This document shows, piece after piece, positions 1 to 64,000 of a stretch of DNA of 64,000 nt. Within the stretch, counting starts at the first letter, position 1. Every line of letters starts with the position of its first letter. The stretch is from Salinarchaeum sp. IM2453 (lineage in GTDB: Archaea; Halobacteriota; Halobacteria; Halobacteriales; Salinarchaeaceae). The translations under genes were made by a program, and so were the position numbers. The stretch covers positions 1,677,226 through 1,741,225 of the forward strand of contig NZ_CP081183.1 of NCBI RefSeq assembly GCF_019693215.1. The letters run 5' to 3'. The notes under the pieces were generated by a model, which ran no database searches, had not been told where the DNA came from, and saw only the letters and a list, made by a program, of their open reading frames with translations.

Positions 1-479
1 AATTCAGCTGCAAGTGATTCTGCCTTTGATTCAGTTCGGTTTACAATATGGAACTCTGCACCTGCATCAGCGAGTGCAAATGCAACTGCTCTAGCAGCTC
101 CACCTGCTCCAATAATGACGGCTGTCCTGTCTTCAAGCGTGATATCGTGGTGCTTGAATGTTCGAATTACTCCTGTAATATCTGTATTATATCCTGTCGG
201 GGGGTCAGTGCTGAAGTCAATCGTATTTACAGCCCCTATCCGTTCTGCTGTTGGATCACACGTGACCTGTTCAAGTACATCTTGCTTGAACGGAATGGTC
301 ACGTTCAGGCCTTGGATACCAAGTGCCTGTGCTCCAGTAATCACAGATTCAATCGCCTCCGGTTCTGGCTCAAATGTTACATACCGTGCATTCATCCCTA
401 ACTCCTCGTACGCAGCTTCGTGCATCGGTGGAGACAATGAGTGCCCAACTGGATTCCCAATCAGACCATATACGTCCAT
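1..479 (-). CDS. aroE: Shikimate dehydrogenase (partial, C-terminus off the window)
   Basis: This gene reduces 3-dehydroshikimate to shikimate with NADPH in the aromatic amino acid pathway. Reading the minus strand from the ATG at 479, the protein opens with [17 protein letters not shown], the shikimate-binding N-terminus. It continues with NVTIPFK (catalytic Lys), AVNTI and YNTD, then the nucleotide-binding loop IGAGGAARA near residue 125 and NRT shortly after. The frame is open to the window edge, so about 160 residues of a protein usually near 270 are present. It is divergent from the gene at 574, with about 95 bp between them for both promoters. The family assignment is secure. Confidence 0.95.
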
Positions 480-573
480 ATACGGGGATTTGTTACCGAG
501 CAAAAAGCACTGGCGGTCGACAATCAAAGCTGTGAAGGTGTAAACTCACGTATAGCAATATCAGTGATACCTT

Positions 574-1926
574 GTGATTGGGATTGTCGTCAGCCAGGCC
601 GACACTGCATCAGCTCACATCGGCGAACAACTTCGCGAGATATGTGACTGGGACACTCGGCGTGATCAGACACAGCCGGAGGCAGAGGGCGGGGGGACGG
701 TTTACTATACTGATTCATTCGAGATGCGGATGTTTGATGAGTGGCACCTTGAGCTTGAGAATGTCGCAGAACGATTTGATGATCCAGATCTCATTGTCTT
801 TCCGTCCCGGCATTCTGGAGAAACAGGAAAGCTACTTACAGCACATCACACCGGAAACTTTGGACCAGCAGAGTACGGTGGCATGCCACAGTCCTTTGCC
901 AAAGCTGCACCACATGCAACCAAACAAATACTGCACGAACTGGAGTCGGTGGCTCCAGAAGGCTACGATGTTGGCATGGAGTGTACACACCATGGACCGA
1001 CAACGGTTGGAGCACCATCTCTGTTTGTTGAAGTTGGCAGTGACACATCGCAATGGGAAGATCCGGCAGCGGCAAAAGCAGTAGCGAAGGCAATTCTGCA
1101 ACTGGAGGGTGTTTCACCACAGTCAGAACGACAAGTGGTCGGTATCGGCGGCGGTCACTATGCGCCCCGATTCACACGGATCGTCAAGGAAACTGACTGG
1201 GCTGTGGGGCATATTGCTGCAAACTGGTCGCTAGACGATCTCAAAGGCGGTACTGACACGCTCAGCAAAATCTTCGACCAGAGTGACACTGAGTATGTTG
1301 TGTTTGATGGTGAGCACCCAAATCTCCGTTCCCGACTTGAGGATCGTGGGTATACTCCGCTCAGTGAAACGTGGATCAGAGAAACAACTGACGTGCCATT
1401 GTCAGTAGTGGCGGAGGTCGAATCAACATTAGGTAGCACTGATTCTGGCACTCGATTTGGAACACAAGCTGCGAAGGTCCGCCCCGACGATATTGAGTAT
1501 CTATCCTTGCCAACCGATCTTATCGACACAATACAAGGCATTGATCGTGAGAGGACTCTTGGGCTACTCGACACACACTGTGTTGGATATACAACAGCCG
1601 AGAATGGGAACCGCGCCCGCTCCGATATTGCAATTAACACAACTGAACCTCGACATGGTGACACTGTGGTGCCGGCCGCATTAATCTCTGACATTGAAGA
1701 CGTACTCGTCGAGAAATACGACACGGTTACTGTAGAACAAACACGCATTCAGGTAGAATCGTCAGAATTTGACCCACAGAAAGCCCAAACATTCGGCGTT
1801 CCTGAAGGCCCAGCGTTTGGCAAATTAGCGAGCGGACAATCTGTTGAAGTTGATGGCCGGACAATCCCTCCCGAAGAAGTTTCGACCAAGACAACAACAA
1901 CGTTCGAACTTCCAGCCAACAGCTAG
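574..1926 (+). CDS. dtdA: D-aminoacyl-tRNA deacylase, archaeal DtdA (GEK1) type
   Basis: The predicted role is hydrolysis of D-amino acids wrongly attached to tRNA, a cytoplasmic proofreading step. The 450-residue protein starts at a GTG (574) with MIGIVVSQAD and contains the family signature GGGHYAPRF near residue 190 plus the His-rich segment ECTHHGPTTVG near residue 135. These match archaeal/plant DtdA rather than bacterial Dtd. The length is at the long end for the family, with a C-terminal extension after about residue 300 that is common in haloarchaea. The GTG start is chosen because no in-frame ATG lies upstream before a stop and the N-terminal beta strand begins there. It is monocistronic; the next gene lies 234 bp downstream. 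Confidence 0.88.
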   Translation: MIGIVVSQADTASAHIGEQLREICDWDTRRDQTQPEAEGGGTVYYTDSFEMRMFDEWHLELENVAERFDDPDLIVFPSRHSGETGKLLTAHHTGNFGPAEYGGMPQSFAKAAPHATKQILHELESVAPEGYDVGMECTHHGPTTVGAPSLFVEVGSDTSQWEDPAAAKAVAKAILQLEGVSPQSERQVVGIGGGHYAPRFTRIVKETDWAVGHIAANWSLDDLKGGTDTLSKIFDQSDTEYVVFDGEHPNLRSRLEDRGYTPLSETWIRETTDVPLSVVAEVESTLGSTDSGTRFGTQAAKVRPDDIEYLSLPTDLIDTIQGIDRERTLGLLDTHCVGYTTAENGNRARSDIAINTTEPRHGDTVVPAALISDIEDVLVEKYDTVTVEQTRIQVESSEFDPQKAQTFGVPEGPAFGKLASGQSVEVDGRTIPPEEVSTKTTTTFELPANS

Positions 1927-2160
1927 ATCATTCCAGACTTGCACCCCTTGCCGGTAACAGACTTATTGTAATACTTATTGTTTGTTGACAGTATGACTGA
2001 TATACACCGTATATTAGTGCTGCTTGCGTTTATTTACCTGTTACACACCTCAAGGAGCGATATTTAGCTCAATATTCACCTTCAGGAAGCGTTGTTCTGA
2101 AAGGAGCAGTACATCACTGAACGGGGGCCTTTTTATGTTCGGGAATACTAACCATGGGTA

Positions 2161-2901
2161 ATGCGACAACCACGATTTGACTCACAAATCTCTCAGCGCA
2201 TGGGCGGACAACAGCCGGACGATTCCATGACTGATCCTTTTTCTCCGGAAATTGGATCCCGGCCAAAGAATGACTACACGATGGAAGATCTCCAGAATGT
2301 GAACAAAACGGGAACTACTACAATTGGTATTACGACTGAAGACGGCGTTATCATTGCAACGGACCAGCGAGCCAGTCTTGCTGGACGATTTGTCTCGAAC
2401 AAAAACGTTCAGAAGGTTGAACAAATTCATCCAACTGCTGCCCTCACACTTGTTGGTTCTGTCGGTGGAGCACAATCCTTTATTTCGACACTCCGCGCTG
2501 AAGCGAATCTGTATGAAACGCGACGTGGCGAGCACATGAGCATGGAAGCGCTCTCAACACTTGCAGGTAACTTCGCACGCGGCGGGCCATTCTTCATGAT
2601 CAACCCAATCCTTGGTGGTGTCGATGATGAGGGTGCTCACGTTTACAGTATTGACCCAGCTGGCGGTGTAATGGAAGATGACTACACCGTAACTGGATCA
2701 GGCATGCAGCTTGCACACGGAACACTTGAGCAGCAATACGAAGAAGGCATGTCAAACGAAGAAGCAAAAACTGTTGCTGCTCGCGGTATTCAAAGCGCAG
2801 CAGAACGAGACACTGGATCTGGAAACGGTGTCTACCTTGCTGAGATCACCGAAGAAGGCGTCGAGATTCACGGACACGAAGAATACAGCGACGTCGTATA
2901 A
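2161..2901 (+). CDS. psmB: 20S proteasome beta subunit
   Basis: This is the catalytic beta subunit of the archaeal 20S proteasome. The N-terminal 51 residues look like a propeptide (acidic, low complexity). Autocleavage would fall between Gly51 and Thr52 in NKTGTTTIGI, exposing the nucleophile Thr. The catalytic Asp follows 16 residues later in IATDQRAS, with Lys residues in KNVQKV at the expected distance. The 246-residue length fits the family. A T-rich tract (CCTCTTTTCCTTTT, about 2938-2951) just after the gene is a plausible transcription stop. No alpha-subunit gene is adjacent, as is usual in haloarchaea. Confidence 0.96.
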   Translation: MRQPRFDSQISQRMGGQQPDDSMTDPFSPEIGSRPKNDYTMEDLQNVNKTGTTTIGITTEDGVIIATDQRASLAGRFVSNKNVQKVEQIHPTAALTLVGSVGGAQSFISTLRAEANLYETRRGEHMSMEALSTLAGNFARGGPFFMINPILGGVDDEGAHVYSIDPAGGVMEDDYTVTGSGMQLAHGTLEQQYEEGMSNEEAKTVAARGIQSAAERDTGSGNGVYLAEITEEGVEIHGHEEYSDVV

Positions 2902-3123
2902 CGTTACGGCTCAGCAGAAACGTCTGCTGTAGGTTGACCTCTTTTCCTTTTGGCGAGTAATCACCACTGAGCTACAGGTGGCCGTTCTGACAAACTTCTT
3001 TGGAATCTGCCTCTTGGACATAAAAAGCGAATATTGCACAAAAGCTGACTTGGTCTGTGAATGACTGTCCGGTTTTAGCAAAAAATCAAAATTATTAGAA
3101 ATACCAGCGACATATTTCTAAGT

Positions 3124-3393
3124 ATGTCTGACAACATCAACGTCGATGTCGAGGTTGAAGTTGAGGTTGAGCCAGACGAACTGGAGATTGAAGTCGGCAA
3201 GAAAAAAGAAGCAACAGCTGAGCTCGAAACCAACGGCCTCGAAATTGAGGTAGAGGTTGAAACAGAAATTGAAGAAGATTCAGACGACGGTGCTGCCGAA
3301 GATATCGAGAATGAAACTGAGGATGCAGTCGAAGATGCTGAAAATGAAACCGACGACGAAACTGAAAATGTCGAGAGTTCTGACGAGGATTAA
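3124..3393 (+). CDS. Small, extremely acidic low-complexity protein
   Basis: An 89-residue protein of unknown function. The N-terminal third alternates Val and Glu (DVEVEVEVEPDELEIEVG) around a short basic patch (GKKK). The C-terminal half is almost entirely Glu, Asp and Asn with three rough copies of an ENET/DDET motif. There is no Cys, membrane segment or signal peptide. The alternating VEVEVE pattern could form amphipathic beta strands; the tail is probably disordered. An ATG start with an AT-rich promoter-like tract upstream (AAATTATTAGAAATA near 3087-3101) and codon use like its neighbours support a real gene. It is flanked by psmB and a zinc protein on the same strand but with gaps of about 200 bp, so it is probably transcribed alone. 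Confidence 0.6.
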   Translation: MSDNINVDVEVEVEVEPDELEIEVGKKKEATAELETNGLEIEVEVETEIEEDSDDGAAEDIENETEDAVEDAENETDDETENVESSDED

Positions 3394-3575
3394 TTGACTC
3401 TTTAGATCGTACTCAGCGTGTCAGAGAATCAATCTCAGTCGGTCTGTAGAATCATGAACTGATCAACAGAAGCACAACGTGACGAGAGTGGTATTCGTAC
3501 TGGTATGCAGGATAGAAGGCGCGTATGAGTGGTGCACAACAATACTAATCTTCCGACAGATAGAATCTGTAGTCG

Positions 3576-3785
3576 ATGAATGAAAGCACTCCTTGTTGTC
3601 CGGATTGCGGTGTTAAAATGGAGGAAATGAAACTCCATGCAGGAGGGCATCAACTACGATTCGTCTCAGATGAGGGAAAAGATGGAATTCTTGGTTCGCT
3701 GGGAATGAAACAGCAATTTGATGCAAACGCATTCGTCTGCTCTGAGTGTGGGTTAAGCCGGTTGTACGCTGATCTTGATGAGTAG
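3576..3785 (+). CDS. Small zinc-binding protein with two CxxC pairs
   Basis: A 69-residue protein with two Cys pairs: CCPDCG at residues 7-12 and CSECG near residue 55, spaced as in a zinc ribbon. This is the architecture of the small CPxCG-type zinc proteins that are numerous in haloarchaea, several of which are regulatory. Nothing in the sequence gives the target. The start at 3576 is the only ATG ahead of the first Cys pair. Gene order gives no clear partner; the HD-domain gene lies 232 bp downstream on the same strand. Confidence 0.75.
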   Translation: MNESTPCCPDCGVKMEEMKLHAGGHQLRFVSDEGKDGILGSLGMKQQFDANAFVCSECGLSRLYADLDE

Positions 3786-4017
3786 ATAACTTGGGCTGAC
3801 GACCGGAAACACTGACCCGCTCTGGCCATAGTTTCGTGCTGACTACAAGTGCTAAGTCTTGCAGGTAGCTAGTAATAAGATTCGGATAGACAGACCGTGC
3901 GAACTTTTCTATGACACGCTCTTGTGATCGTAGGCAGTGGCGACACTCCTCTGTCTGTGATGCCTTTTTGCCCAAAGACACTTGCTGATGTCTATCTAAC
4001 TTTTACATGTTAATACC

Positions 4018-5238
4018 GTGAAAACGATCAAGGATAGCGTACATGGGCACATTGATGTTCAGGGTGTTGCACGGGACCTGCTGGATTCGTCAGCAGTACA
4101 GCGACTGCGGCGTATTCGACAGCTTGGGACTGTTTCACTGGTATATCCATCCGCAAATCATACACGCTTTGAGCATAGTATCGGCGTGTATCATCTTGTT
4201 GACCGATCGCTGTCACATCTGCCAATCCATGACCAACGTGCCGAAACATTACGCGCTGCTGGGCTACTGCATGATATCGGTCATGCACCATTTAGTCATA
4301 ATATCGAAGATGTTCTTGAACGACATATCGGCAAATCCCACGATGAAGTGGCAGACATCATCAACGGAACGGACATCGAACGGATACTCAAAGAACACGA
4401 TATCTCACCGACTGAAGTCATTAACCTAATCGTTGGAGATGGCCAATTCAGCGATCTGATCTCTGGAGAACTGGATGTTGATCGGATGGACTATTTGGTC
4501 CGTGACGCCCATCACACCGGTGTTCCATATGGCACAATTGACCATGAGCGGCTGGTCCGAGCCTTGACTTTTGAAAATGGGTCACTGGTTCTCTCAGAAG
4601 GCAACGTACAGACCGCAGAAAGCCTACTTATTGCCCGGGCGTTGATGAACCCGACTGTGTACAATCATCACGTTGCCAGGATCAGTAAATCGATCCTCCG
4701 TCAAGCTACTGACCAACTAATAGAGACAACTGATATTACTGCTGACGAAGTTCGCCGGATGGACGACCCTGCTCTGCGAACAGCCCTTCGTAATCATGCA
4801 CCGACGGAAGCGTATGCCAACCGGCTTGATACACGAACCCTCTTCAAGCGTGCACTGTGGGCAGAACTCTCTGATGTCCCAACTGATGTGCGCGAGGCTG
4901 ACCACGCACAGCAGCAACAGTGGGAACAACAAATTGCTGATCGAGCGGGCGTCGCGGAAACGGATGTGATTATTGATATCCCTGACCGACCAAGCATCAA
5001 AGAAAGTGGCTCACAGGTGATTGTCAACGGTGAAATACGGCCACTTGAACGAGAATCACCGCTGGTCGAAGCACTACGAGAAGTCCAGACATCTCAGTGG
5101 CGTCTTGGGGTGTACGCACCGGCTGATGTACGTGAACGCATCGGCCGGAAAGCAGCAGACGTACTCGGTATCGATATCGAGACGCTCATCAATGACATTC
5201 GTGGCTATCCTGCAACATTAGATGATTTCCGACAGTAA
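4018..5238 (+). CDS. HD-domain phosphohydrolase (dNTPase-like)
   Basis: A 406-residue metal-dependent phosphohydrolase of the HD superfamily, in the group that contains dNTP triphosphohydrolases and SAMHD1-like proteins. The metal ligands are visible: His in TRFEHSIG near residue 52, the HD pair in LLHDIGHAPFSH near residue 87, and the distal Asp in DVDRMDYLVRDA near residue 157. The N-terminus DSVHGHIDV is typical of this group. The start is GTG (GTGAAAACG); the frame fits the family N-terminus. The stop codon directly abuts the stop of the convergent biotin ligase gene (0 bp between them). The substrate cannot be read from sequence. Confidence 0.88.
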   Translation: MKTIKDSVHGHIDVQGVARDLLDSSAVQRLRRIRQLGTVSLVYPSANHTRFEHSIGVYHLVDRSLSHLPIHDQRAETLRAAGLLHDIGHAPFSHNIEDVLERHIGKSHDEVADIINGTDIERILKEHDISPTEVINLIVGDGQFSDLISGELDVDRMDYLVRDAHHTGVPYGTIDHERLVRALTFENGSLVLSEGNVQTAESLLIARALMNPTVYNHHVARISKSILRQATDQLIETTDITADEVRRMDDPALRTALRNHAPTEAYANRLDTRTLFKRALWAELSDVPTDVREADHAQQQQWEQQIADRAGVAETDVIIDIPDRPSIKESGSQVIVNGEIRPLERESPLVEALREVQTSQWRLGVYAPADVRERIGRKAADVLGIDIETLINDIRGYPATLDDFRQ

Positions 5239-6165
5239 CTACTGCTGTCGTAAGTGTTCACAGTCTCCGGCGCTCACCGATATTGTCTCATCTTCTGTTT
5301 CGATCAGCAGTGCTCCATTTTCTTCGATATCGACTGCCCGCCCCGTAACTTCTGTTCCTGGCTGCTGTATGCGAACTGGCCGATCAAGCGTCACTGCATA
5401 CTCGCGCCACCGTGCGGTGATCTGGTCAGGATGTTGATACAGTTCATAGAATCGATCAAGCACATCCCGGGTAAACGCGGCTCTATCAACTGTCCCAATC
5501 TGCTCTTGCAGGCTTGTTGCCCCCTCAGGAAGATCCTCAGCTCCGATGTTTGCATTGATACCGATACCAATTGCAACCCATGACACTCGATCAGCCTCTC
5601 CTTCCATCTCGGTAAGGATACCACTCAATTTTTCTTCACTGTCTCCGACCAACACATCATTCGGCCACTTAATCCCCGCATCAACCCCGCGTTCACGTGC
5701 TGCCTCTGTAACTGCAACTGCAGCAGCCAGTGTCAGTCGAGGCGTATGTACTGGCGGAAGATCTGGCCGAAGTAATATTGACATCCAGATTCCTCCAGAT
5801 GGAGATGACCACCCTCTATCAAGCCGTCCCTTTCCAGTTGTCTGCTCATCAGCAAGTACAACCATCTGCTCTTTTCCCTCAGCTGCCAACTCCCGAGCTC
5901 GGTTGTTAGTGCTGGTTACCGAATCTTCATATACAACAGTAAATGGTGCGTCAAGTTGATACTCGACAACCAGTCCGCCAAACTCTGGGGTACCCGCAAG
6001 TGTGTATCCAGAAGGCGCTGAATCAATCGTAAATCCTTGTTCCCGCAGTGCTTCGATATGCTTCCAAACGGCGGCTCGAGAGATATCCAGTTGCTCAGCT
6101 AATGCCGGTCCCGTTTGGGCCTCTGTTGCCAGTGCAAGAAGAATTTCCTTCCGGGTATCAGTCAT
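5239..6165 (-). CDS. birA: Bifunctional biotin--protein ligase / biotin operon repressor
   Basis: This enzyme activates biotin to biotinyl-AMP and transfers it to carboxylase carrier proteins; the N-terminal winged helix suggests it also binds DNA. With the ATG at 6165 the protein has 308 residues and begins MTDTRKEILLALATE. The helix-turn-helix covers about residues 1-60 (ISRAAVWKHIEAL). The ligase domain carries TTGKGRLDRGW (the biotin/ATP loop, usually GRGRRGR), PSGGIWMS and KWPNDVLV. An SH3-like C-terminal domain ends in SVSAGDCEHLR. A longer frame to 6225 exists but adds residues not expected in the family. It is divergent from tyrS with an 88-bp shared promoter region. Confidence 0.9.
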   Translation of the reverse strand: MTDTRKEILLALATEAQTGPALAEQLDISRAAVWKHIEALREQGFTIDSAPSGYTLAGTPEFGGLVVEYQLDAPFTVVYEDSVTSTNNRARELAAEGKEQMVVLADEQTTGKGRLDRGWSSPSGGIWMSILLRPDLPPVHTPRLTLAAAVAVTEAARERGVDAGIKWPNDVLVGDSEEKLSGILTEMEGEADRVSWVAIGIGINANIGAEDLPEGATSLQEQIGTVDRAAFTRDVLDRFYELYQHPDQITARWREYAVTLDRPVRIQQPGTEVTGRAVDIEENGALLIETEDETISVSAGDCEHLRQQ

Positions 6166-6253
6166 GTCGAGATATTGTACTGGAATTGCCTTGAGTATTT
6201 GCCGTTGAACGTACGACAAAACCACTAAATCATTGCCTGTCTTCCATCAGAAC

Positions 6254-7252
6254 ATGGGCACGTATGAGCTGATTACTCGGAATGCCGTTGAAGCGATCAC
6301 GGAGGAGGAGGTTCAGGAAATAGCTGAGGATCCAGATGGGAAAAAGGCGTATGTCGGGTACGAGCCCTCAGGAGTTCTGCATATTGGCCACCTGCTGACT
6401 GCAAACAAGCTGATCGAATTGCAAGAGGCCGGAATGGACATTGTCGTTTTACTTGCTGATGTTCATGCATACCTGAATGGCAAAGGAACGCTTGAGGAAA
6501 TTGATGCTATTGCCAAGCAAATGCGCGAACAGTTTTTGGCATACGGACTGGATGAAGACAACGTCGAATTTGTCTATGGATCATCATTCCAACTCTCTGA
6601 AGGGTACATGCTTGATCTCCATGAGATGGCAGTTTCAACATCGCTTAATCGCGCACAGCGAGCGATGGCCGAGCTTCAGAGCGATGAAACTGCAAAGGTC
6701 TCTCACGTAATGTACCCGCTTATGCAGGCACTGGATATCGAGTATCTGGATGTCGATCTAGCCGTTGGCGGCCTTGACCAGCGAAAGGTCCATATGCTCG
6801 CCAGAGAAGAACTGCCGTCAGTCGGCTATGAATCACCACCATGTCTGCATACTCCAATTCTTGCTGACTTGGAGACGGGCGTTGGCAAGATGTCCTCCTC
6901 GGATGGCGTTACAATCTCGATGGAAGAAACAACCGAAGATATTGAAGAGATCGTCAACAGTGCATATTGTCCACCAACGCGGGACCCAGAACCAGATGAT
7001 GATGGGAACGAACGGGAGAATCCTGTACTCCAACTCTTCCAGTATCATATCTTCCCACGGTTTGATTCGGTTACCGTTGAGCGACCGGACCAGTATGGTG
7101 GCAATGTGACCTACGAATCCTATGAGGCACTGGCAGAGGCACTTGAGTCTGGAGAACTGCATCCAGCAGATGCCAAATCAACGCTTGCAACATATCTCGA
7201 TGAACTAATTGAACCCGGCCGTCAACGTCTCAACGAAATCCGAGACGAATAA
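6254..7252 (+). CDS. tyrS: Tyrosyl-tRNA synthetase
   Basis: A class I aminoacyl-tRNA synthetase that charges tRNA-Tyr. The ATG at 6254 gives a 332-residue protein, the usual archaeal size. The HIGH motif appears as HIGHLLTANK near residue 42, and the KMSKS loop as KMSSSDG near residue 213. MDIVVLLADVHAYLNGKGT and MYPLMQALDIEYLDVDLAVGG (the latter split over the tyrosine pocket) match archaeal TyrRS better than TrpRS. An in-frame start 21 bp upstream (6233) adds seven residues but lacks family support. It is transcribed alone, divergent from birA. Confidence 0.92.
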   Translation: MGTYELITRNAVEAITEEEVQEIAEDPDGKKAYVGYEPSGVLHIGHLLTANKLIELQEAGMDIVVLLADVHAYLNGKGTLEEIDAIAKQMREQFLAYGLDEDNVEFVYGSSFQLSEGYMLDLHEMAVSTSLNRAQRAMAELQSDETAKVSHVMYPLMQALDIEYLDVDLAVGGLDQRKVHMLAREELPSVGYESPPCLHTPILADLETGVGKMSSSDGVTISMEETTEDIEEIVNSAYCPPTRDPEPDDDGNERENPVLQLFQYHIFPRFDSVTVERPDQYGGNVTYESYEALAEALESGELHPADAKSTLATYLDELIEPGRQRLNEIRDE

Positions 7253-7611
7253 GAATTAGAGACTAAACGCGTTATCCCTATTTTGACATCATAACTACAT
7301 AGCTTAGCCTCTGAAAATGACTTGTTTCACCGTGTCTCTGCGCATGATATCCAGTGGCATGGAAATGATAGCTCGGGCTCGATAGTATAATAAATATTAT
7401 ATTTATAGTATGCTTTTTAGTGGAGTCTTTGTTGGACTAATATGGCGACTTTCAGAAGCCATATTTGCATACTATTTGAAAATAATATGTGAATAAATTT
7501 GGATTATTTTAAAATACTATCAAAATACTATCCGACAAATTTGGCGAGTAAACTGGGATAGGATTTATATTCTGTAAATCAATATATACTTATGTGGAGG
7601 TGAATAGTAGG
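7253..7611. other. AT-rich intergenic region
   Basis: A 359-bp gap with no convincing gene. From about 7380 to 7600 it is markedly AT-rich (TATAATAAATATTATATTTATAGTATG and similar runs), unlike the flanking coding sequence. The distal part holds the promoter for the small membrane protein at 7612: TATATACTTATG near 7585, then GGAGGTG at 7596-7602, about 10 bp before the ATG, resembling a ribosome-binding site. The AT-rich core may simply be drifting non-coding DNA. Confidence 0.6.
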
Positions 7612-7848
7612 ATGTCCAACAGTGAGAAACACGTTCCTCGTACCGACCACAAACCAACCCTTTTGAACCGGCTCAGTCGCTACGATCTTCTGCTTTGGTC
7701 ATTCCCCATCCTCTTTGGGGTCGCGATTGGCACAGCTGCCCTGAGTCAGGTTCCAGGCGAGATTGCACTCCTCGCTGCTTCCGTTGCCGGTGCGTTGCTG
7801 ATGATTGAGGGCTTGTTCCGCAACCCGCCGGTACCTACCGACGAATAA
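7612..7848 (+). CDS. Small two-helix membrane protein
   Basis: A 78-residue protein with two predicted membrane helices, about residues 27-47 (LLLWSFPILFGVAIGTAAL) and 52-70 (EIALLAASVAGALLMIEGLF), joined by a tight turn. The N-terminus is basic and polar, and the C-terminus is short and acidic. Small proteins of this pattern are common conserved hypotheticals in haloarchaea. Function unknown. The ATG at 7612 is preferred over one six codons upstream because a GGAGGTG sequence lies about 10 bp before it. It precedes the photolyase gene by 99 bp on the same strand; co-transcription is possible. Confidence 0.65.
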   Translation: MSNSEKHVPRTDHKPTLLNRLSRYDLLLWSFPILFGVAIGTAALSQVPGEIALLAASVAGALLMIEGLFRNPPVPTDE

Positions 7849-7947
7849 CAGTACTTCGTCGATGCGTGCACGCCCAATCCTATAGTGAGATCTGTGCACT
7901 TCTCCTGGAGCGAGTCATTTACCCTCCTACATACCCGATATTATGGT

Positions 7948-9501
7948 ATGACTCAAGCAGGTGATGCTGATGGAGTCTTGGTTCTTGGAAATCAGCTAAC
8001 AACGCAAGTAGGACCACTTGCTGATCGTGATGCTGATGTTCCAGTTGTAATGGTTGAATCAAAAGCGGCTGGTCGGCGCGTTCCATATCATCCGCATCGA
8101 CTGGCGCTTGTCTACAGTGCGATGCGACACTTCAGAGAGCGGTTAGTGTCGCGTGGCTATGATGTCCACTATATCAAAGCCGATACCATGAAAGCGGGTC
8201 TATCGAAGGTATTCACGACAACGGATGTCGATTCACTTGTGACGATGTCCCCTCCGAAGCACGGTGATAAAGCAGAACTTGCTGATGCTGCCGACGCTGC
8301 TGGTGGTGAACTTTCTTTTGTTACCAACGAGCAGTTTATCATCTCTCCCTCGCTGTTTGACGAGTGGATGGACGACCCTCCGTACCGTCACGAAACGTTT
8401 TATCGGAAGGTACGAGAGCATACCGGCTATCTGATGGACGATGGCAATCCGGTTGGTGGTGAGTGGAATTATGATGATGAAAATCAGAAGACGCCACCAA
8501 AGGGATATCAGCCGTCGAAACCACCCACATACGAACCAGACGAAATTACCAATGACGTTCTGGAAATGATTGATGCAGAGTTTGATGGCAGTTACGAAGC
8601 GCCACCGTACGGTGGTAACTGGGCAGATCCAGAGCCGTTCCATTGGCCGGTTACCCGCGAACAAGCCCTTGATGCGCTTGATACCTTCATTGAAACCCGT
8701 CTTTCGGACTTTGGTCCATATCAGGATGCCATGGTTCAAGACGAGCCATTAATGAATCACTCGCTGTTATCACCGTTGCTCCACCTTGGGTTATTGCAAC
8801 CTGAGGAAGTAACAGAGCGGGCAATTAATGCTTATCATAACGACGACGATGTCCCACTAAACAGCGTTGAGGGCTTTATTCGGCAAATCATTGGCTGGCG
8901 AGAGTTTGTCCGACATATCTATCGACGGACAATGCCTGAGCTTGTCACCGAGAACCAGCTTCAGGCAACCCGACCGCTACCCGATAGCTTCTGGACTGGT
9001 GAAACGGATATGGAATGTCTTGCTGATGTCGTTGAGGGCGTTCGAAAACGTGGCTATGCCCATCACATTGAGCGGCTGATGATCGTTGCGAATTTTGCGA
9101 CGCTGGCAGGCATCAATCCAGCTGCATTGAATCGCTGGTTTGAAGCCGGCTTTGTTGATGGGTTTCACTGGGCGTCGACGCCAAATGTTGTGGGTATGGG
9201 AACGTACGGATCTGGTGTCATGTCTACGAAGCCGTACGTATCCAGTGCCAATTACGTTAACAAGATGAGCGATTACTGCTCTGATTGTAAGTACGACAAA
9301 GACGCGACAACTGGCATCAATGCCTGTCCGTTTAACACGCTGTACTGGAATTTCTTAGCTGAACACGAAGACCGACTGCGTTCAAATCACCGCATGGGGC
9401 TTGTCTATAGCCACCTTGATCGGAAGTCGGATGAGGAAATTACAGAGATTCAGTCACAAGCAAATGAGTATTTAGAGCAACTTGATAACTCGGCGCTGTA
9501 G
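7948..9501 (+). CDS. Cryptochrome/photolyase family protein, FeS-containing (PhrB-like)
   Basis: A 517-residue flavoprotein of the deoxyribodipyrimidine photolyase-related group, predicted to repair UV photoproducts using light. The N-terminal Rossmann-like domain starts VLVLGNQLT; the C-terminal half carries the FAD fold (EGFIRQIIGWREFVRHIYR, NPAALNRWFEAGFVDGFHWA). Four Cys in the expected order (one in ECLADV, then CSDC and a later Cys in NACPFN) match the 4Fe-4S ligands of FeS-type bacterial cryptochromes/photolyases, some of which repair (6-4) lesions. The ATG at 7948 gives the family start; an upstream in-frame start at 7885 adds 21 atypical residues. Repair versus light-sensing role is not decidable from sequence. 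Confidence 0.88.
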   Translation: MTQAGDADGVLVLGNQLTTQVGPLADRDADVPVVMVESKAAGRRVPYHPHRLALVYSAMRHFRERLVSRGYDVHYIKADTMKAGLSKVFTTTDVDSLVTMSPPKHGDKAELADAADAAGGELSFVTNEQFIISPSLFDEWMDDPPYRHETFYRKVREHTGYLMDDGNPVGGEWNYDDENQKTPPKGYQPSKPPTYEPDEITNDVLEMIDAEFDGSYEAPPYGGNWADPEPFHWPVTREQALDALDTFIETRLSDFGPYQDAMVQDEPLMNHSLLSPLLHLGLLQPEEVTERAINAYHNDDDVPLNSVEGFIRQIIGWREFVRHIYRRTMPELVTENQLQATRPLPDSFWTGETDMECLADVVEGVRKRGYAHHIERLMIVANFATLAGINPAALNRWFEAGFVDGFHWASTPNVVGMGTYGSGVMSTKPYVSSANYVNKMSDYCSDCKYDKDATTGINACPFNTLYWNFLAEHEDRLRSNHRMGLVYSHLDRKSDEEITEIQSQANEYLEQLDNSAL

Positions 9502-9610
9502 CTCAATTTCAGGTTAATCCCTGTATGCCTCGTTTGACATTCGTAATGGCTTCTATTGATTGGGAATTCTCTCTAACTGGTTAATCCCAAATCTCTGAGG
9601 TTAACCTCTT

Positions 9611-9817
9611 CTATTCATTCTGTGCGACGAACCTGTCCTCACAGCGAATATCGAGCACTTCGGTCGGCTCGGGGCTCAGGTCGAGTCGTACTGAACTGTG
9701 GATAGATTGTGAGTCGTGAATGCCGAGGCCCTCCATTTGGCGATACCAGTGTCGTAGCCCGCTGAACGCACAGTTCGACGAGCGAAGACAGATTTTAATG
9801 GCTAACCAGTCGATCAC
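9611..9817 (-). pseudogene. Possible transposase remnant
   Basis: A 68-codon open stretch on the minus strand reads LAIKICLRSSNCAFS, then GLGIHDSQSIHSSVR, then LSPEPTEVLD. This pattern loosely resembles the N-terminal helix-turn-helix part of haloarchaeal IS6/ISH-type transposases (LGIQL, then a Ser-Thr-Val-His segment). There is no DDE domain downstream, so if the resemblance is real this is a fragment. It lies directly beside the inverted-repeat element at 9824-9981. Other explanations, including chance, remain open. Confidence 0.28.
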
Positions 9818-9823
9818 TCGAAC

Positions 9824-9981
9824 TTGACTTCCTCCACACGGCTGTAGTACTCCGTAGAAGTTTTTGAGGAACTGAGAAATGAACGGTCAAAATTCACCGG
9901 ACGTGACGGCACTTATCCCTTCGATTGCTGAATTTCCTCAATAGCTTTCCTGAGTTACTACAGCCGTGTGGAGGAAGTCAA
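9824..9981. mobile_element. 158-bp MITE-like element with perfect 26-bp terminal inverted repeats
   Basis: Positions 9824-9849 begin TTGACTTCCTCCACACGGCT, and 9956-9981 are the exact reverse complement over 26 bp, enclosing 106 bp with no reading frame. The tip (TTGAC then TTCCTCC) and the inner end (GGCTGTAGTA) resemble, respectively, the left and right tips of the PATE-like elements at 40252, 43203 and 63061. The element separates a possible transposase fragment from a RelE-like fragment. No clear target-site duplication is visible. Confidence 0.6.
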
Positions 9982-9985
9982 CGAT

Positions 9986-10111
9986 ATGACTCGACGAGAC
10001 TTTGATAGCCTTGATGACTATGCTCGTGACCGTATTGCAACCAAACTTGACGAAATTGTCACCGATGAATGGCGGGACCCCTACTATCATGGGAGAAGTC
10101 AGTTCGGTTAA
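9986..10111 (+). pseudogene. RelE/ParE-type toxin fragment
   Basis: A 41-residue frame, starting MTRRDFDSLDDYARDRI and continuing with TKLDEIVTDEWRDP, matches the N-terminal two helices and linker of haloarchaeal RelE-family mRNA-interferase toxins. It stops at TAA right after HGRSQFG, so the beta-sheet core with the catalytic residues is missing. The 5' side abuts the inverted-repeat element, which may have displaced the true start. Its stop overlaps the end of the convergent vapC by 4 bp. No antitoxin partner is seen. Probably a dead remnant. Confidence 0.6.
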
Positions 10112-10506
10112 CGATATTCTTCGACTTCGATACACTGTTTAGTTTTCTCATGCGTGAGATCGCTGTCTGCCGATACAACTGGTGCGTTGAATTTTCGGCC
10201 GACTGCAGCAACGAGTGCGTCAACGCCATCAAGATACGGTCCTTGGGGTCCGATCTCGTCAGCAATCCGCCCGGCTTCTACTGACAGATCTCGATTGACT
10301 TCGTAAACCTCACCCCATGATAGCGCGTCAATTGCCTCTTCAACATCGCTGGATGGGAGATTTCCTATACCAACGATAACTTCTGCGTAGGCAGGTGCCG
10401 GCATTATCCACAGATTCGTGTCACCCTGATTCGATTCGTAGTACGTTTCTGCGGCAGGGTGACCGTTCAAGTAGTCGATGAGAAAATTCGCATCAAGTAT
10501 CCTCAT
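10108..10506 (-). CDS. vapC: PIN-domain toxin VapC
   Basis: A 132-residue PIN-domain protein, predicted to be a Mg-dependent ribonuclease toxin. The acidic residues of the active site are visible: Asp5 in ILDANFLIDY, Glu near residue 42 (AYAEVIVG), Asp in YLDGVDALVAA near residue 93, and Asp in VVSADSDL near residue 115. The start codon overlaps the stop of the antitoxin gene by 4 bp (ATGA), so the pair is translationally coupled. A palindromic operator lies upstream of the pair. It is convergent with the RelE fragment. Confidence 0.88.
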   Translation of the reverse strand: MRILDANFLIDYLNGHPAAETYYESNQGDTNLWIMPAPAYAEVIVGIGNLPSSDVEEAIDALSWGEVYEVNRDLSVEAGRIADEIGPQGPYLDGVDALVAAVGRKFNAPVVSADSDLTHEKTKQCIEVEEYR

Positions 10507-10748
10507 ATGTCCTTGTCCAACTGTCGCATTCGCTCCTTTCGCCCCTTTTTGGATTCTTTTTGCTGTTCTCTGATCCGAGCAGCATCCTCATCAGAGAGTA
10601 TCCCGAAGCCGTCGTAGAAATCGCTCTCAGTATCCTCTTCAAGTACTCGTTCGAGCACATCGTTGTACGATTCGTCCTCACGCTGCCGCTGTTCAAGCTG
10701 TCGCTTCACTCGGGTGCTTACCCGGATTTGCTCATCTGCAGTTCCCAT
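10503..10748 (-). CDS. vapB: VapB-type antitoxin
   Basis: An 81-residue highly charged protein upstream of and overlapping vapC. The N-terminus (EQIRVSTRVKRQLEQR) looks like a short beta strand plus helix typical of ribbon-helix-helix DNA-binding antitoxins. The C-terminal half, ending KKGRKERMRQLDKDI, is the expected toxin-neutralising tail. The protein should bind its own promoter; a perfect 7-bp inverted repeat sits 5 bp before the start codon. This is the upstream partner expected for autoregulated VapBC operons. Confidence 0.82.
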   Translation of the reverse strand: MGTADEQIRVSTRVKRQLEQRQREDESYNDVLERVLEEDTESDFYDGFGILSDEDAARIREQQKESKKGRKERMRQLDKDI

Positions 10749-10753
10749 GGATA

Positions 10754-10773
10754 TGTCAACATTAGCGTTGACA
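10754..10773. promoter_or_regulatory. Palindromic operator upstream of vapBC
   Basis: TGTCAAC-ATTAGC-GTTGACA is a perfect 7-bp inverted repeat with a 6-bp centre, ending 5 bp upstream of the vapB start codon on the minus strand. Its position and symmetry are those of an operator bound by a dimeric ribbon-helix-helix antitoxin to repress its own operon. This is inferred from geometry, not shown. Confidence 0.65.
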
Positions 10774-11666
10774 TCCGTTAATCCTTATGAAATGGACAAC
10801 AGTAGAATATAATTCCGCTGTAGTTTCCTGATTCGGTCAACGGGCAAGACTACTGACCAATTGATCCATCTAACTTAGTGTGAACCCGATGAGGGCCGGC
10901 TGTTGCATAGATCCTCTGTATCTTGACGCCGTTCTTGACAGATTTCGGTCAGATCGTCGCCCTCGCTGGTATGTGAGGTCTCTGTATTGACCGATTGGCT
11001 GGGTATGCTAACCGTTTTATGACACCCTGTACTACCCAGGTGTCAATGTATACGAGATGGTCAGATCCTATCGTCTGGTGTTAAATATGACCGAGCAAAG
11101 CGGAAAACGGCCGAAGTTGCATCGGCCGGGGGAGTTAGATCTTGACCAACAACATGCGGTTGTGACGGACATGCAGGGTATTGAGATACCGATAATACCC
11201 CAAGTAAATGAATGCATATTATCTAAGTTAGATTGTCTGGTGGATATGTACATCTGTATAAGTAAAAATCAGATAGTGCTAAGCTTCATGGATATTCCGC
11301 TCAGTTATTAAAAGAATCGCTCATCTGTAGAAGCGAATACCCGGCGAATCCAACTGCGATTTTGTGAGCGAGAGGTTCTTATCATTCCAAACAGAACCGG
11401 TTATTGACGCAAGTACCGAGTTCTACAGAAATAGCAGGCAGAGTGCCTCGGGGTTGTTTGGAAATCTCCGATTCTTGTGATCACGAAAACCAAACGGTTT
11501 CGAACGACCTCAAGACACTCTGCCTGCTTTCTCCGCAGAGAAGATTGAACCCCCACGAAGACGGTTATGCGCAGAGCTTGGTACAACTGTCAACCAATGA
11601 GACAGGCTAGAAAAATGCCTACACCAATATCAATAAACCATCCACTATTATATATGTCTTCGTGGA
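10774..11666. other. 893-bp region without a convincing gene; dispersed repeat with inverted copy
   Basis: A frame at 11087-11311 (+, starting MTEQSGKRPKLHRPG) is the only candidate; its second half is atypical for haloarchaea and it may be a decayed N-terminal fragment. At 11422-11453 sits a 32-bp sequence containing AGCAGGCAGAGTGCCTCGGG, found almost identically at 33444-33475. An inverted partial copy, CACTCTGCCTGCTTTCTC, lies at about 11516-11533, so the two copies bracket roughly 110 bp. This looks like the remains of a small mobile element. The last 60 bp hold the promoter of the lipoprotein gene (TATTATATATG near 11646). Confidence 0.45.
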
Positions 11667-12560
11667 ATGAACCGGCGAACGGTGCTAACGTTATCGGCGA
11701 CCGCAACATTCGCTGCCCTTGCTGGATGCACGAGCCCCGGGCGGTATCGACTTGGTTTGCAGGAACAAGATCCCGATGAATTGCCGAATATCATTGTTAC
11801 CGCCCTTCCTGAGCATACACGGGTGGATATCTCATCCGACACTCAATCTGACGAAGTCCCGATTACTCTGGTCGATATCACAAAACCCGTCGACGGAGGT
11901 GTTGTTTACGGTGATGAGACATATTATGACCTGAGCTATAACCAGCGTGAGCAGGCCTCAGATTATGTTAGTCTTTCTGTGGACGCCACGAAAGTCGAGA
12001 ATCCTGATGAAGATATTGACTTTGCACAGTTACCCACCCAAGACCAGACAGTTGTTGAGTATGTCATTCAGTCGGGAGGATCAAGCCAGCCCGCGGTGTA
12101 TACAGAAGATGAACTTGATAGTAGCGTGATCGCCGAAGGACTAGCAAATAGCGGCAGCGAACAGGAGACAGTCATCACCTATGAAGGTCAACACTGGACT
12201 GTCATGAGCACAACTTCTGAGCGACAACTGCATGTATATGAATACACAGGTGAGGTGATTGGCAGTTCAGAAGAGGAACTGGTTGACTGGATCCAATCTG
12301 AATTGATATTCACACTATCTGATTTAACTGATGACCAACAAGAGGTTATTGAACAGGCGATAAACGGGAAGTACGAAAGCTCCGACGAGGAAGAAGCATA
12401 CGTAGACATCGCAACAGTGTTCCACAATCATCGTCCGATTGAGACAGCCACAGACACTGGTGGAGACTGGCTTGTTGAGTATAATTCTCAACTCTATGAA
12501 GCATCGTTATCCCATCCTGCCGGAACTATCGACCGCTCAGAAGGTACTGAAGAGGCCTGA
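11667..12560 (+). CDS. Secreted haloarchaeal lipoprotein
   Basis: A 297-residue protein with a Tat-like signal peptide: Arg-Arg at positions 3-4 (MNRRTVLTL), an Ala-rich hydrophobic core and a lipobox LAGC with Cys21. After cleavage it would be lipid-anchored on the outside of the cell membrane, as is usual for haloarchaea that export folded proteins through Tat. The mature part is very acidic and has no recognised domain; it appears beta-rich in the first half and includes two similar EEL/DDQQEVIE helices in the second half. Function unknown. It is monocistronic in an accessory region. Confidence 0.75.
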   Translation: MNRRTVLTLSATATFAALAGCTSPGRYRLGLQEQDPDELPNIIVTALPEHTRVDISSDTQSDEVPITLVDITKPVDGGVVYGDETYYDLSYNQREQASDYVSLSVDATKVENPDEDIDFAQLPTQDQTVVEYVIQSGGSSQPAVYTEDELDSSVIAEGLANSGSEQETVITYEGQHWTVMSTTSERQLHVYEYTGEVIGSSEEELVDWIQSELIFTLSDLTDDQQEVIEQAINGKYESSDEEEAYVDIATVFHNHRPIETATDTGGDWLVEYNSQLYEASLSHPAGTIDRSEGTEEA

Positions 12561-12937
12561 ACCGGATTTGCCTATTCACAATCTTGCTGTACAGGCCTAA
12601 CCTAACAACTGTTGGCAATGTGATTTACTTTATTCAAGTTGGAACGTGTAATTTGTCGTTCCATCCCCGATTTGTGCAAATTCGAATATAAACCTTGGTC
12701 ATATTGCCAACTACTGCTAAAGAAGTAATTCATCACTGCTGTTATCGTTCCTTTTGGTTCCAACCCCGACGCAACCGATTACCAGAATTTTATATGCTGT
12801 TGGAATGAGCTATGTGTCATTCTTTCCAAGCTCCTACGCTCGCTGTGCTTGAATGTGGTTATAATTTGTGTCGATCTAGAGGTTCTATTCAGCACTCGGA
12901 CGCGTTTAGTGTGGGCACACACTATAGCTTATCAACG
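12561..12937. other. Intergenic region with a 9-bp inverted repeat
   Basis: There is no gene in this 377-bp stretch. GTTGGCAAT at 12611-12619 and ATTGCCAAC at 12703-12711 form a perfect 9-bp inverted repeat about 80 bp apart, of unknown purpose. AT-rich tracts such as TTTTATATGC near 12789 and TTATAATTTG near 12860 may be promoters for the downstream toxin-antitoxin pair. Confidence 0.4.
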
Positions 12938-12955
12938 ATGAAATCGTAGTTTCAT
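12938..12955. promoter_or_regulatory. Palindrome directly upstream of the AbrB/PIN pair
   Basis: ATGAAA-TCGTAG-TTTCAT is a 6-bp inverted repeat ending 2 bp before the ATG at 12958. A dimeric AbrB-type antitoxin could bind here to repress its own operon. The closeness to the start codon implies a leaderless or very short leader transcript. Inferred from position only. Confidence 0.5.
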
Positions 12956-12957
12956 GC

Positions 12958-13209
12958 ATGAGTAGTGGGAGCGTTGACTCCGAGAGCAAGGTGTCAGGGA
13001 ACCAGGCGAACATTCCCGCCTATATCCGCCGGGAGCTCGATATCGACGACGGCGACAAACTGCGCTGGCACATTGAGGACGACGACACGCTCTGGGTCCA
13101 TGTCGTTCAGCAACGGACCGGTACATTCAGTGACTTCGACGGCTACGACGGTGACGAAGAGACAGTGGTTACAGAGGACCACGACGCGTGGGGCGTTGGC
13201 GACAACTAG
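12958..13209 (+). CDS. AbrB/SpoVT-type antitoxin
   Basis: An 83-residue protein resembling the swapped-hairpin AbrB/SpoVT DNA-binding fold: QANIPAYIRRELDIDDGDKLRW (residues 21-42, written here in two parts as QANIPAYIRRE and LDIDDGDKLRW) has the usual Ile-Pro, then LxxxGDxL pattern. The C-terminal part, rich in Asp and Glu, would contact the toxin. The next gene, a PIN protein, starts directly after the stop. Base composition is richer in GC than the surroundings, suggesting acquisition with its partner. Confidence 0.8.
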   Translation: MSSGSVDSESKVSGNQANIPAYIRRELDIDDGDKLRWHIEDDDTLWVHVVQQRTGTFSDFDGYDGDEETVVTEDHDAWGVGDN

Positions 13210-13645
13210 ATGCAACGCGCACTCATCGACACGACTGTTCTCTTCGCCGCGACGTACCGGCAGGACAGTGCACACGACGAAGCTCTTCCCATCCTTTCTG
13301 GTATCGATACTGCCGCTCTGCCAGAAGTAGTGATTCTCGACCATGTGCTCGCGGAGGCATTAAACGGCCTAACCACACATGCCGGTCATGACGCCGCTGT
13401 TGACTTTCTTTCCCGTGTCGAAGAGAACGCGCGATTCCACATTGAAGCGCTGACTGCGGACGCTTTCGCCACAGCAAAAGCACTCTTCCGCCAGTATGAG
13501 CGGTTCTCGTTCGTTGATGCCTGCATCGTCGCCTATATTGCAAAGCGAAGGGTTCGAATACCTCTATGCGTTCGACGATGACTTCGATGCCGCATCAGAT
13601 GTGTATCGCCTCAACACTGCAACAAATCCCTATCATCCGGAATAA
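13210..13645 (+). pseudogene. PIN-domain toxin, frameshifted near the C-terminus
   Basis: The first 110 residues are a normal PIN domain: Asp in ALIDTTVLFA, Glu in VLAEALNGL, and Asp in FVDACIVAY. At about 13535-13545 (GCCTATATTGCAAAG) the frame should continue as a Tyr-Met/Leu-Gln-Ser-Glu-Gly-Phe-Glu run, ending in FDDDFDAASDVYRL and then NPYHPE with a stop at 13645. One extra base throws the reading frame into a different ending at 13581. The lost segment holds the last conserved acidic residues (FDDDFD). Either the toxin is inactivated by a single-base insertion or there is a sequence error. The partner antitoxin is intact. Confidence 0.78.
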
Positions 13646-14108
13646 ACTCTTCGCGTGAGCAACCGGCTCGCGCGTTATATCCCAGTACGAATATCACTCT
13701 ATCCGGTAGTTTTCTGTAGATCTGTTCATGATTCTACAACCGGGTGAGATTGATTCTATGAAGCGATGTAACGGCTATACTGAAAACCAGACAAAACATT
13801 GCGGCCGTGCAAAGATAGAACGCGCGTATCCTGTACAGACACTTTGCCGATCCATCCATAGTGAACTGAATTGACCGAGAACTGGTAGCCAAGGTGTGGC
13901 TCCGCTGCTCGCCGATCGGTGTCATCAATGCCAAGGTATTAGCCAAAAATTGCATAATCACATGTTCTATACTGATTGCATTGTCGCAACTGTAGAGAGA
14001 ACTTGCCACCAACCACTCAATCAAGCCACCAGTACTGCGCTCTGAAATGAAAAATGGTCTTTCCAAGAACGTCTGTTGATACGAATCGTCATAGTGTAGT
14101 CAACATAG
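13646..14108. other. 463-bp gap with nothing recognised
   Basis: I see no gene, tRNA or repeat that can be supported here. It lies between the end of the frameshifted PIN gene and the end of the convergent membrane-protein gene, so at least two transcription stops are expected. Confidence 0.5.
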
Positions 14109-15082
14109 TCACCATGGGAACCACGTCAGGTACGACACCACTACGACAGGGACGATCACAAACGGAAACGAAACGAACAACCACCAAAGTCGCCGATATC
14201 GCCGTCGGAGCTCGTCCGGTGTGAGCGTCGAGATCAAAAGGCGCTTGCCTTCCGGATTCGTTAACACAGGGGCCGAATTACCACTTCGAGTCTCCACATT
14301 TCCGACAATCGTGATCTCATCGCCTTCTTCTATCGTAAGTTCGCCAAAGCGGCGTGTGCCAATCCCTCCAATGGGACCCGGAATCCTAATACCAGGAATA
14401 AAAGGCTTCTCTGCCGGGGCAGGTCAAAATGTTGCTCCATTTTCGTTGCTGCCGTTGGCATTGTGTCGCGATCTCGATGTCGAACGGTGATCACCTCATC
14501 AAATCCATCAGTATCAAATCGCCACGGGACTTCCGGTAGTTGTGACCGTATCGTGTCCAGCTGGAGCCCACTCCCCACGGACAATCCACGTCTGATGTGA
14601 TACCAGATTCCAGCAAATCCGACCGATCCAGCAGACGAGCGTTGCTCTCTCACCGACGGAAACAAGAACTTACTGGTCTCTGTCTGGATCCCAAAACGAG
14701 CACTTCTGATCCGGTACGCGATGGTATGCCATCCAATAAAATTAACAGATGCTGGGAACGGGTGAAACCCGTACGCATTTGAGATCGTGCAGAGTGCATC
14801 ATCAGAACCGAGCAGTGGTGTAACCGTATGTTCTTCTTTTGTCGCAGTCCCATTGACAAGGACGGCCCCATCGCGAGTCTCACTTGACTGTGAGTCTGGG
14901 TCAGCAGCATCACGGACACGGATGTACCGAGACCGGTACCGCGTCCATCCATAATACATAATAACTGGACTCACGACAACTGCAGCGAGGCCAAACGTAA
15001 ACAGAAACGTCGCAGCAACAACCCAGATCAATTCAAAGACAGGATACATTATACTCAATAGAAAAAACAGCTGTTGAGGCAT
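14109..15082 (-). pseudogene. GIDE-like (E3-ligase-related) membrane protein, frameshifted
   Basis: Two adjacent minus-strand frames form one protein. The first (15082 to 14330) has an N-terminal membrane helix, about residues 15-45 (VAATFLFTFGLAAVVV), then a beta-rich domain starting DGAVLVNGTA. The second (to 14109) adds FGELTIEEGDEITIVGNV and ends with a Trp-rich membrane helix (WWLFVSFPFVIVPVVVV). Membrane helix, GIDE-type beta domain, membrane helix is the layout of MULAN/GIDE-related proteins, annotated as E3-ligase-like in haloarchaea although the RING finger is absent. The frame breaks at about 14420-14435 (TTTTGACCTGCCCC on the coding strand), consistent with loss of one base. Start could be 15082 or 15049. 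Confidence 0.65.
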
Positions 15083-15498
15083 TACTAAATGATGCCATTG
15101 AAATTTGTTAGTACTTTCGCCCCTACTGTTCGTAGATTACCAGTGCGAGAGCAACATCGCCAGACAGGCCGTGAATCCGGATACATAAACGACACTACCT
15201 AATTGTGATTGGCCCCGTCTGTGCTGTACGCACTCTCCAGTTACGTGACCTCACCAGAGTGTATGATCAGTTACTCGGATCTAAGACGTATGACTCGAGA
15301 GCAGAGCGTATCGTAGCAGCGATAGGCTTTGAAAACGTCAACCAGCGTCTACTACAATTACCTAATCTTACCGACATTCAGCGTACACGTGAGCCTACGA
15401 ACCTGCTGGGAGATACGTTGCTCAACCCGATTTTCGGATGATGCATCTCCCATCCTACTGACGTCTGCTGTGTATACTACTTGTCTATGGACAATTCC
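15083..15498. other. 416-bp gap with a doubtful frame
   Basis: One 78-codon frame on the plus strand (15205-15441; contains YDQLLGSKTYDSRAERI) has reasonable composition but no recognised family and no clear promoter, so I do not call it a gene. It could be a fragment left by an integrated element, given the primase-helicase gene next to it. Confidence 0.35.
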
Positions 15499-18400
15499 CT
15501 ACCCGTCAGGTGGTGGATCCCCGCCTACTACTCCACGGATTGTGCGTGATTGTGCAGTATCTTCTGTGCTTGAGTACTGCCTCTTGGATTTGATTTCTGC
15601 ACTCACGAAATTCCACGTATGTATGCTATTACGGAAGATTTCGTCAACTTCCTCACTGGTGAGCGATGCAACATTGATCGGCTCAAGCTCTACATCTCCA
15701 TGCTCATTGATTCGATGGAGCCCATCATCCTGCCACGTGTATCCTCTCCCAACCACTTCAACCGTAAGGTATCCTGTACTCTTCAGCTTCTGTAGTATAT
15801 TCAATACCTGACGATTTCCAACGTCGACAGCAGGATGGTCAGCAATTTCTGCTGTCCTGAACGTTTCTGCTCTCCCTGCGACTTCAATCACTTGCTGCAT
15901 CCCATCACTCCATGTTTGTATGACCCGAGCTTCACCTGCTACCGGGACCCAGTCCGGAAGGGTATCCGTTAGGATATATACTACAGCTCCGTTTCCATCT
16001 CGTCCAAATCGCATGGCTGCCTGTAGCGTCTCATGCTCTCGCATATGCGTGAGGATGTCATTTCCAACACCAGTATACGCTAAGTGCGATCCCTTGGCTG
16101 GAGCATCCCGGTTGTCTGGATTCATGTCGGCATGTGATATATCGGTATCCTCAGCCGCAGCAACATCTGCCCAACTCTTTCGCGTCACTGCTTCGCCAAG
16201 ATATGCTCCCCATCGCTTGATATATTGATCTCCATAGTGGTTGCTTCCGATCACCACTCCAAGTCGCTTTTCTTTGAATGCATTACTACCAAGCACGTCT
16301 CCGTACCACTGTACACGGTCTGCTGGACCGTCGGTCACGACACCCGTTTCAAGATCAGCGGAGAGGATTCCACGATCAACATACTCCCGAAGCGCTGTCT
16401 TCGTCGTCACAACCCCCGGCTTTTTGCCATACTCCTCAGCAATCTCCTCAAGTAGTGCTCCGTCATTTGCCGTATGAACGTACTCTCGTGAATTATATGA
16501 TTTTACGTGCTCGCTTGCTCGAACAACATTGAGATTTAGCGTATTCTGAACATACTCGATCCGCTCGTCGGATGTGAGAACACTTCGATGGTCAAGCCGC
16601 GTACCGACAGCTGCTGTCCACATCTCTTTTGTTGGCGTCCCATCGAGGCAAACAATCCCGTTCGCATAGTCCATCGAAGGCGGCCGGAGGGTATGGATCT
16701 GCTCGGTTGCCTGACTATACACGGACCTTCCAATATCGGGGATGTCAGCGACCTCAAGCCCGTTGCCAAGATCGTTGCCAGCCAGCAGGCTGAAGACAAC
16801 AAGTGGTGCGTCAGCATGTGCTTGCGGGCTTTCAAAAACATGTGATTCGTCAGGTGTAACGCCATGTTCTTCAAACCAGAGAATCGCATCAGATCGCCGC
16901 TGTTCATCATCCCGGTTTGCAATGAGGTCTGTCCAGCTATCGAATGGCACACCGTCTGTGATGTCTAACCAGTGAGAGACTGGCCCCTGAACCTGCGGGA
17001 GTTCACTCTCGTACGCACTCGGGAACTCATCGATCACAACCGTTCGTCCGGCAGTGACGGTCTGCTGATACGCATGGCTGTAGTGGCCGATTAGTACGTC
17101 ATACTCGTCAGGGTCAAACTTCCATTTGCTTGTGTATGCGCAATTACATCCATCGTGTCGTTGACAGGGAAGTGGCTCTCCGAGATGATGTTCTGCTTTG
17201 GCATGAATCTCTTTTGGTGTTACTCCTCGTCGATACAGATCTCGGACACGCTCGGCCCATGCCTCTCCATGCTCTCCGTTTGCAGTATCACAATCATACT
17301 TGAAACTCGGCAATTGGTAGTACTCGAGTCCATGCTCTTGACACCAGTCTTTGATCTGGTCGTATTGCTCCTTGTGCCCTCGACGCGTGAGAAACGTAAT
17401 TGGCTGGCCGGTTCGCTTGGCAGCAAGAATCGCGCCGTACGATTTGCCCATTGACATGAGGGCCTCAATCAACACTTGTTCGCCGGATTCGTATGCCTCG
17501 ACGATCGCTTCAACAGTTCGCTCTCTGGCTTCGTCGATCGTGAGTGATCCACGATTGGAAGTCTGTGTCCAATCCCAGCCGGTCGTTGCTCTCGATAAAT
17601 CCCGAACAGCAGGCGGTAACACCGCGGTATGCTGGGGCTTGTTTTGATCCCCACCACTGTACTCAGGAATTGCCACACCAGCTTCACGGGCAGTTTCTAC
17701 TGTCTCCCACCAGTCTGCCCCAACAAGCCGATCCCACGGATTTGATATGATTCCTTGTTCTGCTGCAAAGAGTGCAAGCAGTCCAAATTCTTCGTCATGT
17801 TTGTGGTCATAAAAAACGCCCTTCCCGTTGTGATGGAGACTTTCTCCACTCTCACTTGGCCGGTATGCTGGATCGTACGTTTCCCACCCTGTCGCGTCGA
17901 CGCCGGTCTGTTGTGACTGAAGCGGGATACCCTGTGGATCAAGTCGAGCAATTGCCGCGAATATGGCTCTGATATCATCTACCGTCTCGGTTGGATCCGT
18001 TGTGGACGGTTGGTAGTTACTCAAATCCACGTGAGATTGGTTTGTATCATGACTGACGGATTCTGTGTGTTTTCGTGCATCGTATTCATCAAGAACCGCT
18101 TCGATTGCTCCCGTGTCCCACTTGCTAACATCATCTGCTGTTCCGCTGATTTTCTCTCCAGAGGCGACACAGACATGCTTATTTGAATAAATCTCAACCG
18201 TTGGTGCAGTGTCGTTTTCTCCCCACGGCTCTGTGTCGATCGTAAAGACGGCCTGCCCTTGATCCTCCGGTAGGTCTCCGATATACTGGGCATGAATTCC
18301 TCGTCCCGATGTTGAGATATCAGCATAAGTCATCCCCAGCTGATCGAGGATGTCAAGAAACGCTGGATGAACCTTCCCGGTCTCTGGACAGCGAACGTTA

Positions 18401-18900
18401 TCGCCATCAACGAATGCAAAGGGATCATCTGCCTGCTGAATGAATGTCCGACCGCTAAGACGAGGATCCACTTCCGCCATGCTGATGTCATCTCCATCCA
18501 GATAATTTGCTGCTAATCCCCACTTGTATCGAGCATCCTCATCGGCATCGGCATCCGGGTGGTCCTTATCGCCCCATGGAGCAAACGGTAACTTTTCGTC
18601 TTTGCGTTGTCCCATCCACTGTTCTCGTTCGAGTAATGTTGGTGGATACGTATCTTCCTGCGTCGCTGAGAAGGTTAGTTCATGCCACGAGTCAACTGTG
18701 TGATCGGTCTGGTCTGTGCAATGATCCCCGTTGGTGTTGCCAGTTCCGCTATTAGTGGATTTTGTGGGACGGTCTGACTCTGGTTGAGCATTTGTCGTCT
18801 CCAGACGCGCAAGATGTTTCTCACAGAGTGCTACGTTTATCTCGTATTCGACAGCTTCCCGCTCACACAATGCGCACTGGTTGGCTGCCGAAGGCGTCAT
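15499..18900 (-). CDS. Large primase/helicase-like replication protein (plasmid or provirus type)
   Basis: A protein of about 1133 residues. The N-terminus has a short zinc-finger-like Cys cluster (CALCEREAVEYEINVALC, then a His). About residues 70-270 resemble the archaeo-eukaryotic primase-like domain found in mobile-element replication proteins (FAFVDGDNVRCP, then STSGRGIHAQY). Around residue 485 a Walker A-like loop appears (EALMSMGKSYGAI), followed by a DE box (TVVIDEFPSAYE) about 150 residues later, and Cys-rich segments (PCQRHDGCNCAY) as in iron-sulfur helicases. The C-terminus looks like a small winged helix. The ATG at 18900 has GGAGG upstream; a TTG at 18948 in frame is less likely. 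It is divergent from a PhiH1-type repressor, suggesting an integrated plasmid or virus remnant. Confidence 0.7.
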   Translation of the reverse strand: MTPSAANQCALCEREAVEYEINVALCEKHLARLETTNAQPESDRPTKSTNSGTGNTNGDHCTDQTDHTVDSWHELTFSATQEDTYPPTLLEREQWMGQRKDEKLPFAPWGDKDHPDADADEDARYKWGLAANYLDGDDISMAEVDPRLSGRTFIQQADDPFAFVDGDNVRCPETGKVHPAFLDILDQLGMTYADISTSGRGIHAQYIGDLPEDQGQAVFTIDTEPWGENDTAPTVEIYSNKHVCVASGEKISGTADDVSKWDTGAIEAVLDEYDARKHTESVSHDTNQSHVDLSNYQPSTTDPTETVDDIRAIFAAIARLDPQGIPLQSQQTGVDATGWETYDPAYRPSESGESLHHNGKGVFYDHKHDEEFGLLALFAAEQGIISNPWDRLVGADWWETVETAREAGVAIPEYSGGDQNKPQHTAVLPPAVRDLSRATTGWDWTQTSNRGSLTIDEARERTVEAIVEAYESGEQVLIEALMSMGKSYGAILAAKRTGQPITFLTRRGHKEQYDQIKDWCQEHGLEYYQLPSFKYDCDTANGEHGEAWAERVRDLYRRGVTPKEIHAKAEHHLGEPLPCQRHDGCNCAYTSKWKFDPDEYDVLIGHYSHAYQQTVTAGRTVVIDEFPSAYESELPQVQGPVSHWLDITDGVPFDSWTDLIANRDDEQRRSDAILWFEEHGVTPDESHVFESPQAHADAPLVVFSLLAGNDLGNGLEVADIPDIGRSVYSQATEQIHTLRPPSMDYANGIVCLDGTPTKEMWTAAVGTRLDHRSVLTSDERIEYVQNTLNLNVVRASEHVKSYNSREYVHTANDGALLEEIAEEYGKKPGVVTTKTALREYVDRGILSADLETGVVTDGPADRVQWYGDVLGSNAFKEKRLGVVIGSNHYGDQYIKRWGAYLGEAVTRKSWADVAAAEDTDISHADMNPDNRDAPAKGSHLAYTGVGNDILTHMREHETLQAAMRFGRDGNGAVVYILTDTLPDWVPVAGEARVIQTWSDGMQQVIEVAGRAETFRTAEIADHPAVDVGNRQVLNILQKLKSTGYLTVEVVGRGYTWQDDGLHRINEHGDVELEPINVASLTSEEVDEIFRNSIHTWNFVSAEIKSKRQYSSTEDTAQSRTIRGVVGGDPPPDG

Positions 18901-19334
18901 CCTTGACCCTCCGTCTGCGTCGCATGGACGTGATCGGTTCTTAACCAACTGCTCGCTTTCGTCAGCAGGAATTGGTAATCATCGTTGACATCGGTAACTC
19001 GTGGATGTCGACCTACAGCGATAGACCAGCAAGCAAAATAGAGTACTCGATAGTCAAGCGATGCAACTGTCGTGTCGGGACTTTTTTGTCCCGAGACATC
19101 GTGTCTTAACATGGTGGTCCTGCTCTATTAGATCACCAGTCCGGACCTGCTGCGCCACCAGCAAGGTTCCGGAATTTTACTGACTCACTCGAATGTGAGC
19201 CTTGCGTAGGTGATCATACGTATTCATTTTACACTCTGGCGTATAAATTTAATCATAGTACTATTATCTGGGATGAATTGAATATGACCTGTCCCTGAGA
19301 GTAATAATACTCTGTGCTGTAGTCTGTACCAAGC
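18901..19334. promoter_or_regulatory. Divergent control region of the primase/repressor pair
   Basis: This 434-bp region separates the minus-strand replication gene from the plus-strand repressor. At 19075-19094, TCGGGAC and GTCCCGA form a 7-bp stem around a TTTTTT loop. GATCACC at 19131-19137 and GGTGATC at 19209-19215 are a wider-spaced inverted repeat. The AT-rich stretch TATAAATTTAATCATAG near 19243 is the likely promoter of the repressor. Such a divergent, palindrome-bearing control region is what a lysogeny or copy-control switch would need; that role is inferred. Confidence 0.45.
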
Positions 19335-19598
19335 GTGTCAATTAGACAGCGACCCAGTTGGATGACAAGAAGTGCATATCATATTTTGGAAGCGCTAGCA
19401 GAAGTCGACACTTTGGAGGTTCAATCACCTTCTGTGATAGCGTATAATCTTGATTACCGACAGGCAACTGTTTCGCGTAAACTAAAAGAGCTTAGCGAAC
19501 ATGGCCTTGTCGAGAAAATTGAAGATGGACGATACCGGATCACCGATACTGGAAAGGACTTTATGCAGGGCAACATCAGTCCGGAAACACTCGAATAA
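19335..19598 (+). CDS. PhiH1-type winged-helix repressor
   Basis: An 87-residue winged-helix DNA-binding protein. The N-terminus PSWMTRSAYHILEALAE matches the start of haloarchaeal virus PhiH1 repressor homologues (usually SWMTPADxRILE), which is why the GTG at 19335 is preferred to the ATG at 19362. The recognition region is ATVSRKLKELSEHGLV near residues 50-65, followed by a wing (GRYRITDTGK). These proteins control genes of viruses and plasmids. It is divergent from the large replication protein and separated from it by a palindrome-rich region, so regulation of that gene is a reasonable inference. Confidence 0.75.
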   Translation: MSIRQRPSWMTRSAYHILEALAEVDTLEVQSPSVIAYNLDYRQATVSRKLKELSEHGLVEKIEDGRYRITDTGKDFMQGNISPETLE

Positions 19599-19685
19599 GA
19601 TTTCTTGGCTCTGTTGAAATCCAAAAGACCTGATAGGGTCGGCGTGTTGAATATAAAATTGAGTTCAGCGCTTTAATCTCCAGTT

Positions 19686-20372
19686 TTACTCAGATTCTTG
19701 TATCTCGCTGATGTTGACCATCGCGTATCCAGACTCGTCGTACATATTGGTGACTGATTTCTCTTGAGCCTCTAATATCTCATCGATTCTTTGAATGGGT
19801 GTTGGAGCATCCTTAGGGGGCAGATCCATGATGAACCCTCCGAACATGAATAGCGCTCGTTCGAAGTCACGGGCCTCTCCGTCCGGACAGGTCTCACTAA
19901 ATTTGCGACAGAATGCTCCGTATTGAGATACACTCTGACTTGCTTGTCTGTACAACTGTTCTCCATCTCCTCGAATTCTCCAGAGGTAAACATATGCATT
20001 CCAGACTCGTCGATCGTAGATTGGAAACCTCACAGAGTACCGATCTGCATCACTTGCCATCAGATGCAAAAGGAATGCGGACGTGACGAGGCTTTTTGAG
20101 TCAACAACTCCTTCATCTCTCAAATTATCAGATAGCGATTCAATTGCTTCTTCGGGGTCTTGATCGATATAGGCTCCTTGATCAAGGTCTTTGAGTACTG
20201 AAGAAACTTTCTCAAACTTGATAGTTCGGTTTAGGCCCTTCCAGTCCCAGAGACGTTCCGCTCTATCAACTAAACGGGATTGTTCCATTGCTTCGTCGTA
20301 CTCCTCGGCGTAGTCCGTATAGACAGAGTACAAGGAGGCCCAATAACTGATATTCAGTGGTGGATCCGACAT
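19686..20372 (-). CDS. Conserved-looking protein of unknown function
   Basis: A 228-residue, mainly helical protein that I do not recognise. Notable segments are an N-terminal Tyr-rich stretch (YWASLYSVYTDYAEEYDE), a Trp-Asp-Trp-Lys motif near residue 43, and a central block PIYDRRVWNAYVYLWR near residues 120-135 that looks like a conserved core. It is acidic with no Cys cluster, signal peptide or membrane helix. The start is an ATG at 20372 with an AT-rich upstream region. It lies between a virus-type repressor and a methyltransferase, near the CRISPR arrays; a mobile-element or defence role is possible but nothing in the sequence proves it. Confidence 0.55.
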   Translation of the reverse strand: MSDPPLNISYWASLYSVYTDYAEEYDEAMEQSRLVDRAERLWDWKGLNRTIKFEKVSSVLKDLDQGAYIDQDPEEAIESLSDNLRDEGVVDSKSLVTSAFLLHLMASDADRYSVRFPIYDRRVWNAYVYLWRIRGDGEQLYRQASQSVSQYGAFCRKFSETCPDGEARDFERALFMFGGFIMDLPPKDAPTPIQRIDEILEAQEKSVTNMYDESGYAMVNISEIQESE

Positions 20373-20595
20373 ATACGAAACACTGTCTAGACAAGGTTAA
20401 ATAGGTATAGGTGTTCGGTTGCTCTACTAATTCAGTCACGTGCAAGATATGCGCCCTATATCCAGCCCGTCTCCAAGAATATATCACTAACTGAGGATTT
20501 CAGCAGAGCCGATTATTTATAACCGACTTTTTCTCTCGTTACATCATATTATCCTAATCCACGCTGTATAAATGCCCAAGTCACGATGTATCGGT

Positions 20596-21207
20596 ATGGA
20601 GTCCGACGAGGTCCGACAACACTGGGCTACCCGTGAGGGAAAGTATTCCCCGGAATATTACGCTGATATTGGCCCGAATGAGGTGAGCCGGACACTCGCA
20701 GATATTTTGGACCACTATGTCGACCAGAATGCGGCGATCCTCGAGATCGGCTGTGGATCAGGTCGCCACCTCGAACACCTTCGCCGACAAGGGTTTCGTA
20801 ACCTTGCTGGAATCGATATCAACGAGGAGGCCTTTGACGTTATGGCCCAGTACTATCCAAACCTCTTTGATTCAGGAGAGTTTGAGTCCGGAGCTGTCGA
20901 GCAATTGTTGCCAACGATTGAAGACGATGCGTTTGATGTGGTCTATTCTGTTGAAACGCTTCAGCATATCCCACCAGAAGAAACTGACTGCTTTGAAGAA
21001 CTCCCCCGGATTACCCGTGATTTGCTGATTACAGCAGAGAACGAAGGCAATGGTCCCAACCGTGGTCGGACTGACTACACCTTTGTCCAAGATGAGTTCC
21101 CGCTGTTTTACCGCGACTGGAAAGGTATTTTTAGCGACCTTGGAATGGCACAACTGCTTCGTGAGCCGACAAACCGAGATACCATCCGTGTTTTCCGGAC
21201 CCTGTAG
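20596..21207 (+). CDS. Class I SAM-dependent methyltransferase
   Basis: A 203-residue methyltransferase. The SAM-binding motif I is ILEIGCGSGRHLEHL near residue 50, followed by the acidic post-I loop (GIDINEEAF) and motif IV-like DDAFDVVYSVETLQHIP. The last third would form the cap over the substrate. The substrate is unknown. The ATG at 20596 starts MESDEVRQHW, the family-like N-terminus; an ATG at 20572 adds eight residues. It is monocistronic with a promoter-like TATTTATAACC near 20513. Confidence 0.82.
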   Translation: MESDEVRQHWATREGKYSPEYYADIGPNEVSRTLADILDHYVDQNAAILEIGCGSGRHLEHLRRQGFRNLAGIDINEEAFDVMAQYYPNLFDSGEFESGAVEQLLPTIEDDAFDVVYSVETLQHIPPEETDCFEELPRITRDLLITAENEGNGPNRGRTDYTFVQDEFPLFYRDWKGIFSDLGMAQLLREPTNRDTIRVFRTL

Positions 21208-21439
21208 CACGATCTGTTAACCGCAGAAGCAACATCTGGCGACCTTTTTCGATGTGGTACCCTCTGTAGTCAACTAGTGGTTGCCACAGCACTGCTACGC
21301 TGCATTTTACCTATGACATGTACTCCATGAGACTACTGTAGAAAGGGCGTACATCACTGAAGGTATGTAGGTTCTTTCCGATCGCAATCGGTGACTCCCA
21401 AGTCAACACTCACTTGTTCACCTCTCGTCATTTGTCTGT

Positions 21440-21871
21440 ATGGATTCTGCTTACCTCTTTTATGCGCTTCTTGCGATGGGAGCATACGCACTTGTTCCAC
21501 CACTCATGCGCATTGCTACGACTGGATCAAATGCGATCCCAAGTGACGTTGCTGTTGTCATTTCAAATGGCCTGCTCATCGTGATGGCACTTGGCGTGGT
21601 GTGGTATACAAATCAGCAATTTTCCGAACATCTAATGTCGCCAAATATGGTATATGTACTCGCAGCAGGCTTCTTCTTGGGTGTTGGAATTCTTGCCTTG
21701 TATCATTCGCTGGCACTTGGACCTGTCAGTGTTGTCACTCCTATCTTCGCAATGTTCCTTGTGTTTTCCTCAGTTATTGGGTTTTTCGTACTTGGAGAGG
21801 ATTTCACTGCACGGAAGGGACTTGGTATTCTTTTTGCTGTTCTTGCTATTTATCTCGTGTCTGGTGTTTGA
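21440..21871 (+). CDS. Half-size DMT/EamA-type membrane transporter
   Basis: A 143-residue protein with four or five membrane helices (for example LLAMGAYALVPPL, VLAAGFFLGVGILALYHSLA, VVTPIFAMFLVFSSVIGFFV, GILFAVLAIYLVSG). This is a single EamA repeat, half the length of usual ten-helix drug/metabolite transporters. Such halves function as dimers, as in small multidrug resistance proteins. The motif LALGPVSVVTPIFAMF is the typical repeat core. The substrate is unknown. The stop lies 95 bp before the first CRISPR repeat; no cas gene intervenes. Confidence 0.82.
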   Translation: MDSAYLFYALLAMGAYALVPPLMRIATTGSNAIPSDVAVVISNGLLIVMALGVVWYTNQQFSEHLMSPNMVYVLAAGFFLGVGILALYHSLALGPVSVVTPIFAMFLVFSSVIGFFVLGEDFTARKGLGILFAVLAIYLVSGV

Positions 21872-22477
21872 CTCATTTGAAGAGCAGCCCGACCGACCGA
21901 ATTGCTACAGGTTATCTAAATATTATAGCTACTGGCCCTCGGATTGATTACACCTTTGACCAAGAGGTTTCAATTCCTTCTCGGATTTTCTACCTACTGT
22001 AACAACCTGTACGTCATCCAGGACATCTAATCGGGGTGTGTTTCAATTCCTTCTCGGATTTTCTACCTACTGTAACACCCTTTCGCTCAGAGCTGTCAAC
22101 AGAATCCGTTTTGTTTCAATTCCTTCTCGGATTTTCTACCTACTGTAACCCTAAGCGAACTCGAACCCGGCACCGAACTCGAACTGTTTCAATTCCTTCT
22201 CGGATTTTCTACCTACTGTAACCGCCGCCCTGCTCTATCAGGTCGAGCGTGTCGAGAAGTTTCAATTCCTTCTCGGATTTTCTACCTACTGTAACCGCAT
22301 GAACGGCGGAATTTTGTTTCCGATTCCTGATAGTTTCAATTCCTTCTCGGATTTTCTACCTACTGTAACAGTTGTGTTGCCGTCGTCGACCTCAGTCCAA
22401 TAAACGTTTCAATTCCTTCTCGGATTTTCTACCTACTGTAACTTCAGATTCAATCGGGGCAATATTCGAGATGTAGA

Positions 22478-22699
22478 GTTTCAATTCCTTCTCGGATTTT
22501 CTACCTACTGTAACCTTGTGATACGGCTTTCGCAGTCGTAATCGGTGCGCCGTTTCAATTCCTTCTCGGATTTTCTACCTACTGTAACCTTGTGATACGG
22601 CTTTCGCAGTCGTAATCGGTGCGCCGTTTCAATTCCTTCTCGGATTTTCTACCTACTGTAACCTTGTGATACGGCTTTCGCAGTCGTAATCGGTGCGCC
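22478..22699. repeat. Three tandem copies of a 74-bp CRISPR repeat-spacer unit
   Basis: The same 37-bp spacer (beginning CTTGTGATACGGCTTTCGCA) occurs at 22515-22551, 22589-22625 and 22663-22699, each with its repeat. This is best explained by slippage or unequal recombination inside array 1 rather than three independent acquisitions. Confidence 0.95.
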
Positions 22700-24753
22700 G
22701 TTTCAATTCCTTCTCGGATTTTCTACCTACTGTAACCCGACTCCGTTTCTGGTATGCTCGCATGGGTCAGAGAGTTTCAATTCCTTCTCGGATTTTCTAC
22801 CTACTGTAACCTGACAGTTCGACGCTGCCAGCATATCCTATTTCAGCAGTTTCAATTCCTTCTCGGATTTTCTACCTACTGTAACGGCCGCAGACCTGAC
22901 AACCACGGTCTTCTCCGCTCAAGTTTCAATTCCTTCTCGGATTTTCTACCTACTGTAACCCCTCCGTCGCGACAATGACGGCGACGATCCATGCCGGGTT
23001 TCAATTCCTTCTCGGATTTTCTACCTACTGTAACCATTACCCGAACCTCACAGTTCCCACAGCTCCGGCAAGTTTCAATTCCTTCTCGGATTTTCTACCT
23101 ACTGTAACGACCTGACAACCACGGCTTTCGCCGTTCATCGCCCGGTTTCAATTCCTTCTCGGATTTTCTACCTACTGTAACCCGCCGTCGGGATTTTGCT
23201 CAGTACCGTTCATCGATTAACGTTTCAATTCCTTCTCGGATTTTCTACCTACTGTAACATTGTCCGTTTGGTCTGTTCTATCAGTCATTATTATGTTTCA
23301 ATTCCTTCTCGGATTTTCTACCTACTGTAACTGCCGGTTGTGCCGACTTACTGATCTCGATGTGTTTCAATTCCTTCTCGGATTTTCTACCTACTGTAAC
23401 GTCTTTATCGTGATTGTCTTGTCGGTCGTTCTTGCGGTTTCAATTCCTTCTCGGATTTTCTACCTACTGTAACGTCAATGGTTGTTTCGTCGCTATCGTC
23501 TTTTGAATAGTTTCAATTCCTTCTCGGATTTTCTACCTACTGTAACTTGTTGATACATCTCGTTGTTTAGGTAGTCCAAATCGTTTCAATTCCTTCTCGG
23601 ATTTTCTACCTACTGTAACAACAGTGACGTGAAGAGATATGGTGTGAGATCGTGGAGTTTCAATTCCTTCTCGGATTTTCTACCTACTGTAACCGGTCGG
23701 TGATGGATCATGCCACGTTCAATTGACTGTTTCAATTCCTTCTCGGATTTTCTACCTACTGTAACGCCAGCTCGTCGGCCCCGAGGAGTGGAGCATTCGA
23801 GTTTCAATTCCTTCTCGGATTTTCTACCTACTGTAACATCGGTAGGTCTGCTTCCGACAATTTATCCAGAATAAGTTTCAATTCCTTCTCGGATTTTCTA
23901 CCTACTGTAACGTTTAGATCAAAATCAACAGGCGACCACAGAGACAGTGTTTCAATTCCTTCTCGGATTTTCTACCTACTGTAACAGCCGTTCGTGGCCT
24001 CAACAGCTCCGATGGTATCGTTTCAATTCCTTCTCGGATTTTCTACCTACTGTAACCTTGTAAGACAAGTTCCAGAATGGCAAACAACTGTTAACGTTTC
24101 AATTCCTTCTCGGATTTTCTACCTACTGTAACACCATGCGAGGAAACGGCCGCTGACCTACGTCGGCCGTTTCAATTCCTTCTCGGATTTTCTACCTACT
24201 GTAACGATCGCTCTTGAGGATGCCAACGAAGATAGACATCCTCGTTTCAATTCCTTCTCGGATTTTCTACCTACTGTAACCGTGTGTCTCGATAGTATCC
24301 TGGTCGATCTCAATGAGTTTCAATTCCTTCTCGGATTTTCTACCTACTGTAACGTATTCTCCAGCCTCATCAACTGAAAATGTTATCTGTTTCAATTCCT
24401 TCTCGGATTTTCTACCTACTGTAACCCGGCCGGTTTTTGCCGCGTATGCAGCATCTTGCTTGTTTCAATTCCTTCTCGGATTTTCTACCTACTGTAACTT
24501 GTCGTCGGGCGGTCTGGTGAATCTATTGTTAACTGTTTCAATTCCTTCTCGGATTTTCTACCTACTGTAACATGTATCAAGCCGCAGAAGGCGCTGACGA
24601 GCGGCTCAGTTTCAATTCCTTCTCGGATTTTCTACCTACTGTAACACCATGCAACACGAAGGAAATCACAAACGGCGTGAAGTTTCAATTCCTTCTCGGA
24701 TTTTCTACCTACTGTAACGAGGAACTATGACATATGCATATAAACCGGACGGA

Positions 24754-24893
24754 GTTTCAATTCCTTCTCGGATTTTCTACCTACTGTAACTTCAACATGA
24801 CAAGTTTCTACCAGAAACAGGGAGTTTCAATTCCTTCTCGGATTTTCTACCTACTGTAACTTCAACATGACAAGTTTCTACCAGAAACAGGGA
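24754..24893. repeat. Two tandem copies of a 70-bp CRISPR unit
   Basis: Spacer 24791-24823 (beginning TTCAACATGACAAGTTTCTA, 33 bp) is repeated exactly at 24861-24893. A second internal duplication in array 1. Confidence 0.95.
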
Positions 24894-24968
24894 GTTTCAA
24901 TTCCTTCTCGGATTTTCTACCTACTGTAACGTCAACCCCACCAGTAGCATGGCACAAACCGCAATCCC

Positions 24969-25266
24969 GTTTCAATTCCTTCTCGGATTTTCTACCTACT
25001 GTAACCCCATATCTTCGCGGTCCCCGACGGGTTTCACGGTGTGTTTCAATTCCTTCTCGGATTTTCTACCTACTGTAACGTCATACACGCTGATCCCGGC
25101 AACGCTCCCCTCCTCGAGTTTCAATTCCTTCTCGGATTTTCTACCTACTGTAACCCCATATCTTCGCGGTCCCCGACGGGTTTCACGGTGTGTTTCAATT
25201 CCTTCTCGGATTTTCTACCTACTGTAACGTCATACACGCTGATCCCGGCAACGCTCCCCTCCTCGA
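24969..25266. repeat. Tandem duplication of a 149-bp two-spacer CRISPR block
   Basis: Two consecutive spacers (25006-25042, beginning CCCATATCTTCGCGGTCCCC, and 25080-25117, beginning GTCATACACGCTGATCCCGG) are repeated in the same order at 25155-25191 and 25229-25266. Duplication of a two-unit block shows homologous recombination between repeats. Confidence 0.95.
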
Positions 25267-25818
25267 GTTTCAATTCCTTCTCGGATTTTCTACCTACTGT
25301 AACATCTGCTATCTGTGCGGTCGTGTCCTTCATACAAGATGTTTCAATTCCTTCTCGGATTTTCTACCTACTGTAACGTGTAGTGTCCGTCTATTGCAAC
25401 CGGACTGAACAATCGTTTCAATTCCTTCTCGGATTTTCTACCTACTGTAACAGTGCCAATGTGGGGGTTCTGGTGGTTTTTCTAATTGTTTCAATTCCTT
25501 CTCGGATTTTCTACCTACTGTAACGGGCTCACGCCTAACGGGTTCTGGTGGCTCACGTTGTTTCAATTCCTTCTCGGATTTTCTACCTACTGTAACAATA
25601 ATCAACGCGACGATGACAATCCCGGCAACAGGTTTCAATTCCTTCTCGGATTTTCTACCTACTGTAACCGTCTTGATATTTGGGGGGTACTTTCAGACTC
25701 ATGCTTTGTTTCAATTCCTTCTCGGATTTTCTACCTACTGTAACATTCGACGAGTGTCTGGAGTTCCTCAACACTCAGCCAGTTTCAATTCCTTCTCGGA
25801 TTTTCTACCTACTGTAAC

Positions 25819-25842
25819 AGTGGACTTGGGACGATGATAACG
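25819..25842. other. 24-bp junction between two oppositely oriented CRISPR arrays
   Basis: AGTGGACTTGGGACGATGATAACG, given here only as its ends AGTGGACTTG and GATGATAACG, lies between the last array 1 repeat and the first array 2 repeat. It is shorter than any spacer in either array and far too short for a CRISPR leader or promoter. Both flanking repeats look intact. Confidence 0.9.
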
Positions 25843-28800
25843 GTTGCAACAAGTAGAAAATCCAGTAAGGAATTGAAACTCTCAGTCGGGGACCTGTCGC
25901 CAGTGAATGCGCGCTGTTGCAACAAGTAGAAAATCCAGTAAGGAATTGAAACTGGTCGGGGTGTTCGTCGGCGAAGTCCTCCAGCCCCAGTTGCAACAAG
26001 TAGAAAATCCAGTAAGGAATTGAAACCTGGCTGTTCTCGACGAGGGTTTCCATCTGCTGGATGGTTGCAACAAGTAGAAAATCCAGTAAGGAATTGAAAC
26101 CGCACTGAAGGCGTGTATCTCTGTTGGGACCATTTTGTTGCAACAAGTAGAAAATCCAGTAAGGAATTGAAACTCTGATGAGATCGAGTTCGTCGGCAAA
26201 AAGACACTCCGTTGCAACAAGTAGAAAATCCAGTAAGGAATTGAAACATCCACAAGATGGGCTGTCAGTTGCAAGTAGCCCGAGAGTTGCAACAAGTAGA
26301 AAATCCAGTAAGGAATTGAAACGTGGAGGACGCGGCCTCATTGAGCTCGCCATGGACATGTTGCAACAAGTAGAAAATCCAGTAAGGAATTGAAACGTGG
26401 CTGATAAAGTTATACACGCCAGCCAGCGCAATCGTTGCAACAAGTAGAAAATCCAGTAAGGAATTGAAACCTGTTGAGTTCAACGCGACATCAAACACGA
26501 TGTGGTTGCAACAAGTAGAAAATCCAGTAAGGAATTGAAACAAAATTGAGTTACGAGATACACTGGCGTCAGACCCGTTGCAACAAGTAGAAAATCCAGT
26601 AAGGAATTGAAACTGGTCTGTTAGTTCACATGTTTTTGCTACAACTTTCGTTGCAACAAGTAGAAAATCCAGTAAGGAATTGAAACATATTGACCGACTT
26701 CCCAATACTTCCCGGACACTCAGTTGCAACAAGTAGAAAATCCAGTAAGGAATTGAAACGGATGACGACACGGAGGACCCAACAACGATCCCGACTGTTG
26801 CAACAAGTAGAAAATCCAGTAAGGAATTGAAACGGGGTATGCCCCCGAACAATCCCGCGCTGACGTTGAGAGTTGCAACAAGTAGAAAATCCAGTAAGGA
26901 ATTGAAACGGTCCCGCCCTTCGCCGCCACCTCCATACCGAAGTGTTGCAACAAGTAGAAAATCCAGTAAGGAATTGAAACCGGTTTGACGTGCGGGAATA
27001 CGACTCAGATGGAAATGTTGCAACAAGTAGAAAATCCAGTAAGGAATTGAAACAAATTCGGTCGTTGAGGAGAAGGACCCCGAGAAAGAGTTGCAACAAG
27101 TAGAAAATCCAGTAAGGAATTGAAACATGACCGTGAGTAAAGTATCGCTGGGCCTCTGGTTTTGTTGCAACAAGTAGAAAATCCAGTAAGGAATTGAAAC
27201 AACCCCCGTAGGACGGTCCGACGCAAGCCATATCTCGTTGCAACAAGTAGAAAATCCAGTAAGGAATTGAAACTATCGGCCGTGTAGCCGTGTATGCATG
27301 GTACGAGACCGTTGCAACAAGTAGAAAATCCAGTAAGGAATTGAAACAACGTTGTCGACTCGGACGAAACCCGGTCGTCTGTGATGTTGCAACAAGTAGA
27401 AAATCCAGTAAGGAATTGAAACGTGGCTCGATAACACTATCTGGAAGTGGTGGACCGTTGCAACAAGTAGAAAATCCAGTAAGGAATTGAAACACGATAC
27501 AGTAAACGCGGAACGGAAGTTTGACGATCCGTTGCAACAAGTAGAAAATCCAGTAAGGAATTGAAACGCTCACGTTCACCCGCGCCGGGCGCGACGGCGT
27601 GAAGTTGCAACAAGTAGAAAATCCAGTAAGGAATTGAAACGACTTCGCGTATCACGCGGGCGTCACGCCCGATGTCGTTGCAACAAGTAGAAAATCCAGT
27701 AAGGAATTGAAACGCGAGCATGTGGATTCGGATGTGACCGTGACCGAGTGGGTTGCAACAAGTAGAAAATCCAGTAAGGAATTGAAACACATCGAATGAC
27801 CAAATCAGACGTAGGGACAATGGTGGTTGCAACAAGTAGAAAATCCAGTAAGGAATTGAAACTATTGACAGAGAAAGAAGCAGAGCGATTGATTAACTGT
27901 TGCAACAAGTAGAAAATCCAGTAAGGAATTGAAACTGGGGTAATTCACTTCATCAGCCCGGAGGCCACACCTTGTTGCAACAAGTAGAAAATCCAGTAAG
28001 GAATTGAAACAACTGGTAAAGTCAAGCGGGAAGGTAACACCAATATTTGAGTTGCAACAAGTAGAAAATCCAGTAAGGAATTGAAACACAAAGGCCCATA
28101 CTTCACCGCCACGCTATCAGACGGTTGCAACAAGTAGAAAATCCAGTAAGGAATTGAAACGATGACGGACTAACGCCTGAATCAGAACAGCAACAACGTT
28201 GCAACAAGTAGAAAATCCAGTAAGGAATTGAAACGATTGTTGGTGGGGATTTGATAGCGATTCAGGAGTGGAGTTGCAACAAGTAGAAAATCCAGTAAGG
28301 AATTGAAACTATGCCGCGATTGTTGGTTGGAGCGGGTTTGTGTACTTGTTGCAACAAGTAGAAAATCCAGTAAGGAATTGAAACATGATTAATTATGCTT
28401 GGATTATGGGATGCATTCAGGTTGCAACAAGTAGAAAATCCAGTAAGGAATTGAAACCAGTGGACTACGCCGACTCCGTTTCTGGCATGCTGTTGCAACA
28501 AGTAGAAAATCCAGTAAGGAATTGAAACCGGTCGACACGGAAGAGGTTGAGCTGGACGCTGGTGAGTTGCAACAAGTAGAAAATCCAGTAAGGAATTGAA
28601 ACCCCCTCCCTTTCTTACCGCTTATCTGACAGAAACTGTTGCAACAAGTAGAAAATCCAGTAAGGAATTGAAACAATCCTATGGCAGTTGCTGAGGCAAT
28701 GCGAACAGAAGAGTTGCAACAAGTAGAAAATCCAGTAAGGAATTGAAACTTGTCGGTTTCCCCGGAATGGAAGCCCATTGGGGGTAGTTGCAACAAGTAG

Positions 28801-30511
28801 AAAATCCAGTAAGGAATTGAAACCGATTTTCGCAAACAAATGATCCATGATAAGCGAACGGTTGCAACAAGTAGAAAATCCAGTAAGGAATTGAAACAAG
28901 GAACACAATACATCCTGAGGGTAGAGTTACTCAAGTTGCAACAAGTAGAAAATCCAGTAAGGAATTGAAACCCCCTTTCTTTCTCCCCGCTTATCTGGCA
29001 GAAACTGTTGCAACAAGTAGAAAATCCAGTAAGGAATTGAAACATTGACTTCTATGCAGGGGAGAGGGAAGGTGTTGATGGGTTGCAACAAGTAGAAAAT
29101 CCAGTAAGGAATTGAAACATTAACAAATTTCAATAAACCTACCTGAAAAAGTGTGGTTGCAACAAGTAGAAAATCCAGTAAGGAATTGAAACTTTTTCAT
29201 CATGGCGATGCGCGACTAACCAACTAATGTTGCAACAAGTAGAAAATCCAGTAAGGAATTGAAACTTCAGCGATTGTCGTCCGACCTTTGAGCTGTTCAC
29301 AAGTTGCAACAAGTAGAAAATCCAGTAAGGAATTGAAACTGAAAGTCGGCATATGCACATTGTCACAAAACAGTTGCAACAAGTAGAAAATCCAGTAAGG
29401 AATTGAAACATTTCATCCTCGTTATCTTCACCCTCAACGTACACAGTTGCAACAAGTAGAAAATCCAGTAAGGAATTGAAACTGGACGACGTTAATGACT
29501 ACATCGTCGGAGAGTACCGTTGCAACAAGTAGAAAATCCAGTAAGGAATTGAAACCCGGGGCATCGAGAGACAATCACGCTGGCGTTCTGTCGTTGCAAC
29601 AAGTAGAAAATCCAGTAAGGAATTGAAACAAACAACGACGATCGGGCTTGATATCCCTGCCGTGTTGCAACAAGTAGAAAATCCAGTAAGGAATTGAAAC
29701 TTATGCTGGCGCACGCCAAGCCGAGGAAGATGATGCGTTGCAACAAGTAGAAAATCCAGTAAGGAATTGAAACAGCAGTGATCGCAATCACGTAATCGTT
29801 TGGCGGTCCGTTGCAACAAGTAGAAAATCCAGTAAGGAATTGAAACCGTGTCACTCCACCACTTTGGCGGTTGTCCGACGAGGTTGCAACAAGTAGAAAA
29901 TCCAGTAAGGAATTGAAACTGATCCGGCACAAACTGCACTTCGAGTTTCGGATGTGAGTTGCAACAAGTAGAAAATCCAGTAAGGAATTGAAACTGGCTG
30001 TCCGCAATGACATATCGCATTCCGCGAGGATGTTGCAACAAGTAGAAAATCCAGTAAGGAATTGAAACGGCCACCAGAGTCTTTTCTGAGGCTCACAGAC
30101 GACCGTTGCAACAAGTAGAAAATCCAGTAAGGAATTGAAACAGACTGTCGAAACCCCTCGCTCCTGTCGGCGTTGGTTATGTTGCAACAAGTAGAAAATC
30201 CAGTAAGGAATTGAAACGAACGGAGTCGAGATTCTTGAACCAGATGATCCGCAGTTGCAACAAGTAGAAAATCCAGTAAGGAATTGAAACAACGCAGATC
30301 TGTTTGACTTTGTTGACTCGTGGCTACTGTTGCAACAAGTAGAAAATCCAGTAAGGAATTGAAACTCCATAGCCGTTATCGTGAGGTTCCCATATCCGTA
30401 GTTGCAACAAGTAGAAAATCCAGTAAGGAATTGAAACTGACCGTTTCCGACACAGTGAAGCGCCAGATTAGAAAGTTGCAACAAGTAGAAAATCCAGTAA
30501 GGAATTGAAAC
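25843..30511 (+). CRISPR. CRISPR array 2: 64 repeats of 37 bp, 63 spacers
   Basis: The plus strand shows 64 identical repeats beginning GTTGCAACAAGTAGAAAATC and ending GTAAGGAATTGAAAC, with spacers mostly 33-39 bp. First repeat 25843-25879, last 30475-30511. The repeat is the reverse-complement relative of the array 1 repeat, differing at 7 of 37 positions. With the ATTGAAAC handle at the 3' end, transcription to the right is expected. There is no leader-like sequence on the left because array 1 starts there; the right flank (30512 onward) is ordinary DNA. No exact duplicate spacers were seen, but one related spacer pair is present. No cas genes lie nearby. Confidence 0.97.
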
Positions 30512-30921
30512 TACCTACCTGACCGAATTGTCGGGGTCCACATCCCGGTATTTGTGATTGAGTATGACCTGACGTAACCAGTCTCGGTAGACAGTAGCAA
30601 TAAGTTACAAAGGTTAGATTGTTTATCAAAATATCGAATATAACGAGCAAACTCAACAAACCAACTGTCTTTGTCTGCTTTGATTTTCAGGCATGATCTT
30701 GCTGTCTGTTGCACCAGTTGTCTCCGTATAGGTAGCAAAGGAAATCAGCGCTCTCAAAGAAAATAAGAAATTAGTTGTCGATATCAGGTTTGCTGAATAA
30801 CCTGAGAAGACTGAGTCAGCAATAATCCTTGTTTCTGAAGACAAGACAGATCAGTAATCGAATGAGCCAGTGGTAGACACAGACCGGCAATCGGACAGCA
30901 TCGTTACCCGAAGTGCTTCGG
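30512..30921. other. Right flank of CRISPR array 2, no gene
   Basis: A 410-bp stretch with no supportable gene. It contains GACCGAATTG at 30521-30530, also present in the left flank of array 1 at 21895-21904 on the same strand, which is probably chance. If array 2 is in fact transcribed from this side its leader would have to be here, but I see no strongly AT-rich tract or repeated motif directly at the array edge. Confidence 0.4.
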
Positions 30922-31044
30922 ATGCGTCCACAGACGGCCGAGTTGACAATCCGACTATCCAAAGACATCACAATCGATCCTGACAGCGAATCGGCAACAC
31001 TAACCAAGGAAAGTACACTGGAAATCCGGTTGCCAAAGCGATGA
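30922..31044 (+). pseudogene. Hsp20-like C-terminal fragment
   Basis: A 40-codon frame ends DPDSESATLTKESTLEIRL-PKR (hyphen added). Its preceding part PQTAELTIRLSKDI and the ending pattern LEIRLPK correspond to the last strands of small heat-shock (alpha-crystallin) domains, where the family reads GVLEVxLPK. The upstream part of the domain is absent and a stop lies shortly upstream, so this is a remnant. It could have come from a stand-alone Hsp20 or from GvpH, which shares the fold. Confidence 0.4.
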
Positions 31045-31308
31045 TGGAACTGTCTCAATTGGAGTCTGTTGCTAATTAAGTTACAAAATTAATAACAATA
31101 CAGAGGCAGATTCGGATATGGAGACAACCAAACGTCAGTTGTCGTCTGCGGTGTCCGTTCTATCCGCGAATTCTCTGAATTTATTAGTAATTTACATTAT
31201 CATTTACTAATTTTATTATTTTAGAAATAAATATTAATAAGATAGGCTTGGAGAGTCTAGGCTACAGGTGCTGACGGGGACACGGAACACTGATCAACAA
31301 TAACAAAA
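31045..31308. other. AT-rich intergenic sequence
   Basis: No gene. Two AT-rich blocks are present: 31076-31096 and about 31180-31245 (TTTATTAGTAATTTACATTA and similar). They may be promoters left from lost genes or simply drifted DNA. The stretch is downstream of both flanking coding remnants. Confidence 0.4.
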
Positions 31309-31722
31309 TCAAGAAAGAATGAGCTGTTCGTCGTTTTCGCCGACTGTGAATTCGATCGTATTCGTGGCGTATGCCGTACTGACCTCGACCTGTCTTTTAC
31401 CGTTCTCACCGTCAACCTCGAAGCTCAACGTGCTGGTGTCACTGTCACTCTCTGCAAGTTTAAAGTCCTGAATGGCGCGCTCACCACCAAGGAACGTTAC
31501 ATCGAAGGTCTACTCAGCGTCAGCGAAGCCGACGTTCTCAAGGTCGGTCGTGACCTCAACGTTGTCATTAGCGGTGGTATTCGTTGTGCTCTGTTCTTCA
31601 TCAATCTCGGCATCGATGATCGGGTCAAGTTTGACATCGACCGTGCTTCCTTCCTGAACATCAGTTTCAGCGACGATGACATTCGCCGCTTCGCGCTCTT
31701 CGCCATCCTTGTCAGTTTGCAT
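31309..31722 (-). pseudogene. CARDB-like acidic protein interrupted by an in-frame TAG
   Basis: From the ATG at 31722 the frame runs 70 codons, meets TAG at 31510-31512, and then stays open in the same frame for 66 more codons to TGA at 31309. The joined sequence is coherent: NVEVTTDLENVGFADAE before the stop and TFDVTFLGGERAIQDFKLAE after it, then SFEVDGENGKRQVEVSTAY. Alternating hydrophobic strands and the location of the stop inside a loop resemble a CARDB/Ig-like beta-sandwich used in archaeal surface proteins. There is no signal peptide, so a missing upstream part is possible. Either a nonsense mutation has inactivated the gene or a base is misread. Confidence 0.6.
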
Positions 31723-32277
31723 TTGTTAATAGAAACGGGGCGGTAGCAATTGCAGCAGGGTACAATCGTCGTGAATTCTGCGGTTGTTTAAAATCTATTT
31801 TCCAGCTTCTCATCGGATAGACCCTGTGTATTGATTTTTGTGCACAGGCATTTATTGTACGGCTCTTTCCCATAGCTAAGGAGACTATCTCCTACATGGT
31901 AGTACTGTTTCTTGGCTTGTTGCCATAGCGCAGATTTACATCTCAAATCATCGTTAATCTGCTCTATCGTGGCGGATCAAAAACAAATCGTTGACTAAAT
32001 CGTACTGGACTGGCTTGCTGTAATTGAAGCGCTCACTCGGCAACTGATAGGAGAATGAAACGAATCCACCCACTCATGGCAGTCGATTGAGGGGATTGCA
32101 GTCGAACAGAGACTGCAACCAAGTGAATGTCTGCTACAATTGTCGACCCACCTGCCAATTAGCGGGGATGTAAGTTGATTCATCGACTCCTGAGGGTTTG
32201 GAGATCTATTGGGGGTCGACAAAAAGACTTTATTCCAACCGGGAGATAGAATGGCTATAGCCCGTGATTTGGGCATG
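31723..32277. other. Gap before CRISPR array 3, including its probable leader
   Basis: No intact gene in 555 bp. A plus-strand stretch around 32010-32200 reads like a degraded protein (LQPSECLLQLSTHLPISGDV, then FIDS) broken by stops, possibly a decayed transposase. The last 100 bp (CAAAAAGACTTTATTCCAAC near 32219-32238) should contain the leader and promoter of array 3, because the degenerate repeat is at the other end. Confidence 0.4.
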
Positions 32278-32577
32278 GTTTCAGATGGACCCTTGTGGGG
32301 TTGAAGTCTGTCTGTGTGGCTCCGAGAATAAACACTCCTCCAGCGTGTTTCAGATGGACCCTTGTGGGGTTGAAGTGAGAAAACACCAGATGCCTTCGGA
32401 GATCGATGCGAGTTTCAGATGGACCCTTGTGGGGTTGAAGTGCAACGAGACCGATCTCATTGATAGACATATCATAGTTTCAGAAGGACCCTTGTGGGGT
32501 TGAAGTCGGCTTCGTAGCGTATTCATCTCTCGGGGTGTGTTGTTCTTGTTTCAGACGAATCCTTGTGGGGTTGAGGT
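32278..32577 (+). CRISPR. CRISPR array 3: five 30-bp repeats of the haloarchaeal type I-B kind
   Basis: Repeats start at 32278, 32347, 32412, 32477 and 32548. The first three read GTTTCAGATGGACCC then TTGTGGGGTTGAAGT. The fourth has one change (CAGAAGG) and the fifth is clearly degenerate (CAGACGAATCC, then TTGAGGT). Spacers are 39, 35, 35 and 41 bp. The repeat matches the 30-bp family used by haloarchaeal type I-B systems. Decay at the right end marks the trailer, so the leader is on the left and transcription goes right. No cas genes are visible; effector proteins would have to act from elsewhere in the genome, or the array is a relic. Confidence 0.93.
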
Positions 32578-32786
32578 TCTAGTTCTGCTACATCCATACC
32601 CTGTCCCATGATGCATCTCTTTTAGCTGTGTGGTCTACCATGTACTCTTTTGTCGATGACGACAATCGACTACGTATGTTTCTTTCCATTATTGATATCT
32701 GTAAGAAAATCACGAATGAACGGCTCTCAGGAGCTAACTACGCTGAAAGCAAAAAAGAATTAGTGTATTATTCGGTTATCTCGTCG

Positions 32787-33266
32787 TTAGTTAACCGTGT
32801 GTGTTGCCAGAACGGATGAGGAATCATCTCCCACCCAGACAACACGGACACGTTCACCGGCCTCAATATCTTCAATATCTTCTTCTTCTTCTAGTTCTTG
32901 ACTAACCTCAATCGCATCACCAGCACTGTATTCATCATCTAGCCCTTCGACCCGATCAACATCTGAATCTGGGAACGCGAGATCTAAATTATTCCCGTCG
33001 ATTGTTCGATCAGTTGTTTCTAGAGTGAAGGTAACCTCTTCTAGCGGAGTATTATCAGCAGCATCTACAGCAGCTGGCTCTTGATTTGAATCCCACGCGG
33101 TGTTTGGTGGGCTTTCAGTATCTGTACCAAATCCAAGCACGAACGCTCCAATCACGGCAGCAAGAATAATAGTAATTGCAACCATCAAAATAACGCCAAT
33201 AACAGGCGACACAGCCCGTGAGCGCTCAGATGTTGAATCTTCAGAATCGTTTGTATTTCGTATCAT
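32787..33266 (-). CDS. Type IV pilin-like protein (archaeal Pilin_N)
   Basis: A 159-residue secreted pilin. Residues 14-20 (SERSRAVSP) contain the archaeal prepilin peptidase site, with the H-domain directly after it: AVSPVIGVILMVAITIILAA, the hallmark of haloarchaeal PilA-type (DUF1628) pilins. The mature domain is acidic and ends with a short beta-rich part (ERVRVVWVGDDSSSVLATHT). PibD-type peptidase would cleave before the hydrophobic helix and the pilin would assemble on the cell surface. The pilus ATPase/platform pair at 59122-62990 is a possible assembly machine, but the genes are far apart. It is monocistronic. Confidence 0.9.
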   Translation of the reverse strand: MIRNTNDSEDSTSERSRAVSPVIGVILMVAITIILAAVIGAFVLGFGTDTESPPNTAWDSNQEPAAVDAADNTPLEEVTFTLETTDRTIDGNNLDLAFPDSDVDRVEGLDDEYSAGDAIEVSQELEEEEDIEDIEAGERVRVVWVGDDSSSVLATHTVN

Positions 33267-34075
33267 TGTATATTAATCGTGTAATCTAGTTACACTATCC
33301 AAAGTCATCTTGTGGACACAATGCCGCAACAACAACCCAGCGGTCGCCAGTTGTGTCCACAAACAACAACTCACAGTAGTACTACAAGTGGAGTCTACAT
33401 ATATCTCTCGGCCTGTAACGACGATCGTGAGTCAAAGATGCCCTCTACAGAGAAAGCAGGCAGAGTGCCTCGGGGCTTGACCCCGGAGCAGTTCACGATA
33501 CCTTTGCCTGTGCATATTTCCCGCCAAACGGGTTAGATCCAGTTGAAATCTGTGAGGAATACGAGCAGTTTGTCACCTATCGGGCGGCCAGTCCTAACAC
33601 TGGGCGCTACAAAACAGCGAACTTGTGATTCCGAAAGACGGAGATCGATCGTGGATTGATGGCAGAAAGCCGGATGTAGTCCGCGGACCCGAGATCACCG
33701 AACACCATGGATGATTTCGCATAACTGGCAGCACACATTGTTTGTACACGAGTCTTATTTTTCACGGGGGGTCTTCAGGTGCGATTGATTGATGTTCTGC
33801 ACTACGATTGATTTGTCTGTCAAGTATGAGCTTTTTCAGAGATCTGTATCGTTTTTGACGATTTATGTATTGTACCTGCCTCTTGTACCATCCCGCATGG
33901 CCCACGAATAAGCAGCCAGTTGACCTCTTCACTAGCAAAAACGCGAGTGTATTGCTCGGTGAGCTGTGCCCTGCAGCGTTGAGACTTCAAGGTCATTGGA
34001 CATCACTTTCTGATCAGGAAGTATGAAGACCAAATCAAAGGTATACAAACGCTGAATGAAAATCTTAAGCCGGGA
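33267..34075. other. 809-bp region with a dispersed repeat and a gene remnant
   Basis: 33444-33475 is the second copy of the 32-bp repeat also at 11422-11453. Here it continues into GGCTTGACCCCGGAGC, so GCCTCGGGG and CCCCGGAGC can form a hairpin around CTTGA. At 33536-33714 two overlapping plus-strand frames (DPVEICEEYEQFVTYRAAS, then VIPKDGDRSWIDGRKPD) read as one protein fragment joined by a frameshift, ending at TGA 33712-33714; the family is not recognised. From 33715 to 34075 I see nothing supportable. Confidence 0.4.
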
Positions 34076-34149
34076 AGCCAGGGGTGGGATTTGAACCCAC
34101 GTACTCCCGATTACAAGTCGGGTGCTTGGACCACCCAAGCTCCCCTGGC
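34076..34149 (-). tRNA. tRNA-Thr (anticodon TGT)
   Basis: On the minus strand the acceptor stem GCCAGGG pairs with CCCTGGC. The anticodon arm CCCGA-CTTGTAA-TCGGG carries anticodon TGT, reading ACA. The T-loop GTTCAAATC is standard. Discriminator base is T and CCA is not encoded. No intron. The upstream gene is the divergent-side CBS protein, about 160 bp away. Confidence 0.95.
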
Positions 34150-34309
34150 GCGCATAGTACATTTGTGGGTGGTCCTTTCTATTGCTTTCGACTTCGACTC
34201 GTCATTGTTGATCAATAACGAACTTTACTCTACCATCAGATTACCCCAGCTAGCATACGCTCCTCATACCTGCTCACGTCCGATTTGTCTTTGTACTCAC
34301 ATCGTGGGA

Positions 34310-34888
34310 TCAAACAGTCCGGCAGTTTGGACATAGCATCTGGCCATCGACTTCAACAAGCTCTCCGGTCATTGTGCCGCAGGCTTCACAGACGCCCTGG
34401 TTCGACATTGGCTGTTCTTCCGGCTGTGCCGATGGCTGTTGCATTTCCTGTGTGCCGGTCGTCTGATTTGCAGTTGGTGCATCTGCATTTGTTGCATTTG
34501 ATACCGAAATCTGTGATGCAGCAGCGGTCAGTGCATCTGACTCAGTAATTACACCAACCACATCTTGTCCGGGATTTGTGACCGGGATTAGCTCAATATC
34601 TTGTGCAGATAGCTCTCCAAGGACTGTCGATAACTGCTCGTCTGCAGCAACCGGATCAGGGGCAGATTGCATAATCTCTCCGACACTCATCTCTTCATCA
34701 CCTGCTTTCATTGCAGCAAGGATATCTGTACTCGCGACTGCTCCGACCGGTGAGTCTCCTCGCAATACAAGCGCACTACATCGATCTTCTGCAATCATCA
34801 ACTCGGCTACCTCTAACACAGTATCACCTTCCGTTACGCCGAGAAATTCCCGTGACATCACGTCTCGGAGAGTCGCTTCTTCTTGCAT
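34310..34888 (-). CDS. CBS-pair protein with C-terminal zinc ribbon
   Basis: A 192-residue cytoplasmic protein. Residues about 1-120 are two CBS motifs (TLRDVMSREFLGVTEGDTVL, then PVGAVASTDILAAM, and MSVGEIMQSAPDPVAAD, then VVGVITESDALTAA), which usually bind adenosine nucleotides and sense energy state. A Gln/Pro/Asn-rich linker (about residues 125-160) leads to a zinc ribbon, CEACGTMTGELVEVDGQMLC with a final PNCRT. The partner is unknown. The ATG at 34888 fits the family better than the GTG at 34903. It is followed on the same strand by intergenic DNA and tRNA-Thr. Confidence 0.85.
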   Translation of the reverse strand: MQEEATLRDVMSREFLGVTEGDTVLEVAELMIAEDRCSALVLRGDSPVGAVASTDILAAMKAGDEEMSVGEIMQSAPDPVAADEQLSTVLGELSAQDIELIPVTNPGQDVVGVITESDALTAAASQISVSNATNADAPTANQTTGTQEMQQPSAQPEEQPMSNQGVCEACGTMTGELVEVDGQMLCPNCRTV

Positions 34889-35015
34889 GTTATTGACTAC
34901 CACTTGATGCCCCTAAAAGCTATGGCCTCCTACCGCTCGCCAGTTGCAATCACACTATCAAAATATGTCCCAGCAGCAGATGCTACGCTAAATCATAGTC
35001 GCTGACGAGTTGCGA

Positions 35016-35444
35016 TCAGCGAACGATTACCACCGGAATCGGGGCACGTTTCGAGACAGTCCCGGCCACATTCCCGACAAGAAATCGGTGCATCGCGCGA
35101 CTCCGATCTGCGCCATGCGCACCGAGCACAATCGTGTCGTAGTTCTCAGCACGGTCAATGATATTTCGGGCGGGGTGGCCGATGCCGACCATTGTGTTGA
35201 TCTCTCGATCGCGATCCGTTGCTATCTCGCGGGCTCGTTCGAAGACAGGATCGGCTCGCTCGGCAGCGGCTTCCTCAAGATTGTCGGCGAGGGCAAGCCC
35301 CATCGCTTCACCCATCATCGGCGATGGAACGCCAACGACGTGTAAGACGGAAACGTCGGCGTCTGGAAAGTTGTCAAGCGCGTATTCGAGCGCCTGCCCA
35401 GCGTGTTCGGAATCATCCATCGGAACGAGAATTTGTGAGGCCAT
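35016..35444 (-). CDS. Universal stress protein (UspA family)
   Basis: A 142-residue single-domain Usp. It begins ILVPMDDSEHAGQALEYAL, has the nucleotide-binding pattern GHPARNIIDRA and ends with the ATP-loop G-2x-G-9x-G(S/T): GAHGADRSRAMHRFLVGNVA. These proteins bind ATP and act in stress responses or as regulators. It lies directly downstream of the phosphate permease on the same strand (about 38 bp apart). PiT-UspA gene pairs are common in haloarchaea, so a regulatory link to phosphate uptake is a reasonable inference. Confidence 0.92.
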   Translation of the reverse strand: MASQILVPMDDSEHAGQALEYALDNFPDADVSVLHVVGVPSPMMGEAMGLALADNLEEAAAERADPVFERAREIATDRDREINTMVGIGHPARNIIDRAENYDTIVLGAHGADRSRAMHRFLVGNVAGTVSKRAPIPVVIVR

Positions 35445-35482
35445 ATTCCAAACGAGGTCATCTACCTACCTAAGTCCCTTCC

Positions 35483-36661
35483 TTAGGCGACCCCCGGGAC
35501 GAGCAGAAAGAATCCGTAGGCCAAAACCGTCGAGATAGATGGACCGATAATCCACATCGAGATATATTTGATAATCGCTCGGGGATTGAAAAGATCCCCC
35601 GCATTAAGCACTTCTTCAGGTTCTGCCTCACCAATTGGTGCAGATAGCTTCCCTTCCATCTCCTCAGCAGTGATCGCACCGGGCATGATCTCCTTGTCTT
35701 CTACATCCCGCGTAACGGCCTCACGTACAGTGACCGGACGGGTTGCGCGGCCCCACCCAATTCCGACGATCGTCATGACGGTCGCCATCACGAGACTGAT
35801 CGGAATGCCAAGCCACGAGAGGAATGTTGTAATCGTCGACGCGGTAACCATCACGAAGAGGGCTGCAAGCAGTGGAATATCACTCAATTCGCCGCCGACT
35901 GATTCCATCGTCCGACGGGCGATGGTGAATCCGCCGAGCCCAATCGCAAGCGTGGCGATGATGATTGCGGTATTGTCGGCGAGTCCGCCGGCGCCCCCGA
36001 CCAGTGGGGCTGCAGCGTTCGGAACGTTACTCGCCCCGGCACTGAACGCCATATAACACCCGATAATGAGCACGACGGCCGTGCTAACAAGTTCTGACCG
36101 TGTCGTGTTCGGCCCCAACGTAGGCTTTGGAAAACCTTCGCCCTGATCAAGCGTCAACAGCGGACCGTCTGACTTTTTGATCTGCACTCGACGGTTGACC
36201 TCGGGGTAGATGTAGCGTCCGATAATGCCGCCGATCCAAAACCCGATAATCGGCGTAACTATCCACCACGAAATGATTTCTGCGACCACCGGGTAGTTGA
36301 GCGTGTCAGTCGCTAATCCGAGTCCGGCGATCGCGCCAACAGTTGTCATCGACGTTGGCACGGGAACCCCGAATATATTGGCGGCGAGGATACCTAGTCC
36401 GATGAAAAAGAGAATGGCGACGCCAGCCGAGAGTGTGAGCTCGATCGTGATGATCCCTCCGCTCAGTGTGTCCATGACGTTTCGGCCGACAGTCCATCCA
36501 CCGAGGAAGACGAAAAACGTCATGAGTCCCGCCGCAGTTGTCTTTTTGATGACGCCCGCTCCGACGGGTGGCCCCCATGCGATTCCGGTTGACGAACCAC
36601 CAATGTTAAACCCGACAAAGATAGACGCGATAATCCCAATTGCTAGAAGGGCTTCAATCAT
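35483..36661 (-). CDS. Inorganic phosphate transporter, PiT family
   Basis: A 392-residue membrane protein with about ten helices, predicted to import phosphate coupled to a cation gradient. The two PiT signatures are recognisable: FVGFNIGGSSTGIAWGPPVG in the N-terminal half (family GxNDxxN region) and FSAGASNVPNAAAPLVGG in the C-terminal half. A cytoplasmic acidic loop (about residues 290-340, MPGAITAEEMEGKLSAPIG) separates the last helices. The Asn-Asp of the usual GANDVAN motif is partly replaced (GASNVPN and FNIGGSS), as in haloarchaeal relatives. The ATG at 36661 is preferred to one 15 bp upstream. A uspA gene follows. Confidence 0.9.
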   Translation of the reverse strand: MIEALLAIGIIASIFVGFNIGGSSTGIAWGPPVGAGVIKKTTAAGLMTFFVFLGGWTVGRNVMDTLSGGIITIELTLSAGVAILFFIGLGILAANIFGVPVPTSMTTVGAIAGLGLATDTLNYPVVAEIISWWIVTPIIGFWIGGIIGRYIYPEVNRRVQIKKSDGPLLTLDQGEGFPKPTLGPNTTRSELVSTAVVLIIGCYMAFSAGASNVPNAAAPLVGGAGGLADNTAIIIATLAIGLGGFTIARRTMESVGGELSDIPLLAALFVMVTASTITTFLSWLGIPISLVMATVMTIVGIGWGRATRPVTVREAVTRDVEDKEIMPGAITAEEMEGKLSAPIGEAEPEEVLNAGDLFNPRAIIKYISMWIIGPSISTVLAYGFFLLVPGVA

Positions 36662-37006
36662 TAGCCGATAATACACGTATTGTTGCCAAATAAGTATCGT
36701 AATAGCTGAAGAAGTTATACGAAACGTGACACTCTATTTGACTTTGTATCCGGATTGGAATGTGTACTATTGTTGTCGACTGCCATGCCAAACACGACGT
36801 GCGAATGTTGCAAGAAATCGGATCGATCAGTCATAAACATGATTGATCACTATAGGAGCCTTCATGCTCATTCTAAATGAACCAAAACCGGCGGTGTTTG
36901 TTTCTCAGATAATATATGAATATGGCTATATGAATCGGTTTGACTGTGATAAACCGGCTGTGAATGTTTCTATGGCATAGTACTCATACAACAGTTTATT
37001 TGGCCA
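36662..37006. promoter_or_regulatory. Upstream region of the phosphate permease with a near-perfect palindrome
   Basis: In this 345-bp gap, GATCAGTCAT-AAAC-ATGATTGATC at 36825-36848 is a 10-bp inverted repeat with one mismatch and a 4-bp centre. It lies about 165 bp upstream of the permease start. It could be an operator for the permease-UspA unit, or a terminator-like element for nothing visible. A TATGAATATGGCTATATGAA tract sits at about 36915-36934. No gene is seen. Confidence 0.45.
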
Positions 37007-37327
37007 CTACGCTTCTTCGGCACGATTCGGTGAGTTTTCTGGTGTGTACTCCCAGAAGTCGCTTCGTCGCATTGCATCGCCAACTGCTTCATGAAGATCT
37101 GTGATCTCTTCGAATTGCTCTTCTTCGACATACTCAAAAATATCGCCTACGCTCACGACCTCTTGGTGGTTCAGTCGAATTGGATCTTCGCCGTGTGCGT
37201 CAAGGAATTCGTCCTTGTTCAACGGAAAATCATCCTGCTCATCTACCTTCTTTGCAATAATGGCCATTCCATATTTTCGTTGTCCTTCGCTACCCTGCTC
37301 GCCATCTGGATCATGCGGCCAGCTCAT
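37007..37327 (-). CDS. Conserved haloarchaeal protein (resembles DUF5785)
   Basis: A 106-residue acidic protein starting MSWPHDPDGEQGSEGQRKYG. It contains IIAKKVDEQDDFPLNKDEF near residue 22 and a C-terminal helix region VGDAMRRSDFWEYTPE. These features match a small conserved haloarchaeal family of unknown function. The frame stays open further upstream to 37501 but that part overlaps the tRNA-Ser gene, so the ATG at 37327 is chosen. The gene lies 94 bp downstream of tRNA-Ser on the same strand and may be read through from it. Confidence 0.75.
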   Translation of the reverse strand: MSWPHDPDGEQGSEGQRKYGMAIIAKKVDEQDDFPLNKDEFLDAHGEDPIRLNHQEVVSVGDIFEYVEEEQFEEITDLHEAVGDAMRRSDFWEYTPENSPNRAEEA

Positions 37328-37421
37328 ATCTGCACGTTCGCGTAGAGTACAAAAGAACTGTCGAATTACAATGTTCTTTACTGATAGATTGGACTCGTCG
37401 ACGAATGAAATAATAAGGAAA

Positions 37422-37509
37422 CGCGGTGGGGCTGGGATTTGAACCCAGGAGGCCTCTCGGCCACCTGCTCTCAAGGCAGGCGCAATAGTCCGCTCTGCCA
37501 CCCCACCGC
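37422..37509 (-). tRNA. tRNA-Ser (anticodon TGA)
   Basis: On the minus strand the acceptor GCGGTGG pairs with CCACCGC and the discriminator is G, as needed for Ser. The anticodon arm CCTGC-CTTGAGA-GCAGG has anticodon TGA, reading UCA. A long variable arm (GGCCGAGAGGCC) confirms a class II tRNA. Length 88 nt; CCA is not encoded. Confidence 0.96.
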
Positions 37510-37622
37510 GTTCTACAGTTCACGTTGGATGGTAAAAAGTCGTTTCGTTTGTGGATTACACCAAGTTGTACAATATAGATCACAACGTCGTGGCACTGCT
37601 AATCAAGATTATTCAACAAAGA

Positions 37623-38666
37623 CTACTCTTCGAGTGAGCTCTGTTGCTTTCGTCGCAACACACCAACCGAATCTGCAACTTGTTCTGTTACCTGTCGGAA
37701 TGCTCGTTGTACATTCTCCTGTTCATCATCAAGAATAACGGGGCCACCTGTGTCTCCGCCTTCTCTGATTGCTGGATCTAATGGAATCTGTCCGAGCATC
37801 GGTAGATCGTACTTCTTTGCGAGCGTTTCACCGCCTCCTGTCTCGAAGATATCGTGTTCACTTCCACAGTCAGGGCACACGAAGCCACTCATGTTCTCTA
37901 CAATGCCCAGCACTGGCGTACCGTGGTTGCTGAACATTTCAAGTCCTTTCTTTGCATCATCAAGTGCGACCTCTTGCGGGGTCGTCACGATTACCGCCCC
38001 TGTTACTGGCATTGTCTGGAGGATTGTTAGTTGTGTATCGCCTGTTCCGGGCGGGAGATCAATTACCATGTAATCTAAATTGCCCCACTCGACGTCTTCC
38101 AGCAACTGTGTGATGAGGTTATGCACCATTGGTCCTCGCCAGATCACAGGGTCATCCGGACCGGTAAGGAAATCAATACTCATCAGTTCGATACCGTATG
38201 CTTTCGGTGGGATGAGTGTCTCATCTGCGGTCACCTCTGGTCGCTGTTCTGCTCCGAGCATCCGCGGCACGTTTGGTCCATACACATCAGCATCAAACAA
38301 TCCGACTGTGGCACCCAACTGTGCCAGTCCAGCAGCAAGATTCGTTGCAACGGTACTTTTTCCAACGCCACCTTTACCGGATGCAACGGCAATAATATTC
38401 TTTACCTGTGGGAGCACATCTGATTCATCTTTATCTCCAACACTTGCAGCCAACTTTAGCTCTCGGTCAACATCCGAAAACACGTCTCGAATCTTATCAC
38501 CGATCTCAGACTCGGTCGGCGAATATGGTGCCCCAAGTGCAAGTGAAATAAAGATTGTATCTTCGTCAATACTGATTTCATTTACCAGGCCAGCCGAAAC
38601 TAGATCTGTTCTGAGATCCGGATCAGTCACCTCTCGTAGCCGATCACGTACATCCGCGATGTCCAT
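37623..38666 (-). CDS. Mrp/NBP35-type iron-sulfur carrier ATPase
   Basis: A 347-residue P-loop ATPase of the Mrp/ApbC group, thought to carry and transfer Fe-S clusters. The N-terminal 90 residues are a MIP18-like (DUF59) domain (VRDRLREVTDPDLRTDLVSA). The deviant Walker A loop is ASGKGGVGKSTVATNLA near residue 100, with Walker B-like DADVYGPNVPRML and DLPPGTGDTQLTIL. A CxxC pair (FVCPDCGSEHDIF) near residue 262 is the cluster ligand site. The length matches haloarchaeal Mrp. It is divergent from moaA, an Fe-S enzyme, with about 190 bp between the starts; a functional link is plausible but not shown. Confidence 0.93.
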   Translation of the reverse strand: MDIADVRDRLREVTDPDLRTDLVSAGLVNEISIDEDTIFISLALGAPYSPTESEIGDKIRDVFSDVDRELKLAASVGDKDESDVLPQVKNIIAVASGKGGVGKSTVATNLAAGLAQLGATVGLFDADVYGPNVPRMLGAEQRPEVTADETLIPPKAYGIELMSIDFLTGPDDPVIWRGPMVHNLITQLLEDVEWGNLDYMVIDLPPGTGDTQLTILQTMPVTGAVIVTTPQEVALDDAKKGLEMFSNHGTPVLGIVENMSGFVCPDCGSEHDIFETGGGETLAKKYDLPMLGQIPLDPAIREGGDTGGPVILDDEQENVQRAFRQVTEQVADSVGVLRRKQQSSLEE

Positions 38667-38853
38667 AGTTCTCAGTTAACGTTGGGTCTGATAAGGCTTC
38701 GGCTATAGCGGTCGGATTTTCTGATACTGTTATCGGTGCCGTCCGTAGATATCAGAACTCACTACAGTATTACAGCTCCTGTAACTGAATCTCATTACAT
38801 ACGTCATCAAATGCCCATATTTTTATGTGGCTCCTTTCCATATCACAGTCAGG

Positions 38854-39834
38854 ATGCTGACGGACGATTTTGGGCGTGAAGTGACCGATATTCGGATTTC
38901 CCTCACTGATCGATGCAATTTCGATTGTGTTTATTGCCACAATGAAGGGCTTGGAGACACACGTGGACCGATGGATCCAACAGACGACGAGATGTCCACT
39001 GATGAAGTCATCCGGATTCTTGATGTCTTATCTGAGTTTGACATTGAAGCGGTGAAGTTCACGGGAGGTGAACCACTGCTTCGACAGGATCTTGAGCAAA
39101 TTGTTGCTGCAACTCCTGATTCAATGGAACCGTCTGTCACGACAAATGGATCGCTTCTCTCAGACCGTGCACAGGATCTGGCTGATGCAGGCCTCGAACG
39201 GGTCAATATTTCTCAGGACGCTATTGATCCAGAGACCTTCGCGGAAGTTACCAAATCTGGTGCGTTTTCCCGTGTCCTTGATGGTGTTGAAGCAGCACTT
39301 GCTGCAGATCTCACGCCAATCAAACTGGACATGGTCGTTTTCGATAAAACCGTCGAGCAGATTCCAGACCTGATCGACTACGTAGAACAGTACGATGGAA
39401 TTCGTTTACAGCTCATTGAGTATATGCCTGAAATTGCAGGCAACCCTGACTGGGCGGTCGATATTGATGATGTTCATCAACAGCTTGCCTCAATAGCGGA
39501 TACAACAGCAACCCGGGAAATGCACCATCGTCAACAGTATATTATCGGCGATAGCCTTGTTGAAATTGTTGACCCGGTTGAAAGCCCTGAGTTCTGTGCG
39601 AACTGCCATCGTGTTCGGATTACACCTGACGGCTCTATGAAGGGCTGTCTAAACCGAAGTGATGACATCCGCTCGCTTGACGACATGACCCGAGACGAGA
39701 TCAAAGAGACGTTCAAGAAAACTGTCCAGAATCGTGTTCCATACTACGGCGAATACCTCATCGAAACGGAGGATGGAGAGTGGGTACAAAATCCTGAGTA
39801 CAACAAAGAAGAAATCCCTCCTTCCCAACTGTAA
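38854..39834 (+). CDS. moaA: GTP 3',8-cyclase (molybdenum cofactor biosynthesis)
   Basis: A 326-residue radical SAM enzyme that converts GTP to 3',8-cH2GTP, the first step of molybdenum cofactor synthesis. The N-terminal cluster motif is CNFDCVYC (Cys at about residues 23, 27, 30). The SAM-binding [12 protein letters not shown] and NGSLL follow. The C-terminal cluster Cys are [18 protein letters not shown]. The chain ends IPPSQL rather than with the Gly-Gly tail that is typical of bacterial and human MoaA. The ATG at 38854 starts [12 protein letters not shown], the family N-terminus; an in-frame start at 38827 is too early. Confidence 0.93.
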
Positions 39835-39900
39835 CCAGTAATGTGGTTCCCTTCTTTCTCAACGAATTATGATCTGTCTATTCGGCAGTATCCTTATAAT

Positions 39901-40128
39901 TCACTTTACAACGGAATTTTGATCCTCACCATATGAACTAGCAAATCGCAGCCCGACCCAGGTGACGAGTATGCTGACAAGTATGAGGAACGCGACCCCA
40001 ACCGCCCAGTTTATCTCGGACGCGAACTGGTATATGCCTCCCAGAACGCCGCGTGAGATGATCAGCACAACAACAAGTAGCCCGCCGATCAGAAGAAATT
40101 GGAGTCCGTTCAGGCTACGAATACCCAT
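39901..40128 (-). CDS. Small two-helix membrane protein
   Basis: A 75-residue protein with two membrane helices, about residues 10-27 (LQFLLIGGLLVVVLIISRG) and 38-58 (NWAVGVAFLILVSILVTWVG), and a short charged C-terminus. It resembles widespread small haloarchaeal conserved proteins with no known function. The ATG at 40128 is chosen over one 24 bp upstream because the shorter form starts with the usual MGIRSLNGLQF. It is convergent with moaA, 66 bp apart. Confidence 0.65.
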   Translation of the reverse strand: MGIRSLNGLQFLLIGGLLVVVLIISRGVLGGIYQFASEINWAVGVAFLILVSILVTWVGLRFASSYGEDQNSVVK

Positions 40129-40251
40129 ATTACAGCATTCTGCCTGTATCACAATAACAGTTTTCTGGAGTTATCAGCCATACTTGGAAAACTAATCAAT
40201 TTGTCTCCATATCAGTCCTCAAATGCTAGAACAAGCCTAATAGATATCATA

Positions 40252-40304
40252 TACAGCGGTATCGATACGAAACCCCACCCCGTTCATGGGTGGGAGGAGG
40301 TCAA
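40252..40304 (-). mobile_element. 53-bp PATE-like element reduced to its two ends
   Basis: The plus strand reads TACAGCGGTATCGATACGAA, then ACCCCACCCCGTTCATGGG, then TGGGAGGAGGTCAA. These are the two ends of the elements at 43203 and 63061 fused with nothing between. On the minus strand it begins TTGAC followed by CTCCTCCCACCC, the target tetramer/pentamer plus left end, and ends ACCGCTGTA. This may be an extreme internal deletion product of an IS200/IS605-related element. Confidence 0.65.
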
Positions 40305-40339
40305 TTACGTGAGTCTTCATATGGCCTGTGTGACGCCTC

Positions 40340-40378
40340 AGAGTGGACACCCGACCACACATGACGAATGTCCACTCT
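40340..40378. other. 10-bp perfect hairpin
   Basis: AGAGTGGACA at 40340-40349 pairs exactly with TGTCCACTCT at 40369-40378 around a 19-nt loop. It lies 36 bp beyond the mini-element at 40252-40304 and may be part of the same mobile structure or a transcription terminator for moaA-side transcripts. The following GGGGGTAAAA has no T-run on the plus strand. Confidence 0.5.
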
Positions 40379-40518
40379 CTGGGGGTAAAATATACAATTC
40401 TAATAATATTTCACCCCTCATCGCACGTCTGTGGGTAGAAATCCGGCTTTAGCACTCACGACCCATAATCTATCCATGGTGAATGTGCTTGGCGCATCTA
40501 TACGCCTTTCTCGTCTCG

Positions 40519-40989
40519 TTATTGCTCGTCTAACATCCGGATGCCGCGCTCCACGACCGCCTCGGTCACGAAGAGACTCGTCTCACGCTGGAGCTCCCAC
40601 ATGAGTGACGCTGCTTCGCCTCTATCGAGTAATCCGCGGCTGTAACCGAGAGCAATGACGCCGATAGAACCGCGTACTTCGACGCCTGCGCCGGATGTTG
40701 CCTCCCGGGCGGCAAGGTCGTCGGTTAGGAGAACAACTCCCCGCTCTTCAGCGACTGCAATCGCGGCGCGTTCTCCGGCGTCCAGTTCTTCAGTTCCGAC
40801 TCGGCTTTCGTCGGCCTCGACAAGTTCGTACGAGAGGTCGACCAATCTGTCCGGAACACCACCGGCCTCGACTTCGTTATAAACTGCCTCTGGAACGAGT
40901 AATGTGTCGAACGTCGATAACAGTTCGAGCGAGTCGATTTCTGCGAGGTGAATGAGTGGTCCAGCGTCCGAGACAGCCGCGAGCGTCAC
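40519..40989 (-). CDS. DUF3368-type PIN-like toxin
   Basis: A 156-residue protein with the PIN-like DUF3368 pattern: VSDAGPLIHLAEID at the N-terminus (first catalytic Asp), LDAGERAAIAVAEERG near residue 80, LLTDDLAAREA near residue 102 (second acidic pair), and a final REASLM-like region (GEAASLMWELQ). The start is a GTG at 40989, overlapping the antitoxin stop (GTGA). A longer frame to 41133 exists but overlaps the antitoxin gene. It is probably a ribonuclease toxin. The pair is much richer in GC than the surroundings, suggesting recent acquisition. Confidence 0.82.
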   Translation of the reverse strand: MTLAAVSDAGPLIHLAEIDSLELLSTFDTLLVPEAVYNEVEAGGVPDRLVDLSYELVEADESRVGTEELDAGERAAIAVAEERGVVLLTDDLAAREATSGAGVEVRGSIGVIALGYSRGLLDRGEAASLMWELQRETSLFVTEAVVERGIRMLDEQ

Positions 40990-41237
40990 GTGTTCAAACC
41001 CCAATCGACATCTTTCTCGACGACCTCGCGCTCTCGGTCCGCTCGCTCGACCTTCGTCCGACCGACGCGCTCGATAGCCTCCTCGCGGTCGAGTTCGCCG
41101 TCGAGATACTGTGCGAGTACGAGGTCCTCCCACAGGTCTTCGAGACCGCGTTCGAGTGCCCGTTCGAACACTTCGGACTCTTGAAGACCGCGAGCCTCAG
41201 CGATTTTGCGTACTCGATTAGAAATTTTGGCTGCCAT
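40986..41237 (-). CDS. UPF0175-like antitoxin
   Basis: An 83-residue helical protein. IAEARGLQESEVFERALERG is a DNA-binding-like helix pair, LAQYLDGELDREEAIERVG a second domain, and VEKDVDWGLNT the toxin-contact tail. This is the usual upstream partner of DUF3368 proteins in haloarchaea. Its stop overlaps the toxin start by 4 bp. GC-rich codons (CTC, GCG, CGC) contrast with neighbouring genes. Confidence 0.78.
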   Translation of the reverse strand: MAAKISNRVRKIAEARGLQESEVFERALERGLEDLWEDLVLAQYLDGELDREEAIERVGRTKVERADREREVVEKDVDWGLNT

Positions 41238-41701
41238 ACAGTATCGTTACTCTGCAACGTTCATAAATCCGTGTCTGCTCGTCCGATGCGAATCTGATCG
41301 GGGCCTATGTCCACCGTGGCCACAACCAGATGCTCCCAGAGACGTTGTTTACCGTCAAAAATAGCTTCCCTTGGACTCGAACTCTGACGGTGTATAAGTA
41401 CCACATCTTGAAAGCAATGAAAACTGGTCCCGTCTAATAGTTTCCTTGACACGAATGCCGTGCTGAATATAGAGGATGAAGTCAGCACGGGGTTTCGTTT
41501 CTTTCGCCGCTAATCAGGTACAGTTTCTCGGAGCGTTCTGACTTCAACCGAATTTATATATAAAACCGAGCTAAGACGCTCTCAAACACGATATTCAAGT
41601 GACGCTCTGAAACCACCAATATAATACGCAGGAGGGAACTAACAGTGAGTTTAGATACCTGCCCGCAAAATTTTTATTAAACCAGAAGAGAAACAGCCGC
41701 C
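41238..41701. other. 464-bp gap with a doubtful minus-strand frame
   Basis: A minus-strand frame 41261-41488 (contains SPREAIFDGKQRLWEHLVV) has plausible amino acid composition and could be the end of a decayed gene, but there is no recognisable family and only a GTG start. The right part has AT-rich promoter-like DNA (TTTATATATAAAACC near 41550-41564). I do not call a gene here. Confidence 0.35.
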
Positions 41702-42895
41702 ATGGTTGATAAGCTGAAGAATGTCAGAGATATTGAAGAAAAGTGAGACAGTGTGGATATCATGGCGGGGGAAGAACTCTCCGAGGAACACATTGACAAA
41801 CTTGTGGAACTTGCTGGAAGCGATAATGATGAGACCGCAAAGGCAGCCATTGATCTTCTCCACGACATCTCCCAAGTCACTACGAAGAGTGTGGAGGGAT
41901 ACGTGTAAGCGCTTGAGAAAATAGCGAGAGACTTAGACCCTGAGGATGACTGGGACAAGATTGATGATCTGATTAAATCCATCTGGAACGTTGTCCAAAA
42001 CAATCCCGAATCTGCCAGTATCTCGTATGATTTCCTATTCGAATATCATACCCACAACGAGCCGTATAAATCCTCTGCCGCCAACGCTCTGCCCTATTTG
42101 GTGACAGAGCGGATCGAATTAGTAGAGTCGCTGATTGAACGGTTAGAGGACCCATCTGCCACGAATAGGGAAGAAAGTGCATTCGTTTTGAAGAAGATCG
42201 CAGAAGAACATCCCGGGAAAGTTAGTACGGAATTGACCACCCTATTCCACATCTCCCAGAATCAGGAAGAAAACTCTAAGGTACGCCGCTACTCCTTGGA
42301 GGCTATCGCTGAATATACTGAACAACATCCTGACGATGTCCGTCCGCACATTCAAGAAATAAAAAATCTTGTCCTGACGTCTGATGAGCATAAAAGGGTA
42401 AGAGAGGCAGGGACAAGGGTGTTAGCGTCATATGCTGACCAGTATCCAGAAACGTTCCATGACCAGATTAGTAGTTTTGCTGAACTACTTGACCACCATC
42501 ACCACTCTCTTCGTTGGCATATCGCTACAATGTTTAGAGAGATAGCTGCAGCCAATCCGGAAGCTCTGGAAGACGTGAGTTCTGAGATACAACTATCTTG
42601 TAGGGATGAATTTGATAATGCTCGTGATGCTTCCCTCCAGGCTTTTGTCTATCTTGTCGAGGAGAACGTAATTACTGCTGACGAAATTAACATTGATCAG
42701 GCTTATCTCCGTGAATTAGTGGCAGATAATTCAGCGGGAACCGGAGCCGCGACGCTTCCATCAATCAAGCTGTTGGGCTACATTGGTGATTCAGAGGCAG
42801 TTCCATCACTTGAAGAGATCTTAGAGAAGGAAACAGGAGTCTCCGATCAGGAGAAGAAAGCAGCAAGAGAGGCGATTAATCGGATTCAAACCTGA
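41702..42895 (+). pseudogene. HEAT-repeat protein broken by two in-frame stops
   Basis: One frame from ATG 41702 to TGA 42893-42895 (398 codons) reads as a helical-repeat protein throughout but contains TGA at 41744-41746 (codon 15) and TAA at 41906-41908 (codon 69). Sequence on both sides of each stop is coherent (for example LLHDISQVTTKSVEGYV before the TAA, ALEKIARDLDPEDDWDKI after). The repeats are HEAT/ARM-like: EDPSATNREESAFVLKKIAE, YLEAIAEYTEQHPDDV-like, LASYADQYPETFHDQI, LGYIGDSEAVPSLEEILEKE. Such proteins act as scaffolds. Restart at 41762, or near 42098 after the TAA, could give a shorter product (about 265 residues from 42098). Confidence 0.68.
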
Positions 42896-43202
42896 GATAG
42901 GTTAATCGTGATGAGCAAACGGTTTCAGTTATAACAGCGCCGAGACGGATTCTAGATGATCGCTTCCCCGTCGTTTGTCTGTCAATAATGAGTGCGCCCG
43001 ATCTCAGTAAAGTCTTTTTATAACGGGAGAGATGGTACATTCGAATTTATCGCAAATCGGTATGCTGCACACTTCTCTAAGGCTACCGTGAACTCATCGG
43101 CATCAATACAAATCGGTCAGGTCGGCGCTCTAATCATGCTGCATACGCACCCTGTATTCAGCACGGCCGCTGAAACATATCAACTACTGAATGTTTCAAT
43201 CT
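42896..43202. other. 307-bp gap with nothing recognised
   Basis: No gene or RNA is supported between the HEAT-repeat pseudogene and the PATE-like element. The sequence is unremarkable in composition. Confidence 0.5.
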
Positions 43203-43700
43203 TACAGCGGTAGCGAGGCGAAAGCCCACCCCTTCAGGGGTGTGGATGAAGCCGACATGATATGTCACAAACAACGTGACATAGACCGGTTGTAATCCCA
43301 ACGTTTATTCTATGCGAAATACTATGAGTTGGTAGGCATGCGACATGCTGCTGCGGGGAACGTGCTCACGCTCAAGCTGGCCACGAGTGCGTCTCAACTC
43401 TTACACTCACACACCTTCGCAGCCCAACCAGCAGCGGTTGGCATGTCACCCAAGCGCTCCCCACGTGTGGCTGTAACGGGGAGTGGGGCCGATGGCCCGG
43501 CCCGCTGCTCACGGTGCTGGACGCCCGTGAGTGTCACTCCCTTCTTGGGAGGGCAACACCGAGTGGATACCCAACACGCCACACCCCCGTTTGGGGGCCA
43601 AAGGTGCATCAGCGAACCCGCACGTTCACAGCCGGGGTAATCAATCTGGGTGGATTACCCACGGAGGAATCCCACGACTTCAGTCGTGGGAGGAGGTCAA
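43203..43700 (-). mobile_element. About 0.5-kb PATE-like non-coding element with TTGAC flank
   Basis: The plus strand starts TACAGCGGTAGCGAGGCGAA, the right end seen at 63367 in the other orientation, and ends GGGAGGAGGTCAA, so the minus strand begins TTGAC then CTCCTCCC. A 7-bp stem (CACCCCT-TC-AGGGGTG, 43227-43242) sits near one end and a 9-bp stem (CCCACGACT-TC-AGTCGTGGG, 43671-43690) near the other. Subterminal hairpins and a conserved flanking pentamer are traits of IS200/IS605 elements. The interior is GC-rich and non-coding, without tnpA or tnpB, and includes short G/C hairpins (for example CCCCGTTTGGGGG near 43587). It resembles the palindrome-associated elements (PATEs) described from Haloquadratum. 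Confidence 0.75.
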
Positions 43701-43769
43701 CCGAGATCATCCACCTACAAATTGGGCAATACGACTTGATATAGTCCCGGCAAAGAAGCAGAGAGTAGT

Positions 43770-44258
43770 CTATTCGAAGAGGTTCTTGGCTTTTCTGTAG
43801 ATCGGTGATTCAAGGCAGTCTCGGTTTTTTGCGGCCTCTTCCAATTTTGCCACGGCTTCTTCTTCTTCGAGGATTTCTCGCTTGACCAGTGCTTTGAGCA
43901 AGATCGGGGAAATCACAACTTTGGAGTCAGTAACCGTTTGTAGTTCGGGAAGCGCCCTTAGATCGTCTGTAATCAGAAAATCGGCCTGTTTTTCGCTCGC
44001 AAGTGTGACTGTTGATCCTTCGCCGTCGTCTATTCTTGATGACTGGAAACGTGGTTCAGTGGTTTTGTCGACCTCGATTCGGTCTAATTGGTCTAATACG
44101 GTTTGTGCGGCTTGTCCGTGAACATCGTTGTATTCCGCTGTCTCCTTGAGTTCCTCGATTACTGTTTCTGTTGTGTAGATATCGTATTCGGTTAGAACGT
44201 GGTCGAGGAGGTTGATTGAGGATATTGTGATGAGGGCGCTGGTATCAACTACAATCAT
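43770..44258 (-). CDS. PIN-domain toxin
   Basis: A 162-residue PIN protein. Asp5 in MIVVDTSALITI, Glu near residue 34 (TVIEELKETAEYND), Asp in SRIDDGEGSTVTLA near residue 76, and Asp pair in FLITDDLRALPEL near residue 95 give a complete active site. The C-terminus has an extra helix (EEEEAVAKLEEAAKNRDC). The ATG at 44258 is preferred to a TTG two codons upstream. A ribbon-helix-helix protein is encoded just upstream (24 bp), completing a toxin-antitoxin pair, though this PIN subtype also occurs as a stand-alone nuclease. Confidence 0.84.
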   Translation of the reverse strand: MIVVDTSALITISSINLLDHVLTEYDIYTTETVIEELKETAEYNDVHGQAAQTVLDQLDRIEVDKTTEPRFQSSRIDDGEGSTVTLASEKQADFLITDDLRALPELQTVTDSKVVISPILLKALVKREILEEEEAVAKLEEAAKNRDCLESPIYRKAKNLFE

Positions 44259-44282
44259 TCCCAAATCTTGTACACCGGATTT

Positions 44283-44585
44283 TTAGAGATCTGCAAGCTC
44301 GTCTACGAGTTCATCGCCTTGGTCGAGAAGGGTTTTGGAGGCTTTGACTGCTTCTGCGTCTTGTCGTCCGATGAATTTTTTGAGGACGTAGAATTCGATT
44401 TGGTCGTTGAGGTAGAGTTCGACGACTGCTTCTTTGAATTTCTCGTCGTCTTCGACGTCATCCAGGTATTCTTGGAGTGCTTCTATGAGTATTTCTGTCC
44501 GGTTTTTGTGCGTGATTTCAGCTGCTACGTCGGTTTTCTGGATGAGATCTTCTGGCAGTCTGAAGTTGACTCGTGTGGTTCCCAT
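44283..44585 (-). CDS. Ribbon-helix-helix antitoxin/regulator
   Basis: A 100-residue protein beginning MGTTRVNFRLPEDLIQKTDV, a classic ribbon-helix-helix strand (TTRVNFRLPED), followed by two helices (ITHKNRTEILIEALQEYL). It forms DNA-binding dimers. The C-terminal half is a longer helical tail (VVELYLNDQIEFYVLKKF) that could bind the PIN partner encoded 24 bp downstream. Two TGTAC half-sites (44601-44616, TGTACATACATTGTAC) lie just upstream of the start and could be the operator. Confidence 0.82.
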   Translation of the reverse strand: MGTTRVNFRLPEDLIQKTDVAAEITHKNRTEILIEALQEYLDDVEDDEKFKEAVVELYLNDQIEFYVLKKFIGRQDAEAVKASKTLLDQGDELVDELADL

Positions 44586-44673
44586 TGGATACAACCCTCT
44601 TGTACATACATTGTACCCACAGAGTTAAATAGCTAACACCCACAACACCCAGAATCACCTACCTTATGACCAC

Positions 44674-44851
44674 GCACACAACGTTCGGATTGACGACGAT
44701 CTCTACAATCAAATCAATGACAGAGACAGCTAACTCCTTAGTCAAGCGCTCGTACGGTTCCGACGTACGAGCGCGTGCATGGTACCGTGAATTCCGTGAA
44801 GTTGTCCTGATGTGTCTTGTCTATAACATCAAGCGCTACATCAAACCATGA
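44674..44851 (+). pseudogene. Transposase C-terminal fragment (IS5/IS4-like), frameshifted
   Basis: One frame gives HNVRIDDDLYNQINDRDS; after a frameshift near 44727-44737 the sequence continues TANSLVKRSYGSDVRARA, then WYREFREVVLMCLVYNIKRY and stops at 44851. Asn-Ser-x-x-Lys-Arg followed by Tyr-Arg-Glu-Phe-Arg-Glu is the end of haloarchaeal DDE transposases of the IS5/IS4 kind (the conserved Glu region). The catalytic Asp residues and the rest of the gene are missing. A relic. Confidence 0.6.
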
Positions 44852-45078
44852 AATCCGGCATATTATGGCGATTCAATAGATCCACTTAATCCGAACCATC
44901 ATCTCCCACTGACACATTGAACTCAATTCGTATGCTTGCTTGCTATTCATCTTTTGTGATGTGTTCTATCATACCTAGCATTGCATTCGGTGTGCTTAAG
45001 TAAGGTCATGAAGAATTTACGTGTACGATACGTGTAGGGAGGTGACTCCCGAGTCCACAAGGGCGAAATGTTATGTGC

Positions 45079-45161
45079 GTCGTGGTAGCCTAGCCTGGTC
45101 AAGGCGCAGGGTTGCTAACTCTGTGGCGCAAGCCTCCGGGGTTCAAATCCCCGCCACGACG
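45079..45161 (+). tRNA. tRNA-Ser (anticodon GCT)
   Basis: Acceptor GTCGTGG pairs with CCACGAC, discriminator G. The anticodon loop TTGCTAA has anticodon GCT, reading AGC/AGU. The variable arm is long (TGTGGCGCAAGCC), as required for tRNA-Ser. 83 nt, CCA not encoded. It precedes the ribosomal protein block by 73 bp on the same strand, a common archaeal arrangement. Confidence 0.95.
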
Positions 45162-45234
45162 CTTTGTGAATCCCCCAACGATGATTGGGTGGTTCCATCC
45201 GTTTCACGTATCAATCAAACAACAATAACGACAC

Positions 45235-45723
45235 ATGAGTCAAGAAGAACAAGATCAATCCGATGATGATCTTCGATACTTCGTTCGGATCGGTACAACC
45301 GATCTTGACGGAACGAAGTCAATCGAACGGTCATTGATCGAGATGAAAGGTATTGGTCGGCGGACGGCCCGTCTTATTGCCGATAAAGCCGGTGTTGATC
45401 GACGAAAAACACTCGGTGCACTCGACGATGATACCATCGATGCCATCATCGATGCAGTCGAGAACTATGCAGATCAAGTGCCGGAGTGGCTGGCAAACCG
45501 CCGAAACGACTTCTATACCGGTGAGACAACACACGAGACCGGTAATGAGCTTGAGATGACACGACAGCAGGATATCAACCGGATGAAGATGATCGATTCG
45601 TACAAAGGTGTTCGGCACAAGCGTGGACAGAAGGTACGCGGACAGCGTACGAAGTCCACTGGCCGAACAGAAGGTACGATCGGTGTGAATGTTGAAGAGA
45701 TCAAAGAGGAGAGTGGTGAATAA
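45235..45723 (+). CDS. rps13: Small subunit ribosomal protein uS13
   Basis: A 162-residue uS13, located in the head of the 30S subunit and contacting tRNA and 50S bridges. After an acidic N-terminal start ([20 protein letters not shown]) come the family helix-hairpin-helix [19 protein letters not shown]-like region ([20 protein letters not shown]) and the basic C-terminal tail [19 protein letters not shown]. First protein gene of the rps13-rps4-rps11-rpoD operon; rps4 follows after 2 bp. Confidence 0.97.
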
Positions 45724-45725
45724 CT

Positions 45726-46247
45726 ATGCCGCTTGGATCATCGACAAAGCGATACGAAACACCAAACCACCCATTCCAGGGTGAACGGATCGCTTCTGAA
45801 CACGATCTTATCAATCGGTACGGTCTGAAAAACAAAGAAGAACTTTGGCGTGCACAGTCGGAACTCCGTCGAATGCGTCGTGAGGCTCGGGAAATCCTTG
45901 GTCAAGTAAGCACTGAGGATGACGTTGAGTCTGAAGGTGACGAGTTCCTCACGCGACTCAAACGCTATGGGTACCTTGACCCAGAAGATTCGCTTGAGGC
46001 TGTCTTGGCACTTGAAGTAAACGACGTCCTCGAACGTCGACTTCAGACTATCGTCTACCGCCAAGGCCTGGCTAACACACCAGATCAAGCACGTCAGTTT
46101 GTTTCTCACGGTCATATCACGATTAACGACCAGCGAGTTCGTCGCCCTTCATACACTGTTGAAGTTGATGAGGAAGACTTCATTGAGTTTGAAGAGACGA
46201 GCCCACTGGCTGATGACCTACATCCAGAACGAGCGGAGGGACAATAA
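45726..46247 (+). CDS. rps4: Small subunit ribosomal protein uS4
   Basis: A 173-residue primary rRNA-binding protein that starts 30S body assembly. The S4 RNA-binding domain is visible at about residues 105-150 ([36 protein letters not shown]). The N-terminus [20 protein letters not shown] is typical for archaeal S4. The C-terminus is acidic. The start is 2 bp after the rps13 stop and the stop is 2 bp before rps11. Confidence 0.97.
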
Positions 46248-46249
46248 CT

Positions 46250-46633
46250 ATGGCAGAAGATCGCTGGGGCATTGCCCACGTGCACGCATCGTTTAACAAC
46301 ACCATCCTTACGATTACTGACTTGTCGGGCGCTGAGACGATTGCGAAGTCTTCGGGTGGTGCTGTAGTCAAACAGAACCGAGATGAAGCGTCGCCATACG
46401 CAGCAATGCAGATGGCAGAGAAGGTTGCTGAAGAAGTTATGGAAGAAGGAATTGAAGGCGTTCACGTCCGCGTTCGTGGACCAGGTGGCAATCTCCAGAA
46501 AAGCCCCGGTCCAGGCGCACAGGCGACGATTCGAGCACTGGCTCGCGCTGGACTCGAAATCGGCCGCATTGAAGACGTGACGCCAATTCCACACGACGGT
46601 TCACGTCCGCCAAAAGGCAAGAGTGGATACTAA
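46250..46633 (+). CDS. rps11: Small subunit ribosomal protein uS11
   Basis: A 127-residue platform protein near the E site. [20 protein letters not shown] and [20 protein letters not shown] are diagnostic, and the chain ends [16 protein letters not shown], close to the archaeal/eukaryotic consensus. One base separates its stop from the rpoD start. Confidence 0.98.
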
Positions 46634-46634
46634 T

Positions 46635-47411
46635 ATGGAAGATTACGAAGTCGAGTTCATTGAATACGGTGATCGGTCCGCTCGTTTCGTTATTCGAAAC
46701 GTGACACCGGCATTTGCAAATGGTCTTCGGCGTGCGATGATTACTGACGTTCCGACACTGTCGATTGACACTGTCCGCATGGTCGAGAATTCCTCGGTCA
46801 TGTTTGATGAGCAACTCGCACTTCGACTTGGCCTTGTTCCACTAACAACGCCGGTCGACGAGTTTGAAGAGGGTGACACCGTTACACTTTCACTCGATGT
46901 TGAAGGACCTAACACGGCATACTCAGGTGACCTTATTTCATCGGATTCGATGGTCGAGCCAGCTGATGATAACATCCCAATTATTGACCTGAAAGACGGC
47001 CAGCGACTTGAGCTGGAAGCTGACGCGGTGCTTGACAGTGGCACTGAACACGCCAAGCACCAAGGCGGAGTCTCAGTTGGTTACCGCCATCTCCAGTATG
47101 TTGAGGTCACTGGTGAGCGCGGTGAATTCGAAGAGGATGAAACGAACATCCTCCGCGGTGTCATCGAAGAGCGTGAACCAGAGTATGCTGATGCTGACAC
47201 TAAGATGGGTGAGTTGGTCCTTACCGAAGAATTCGACAATGATCTTTCAAACCGGTATCCCGGTTACAATGTCGAAGTACACGACGTAGAGAATGCATTT
47301 GTCTTCCACGTTGAAACGGATGGATCATTCTCGGTAGAGACGCTTGTCAAGGAAGCAGCAAAGACGCTTGACGAACGCGCAGCAGAACTAGAACAGGCAG
47401 TACAACTATAA
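46635..47411 (+). CDS. rpo3: RNA polymerase subunit Rpo3 (RpoD)
   Basis: A 258-residue counterpart of bacterial alpha and eukaryotic Rpb3, needed for polymerase assembly with Rpo11. It starts [20 protein letters not shown] and carries the alpha motif [20 protein letters not shown]. The domain 2 insertion that holds a 4Fe-4S cluster in some archaea has no Cys here; the whole protein lacks Cys, so no cluster. The ATG at 46635 follows the rps11 stop immediately; an upstream in-frame ATG at 46623 would overlap rps11. It is last of this operon segment before tRNA-Leu. Confidence 0.96.
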
Positions 47412-47421
47412 TATGTCTCTG

Positions 47422-47492
47422 AAACCCCTTTCAACTGACGGCCGATCTTGCCCGCGAACTCGACGGCTACCCGTTAGTATCGAAAGGGGTTT
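47422..47492. terminator. 11-bp inverted repeat between rpoD and tRNA-Leu
   Basis: AAACCCCTTTC at 47422-47432 is exactly complementary to GAAAGGGGTTT at 47482-47492, with 49 bp between. It starts 10 bp after the rpoD stop and ends 29 bp before tRNA-Leu. In an RNA this would bring the end of rpoD close to the tRNA. It may be a processing or attenuation structure, or part of a terminator; I cannot decide from sequence. Confidence 0.5.
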
Positions 47493-47521
47493 GAAGGAGT
47501 ACACGTTACATGCGGGTGCAC

Positions 47522-47606
47522 GCAGGGATAGCCAAGTCTGGCCAACGGCGCAGCGTTCAGGGCGCTGTCCCGTAGGGGTCCGCAGGTTCAAATCCTGCTC
47601 CCTGCA
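47522..47606 (+). tRNA. tRNA-Leu (anticodon CAG)
   Basis: Acceptor GCAGGGA pairs with TCCCTGC, discriminator A as for Leu. The anticodon loop TTCAGGG gives anticodon CAG, reading CUG. A long variable arm (GTCCCGTAGGGGTCC) marks a class II tRNA. 85 nt, CCA not encoded. It lies between rpoD and rpl18e on the same strand, an arrangement conserved in haloarchaea. Confidence 0.95.
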
Positions 47607-47636
47607 TCCCGCTTTTTCATCTCTTGGAGGGAATTT

Positions 47637-47987
47637 ATGAGTAAAACAAATCCACGACTTACCAGTCTCATTGCCGAACTGAAGTCGGTTGCTCGTGAAA
47701 GCGACGCTGATGTCTGGAGTACTATCGCCTCCCAGCTTGAGAAGCCTCGTCGATCCCATGCTGAGGTCAACCTCGGTCGGATCGAACGCTACGCTCGGGA
47801 GGATGAGACCGTTGTTGTCCCAGGAAAGGTCCTAGGAAGCGGCTCACTCCAGAAGTCAGTCACAGTCGCAGCAGTTGATTTTTCCTCGACTGCTGAAACG
47901 AAGATCAACCAGGTCGGCGAGACGCTAACATTAGAACAGGCAATCAAACAGAACCCAGAAGGAACCAGCGTTAGGGTGATTCAATGA
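47637..47987 (+). CDS. rpl18e: Large subunit ribosomal protein eL18
   Basis: A 116-residue archaeal/eukaryotic-specific 50S protein. [20 protein letters not shown] at the N-terminus, [20 protein letters not shown] in the middle and [19 protein letters not shown] near residue 70 are diagnostic. It follows tRNA-Leu by 30 bp with GGAGGG 7-12 bp before the ATG. Its stop overlaps the rpl13 start by 4 bp. Confidence 0.97.
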
Positions 47988-48424
47988 ACCAAGCAAAATT
48001 TGACGCTGATGTAGTCATTGATGCTCGAGATTGTATTCTCGGGCGTGTTGCTAGCCAGGTCGCACAGCGAGCTCTTGACGGCGAGCGAGTTGCCGTTGTT
48101 AATGCAGAGCGCGCTGTAATCACTGGTCGCGAAGAGCAGGTCATGGAGAAGTTCCGAAAGCGACGTGACCTTGGTTCTGATCGAGGACCGTACTATCCAA
48201 AGCGACCGGATCGAATCTTCAAACGATCTATTCGTGGAATGCTTCCGCATAAAAAGCAGCGTGGACGAGACGCGTTTGAACGTGTCCGTGTCTACGTTGG
48301 AGATCCGTTTGATGATGCTGACCCAGTCGTTCTTGATGGTACATCATTGGATCGCTTGTCAAACATCAAATTCGTCCAATTGGGCGATATCAGCGAACAA
48401 CTCGGTGCTAACGTAACATGGTAA
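47984..48424 (+). CDS. rpl13: Large subunit ribosomal protein uL13
   Basis: A 146-residue 50S protein. [40 protein letters not shown] and the archaeal [20 protein letters not shown] are clear. It overlaps rpl18e by ATGA and rps9 by 7 bp (ATGGTAA), which implies tight translational coupling in this operon. Confidence 0.97.
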
Positions 48425-48813
48425 CGAACACCAGCGGAAAAAAGAAAACAGCGATTGCGCGAGCGACGGTACGAGACGGTTCTGGTCGTGTGCGAATCAA
48501 TTCGCAACCAGTTGAACTTGTCGAGCCTGAGTCGGCCCAACTGAAGATGCTTGAGCCGTTCCGAATTGTTGAGGACCTTCGTGATGACATCGATATTGAA
48601 GTCGATGTTGAAGGTGGCGGTGTGATGGGTCAGGCAGACGCCGTCCGAACAGCTATTGCCCGTGGCATCGTCCAGCATACTGGCGATGCTGAACTCCGTG
48701 ATGCATACATGGAGTTCGATCGTTCCCTGTTGGTTAACGACGTCCGGCAGTCTGAAGCAAAGAAATGGGGCGGACCGGGCGCACGAGCACGCTATCAAAA
48801 ATCATATCGATAA
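48418..48813 (+). CDS. rps9: Small subunit ribosomal protein uS9
   Basis: A 131-residue 30S head protein whose C-terminal tail reaches the P-site t[23 protein letters not shown] opens the family pattern, with [20 protein letters not shown] in the core and the invariant [10 protein letters not shown] at the end. It overlaps rpl13 and precedes rpoN by 2 bp. Confidence 0.97.
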
Positions 48814-48815
48814 CC

Positions 48816-49010
48816 ATGATGGTACCAGTCCGGTGTTTCACCTGCGGGAACGTTGTTGGTGAACACTGGGAAGAATTTAAGCAACGGACAGAAGAGGGCG
48901 GCGAGGATCCAGAGAAGGTGCTTGATGACCTTGGTGTTGAACGGCACTGCTGCCGACGGATGCTCGTCTCACATAAAGACCTCGTCGATATCGTTTCCCC
49001 ATATCAATGA
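48816..49010 (+). CDS. rpo10: RNA polymerase subunit Rpo10 (RpoN)
   Basis: A 64-residue zinc-binding polymerase subunit (Rpb10 homologue). It starts [20 protein letters not shown] with the atypical CxxC, followed by [11 protein letters not shown] near residue 45, giving the CX2CGX-nCC zinc site. Two adjacent ATGs (48816, 48819) could start; the MMVP form is typical of haloarchaea. Its stop (TGA) overlaps the rpoK start. Confidence 0.96.
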
Positions 49011-49186
49011 TGAACGAACGACACACTCGGTACGAACGGTCACGCATTCTGGGCGCACGGTCACTGCAGGTGTCCCATGGAGCGCCGGTACTGATTGATA
49101 CTGATCAGACTGAACCGATCCTTATTGCTGCCGAGGAATACGATGCTGGTGTCCTTCCGTTTACTGTTGATCGAGGTGGAGATTAA
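49007..49186 (+). CDS. rpo6: RNA polymerase subunit Rpo6 (RpoK)
   Basis: A 59-residue subunit equivalent to bacterial omega and Rpb6, which stabilises the largest subunit. The sequence reads [20 protein letters not shown], continues [20 protein letters not shown] and ends [10 protein letters not shown], the Rpb6 core. Either ATG (49007 or 49010) can start it; the first overlaps the rpoN stop (ATGA). Its stop TAATG shares a base with the enolase start. Confidence 0.95.
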
Positions 49187-50391
49187 TGGTCGTAATCGGG
49201 GATATTCGACTTCGACGTGTGCTTGACTCTCGCGGTAATCCAACCGTTGAGGCTGATGTCCTGACTGAATCTGGTGGCTTTGGTCGAGCTGCCGCACCAT
49301 CAGGTGCCTCAGTGGGTGAGCATGAAGCAGTTGAACTTCCTCCCCGTGAAGCGATTGCCGCTGCTCGTGAGCAGGTCATCCCTCGCTTACTTGGAGAGGT
49401 ACACGTCGGAGATCAGCGCTCGGTCGATCAGATGCTACACGCTGCCGACGGGACAAATAACTTCTCAGACATTGGCGCTAACGCCGCTGTTGCGATTTCA
49501 ATGGCAACGGCTAAGGCAGCAGCCGATACAATTGGAATTCCACTGTATCAACACCTTGGTGGAGCTTTCCGCGGTGACAACTTCCCGATTCCACTTGGGA
49601 ATGTACTTGGCGGTGGTGAGCACGCTGCTGATGCAACTGACATTCAGGAATTCCTTTCTGCTCCTGTTGGTGCGCCAAGTGTCTCGGATGCTGTCTTCGC
49701 TAATGCTGCGGTCCACGCCAGAGTCGCTGAACTGCTCGAGGAACGCGGCGTAGCCTGTGGCAAAGGCGATGAAGGCGCTTGGGCTCCATCCATTGATGAT
49801 GCTGAAGCGCTTGAAATCTCAGCTCAGGCGATTGATGATGTTGCTTCTGAGGTTGGCTTCGATATTCAGCTTGGACTCGATGTTGCCGGATCTGAGCTCT
49901 ATGACGCCGACACAGAGTCATATCAATATAGCGATGAGGACCGCAGTCGATCCGAGCAGATCGACTACATCTCAACGTTAGTTGAAGAATACGATCTCGT
50001 GTACGTAGAGGATCCGCTTGATGAGAATGACTTTGATGGGTTTGCTGAACTTACTGATCGAGTTGGCGACCGGACACTTATTTGCGGTGACGATCTCTTC
50101 GTCACGAACACTGACCGATTGCAGCAGGGAATTGACATGGGGGCGGCCAACAGTATCCTAATCAAGCCAAACCAGATTGGCACACTTACGGATGCAGTTG
50201 ATGCTGTTGAACAAGCCCACCGAAATGAATACACGTCGGTTATCTCTCATCGATCTGGAGAAACGGAGGATACGACGATTGCACACCTCGCTGTTGCAAC
50301 AGATGCTGAGTTCATCAAAACTGGCGCTGTTGCTGGCGAGCGAACTGCCAAGCTAAATGAGCTAATCCGTATCGAGGACGATGCAATATGA
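49186..50391 (+). CDS. eno: Enolase
   Basis: A 401-residue phosphopyruvate hydratase of glycolysis/gluconeogenesis, interconverting 2-phosphoglycerate and phosphoenolpyruvate with two Mg ions. [32 protein letters not shown], the metal ligands in [26 protein letters not shown] and GDDLFVTN, the catalytic Lys in [12 protein letters not shown], and [20 protein letters not shown] are all present. It begins at the last base of rpoK's stop and ends overlapping rps2 by 4 bp, as in the conserved haloarchaeal rpoN-rpoK-eno-rps2 cluster. Confidence 0.98.
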
Positions 50392-51146
50392 GTGAAAACG
50401 AATCCGAACAAGAGGGTCTTGACGCTGCTGAAGCAGACGCCGATGTCGAAGCCGTTGAAGAAACTGAAGCCGAAGCAGCAGCAGAAGCCGAAGCACAGGA
50501 CGCGTCGGAGCAAGAAGCATCCGACGACGAACCACAATTAGACGACGATGTCCTTGGCGATGAGGAAGCCGATCTTCTCATTCCAGTCGAGGAATATCTT
50601 GGTGCTGGTGTCCATATTGGTACCCAGCAGAAGACAAACGACATGGAGCGGTACATCCATCGGGTACGAACTGACGGTCTGTACGTACTCGATATCTCCC
50701 AGACAGACAAGCGCATTCGTACTGCCGCTGATCTGCTGTCAAACTACGATCCAGGACAGATCTTGGTCACTTCTTCCCGACAGTACGGGCGTTTCCCAGC
50801 TGAGAAGTTCGCTGAAGCAGTTGGTGCCCGTGCCCGGACAGGCCGGTTTATTCCTGGGACACTAACGAACCCACAGTATGAGGAATACATTGAGCCGGAT
50901 ATCCTTGTAGTTACTGACCCAATTGGTGACTCACAGGCAGTCAAGGAGGCTGTCACCGTTGGTATTCCGGTTATTGCAATGTGTGACTCCAATAATACGA
51001 CCAGCAACGTCGATCTTGTTGTTCCAACAAACAACAAGGGTCGAAAAGCACTGGCGGTTGTTTACTGGCTACTTGCAAACGAAACCCTCGACCGACGCGG
51101 TGCCGATCCGAACCGATCTCTCGAGGAGTTCGAAGGCGGTATATAA
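50388..51146 (+). CDS. rps2: Small subunit ribosomal protein uS2
   Basis: A 252-residue 30S protein. The first about 60 residues are an acidic extension ([20 protein letters not shown] and similar) found in haloarchaeal S2. The family core begins [20 protein letters not shown] and includes [40 protein letters not shown] and [20 protein letters not shown]. It overlaps enolase by ATGA and precedes mevalonate kinase by 63 bp. Confidence 0.97.
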
Positions 51147-51209
51147 ACGAAACGCAATTTCTTGTTCCGTGTCGTAACGGATTAACCATATCTCCCCGTA
51201 GCCGTTGGC

Positions 51210-52196
51210 ATGACCACTTCTAGTGCACCCGGGAAAATATACCTCTTTGGAGAACACGCTGTAGTATATGGCGAACCAGCTGTGCCCTGTGCAATTGAGC
51301 AACGAGCTAGGGTAACTGTTGAACAACGTTCAGATACCGCTCTCCGTGTCTCTGCTGATGATCTCACGCTTGACGGGTTCACCGTCGAGTATGATGGTGC
51401 CGCAACTGGTGTTCCAGATGTTGATGTTCCGCAAGCACTGGTCGAAGCTGCAATGAGTTATGTGCAGGATGCAATTAATCAGGCGCTTGACGCAGCAGAT
51501 GTTGAAGATGCTGGATTCGAAATCTCAATTGAAAGCGATATTCCACTTGGCGCTGGCCTTGGCTCCTCTGCCGCCGTTGTCGTTGCTACGATTGATGCTG
51601 CCACCCGTGAATTAGGAACTGTTCTTTCTGCAGAAGAGATTGCGGATCGTGCATATCACGTCGAGAATACCGTGCAAAATGGTGAAGCTTCTCGGGCTGA
51701 TACGTTCTGTTCTGCTATGGGAGGTGCCGTTCGTGTCGAAGGTGACTCCTGTGGCTGCATTAACGCTCCATCAGACCTCCCAATCGTGATCGGCTACGAT
51801 GGCGGTAGTGGCGATACCGGGAAACTCGTTGCCGGAGTCCGTGATCTTCGCAATGAATACACCTTCGCGTCAGACACAATCTCTACAATTGGCGATCTTG
51901 TGCGCCGCGGTGAAACTGCACTGGCCGAGGGCGATACTGAACGAATTGGCGAACTGATGAATATTAACCACGGGTTACTCTCTGCTCTGGGTGTTTCCTC
52001 ACGCTCGCTGGCTAACATGGTTTGGGCGGCCCGTGATGCTGGTGCGCACGGTGCGAAACTTACTGGTGCTGGTGGCGGTGGCTGTATCGTTGCCTTGGAT
52101 CCAACCGACGAAACAGAAACTGCACTGCAATATACGCCAGGATGTGAACGCGCATTTCGCGCTGAGCTCACAGAAACCGGGGTGACCCAAGTATGA
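51210..52196 (+). CDS. mvk: Mevalonate kinase
   Basis: A 328-residue GHMP kinase that phosphorylates mevalonate in the isoprenoid pathway supplying archaeal lipids. It starts with APGKIYLFGEHAVVYGEPAV, has the ATP-binding loop DIPLGAGLGSSAAVVVATID near residue 115 and the GHMP motif 3 HGAKLTGAGGGGCIVAL near residue 280. The stop overlaps the next gene, isopentenyl phosphate kinase, by 4 bp, so two steps of the same pathway are coupled. Confidence 0.96.
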   Translation: MTTSSAPGKIYLFGEHAVVYGEPAVPCAIEQRARVTVEQRSDTALRVSADDLTLDGFTVEYDGAATGVPDVDVPQALVEAAMSYVQDAINQALDAADVEDAGFEISIESDIPLGAGLGSSAAVVVATIDAATRELGTVLSAEEIADRAYHVENTVQNGEASRADTFCSAMGGAVRVEGDSCGCINAPSDLPIVIGYDGGSGDTGKLVAGVRDLRNEYTFASDTISTIGDLVRRGETALAEGDTERIGELMNINHGLLSALGVSSRSLANMVWAARDAGAHGAKLTGAGGGGCIVALDPTDETETALQYTPGCERAFRAELTETGVTQV

Positions 52197-52954
52197 GCGA
52201 TCAAATACTGCTTAAGCTCGGTGGAAGCGTCATCACGGAGAAAGATCGCACGGAAACACTTGACGGCCCAACGCTTCGATCAGTTACCGAAGCAATAGGG
52301 ACACATTATTCTTCTTCAGACGATCTCATCATTGTCCACGGTGGAGGTAGCTTCGGCCACCATCACGCTGATAACCATGGTGTTACAACAACGAGCGGGT
52401 CGTCGGACTATCGTGCCGCTATGGATATACACGGCGCTATGAAGACGCTCAACACATTTGTTCTAGACCGACTTCATGACCAGTCGATTCCCGCTGTCCC
52501 TGTCCATCCGTTCTCTGTTGCTTCTCGATCTGCAGACGGATCACTTGACTATCCGGTGACACACATCCAGAGATTACTCGATGAGGGCTTTGTCCCAGTG
52601 ACTCATGGCGATGTGGTCGCACATGAAAATCAAGGAGTTACCATACTCAGCGGCGATGAAATCATCGCTCATTTTGGACGTGCGCTTGAACCAGATCGAA
52701 TCGGACTCTGCTCAACTGTCCCCGGTGTGCTTGATGAGGAGGATGTCGTAATCGATCAAATCACAGCGTATGAATCAGTAAGCTCTGTCCTCGGTGACAG
52801 CAGTGCCACTGATGTAAGCGGCGGCATGGCAGCGAAGGTCAAAGAGTTGCTCTCTCTTGGCCATGAATCATATATCTTCGACCCTTCATCAATTGACCAG
52901 TTTTTTTCTGCTGGACATCCCGGTACAAGAATTGTTTCAGAAAACTTCAAATAG
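52193..52954 (+). CDS. ipk: Isopentenyl phosphate kinase
   Basis: A 253-residue amino-acid-kinase-fold enzyme that makes isopentenyl diphosphate from isopentenyl phosphate, the archaeal variant of the mevalonate route. LKLGGSVITEKDRTE, HGGGSFGHHHADNHG (with the catalytic His) and VTHGDVVAHENQGVTILSGD are the family motifs, with TDVSGGMAAKVKELLSL near the C-terminus. It overlaps the mevalonate kinase gene by ATGA. The next gene, RNase J, follows after 237 bp in which no gene is seen. Confidence 0.95.
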   Translation: MSDQILLKLGGSVITEKDRTETLDGPTLRSVTEAIGTHYSSSDDLIIVHGGGSFGHHHADNHGVTTTSGSSDYRAAMDIHGAMKTLNTFVLDRLHDQSIPAVPVHPFSVASRSADGSLDYPVTHIQRLLDEGFVPVTHGDVVAHENQGVTILSGDEIIAHFGRALEPDRIGLCSTVPGVLDEEDVVIDQITAYESVSSVLGDSSATDVSGGMAAKVKELLSLGHESYIFDPSSIDQFFSAGHPGTRIVSENFK

Positions 52955-53191
52955 TCTCTGATCTTCGTATCCATTCCCTTTTTAGGTATGCATGAACTAC
53001 ATCTTACATAACCGAGTACACGGTCGTCCAATTGGGCAGATGACCGGCGCATTGCCGATCGACGTGCAATCGGCCAACGCTGGCCGCTTACACTGACGGC
53101 AATCGTCACATGGCTATCCGTTAGTGGACTATCAGCCCTATGTACAGACCGGCTCTCTGCCCTCTGTGGACGCCGTCTCGGATGAGGAACT

Positions 53192-54532
53192 ATGGAAATC
53201 GAAATTGCTACAATTGGCGGTTATGAAGAAGTTGGTCGGCAGATGACGGCGGTGCGGGCTGGTGACGATGTTGTCATCTTTGACATGGGACTGAACTTGT
53301 CCCAGGTCCTGATCCACGACAACGTCGAAACCGAGCGGATGCATAGTCTTGACTTAATTGACATGGGAGCAATCCCTGATGACCGAGTTATGTCGGATAT
53401 TGAAGGCGATGTCAAGGCAATCGTTCCGACACACGGACACCTTGACCACATCGGTGCGATCTCAAAACTTGCACACCGATATGACGCACCAATCATTGCA
53501 ACGCCGTTCACTATCGAGCTTGTAAAACAGCAAATCGAAGGTGAACAGAAGTTCGGCGTTGAGAATGATCTGGTGAAAATGGATGCGGGCGACTCGATGG
53601 TTATTGGTGATGAAGGCGTCGAACTTGAATTTGTCAACGTTACTCACTCAATCATCGACGCGATCAACCCAGTGCTTCATACACCTGAAGGGGCAATCGT
53701 CTATGGGCTTGACAAACGACTTGACCACACGCCAGTGATCGGCGATCCAATCGATATGAAGCGATTCCGCGAGATTGGACGTGAAGGCGTTCTCTGTTAC
53801 ATTGAAGATTGTACCAACGCTGGCAAAAAGGGCCGTACTCCAAGTGAGTCAGTTGCTCGACGCCATCTCAAAGACGTGATGTACAGCATTGAGGATTATG
53901 ACGGTGGTGTTGTCGCGACGACATTCTCAAGCCATATTGCCCGTGTCACTTCACTTGTCGAGTTTGCTAAGGATATTGGTCGTCAGCCAGTTCTCCTCGG
54001 CCGATCCATGGAAAAGTACTCTGGAACTGCGGAGCGACTAGACTTCGTTGACTTCCCAGACGATCTTGGCATGTTTGGACATCGGAAGTCTGTGGACCGT
54101 ACATTCAAGCGGATCATGAATGAGGGCAAAGAAGACTTCCTCCCAATTGTGACCGGCCATCAGGGTGAGCCTCGAGCGATGCTCACGCGTATGGCCCGAG
54201 GAGAAACACCATATCAGCTTGATAATGGTGACAAGGTCATCTTCTCTGCCCGTGTGATTCCTGAGCCAACAAATGAGGGACAGCGATATCAGGCTGAAAA
54301 GCTCCTTGGTATGCAGGGTGCTCGTATCTATGACGATATTCACGTCTCCGGACACCTTAACCAAGAGGGCCACTATCAGATGATCGACGCCCTTCAGCCA
54401 CAGAATATTATCCCAGCACACCAAGACATGGGAGGTATGGCTCCATATGTTGATCTGGCAGAGGATGAGGGGTACCGAGCCGGTCGCGACCTTCATGTGA
54501 CCCGAAACGGAAATACTATTCAACTAGTTTGA
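53192..54532 (+). CDS. Archaeal ribonuclease J
   Basis: A 446-residue metallo-beta-lactamase/beta-CASP nuclease, 5'-3' exoribonuclease in RNA maturation and decay. The zinc motif [20 protein letters not shown] is at about residues 71-90. Further ligand His residues are in [13 protein letters not shown] and the beta-CASP motif [14 protein letters not shown]. The C-terminal [20 protein letters not shown] and NIIPAHQD complete the active site. The length is typical of the archaeal RNase J clade. It sits between isopentenyl phosphate kinase and GGPP synthase, a conserved haloarchaeal order, and its stop is 1 bp from the next start. Confidence 0.95.
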
Positions 54533-54533
54533 G

Positions 54534-55661
54534 ATGACCGATATCGAGGCTCAGGAACCGGACGTCATTGCTGAGATTAAGCATCGACGGGAGCTCGTCA
54601 ACGAGGCTATCCCGGAGTACCTGCCGATCAAACCTCCGGAAAATCTGTATGAGGCTTCCCGTTACTTGCTTGAAGCTGGGGGCAAGCGACTTCGCCCAAC
54701 GATGTTGTTGCTTGTAGCTGAGGCATTAGCTGAGCAGCCAGATACACTTGATTACCAATCTGTTGATCCTCTTCAACAGACTGACGTAGCATCAACTGTC
54801 GGTACCACTCAATCTGATTCCATCGTTGATGCAGCTATCAGTCGGTCTACTGATAGTCCTCCAAACATCGATGTTATGGCGGCTGCTGTCTCTGTAGAAA
54901 TCATTCAATCGTTTACACTCATCCACGATGATATTATGGATGACGATGACCTTCGAAGAGGCGTCCCAGCGGTTCACCGAGAATACGACCTTGAAACTGC
55001 AATTCTAGCAGGAGACACGCTCTACGCAAAAGCCTTTGAGCTCATGCTTGAGACTGGTGCTACTTCAGAGCGCATGGCACGGGCATTAGATGTCCTTGCT
55101 CGAACCTGTACTGAGATTTGTGAGGGTCAAGCTCTTGATGTCGCCTTCGAACGTAGCTCAGATGTCTCTGTTGAGGACTACATGAAAATGGTTCGGCAAA
55201 AGACAGCTGTGCTATATGGTGCATCTGCCTGTATCCCAGCTGTTCTTCTTGGTGCCGATGATGACACCGTTGAGTCGCTCTATCATTATGGACTTAAAGT
55301 TGGGCAAGGGTTCCAGATTCAGGACGACCTTCTTGACCTAACCGTCCCAAGTGATGTTCTTGGTAAACAACGTGGCTCTGATCTCATCGAAAATAAACGC
55401 ACCATTGTCACGCTTCATGCTGAACAACAAGGTGTCGATGTCGACGATCTTGTTGAATCGAACTCTGTTGCAGCTGTTACAGAGGAAGAAATCGATGACG
55501 CACTCGAAACACTGCGAAGCACTGGTAGCATCTCCTTTGCCAGAGAGCAGGCGCAGGAGCTGATTGCTGAAGGACAGCGACACCTCGAGGTGCTGCCAGA
55601 GAATGAATCCAGGGCGGCATTGAACGACATTGCAGACTATCTAATTAACCGCGGATACTGA
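54534..55661 (+). CDS. idsA: Geranylgeranyl diphosphate synthase
   Basis: A 375-residue trans-prenyltransferase that builds the C20 chain of archaeal lipids from isopentenyl and dimethylallyl diphosphate. LLEAGGKRLRPTMLLLVAEA, the first Asp-rich motif LIHDDIMDDDDLRRGVPAVH and the second, GFQIQDDLLDL, are intact. Between the first helices and the first Asp motif there is an unusual insertion (about residues 64-108, including LDYQSVDPLQQTDVASTVGT and AISRSTDSPPNID), making the protein longer than most relatives. It starts 1 bp after RNase J. Product length (C15 or C20) cannot be set from sequence alone. Confidence 0.93.
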   Translation: MTDIEAQEPDVIAEIKHRRELVNEAIPEYLPIKPPENLYEASRYLLEAGGKRLRPTMLLLVAEALAEQPDTLDYQSVDPLQQTDVASTVGTTQSDSIVDAAISRSTDSPPNIDVMAAAVSVEIIQSFTLIHDDIMDDDDLRRGVPAVHREYDLETAILAGDTLYAKAFELMLETGATSERMARALDVLARTCTEICEGQALDVAFERSSDVSVEDYMKMVRQKTAVLYGASACIPAVLLGADDDTVESLYHYGLKVGQGFQIQDDLLDLTVPSDVLGKQRGSDLIENKRTIVTLHAEQQGVDVDDLVESNSVAAVTEEEIDDALETLRSTGSISFAREQAQELIAEGQRHLEVLPENESRAALNDIADYLINRGY

Positions 55662-55701
55662 GCCCGGTACTTTTTACTCTGCTATCGAATATATACACAT
55701 A

Positions 55702-57882
55702 GTGGCTGATATCGACGACTTTACCCGGTTTTTTCCATATGAAGACCCCTTCGAGAATCAAGCAGAGGCGATGGACCGGATTTACAATGCACTGGTCCGG
55801 GGCCAAGATGTGTTATTTGAAGGCGCATGTGGAACTGGAAAGACGTTGGCTTCACTTGCTCCATCACTTAGCTTTGCACGCGAGAATGACAAAACAGTAA
55901 TCATTACTACAAACGTCAACCAGCAAGCACGGCAGTTCCGAAGAGAGGCAGCGGCTATCTCGCAGCAGGAACCAATACAGGCTGTTGTGTTCCGAGGTAA
56001 AGGATCGATGTGTCATATCGATGTTGATTACGAAGAGTGCCAGGTTCTTCGGGATAATACATACGAGCTCGTTGATGCTGAACAGTCTAAACATGAGTTA
56101 CAGCAGCAACATGAACATCTACAGTCTCAGACGCAACAGACCAATAGTCAGGCAGACAAAGCACAGTCTGCTGTTCTTGAAGAGCTAAACGAACTTAACG
56201 AGCAAATTGAGGAACTCGAAAACAGAGCGACATGTGACTACTACTATCAGAATCTCCGAGAGCATAATGATGAATTTTACCAGTGGCTATTCGATGGCGT
56301 TCGCTCCCCAGAAGAAATCTATCAATACGCCGAAGAGGCTGATATCTGTGGCTATGAACTGCTTAAAGACGGGCTTGAGAATGTTGATCTAGTTGTCTGT
56401 AATTATCATCATCTGCTTGACTCCACAATTCGAGAGCAGTTTTTCCGCTGGCTTGATGTCGATCCGAATGATGTCATTGTAATTTTTGATGAGGCACACA
56501 ACATTGCTGACACTGCTCGTGATCACGCCCGGGTCACACTCTCAGAACGCACTCTTGAACGTGCAATTGATGAACTCGATACTGTTGATGACTCGCGGGT
56601 GGAGTCAGCAAGAAATATCTTCTCAGCTTTTCTTGAGGCTCTTCGATCCACGTATGATCAGCGTCTTGGATTTGGCGAGCGGGGAACAATTGGAGACGCA
56701 TGGAAGGATATCACGATTACCAACGAAGACAAACGTGATGACTTGACCCTTGCATTCTTTAACGAGTACACTGGCTCTGGTATTCAATCCGATCTCAGTG
56801 AGGCTTTAGAACTCGGAGAACAGTTAGACCAGACATATGAAACCGCTTACCGAGAAGGTGATGCAAACACTCGACAGGAGTGTCCAACGTTAAACGGCGC
56901 ACAATTTGTCCAGCAATGGATGAACACGACAACGGATACTGGGAAATATCCAGTGTTATCACTTCGTCGAGATGCAGGGAGTGAAGAAATTTATGGTCGC
57001 GCTGAGATCTATACGTGCATCCCAAGTGATGTTACTGGGGATCTCTTCTCCGAAACGTATTCAACGGTGCTTATGAGTGCAACACTCCAGCCGTTTGATG
57101 TCACGGAAGATGTTCTGGGGCTTGATTCTCCAGTTGCGATGGTATATGAGCTACCGTTTCCAAGAGATAATCGTGAAACCTTTGCCGTCAGTACTCCGCC
57201 GTTGTTTTCGAACCAACGCGACGATGACTCTGTTCAAAATGCAATTTACAGTGCGCTTTCAGATGCAATAACATTCATTCCTGGGAATATCTTGGTCTTT
57301 TTCCCTAACTATACCGAGGCTAATCGATACTATGAGATGCTATCTGGGGACACAGATGCATCGCTGTATCTTGATGAACCCGGAATGAATGCAACGACGA
57401 TTCGTGATGAGTTTACAGATGCCTCTAACGGTGTGCTGTTCACATCCTTGTGGGGTACACTAACAGAAGGCGTTAGCTTTGATGGTGACGACGCTGTTGC
57501 TGTCATCGTTGTTGGTGTTCCATATCCTCACCTCGATGACCGGGCACAGGCAGTACAGGATGCGTATGATAGCACATTTGCTGACCGGGCTGTAGATAAC
57601 CCCGGATGGCGATATGCTGTTGAGATTCCAACAATTCGAAAAACACGACAGGCACTTGGTCGCGTTATTCGCTCACCATCTGATATTGGAACACGCATTC
57701 TCTTAGATAATCGCTATACATCAGACGGTGTGTACGAACTCGGAGATTACAGCGTCCATGAGACGCTGCCGAAACACCTCTGTGACGAACTGATCGATGT
57801 TGATCCTGACAAACTCAGATACGCCTTGCTGAACTTCTATCAGGGACACAACGCCTACGATGGGAATCCACCTCGCCCATAG
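55702..57882 (+). CDS. XPD/Rad3-type DNA helicase
   Basis: A 726-residue superfamily 2 iron-sulfur helicase related to XPD (nucleotide excision repair) and DinG. Walker A is FEGACGTGKTLASLAPSL near residue 42; the DEAH box is VIVIFDEAHNIADTARDHAR near residue 255. Between them, Cys in SMCHIDVDYEECQVL, RATCDYYYQ and ADICGYELL form the four-Cys cluster site. A Gln-rich coiled insert (LQQQHEHLQSQTQQTNSQAD) lies inside the FeS domain. Motif VI is KTRQALGRVIRSPSDIGTRI. The start is a GTG at 55702 because the conserved DFTRFFPYEDPFENQAEAMD begins there. It follows idsA by 40 bp. Confidence 0.94.
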   Translation: MADIDDFTRFFPYEDPFENQAEAMDRIYNALVRGQDVLFEGACGTGKTLASLAPSLSFARENDKTVIITTNVNQQARQFRREAAAISQQEPIQAVVFRGKGSMCHIDVDYEECQVLRDNTYELVDAEQSKHELQQQHEHLQSQTQQTNSQADKAQSAVLEELNELNEQIEELENRATCDYYYQNLREHNDEFYQWLFDGVRSPEEIYQYAEEADICGYELLKDGLENVDLVVCNYHHLLDSTIREQFFRWLDVDPNDVIVIFDEAHNIADTARDHARVTLSERTLERAIDELDTVDDSRVESARNIFSAFLEALRSTYDQRLGFGERGTIGDAWKDITITNEDKRDDLTLAFFNEYTGSGIQSDLSEALELGEQLDQTYETAYREGDANTRQECPTLNGAQFVQQWMNTTTDTGKYPVLSLRRDAGSEEIYGRAEIYTCIPSDVTGDLFSETYSTVLMSATLQPFDVTEDVLGLDSPVAMVYELPFPRDNRETFAVSTPPLFSNQRDDDSVQNAIYSALSDAITFIPGNILVFFPNYTEANRYYEMLSGDTDASLYLDEPGMNATTIRDEFTDASNGVLFTSLWGTLTEGVSFDGDDAVAVIVVGVPYPHLDDRAQAVQDAYDSTFADRAVDNPGWRYAVEIPTIRKTRQALGRVIRSPSDIGTRILLDNRYTSDGVYELGDYSVHETLPKHLCDELIDVDPDKLRYALLNFYQGHNAYDGNPPRP

Positions 57883-57896
57883 CTCGGCCATTATCG

Positions 57897-58400
57897 CTAT
57901 CCTACTGGCAGTGATATTCGTTCAGCAGCTTTTGCTTCCTTTGCATTCCAGAGAAGTAACTCATTAACCGTCCATGTGATCTCCTCTACTTGCTTTTCAG
58001 CCAGACGTTGGGCATCTTCAATGCTCCCATCTCTTGCCAGTGTGATATGCATCGTATAGTTCTGTCCTTCCAGCTCTGGCATCGCGCCCATCTCCTCAAC
58101 TAAATCTCTATGCAAATTATCAAGCCCGGGGCTGTCAAGTGTAAGATACACGACCGGGCCTGGACCACGAGGAGGGTCAGCAAAATAATCGATCCCAGTT
58201 ACCGTCACAGTTATTGGAGTTGTTCCAGCCAGTGCTTCTCTTGTTTGCTGTGCTAAATGTGGGTAGACATCTGGCTCACCAAGTCGCTTAACAAGAACTG
58301 AATGATCACTCCGAATTGACGCGAATGACGTTAGTTCTGGATATAATTTGTTTGCCAACTGTCGAACTTGTCCCGGAACAGCAACATTAATACTATACAC
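57897..58400 (-). CDS. 2H phosphoesterase (LigT/CPDase-like)
   Basis: A 167-residue protein of the 2H fold, which includes RNA 2',3'-cyclic phosphodiesterases and 2'-5' RNA ligases. The second HxT motif is clear in YTMHITLARDG near residue 117, and the first appears as DHSVLVKRLGEPD near residue 33 with Ser/Val in place of the usual Thr. The N-terminus MYSINVAVPGQVRQLANKL and the C-terminal WTVNELLLWNAKEAKAAERI fit haloarchaeal members. The exact reaction is uncertain. It is convergent with the XPD gene (15 bp apart). Confidence 0.8.
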   Translation of the reverse strand: MYSINVAVPGQVRQLANKLYPELTSFASIRSDHSVLVKRLGEPDVYPHLAQQTREALAGTTPITVTVTGIDYFADPPRGPGPVVYLTLDSPGLDNLHRDLVEEMGAMPELEGQNYTMHITLARDGSIEDAQRLAEKQVEEITWTVNELLLWNAKEAKAAERISLPVG

Positions 58401-58455
58401 TATATCTCCGCCCTGTCTTACCTACAATACGGGGGGATTCATCATAATGGTTTTG

Positions 58456-59109
58456 TCATTCCGTCGTTCCCACTGTGGCATAGCAATTACCGCTTGAGAC
58501 TTCCATTTCTTTTAGCTCCAGTGCACTCTCTTCTATTGTGCGTTTGAAATCAGCGGGAGAGTAAATGTGGAAGAATCGGGTCTTTATTTCACCATCAGGT
58601 AAGGTCCACTCAAGCGTCGTATCGAAACTCTCCGTTTTATCAAACCGACTATGCTCCGTGCTCCATGCACTAACGAGCGCAGTCCCATCTGACTGGAGTA
58701 TCCGCGCAATTTCGTTGAGACTTTGAAGTCGATCCGCTGCTGTCGGTAGATGATGGATTGTTGCTACGTATATTGCGGCATCAACGGACCCAGCAGCCAG
58801 TGGTAGCCTTGTGGCGTCACCAACCAGAAGCGTTGCTTCGTCTACTCGCTTCTGTGCAATTTTAAGCAGTTGCTCACTTACATCAATCCCAATCGGGACT
58901 TGGACTTTATTTGCCAGTGGATTCAAATGTCGACCGTTTCCACATCCAATATCAATCCCTGTTTGTACCGCATCTATCCCATCGATAAAGTCCATCACCT
59001 CAGGCCATGGATTCGCACGCGTCTCTGAGAAATGGTCAGCAATTGTGTTGTAGACATCTCGTGTCTCATCTTTTGATCGATTCATACTGTTGTCTGTTGA
59101 TCTACCCAT
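58456..59109 (-). CDS. Trm9/ALKBH8-like SAM methyltransferase
   Basis: A 217-residue class I methyltransferase. DVYNTIADHFSETRANPWPE near residue 19 is the characteristic entry motif of the Trm9/ALKBH8 group, which methylates modified wobble uridines. Motif I is TGIDIGCGNGRHLNPLANK, the post-I Asp is in IGIDVSEQLLKIAQKR, and motif IV is AAIYVATIHHLPTAADRL. No partner such as Trm112 is nearby. A second start at 59085 (MNRSKDETRD) is possible. The substrate in archaea is inferred by similarity only. Confidence 0.83.
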   Translation of the reverse strand: MGRSTDNSMNRSKDETRDVYNTIADHFSETRANPWPEVMDFIDGIDAVQTGIDIGCGNGRHLNPLANKVQVPIGIDVSEQLLKIAQKRVDEATLLVGDATRLPLAAGSVDAAIYVATIHHLPTAADRLQSLNEIARILQSDGTALVSAWSTEHSRFDKTESFDTTLEWTLPDGEIKTRFFHIYSPADFKRTIEESALELKEMEVSSGNCYATVGTTE

Positions 59110-59121
59110 GTGTTTTTGTTC

Positions 59122-61281
59122 CTATCCTATTATTCCCTGCATTACTCCCAGATTATCAACTGCCCATAGAGTAATATATGCTAATGCAAGCAGGATCGTC
59201 GCGTGCAACGCCCCAGACCGAAGGTCTCCTCGACTCATCTGTCCGGCGATAAATCCATTTGCAATCGCCTGAATCAATGCTGCGTGTACGAATACCAGTG
59301 AAAATGCATCTATGTCCGCTGCCCCGACTTGTCCAACGATTCCGGTTGCCGGAATAGGAGCTTGTCCATCCTCCGTATCTGGAACTAGCCCTTCTTCCGG
59401 CAGGCTTGGTAGAAGCACCTGTTCGAACGCGAGGATGATCATCAGAAACACTCCAAATGCAATGTAGATAACGACCAGATACGTGAGCATCTCTTGTTTC
59501 CGTTCCCGTTTGAGAAGTCGGTCTTCCCGCGCTTGCTTTGCTGCAATCGAGAGCACCCGCGAGATGTTGCCACTTGCGTTCATTGCGTTTGTGATCAATG
59601 CTACAACTCTTGAGACGGTTTGCGTGTGTACTCGATATTCCAATCGTTGTAGGCCAGTCTCAATAGTTGATCCCCATTTGATATCTGCCCAAAGTCTGTC
59701 AATCTCTGGATTCAATGCCCCAAGATCACTTCGTCGGGTTCGGTCAATACTATCGATTATTGACATTCCAGCTTGGTTCACATTTGCTAGCCGTGCGAGG
59801 AAGTCTGGGATTACCGCTTCAATAGCTTCAATCCGCCTCCGGTGGATTTCGTATACTACAGCAAACGTACCGATCACAAACAGCGCTGCCTGTACAAGAT
59901 AATCGTCAATAACTGCAGGATTAAGCGTACCTGCTGTGTAAATCCTCACTCCTGTGACTAACACAGCCAGCGGTACTGTTGCATAGAGAATTTTTTCAGG
60001 TGACTCGATCAGTACCTCTTTAGGATTGCCGAGTATTTCCTTGACCCGCTGCAGGCGCTTGTATAGCATAAGACGCTTCGCATTTTCCTGTGGATCACTT
60101 GACTCAGTTGTTACGCCTCCGTCAGGGATTCGGGAGTCAGCGGCGGTTCGTTCAACATCTCGCAGTCCAGACACAACTTCCTCTGGTTTCTTTACTTCTC
60201 GTGCCTGTCCGAATCCTTGCATAATTGAATCTAAGTAAAGCAGGAATGCAAGGTTTCCAAGTGGTATACCAAGATATACAAGCACCTGCGTTGGAATAAG
60301 CGTCTCTGCCCCTGCGATACCAATAATGATCAGAATTGTAATAGTAAACAGCACACCAGCCACAAACACCGTCACGTACACTTCTGCAAGCGTAGCCAAT
60401 TGTGTCAGTAACTGATCCTGTTGATTTTCAGCTTCTTCTTGAAATTCTTCATACTGGCGCTCGAGAAACTCCTCAAGATTTCGTCCGCTTTGCAGTACGC
60501 TAGCAAGGTTTTCAGCAAATTCATTGAACATCTCACTTGAGGTCCGGCCACTCATTGTCCTGACAGCGGAGATCGTGTCCTGTCCAAACACATCCATGTG
60601 GCGTACTGCTACCTGCACCTCCTCTGCTGCTGCCCCGTAGACTCGTTGGTGCTCTGAAAGGATCCGCATTACCTGTGGAAACTCCATTCCACTTCGAGAT
60701 AGGGCGTACATGAACGCAATAACCTGTGGCAATGTGGCTTCGATTTGTCGCTCTCTGGCACTCGCATACGACTTCACATACCACCACCGAAGCGTGTAAA
60801 CGACAAGTCCAGCGATTGCTCCAAGGGTCAACGAGCTGACTATGAAAAGAACGGCTAGCTGTGATGGGGGTAATGTCTCAATTCCAGCGAAGTCGACAAG
60901 AAATTCGAAAGCTTCTGGAAGTGACTCACGGAGTTCCGATGGCTGTAATGCAAATACCCTGAGCACTCCCCAGACGATATACATCCCAACAATCCCACCA
61001 ATAAGCGCTGAAAGAACAGCATATAAAATCGTCTTTGATGCGTACATCCGGTATGTCGTTGGAAAGTGTGCAGCACGCAGCAGTCGCTCTCGTCTTTCTT
61101 TTTTCCGTCCAGCTTTAGCTACATACATTCCAAACACAGCAACCGCAATTCGGGTAAATCCTCGGTTAAAACGCTTTATGAGCGGCGTTAATACTAATAG
61201 CACCCCTAAGAACAGTGCTATCCCTAGTAAGGCATAAGTGGTCATATCCGCGGCCAGCGATACTGCTCCTGACCCCGTCAT
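59122..61281 (-). CDS. Type II/IV secretion membrane platform protein (PilC/FlaJ-like)
   Basis: A 719-residue integral membrane protein made of two similar halves of the GspF/TadC type. Hydrophobic helices cluster at the N-terminus (LGIALFLGVLLVLTPLI), near residues 110-180, around 320-365 and in the last third (about residues 590-719). Cytoplasmic parts hold the family pattern LEEFLERQYEEFQEEAENQQ and FLARLANVNQAGMSIIDSID. It overlaps the upstream ATPase gene by ATGA, the standard archaeal pilus/archaellum-like operon pair, and would anchor the ATPase to the membrane for pilin assembly. It lies 12 bp from the end of the upstream-side methyltransferase frame on the same strand. Confidence 0.9.
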   Translation of the reverse strand: MTGSGAVSLAADMTTYALLGIALFLGVLLVLTPLIKRFNRGFTRIAVAVFGMYVAKAGRKKERRERLLRAAHFPTTYRMYASKTILYAVLSALIGGIVGMYIVWGVLRVFALQPSELRESLPEAFEFLVDFAGIETLPPSQLAVLFIVSSLTLGAIAGLVVYTLRWWYVKSYASARERQIEATLPQVIAFMYALSRSGMEFPQVMRILSEHQRVYGAAAEEVQVAVRHMDVFGQDTISAVRTMSGRTSSEMFNEFAENLASVLQSGRNLEEFLERQYEEFQEEAENQQDQLLTQLATLAEVYVTVFVAGVLFTITILIIIGIAGAETLIPTQVLVYLGIPLGNLAFLLYLDSIMQGFGQAREVKKPEEVVSGLRDVERTAADSRIPDGGVTTESSDPQENAKRLMLYKRLQRVKEILGNPKEVLIESPEKILYATVPLAVLVTGVRIYTAGTLNPAVIDDYLVQAALFVIGTFAVVYEIHRRRIEAIEAVIPDFLARLANVNQAGMSIIDSIDRTRRSDLGALNPEIDRLWADIKWGSTIETGLQRLEYRVHTQTVSRVVALITNAMNASGNISRVLSIAAKQAREDRLLKRERKQEMLTYLVVIYIAFGVFLMIILAFEQVLLPSLPEEGLVPDTEDGQAPIPATGIVGQVGAADIDAFSLVFVHAALIQAIANGFIAGQMSRGDLRSGALHATILLALAYITLWAVDNLGVMQGIIG

Positions 61282-62990
61282 CCTGGATCTATGAGCATTT
61301 CACCTTCTGTTTCTGGTTCGATATCCGAGTCGATTCGATCAAGTACGGCTTCTTTGTCTGCGTAATATTCGTTGATAATCGCCGTAAACCGCCGGTAGTC
61401 TGTCACGTCCTTGTTGGTTAGGTACTGTAAGACCTTCTGCCGATTACGGATCTCCGTTAATAATTCACGCTGGGACCAACCTTCATTTTCTGCTATATCG
61501 CTCAGGACGGAGCTCCCCCGACTCTGAAATGTATCATCTTCACTCTTCCAAGAGAACGACGGTGAATAGTCTAGTTCTCCTGTCCGTTGACTGATCCCCC
61601 GAATCTCTGCGATCGTCTTATTTCGTCGAACTCGCTCTCCATCAAATCGCGTCAATGTTTGGACACAGAGAATATCCAGTGACGCGACCATTGGACGCGG
61701 GACATTAATCGGATCATTTTCCAACCGGTTGATCACGGTTTGTACAGAATCGGCGTGCATCGTTGAATATGTCGTATGACCCGTATTCATCGCCTGAAAT
61801 AGCGTCATTGCTTCTTGTCCCCGGACCTCTCCGACAATAATATATTCTGGTCGGTGTCGAAGAGCAGACCGGAGCAAATCGTACATCGTGATATCTGTGT
61901 CCTCATGAAGACGTTCTCTGGTGACATTTGAAAGCCAGTTGTCGTGATGAAGTGCCAGCTCGGGGGTGTCCTCAATTGAGATCACCTTTGAGCGTGGTGG
62001 GATGAACATCGAAATTGCATTCATTGATGTCGTTTTCCCTGATGCCGTTCCACCTGCAAAAATCAGCGACCGATTGTTTTCGATTGCAAGCCATAGATAC
62101 GCCATCTGCCCGACACTAAACGTGTTGTATTTTATCAAGTCAACTGGCGTGAACGGCTCGGTAGAGTACTTTCGAAGTGTAAATGCCGAACCTCGAGGGG
62201 TTACTTCTTTGCCCAGAGTCAACTCGGCTCGTGACCCGTCTGGCAGGGTTGTTCCAACTATCGGGTCACCGACAGATATGTGCTTTCCTGACCGCTGTGC
62301 TAGCCGGACAACAAACTTGTCCAGTTCGTCCTGCTTGAAGCTAATATTTGTCTCAAGATCTGTGTATCCATCGTGATACACGAACAGCGGTAACTCGTAT
62401 CCATCACAGGAGATATCCTCAACGTGTGGATCATGCATTACGGCATCAATTTTCCCATAACCACGGAATGCACGATACACATAGTAGAATAGCTTGTAGA
62501 AAGCAGGGACATCGAGGGCCGCTCCATATCGCTGTAATTGCTCTCGAAGTTCTGTTCGCAATATCTCAACTGGATCACTTTCGTCGAGATCTGTACGGTA
62601 CACCAGTGGATCACGAATATCCTCGAAGACTGCCTCTAATAGTTGAAACTGGTCATCCGTCAGTGACGGCTCGACTACTTCATATCTGTGTTCGTTGCTT
62701 TCCGGATCGTACAAGATTACAACAAAGGCGAACGGAGCGTTAACCCAGTACCGTTCTACCTCTTCTAATCCCTCAATCCCATCAAATGAAACAATCGGCC
62801 GATGTTCTTTTGGACTGTAGTTGTCAGCTGAAATCGACGAACCACGCAGAATTTTAGATGCACGTTGAACCTGTTCTCGTAGGACCGCAAATCGAGCTGC
62901 AAAGCCATTCTGATCGCTCTTCTCAACAATCTCATCTCGTTCAATCCCTGGATCAATCGCGTCAATATCCTCGGAACGATCACTGGCCAT
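61278..62990 (-). CDS. Type II/IV secretion system ATPase (PilB/GspE-like)
   Basis: A 570-residue hexameric motor ATPase for pilus assembly. Walker A is SLIFAGGTASGKTTSMNAIS near residue 308; the Asp and His boxes are VISIEDTPELALHHDNW and MNTGHTTYSTMHADSVQTVI, with the Walker B-like YIIVGEVRGQEAMTLFQAM between. The N-terminal 200 residues are a variable acidic domain. An ATG at 62990 (MASDRSEDIDAID) is preferred to 63008 because the extra residues are hydrophobic and atypical. Its stop overlaps the start of the membrane platform gene. The pilin at 32787 is a possible substrate. Confidence 0.92.
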   Translation of the reverse strand: MASDRSEDIDAIDPGIERDEIVEKSDQNGFAARFAVLREQVQRASKILRGSSISADNYSPKEHRPIVSFDGIEGLEEVERYWVNAPFAFVVILYDPESNEHRYEVVEPSLTDDQFQLLEAVFEDIRDPLVYRTDLDESDPVEILRTELREQLQRYGAALDVPAFYKLFYYVYRAFRGYGKIDAVMHDPHVEDISCDGYELPLFVYHDGYTDLETNISFKQDELDKFVVRLAQRSGKHISVGDPIVGTTLPDGSRAELTLGKEVTPRGSAFTLRKYSTEPFTPVDLIKYNTFSVGQMAYLWLAIENNRSLIFAGGTASGKTTSMNAISMFIPPRSKVISIEDTPELALHHDNWLSNVTRERLHEDTDITMYDLLRSALRHRPEYIIVGEVRGQEAMTLFQAMNTGHTTYSTMHADSVQTVINRLENDPINVPRPMVASLDILCVQTLTRFDGERVRRNKTIAEIRGISQRTGELDYSPSFSWKSEDDTFQSRGSSVLSDIAENEGWSQRELLTEIRNRQKVLQYLTNKDVTDYRRFTAIINEYYADKEAVLDRIDSDIEPETEGEMLIDPG

Positions 62991-63060
62991 GAATAATGCT
63001 ACGTACATGAAATATAGACTCCGTGGCTTCTTAACTCTTGCAGGCTGATACAGAACGGCT
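62991..63060. promoter_or_regulatory. Short upstream region of the pilus ATPase operon
   Basis: Seventy bases separate the ATPase start from the PATE-like element at 63061, so the operon promoter must lie here or inside the element. On the minus strand an AT-rich stretch (TTAAGAAGCCACGGAGTCTA, then TATTTCATGTACG) near 63005-63035 is the only candidate. The insertion may therefore have changed the control of the operon. Confidence 0.35.
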
Positions 63061-63367
63061 TTGACCTCCTCCCACCCATTCAGGGCTGTCTTTTACCCAT
63101 AAGTTCACGAGACTCAAACGGACGTTTCAGACGCTGTCAACCCCGATCCGTGCTTGAGAGATTGAGATGAGAAGCGATTGAGGGCAGTAATATCGGCGGT
63201 AGGGGATGACTGAATGCGGATAAACAAGATCGGCAAAATCGTTCTATGAGGGTGTTACATCCATAGATATCGGTATTTTCAACCGAGTGCATCGATCTCG
63301 ACAGCGACGTGAGTTGTGGGTAAGAGACAGCCCTGAAGGGGTGGGCTTTCGCCTCGCTACCGCTGTA
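63061..63367 (+). mobile_element. About 0.3-kb PATE-like element with TTGAC flank and internal inverted repeat
   Basis: TTGAC (63061-63065) is followed by CTCCTCCCACCCATTCAGG; the other end reads GGTGGGCTTTCGCCTCGCTA then CCGCTGTA at 63367. These ends match the elements at 43203-43700 and 40252-40304 in the opposite orientation. Just inside, TTCAGGGCTGTCTTTTACCC (63079-63098) and its near-complement ending 63337 form a 21-bp inverted repeat with one mismatch, so the ends could pair. The interior (about 200 bp) is non-coding and not similar by eye to the 43203 interior. It sits directly upstream of the pilus ATPase operon. Confidence 0.72.
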
Positions 63368-63457
63368 GTACTGTGTTCTGAGAAAACAGAGTCAATCGGA
63401 TGCAATTGAGAGGGGCGTTACGTTCATGGTATTCTAACTCATACATACAAGTGAGTG

Positions 63458-63931
63458 ATGAGGCGAGATTATTTCAGTCTCCAAGTGAGAAACGTTGCGT
63501 GGGCAGACAATGAGGGTGATCCAAAGCGTCCGACTCTCATCATTGACTTCGAAGGCCCAACTGATCCGCTTTACGACAGATTGACCGATTCCGAAGATGA
63601 GCTACTTGATGCCGATGAGGTTGATGTTGCATATCGACTGCAGGATCCAGTCGATTTCAGCGATGCACGGGGAGTTGTTGGTGTAACTCATCGGCTTACT
63701 GGTGACTTCATCTTTGAACTAAATGAGAGCGTAGAGAACGTGTTTAAATTCATCCGCGCCGCTCGCAAGTATGAAGAACTCTCTACGGACAACGAATGTC
63801 AGTACGCAATTGAACTTCAGACCGACGGGGAGCACGTAGCAACATTCCAAAAACAGACTCTGCTTGTATATAATGAGGAAGGTGAACTTCTTCGCGAACA
63901 CAGTCTTATCCCGAGTGGTGTTGAACTCTAA
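63458..63931 (+). CDS. Conserved haloarchaeal protein (resembles DUF5793)
   Basis: A 157-residue acidic protein that starts MRRDYFSLQVRNVAWADNEG and contains PTLIIDFEGPTDPLYDRLTD, then DEVDVAYRLQDPVDFSDARG, and ends EGELLREHSLIPSGVEL. The pattern corresponds to a conserved haloarchaeal family of unknown function. It is predominantly beta strand with no Cys and no membrane segment. A GTG at 63455 directly precedes the ATG; the ATG is preferred. It is transcribed alone, with its promoter just downstream of the PATE-like element. Confidence 0.72.
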   Translation: MRRDYFSLQVRNVAWADNEGDPKRPTLIIDFEGPTDPLYDRLTDSEDELLDADEVDVAYRLQDPVDFSDARGVVGVTHRLTGDFIFELNESVENVFKFIRAARKYEELSTDNECQYAIELQTDGEHVATFQKQTLLVYNEEGELLREHSLIPSGVEL

Positions 63932-64000
63932 TATTCGGGGGATTTTCTCTTCCACTATCCGATAACTCTTAATATATTCTCGTTTACAGTCTACAATATG

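Follow-up and report, generated by a model that had tools for sequence, protein, structure and literature searches.

Two large CRISPR arrays that lie head to head in the genome of Salinarchaeum sp. IM2453 are best read as a decapitated type I-D CRISPR-Cas locus, from which the cas operon and both leaders were deleted; the probability of this reading was put at approximately 75%. The arrays were analysed within a 64-kb stretch of DNA (the window; positions 1677226-1741225 of an assembly that consists of a single contig of 2,656,678 bases). They occupy window positions 21967-30511, are arranged in opposite orientation and carry 115 spacers, 110 of which are distinct. The features of the block, in window coordinates, were as follows.

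21967..25818, minus strand: left CRISPR array, 53 identical 37-bp repeats and 52 spacers (47 distinct); probable sense direction right to left, with the polarity taken from the PAM and comparative leaders
22515..22699, minus strand: tandem triple spacer, a repeat-mediated duplication
25006..25266, minus strand: tandem duplicate of a two-spacer block; one spacer (25006, 25155) matches a helicase-bearing element, with a GTA PAM
25819..25842, no strand: junction between the arrays, 24 bp, AGTGGACTTGGGACGATGATAACG; putative scar left by the loss of the cas operon and leaders
25843..30511, plus strand: right CRISPR array, 64 identical 37-bp repeats and 63 distinct spacers; probable sense direction left to right, with the polarity taken from the PAM and comparative leaders

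These repeat counts confirmed the description given in an earlier note on this DNA, which had reported 53 and 64 intact repeats, 115 spacers and a gap of 24 bp. The left-array repeat is GTTTCAATTCCTTCTCGGATTTTCTACCTACTGTAAC on the plus strand (reverse complement, GTTACAGTAGGTAGAAAATCCGAGAAGGAATTGAAAC) and the right-array repeat is GTTGCAACAAGTAGAAAATCCAGTAAGGAATTGAAAC; the two differ at seven of 37 positions. Spacers were 32-40 bp in the left array (n = 52) and 33-40 bp in the right array (n = 63). Redundancy in the left array was due to one spacer that was present three times and three others that were each present twice. All 53 left and all 64 right repeats were perfect copies. The absence of any change in 4,329 bp of repeat sequence (117/117 repeats) gives a 95% upper bound of approximately 7 in 10,000, or about 0.07% divergence. 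This homogeneity fits a recent event without proving one, and it dates the event weakly, since active arrays are homogeneous too.

The arrays have regular, identical repeats and distinct spacers, and there are no cas genes nearby. When the window was searched by tblastn with 21 Cas proteins, namely the type I-D and type I-B sets of this genome plus canonical I-D effector proteins, there was no match below E = 0.05, which bore out the earlier statement that the 64 kb contains no cas gene. A 1149-aa open frame at window positions 15499-18948 had no Pfam match. The genome contains two Cas1 genes, both located outside the window, one in a type I-B operon at about 2.41-2.43 Mb and the other in a type I-D operon at 1.093-1.102 Mb. 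The latter encodes Cas6, Cas10d, Csc2, Csc1, Cas3', Cas4, Cas1 and Cas2; it is the only complete I-D set in the genome, contains its single Csc2 gene and its single PF10040 Cas6 gene, and is next to repeats other than those of the window. It is located between two outward arrays with 36-bp repeats that differ slightly between left and right. The left array of this resident locus (G000:C1:1088496-1090225) is interrupted by about 1.7 kb of DNA with a 332-aa ATPase-like open frame (GSRGSGKTALGHR motif), which is possibly an integrated element.

Neither window repeat was found elsewhere in the whole single-contig genome, so that the third locus for which the earlier note had proposed a search, with the same repeat next to cas genes and a leader, was not present. 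Neither repeat was found in the only two other genomes of the family, and the genes that flank the window locus were not syntenic in those genomes. A genome-contig repeat search returned two single matches in Marinobacter, which were taken as chance. Related repeats were, however, present in other haloarchaea in a class-wide search, and the loci that carry them provided the basis for comparison.

In all nine of the two-array I-D loci that were inspected (eight foreign loci, in G035, G362, G273, G121, G033, G234, G360 and G125, and the 1.09 Mb locus of this genome), outward arrays flanked the cas operon, the distance from array to array was 9.7-10.8 kb, and the left and right repeats differed. 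In four further, partial loci (G016, G218, G180 and G071) one array was seen beside the operon. The left and right repeats of the eight foreign loci were identical at 29-33 of 37 positions, compared to 30 of 37 for the window pair, and the window repeats were identical to repeats adjoining I-D cas operons at 29-30 of 37 positions. Since outward arrays with differing repeats represent the normal I-D layout, the anomaly of the window is its missing middle. Haloarchaeal I-D operons fell into two branches (L036:2863-5460 and L059:15119-17560); the window repeats could not be assigned to one or the other. In the branch to which the resident operon belongs, Cas10d was missed by the curated NCBIfam and Pfam models and was detected by the PADLOC Cas10d model.

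The window was the sole case of a head-to-head junction within about 30 bp among the 392 haloarchaeal genomes sampled, in a search limited to repeats with GTTTCAAT/ATTGAAAC ends. The junction pattern also occurred in four further genomes; none of these sites held an array, and they were rejected as chance matches.

Each of the 22 I-D array starts inspected had a conserved leader of about 110 bp on the side that faces the cas genes. These leaders comprise a palindrome, CTTCGTCGACC...GGTCGACGAAG, around a TATA-like box resembling TTTATAAA, followed by GAGAAAGCTTTATTG and usually by CCCCCT at the repeat; in the I-D locus of this genome CATACC directly precedes the first repeat. In the leader alignment (G035, G362, G033 and other loci) the palindrome and its TATA-like box were followed by TGTACAGCCCC. 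The palindrome may be a site at which a regulator or adaptation proteins bind. A profile built from the 22 leaders recovered all of them. In the whole genome its only clear matches were both leaders at 1.09 Mb, with E about 1e-15, and the next-best hit had E = 0.05. In the window there was no match at the junction, in the flanks or elsewhere (best E = 8.7). There is thus no leader at the 5' end of either window array, in agreement with the earlier note. Similarly, neither the two repeats nor the sequence up to about 300 bp from the junction contained an archaeal TATA-like box.

A third array in the window, 1.8 kb from the I-D pair, has an intact leader.

32179..32277, plus strand: I-B mini-array leader, almost the same in sequence as those of both I-B arrays that adjoin the 2.41-2.43 Mb operon
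32278..32577, plus strand: the third array, of type I-B, with five repeats of 30 bp (Rfam CRISPR-DR24), of which the last is degenerate

The detection of this leader served as a positive control, since it showed that leaders are recognisable in this genome. The mini-array is probably served by the I-B operon at 2.41-2.43 Mb.

The window arrays were assigned to type I-D because their repeats belong to the I-D repeat family, carry the 8-nt ATTGAAAC handle and retain a conserved stem. This 3-bp stem is located immediately before ATTGAAAC and was maintained among relatives by compensatory changes (TCC/GGA, CCC/GGG, GCC/GGC and TTC/GAA). The earlier note had argued from the premise that ATTGAAAC marks the 3' handle side of the crRNA; it is instead the repeat-derived 5' handle. 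Useful protospacers came from haloarchaeal genomes only and were located in three elements (G235:C52, G240:C4 and G332:C1). With the spacers read in the direction of the ATTGAAAC handle, the 5' triplets on the ATTGAAAC side were GTA, GTG, GTG and GTC for four protospacers, each matched by a different spacer (two spacers per array); no common downstream motif was observed. A fifth PAM, GTA, was deduced because spacer 23694 overlaps one of the spacers at 1.09 Mb, and two overlaps through diverged homologues (GCG and GGA) were left out of the count. These triplets conform to the published type I-D PAM, GTN (PMC10212523).

Judged by these PAMs, by the 22 leaders of the nine complete and four partial loci and by the conservation of the repeat stem-loop, the proposal that both arrays are read outward from the middle is supported. 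The earlier note had also considered that transcription might run inward from the outer flanks, or that a bidirectional start might lie inside a repeat, as ways to account for inner array ends that have no leader. Either arrangement is scarcely credible: the side of the PAM and the comparison leaders contradict inward reading, the outer flanks contain no leader match, and a start inside a repeat is at odds with the lack of an archaeal TATA box in both repeats.

At least one spacer target was inside a UvrD-like helicase gene. In a haloarchaeal element that carries such a gene (L112:2785-5462), four spacers from both window arrays matched within about 1 kb, which suggests that this element represents a common target family not contained in the phage and viral collections that were searched. 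When both arrays were compared by BLAST with phage and plasmid records, no match was convincing, and viral contigs yielded no protospacer in six pattern scans and one protein search. Some spacers of the left array overlapped spacers of the right array, on opposite strands or shifted, and spacers of both arrays overlapped in this way with those of the I-D and I-B arrays elsewhere in the genome. This shared sampling of elements indicates that the window arrays were once active in this lineage. Spacers directed against cas genes were considered as a cause of the loss of the operon and rejected, since no spacer matched cas genes beyond low-complexity chance in the loci tested.

The deletion reading starts from an ancestral locus that would have consisted of an outward left array, a leader, a cas operon of about 10 kb, a second leader and an outward right array. 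A single and perhaps recent deletion would then have removed the whole operon and both leaders, leaving 24 bp between the arrays. The ends of this deletion were probably located within leader-proximal spacers, since the 24 bp resemble neither of the I-D leader ends (CCCCCT or CATACC, each followed by GT). Against a deletion, the 24-bp junction could be assigned neither to a spacer nor to a leader, and no close relative with an intact locus was available from the two other genomes of the family, so that the event is reconstructed from sequence.

The head-to-head arrangement might otherwise have arisen by inversion or fusion, in which two arrays from different places were joined at breakpoints inside the arrays and no operon was lost from between them. 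The meeting of two different repeats in opposite orientation without leaders would be expected from such an event, and the repeat-mediated duplications in the left array show that recombination has occurred. An inversion would also predict a reciprocal locus in which leaders accompany both repeats; the genome contains none, and the normal I-D layout already accounts for both the polarity and the repeat difference; this origin was therefore considered very unlikely. Of the earlier suggestion that the leaders were deleted when two arrays fused or inverted, the loss of both leaders fits the data, whereas fusion or inversion is not needed to explain what is the usual I-D polarity.

It is also unlikely that the junction is an assembly artefact, with the living genome retaining the cas operon and leaders and the assembler having misjoined the arrays. 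The array block is highly repetitive, a cas operon was the expected neighbour in all of the comparison loci, and the genome completeness was 98.55%, which is below 100%. Nevertheless, the assembly is a single contig and the 24-bp junction is unique in sequence. Moreover, the arrays have different repeats and no full spacer in common, so that there is no obvious route to a fold-back or repeat-collapse join.

If the operon and leaders were deleted, the remnant arrays would have no leader for integration and are predicted to be unable to gain spacers. They would be frozen and, with no promoter in the sense orientation, probably mostly silent. The left array could be read in sense only if a transcript entered from the right and first crossed the right array in antisense, and the converse applies to the right array; any crRNA would depend on such read-through together with in-trans processing by the I-D Cas6 from 1.09 Mb.

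Conversely, the arrays may still function in trans, with read-through from the plus-strand gene on the left or the minus-strand genes on the right, or a cryptic start in a spacer, providing pre-crRNA that the I-D Cas6 and effector from 1.09 Mb would process and use. The genome contains a complete I-D set, ATTGAAAC and the preceding 3-bp stem are common to all of the repeats, and the window arrays and I-D arrays have sampled the same targets. In addition, the interval that separates the EamA gene from the left array had no terminator-like site, in a scan whose consensus was bacterial although the host is archaeal. However, the resident repeat is 36 nt long with a TTC/GAA stem and a 4-nt loop, compared to 37 nt, TCC/GGA and a 5-nt loop in the window. 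The one resident I-D PAM that could be deduced was TCA, not GTN (n = 1), there is no TATA box near the junction, and read-through must first traverse about 4 kb of antisense array. Resident Cas6 might cut RNA from the window arrays, yet the repeats it serves are unlike those of the window in length, stem and loop. The view of the earlier note that processing proteins are supplied from elsewhere describes a possible arrangement, although the only I-D Cas6 and effector set of the genome serves a different, 36-bp repeat. Function in trans was considered quite unlikely on this evidence, and it is similarly doubtful that the leaderless pair was kept because it still works as a 115-spacer memory, read from outside and served by divergent resident I-D machinery.

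The deletion reading makes the window locus a natural experiment, in which two full arrays would have lost their promoters, integration sites and cas genes in one step while the cell kept another I-D system and a I-B system. The locus allows questions to be asked about the rate at which stranded arrays decay, the expression of leaderless arrays and the strictness of repeat recognition between two I-D systems. The comparison of layouts across related loci also explains an array orientation that at first seems odd.

Orphan and leaderless arrays are known, and the retention of both full arrays, fused and with both leaders lost, is an unusual variant of them. One close likeness is to the haloarchaeal two-array I-D loci (G035, G362, G033 and the 1.09 Mb locus of this genome), which have two outward arrays, slightly different 37-bp repeats ending in ATTGAAAC (36-bp at 1.09 Mb), spacers of about 36 bp and a GTN PAM; the window locus differs in that there is no operon or leader between its arrays, which are separated by 24 bp rather than 9.7-10.8 kb. 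In Haloquadratum walsbyi HBSQ001, also a haloarchaeon, the cas block between two flanking arrays was lost and an orphan remnant of five spacers and a leader was kept (PMC3119063). That remnant retains one leader and only five spacers, whereas the window retains both full-length arrays and no leader. Locus F of Sulfolobus solfataricus is likewise a long leaderless array, with 88 spacers, and is inferred to be inactive in acquisition (PMC4390879); it is a single array, whereas the window contains two arrays head to head, from which the lost neighbour can be inferred. Finally, E. coli lineages retain orphan type I-F arrays after the loss of their cas genes (PMC8616872), as is likely for the window. 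These remnants are small, are expressed and target I-F cas genes, whereas the window arrays are large and leaderless, with no cas-targeting spacer found in the loci tested.

What the first reader, a model, noticed from the sequence alone, without database searches (positions are those of the whole stretch)
22737..28491. A spacer in array 1 and one in array 2 match the same target
Spacer 22737-22773 begins CCGACTCCGTTTCTGG and spacer 28458-28491 contains the same stretch; over 22 bases they agree except for one T/C difference. Both are on the plus strand although the arrays are oppositely oriented, so relative to their repeats they were taken in opposite orientation and offset. This points to independent acquisitions from the same or a related virus by both arrays, targeting opposite strands.
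Basis: seen in the sequence. Interest (0 to 1): 0.7.

Follow-up and report, generated by a model that had tools for sequence, protein, structure and literature searches.

The report
Two CRISPR memories of one invader
Two long CRISPR arrays that sit head to head in this salt-loving archaeon each hold a fragment of what looks like the same foreign gene, taken from opposite strands; such repeat captures are ordinary, but the arrays look like the surviving arms of a CRISPR locus that has lost its leaders and cas genes.

Summary
Spacers 22737-22773 and 28458-28491 share 21 of 22 bases, far above shuffled spacers, and lie in opposite orientation relative to their repeats. Their guide RNAs would target one site from opposite strands, overlapping by PAM-distal ends. 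No protospacer was found in phage, plasmid, IMG/VR or genome collections or in the host chromosome, so "virus" remains inference. The pair is not special: among 177 distinct spacers from seven arrays of this genome I found six overlapping pairs, three of them between these arrays and type I-B arrays. That fits one shared, limited pool of invaders (roughly 50-280 kb of target sequence). The more unusual fact is structural. Both repeats are type I-D-like and their leader ends should face each other, yet only 24 bp separates the arrays, with no leader and no cas gene. A relative (G024) has the expected intact layout: two divergent arrays with related but different repeats flanking leader, cas6-cas10d-...-cas1-cas2, leader. 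The window's arrays look like the arms of such a locus after loss of its centre, or after an assembly error; I cannot separate these. Interest is low to moderate for the pair, somewhat higher for the locus.

The parts
21967..25818 (-). Array 1: 53 identical 37-nt repeats, 52 spacers (47 distinct); in the inferred transcription sense (repeat ending ATTGAAAC) it reads on the minus strand, leader end at 25818
   Evidence: orientation from I-D arrays of the own genome and of G024
22737..22773 (-). Spacer A1_11, first member of the pair
25819..25842 (.). 24-bp junction between the leader ends of the two arrays; no leader, no cas gene
25843..30511 (+). Array 2: 64 identical 37-nt repeats, 63 spacers; inferred transcription on the plus strand, leader end at 25843
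   Evidence: orientation as for array 1
28458..28491 (+). Spacer A2_36, second member of the pair
22886..22922 (-). Spacer A1_13, overlaps A1_16 (23109-23144), 25 of 30 bases
23109..23144 (-). Spacer A1_16, overlaps A1_13
23332..23363 (-). Spacer A1_19, overlaps type I-B spacer B2_12 elsewhere in the genome, 26 of 31 bases, same strand
26834..26871 (+). Spacer A2_14, overlaps type I-B spacer B2_01, 17 of 17 bases, opposite strands
27274..27310 (+). Spacer A2_20, probably overlaps type I-B spacer B1_20, 23 of 30 bases, opposite strands
28603..28637 (+). Spacer A2_38, same site as A2_43, 30 of 35 bases, same ends
28972..29006 (+). Spacer A2_43, same site as A2_38

Best explanation
The two spacers are separate captures, one by each array, of overlapping pieces of one probably protein-coding site in the same or closely related mobile elements (probably viruses). 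Their crRNAs would pair with opposite strands, with overlapping PAM-distal ends and PAMs on the outside. They belong to a shared, limited pool of targets that the type I-B arrays of this cell also sampled. The arrays are the two divergent arms of a former type I-D locus: the leaders and cas operon between them are gone (24 bp remain), so neither array should gain spacers now, and use of their spacers would depend on stray transcription and on the intact I-D system 0.6 Mb away. Shown: the match, the opposite orientation, the other pairs, the absence of leader and cas genes in this assembly, and the intact layout in a relative. Inferred: viral source, time order, loss by deletion, inability to acquire, use in trans.
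For: 21 of 22 shared bases against shuffle maxima of 13-15. Opposite orientation follows from reverse-complementary repeats. Different ends and one substitution. Five further overlapping pairs, three with I-B arrays; the split over array combinations fits one pool. Own-chromosome origin not seen at up to 3 mismatches. I-D repeats ending ATTGAAAC have the leader 5' in the own I-D locus and in both G024 arrays. G024: two divergent arrays with repeats matching at 30 of 37, flanking 9.7 kb of leaders and I-D cas genes; arrays 1 and 2 also match each other at 30 of 37.
Against: No protospacer found for any spacer. Outer ends show no clear degenerate repeat, as a trailer end usually would. Only 1 of 3 recoverable 5' flanks fits GTN, and all four recoverable 3' flanks are YGY (read), which could mean a reversed orientation. 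G024's 123 distinct spacers show no overlap between its two arrays. The own I-D array shares no target with arrays 1 and 2.
Confidence: 0.7

Rival explanations
1. The 22-base match is coincidence or low-complexity similarity.
For: No target was found to anchor it.
Against: Score 19 against shuffle maxima of 13 (20 shuffles) and 15 (100 shuffles); not low-complexity; the single difference is synonymous in the best frame (read by eye).
Confidence: 0.03
2. The arrays are correctly read, but leaders and cas genes are missing only from the assembly, because two long arrays with near-complementary repeats were joined wrongly.
For: The relative has 9.7 kb between its two arrays, and 117 repeats in two inverted arrays are hard to assemble (inference).
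Against: Only indirect: the genome is a single 2.66-Mb contig, 98.55% complete. No reads were available.
Confidence: 0.2
3. The leaders lie at the outer ends (left of 21967 and right of 30511), the arrays converge, and they are still active.
For: No degenerate repeats at the outer ends; recoverable flanks at that side of the spacers are uniform (RCR in 4 of 4, read).
Against: All three I-D arrays with similar repeats that I read have the leader at the other end of the repeat. The two outer flanks share no sequence with each other or with known leaders, whereas the three I-B leaders of this genome are nearly identical.
Confidence: 0.15
4. One spacer arose from the other by recombination or copying between the arrays, not by a second capture.
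For: Array 1 does hold exact duplications.
Against: The shared part is internal at one end only, the ends differ by 12 and 15 bases, the orientation is opposite and a base differs; duplications in array 1 are exact whole units.
Confidence: 0.03

Closest known systems
Type I-D CRISPR-Cas locus with two divergent arrays (intact example here: G024, C1:2734255-2753191)
   Same: Two long divergent arrays, 37-nt repeats ending ATTGAAAC, related but different repeats (30 of 37 in both genomes)
   Different: In the window the leaders and the cas operon between the arrays are absent; 24 bp remain
Leaderless array F of Sulfolobus solfataricus (PMC4390879, passages)
   Different: Here two arrays face each other across a 24-bp junction, and inactivity is inferred, not observed
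Overlapping protospacers sampled from one element (PMC4390879, passages)
   Same: Several spacers cover overlapping sites of one element
   Different: Here the element is unknown, and the captures are spread over several arrays and two CRISPR subtypes
Genomes with multiple arrays and co-occurring CRISPR types (PMC12814883, passages)
   Same: Spacer repertoire distributed over several arrays and subtypes in one cell
   Different: That survey treats array statistics; I saw no such leaderless head-to-head pair in the passages read

Membership tests
Spacer pair from overlapping protospacers | Shared sequence above chance | tested here: met
   21 of 22 bases
Spacer pair from overlapping protospacers | Both spacers found in one target | tested here: inconclusive
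   No target found; metagenomes not scanned
Spacer pair from overlapping protospacers | PAM beside each protospacer | tested here: inconclusive
   Not recoverable for the pair; for other overlaps 1 of 3 flanks is GTN (read)
Type I-D CRISPR-Cas locus | cas10d, csc1, csc2, cas3 and adaptation genes beside the array | tested here: not met
   No I-D cas match of the eight L012 proteins in the window; the complete set is at L012, 0.6 Mb away
Type I-D CRISPR-Cas locus | Repeat like those of I-D arrays | tested here: met
   R2 matches the G024 I-D repeat at 29 of 37 and R1 at 27 of 37; that array lies beside I-D cas genes
Leaderless (orphan) CRISPR array | No leader next to the leader-end repeat | tested here: met
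   24-bp junction without leader similarity, given the inferred orientation and a correct assembly
Leaderless (orphan) CRISPR array | No new spacer uptake | not testable with these tools
   Needs strains or a time series

The most novel reading that the evidence does not exclude
The window holds a decapitated type I-D locus. A deletion removed both leaders and the cas operon and fused two large arrays (115 spacers) head to head. The memory persists with invariant repeats because it can still be transcribed from promoters outside or inside the arrays and loaded into a second, diverged I-D system in trans, while sharing its target pool with the cell's type I-B arrays.
Probability: 0.3. Interest if true: 0.55.

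Novelty: new member of a known kind. Interest (0 to 1): 0.33.

Why it matters
Overlapping captures spread over arrays of two subtypes allow a capture-recapture estimate of how much invader sequence a cell's memory really covers: here about 104 kb (95% range 48-283 kb), a few virus genomes rather than more than a hundred. The head-to-head leaderless arrays, if real, offer a natural test of whether stored spacers stay useful after their own leaders and cas genes are gone.

Tried and rejected
Target of the pair. Blastn of the merged 49-base site in 50,697 phage records gave two chance matches (E 0.3 and 3) and none in 72,556 plasmids. Three IMG/VR patterns in the best reading frame gave 0, 4 and 3 hits; the 7 hits do not continue the match (23-28 of 49 bases), and the other spacers gave only chance-level matches to them. 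A 19-base core ignoring frame gave 0. 392 genomes of the order, up to 3 mismatches, gave only the spacer itself. The species-genome scan with the degenerate core gave 36 hits, none with a haloarchaeal title; they were not examined further.

Other pairs. The core of A2_38/A2_43 gave 0 in IMG/VR. A degenerate core of A1_13/A1_16 gave 6 contigs with at best 24 of 37 bases, rejected. Single or merged spacers in phages gave chance matches or none. Merged A2_14/B2_01 in 117 genomes gave none.

All 115 spacers against 35 haloviral loci (558,857 bases): best E 0.002 (A1_14 on L096), against 0.016 for shuffled spacers, so slightly better than the control. The full-length identities of the five inspected were 25/38, 25/37, 25/37, 24/36 and 21/32; rejected as protospacers.

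Degenerate terminal repeats at the outer ends: not above shuffles. Remnant cas genes in the window: none. The I-D array's 11 spacers gave no pair above chance with arrays 1 and 2. Three further weak pairs of score 12 were laid out and rejected. In G024, 123 distinct spacers gave one similar pair, none between its two arrays, so cross-array pairs are not found in every such locus.

Full report
Observation. The window lies in a 2,656,678-bp single-contig genome (G000, 98.55% complete) and has 48% G+C. Array 1 has 53 identical repeats (21967-25818) and array 2 has 64 identical repeats (25843-30511). Score 19 compares with maxima of 13 in 20 shuffles and 15 in 100 mononucleotide shuffles of all 177 distinct spacers; triplet shuffles gave score 16 at a mean of 0.01 per shuffle and listed none higher. 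The arrays' repeats are reverse complements at 30 of 37 positions. Whichever end has the leader, the spacers therefore sit in opposite orientation relative to the repeats. In the inferred I-D sense the crRNAs overlap by their 3' ends, and the PAMs would lie outside the merged 49-base site.

Is it more than this pair? I compared spacers across all arrays of the genome that I found: arrays 1 and 2 (47 and 63 distinct), the I-D array (11) and four I-B arrays (25, 21, 6 and 4), 177 in all. Five exact duplicates in array 1 were dropped before counting. Six pairs score above 13: A2_38/A2_43 (30 of 35), A1_19/B2_12 (26 of 31), A1_11/A2_36 (21 of 22), A2_14/B2_01 (17 of 17), A1_13/A1_16 (25 of 30) and A2_20/B1_20 (23 of 30). 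The last has score 14; shuffles give 0.06 to 0.12 pairs of 14 or more on average, so it is probable rather than certain. Three of the six have opposite crRNA orientation and three the same (read), so opposite strands are not a special feature. If all spacers come from one uniform pool, six pairs imply about 104 kb of distinct target sequence (48-283 kb). The expected split over array combinations then fits what is seen: 1.14 expected and 1 observed between arrays 1 and 2; 2.35 expected and 3 observed between these and the I-B arrays. This assumes equal sampling and counts homologous sites in diverged elements as one. As controls, spacers of another genus showed no real match to these (best score 13 for 42 spacers; 14 for 123).

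Independent capture. Different ends, opposite orientation and one substitution speak against a simple copy between arrays. For A2_38/A2_43 the ends coincide, but five substitutions in 35 bases beside 64 invariant repeats argue for recapture at one site from diverged elements rather than decay.

Target not found. No protospacer was found for the pair in phage records, plasmids, IMG/VR patterns, 392 genomes of the order, the species-genome collection or the own chromosome. All 115 spacers against 35 haloviral loci gave nothing convincing. The source is therefore called viral by inference only.

The arrays themselves. The own genome has an intact I-D locus (Cas6, Cas10d, Cas7d, Cas5d, Cas3d, Cas4 and Cas1 by profile; Cas2 read from the sequence), followed by a leader and 12 repeats ending ATTGAAAC, the last one degenerate. 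It also has I-B cas genes (Cas3b, Cas1b). A relative, G024, has a 37-nt repeat 29 of 37 identical to the array 2 repeat beside I-D cas genes. Its layout is: array X of 43 repeats on the minus strand, leader, cas6-cas10d-cas7d-cas5d-cas3-cas4-cas1-cas2, leader, array Y of 84 repeats on the plus strand. The first repeats are 9.7 kb apart, the far ends are degenerate, and the two repeats match each other at 30 of 37. Both G024 leaders end in nearly the same motif. By this orientation the leader ends of arrays 1 and 2 face each other across 24 bp. That stretch has no similarity to the leaders tested and matches no spacer. No I-D cas gene remains in the window. The simplest reading is that the window holds the two arms of such a locus after its centre was lost. 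An assembly drop-out cannot be excluded.

Against this reading. The outer ends show no clear degenerate repeat. Only 1 of 3 recoverable 5' flanks fits GTN (GTC for A2_20; GGA for A1_19 and GCG for A1_13), the I-D PAM given in PMC10212523 (passages). The four recoverable 3' flanks are all YGY (CGT for A1_11, CGC for A2_36, TGC for A1_16, TGT for A2_14; read). With so few cases and diverged elements this may be chance, but it would also fit a reversed orientation or a second, 3' motif.

Known context. Leaderless long arrays (S. solfataricus locus F, inactive in acquisition) and overlapping protospacers are described in PMC4390879 (passages). Multiple arrays per genome, distributed spacer repertoires and orphan arrays are treated in PMC12814883 (passages). 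I-D leaders carry the promoter and are important for uptake (PMC10212523, passages). PMC10883916, seen only in the search listing, says that arrays are prone to harbour cryptic promoters, a possible route to expression without a leader.

Verdict. The pair is ordinary for a CRISPR-rich archaeon. The unusual part is the array architecture.

Noticed in passing
window 32278-32577: A third, small type I-B array (5 repeats, 4 spacers, last repeat degenerate) with a leader end nearly identical to those of the two larger I-B arrays elsewhere in the genome.
   Followed up: yes
window 21939-21965 and 21066-21092: The sequence just outside the distal end of array 1 matches 24 of 27 bases inside the ORF 20572-21207 (methyltransferase-like, by eye), 0.9 kb away; it could be a last spacer taken from a viral homologue, or a gene fragment.
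   Followed up: partly
window 22515-22699, 24791-24893, 25006-25266: Exact unit duplications in array 1: one spacer three times, one twice, and a two-spacer block twice.
   Followed up: no
overlapping spacers of arrays 1 and 2 (22737-22773, 28458-28491, 23109-23144, 26834-26871): In all four cases where an overlapping spacer reveals the 3' flank (inferred crRNA sense), the flank is YGY; n is 4, may be chance or a second capture motif (read).
   Followed up: no
window 55702-57882: ORF of 726 aa matches PADLOC typeIV_DinG profiles (E 4.8e-121), but no type IV cas genes turned up among the ten ORFs scanned; probably an ordinary DinG/XPD-like helicase.
   Followed up: no
L023 and L121 (G024 C1:2734255-2753191): Intact I-D locus flanked by two divergent arrays (43 and 84 repeats) whose repeats differ at 7 of 37 positions.
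   Followed up: yes
L012 13744-14170: A short I-B-type array (7 repeats with up to 5 mismatches) lies about 2.6 kb beyond the I-D array and lacks the leader end shared by the other I-B arrays.
   Followed up: no
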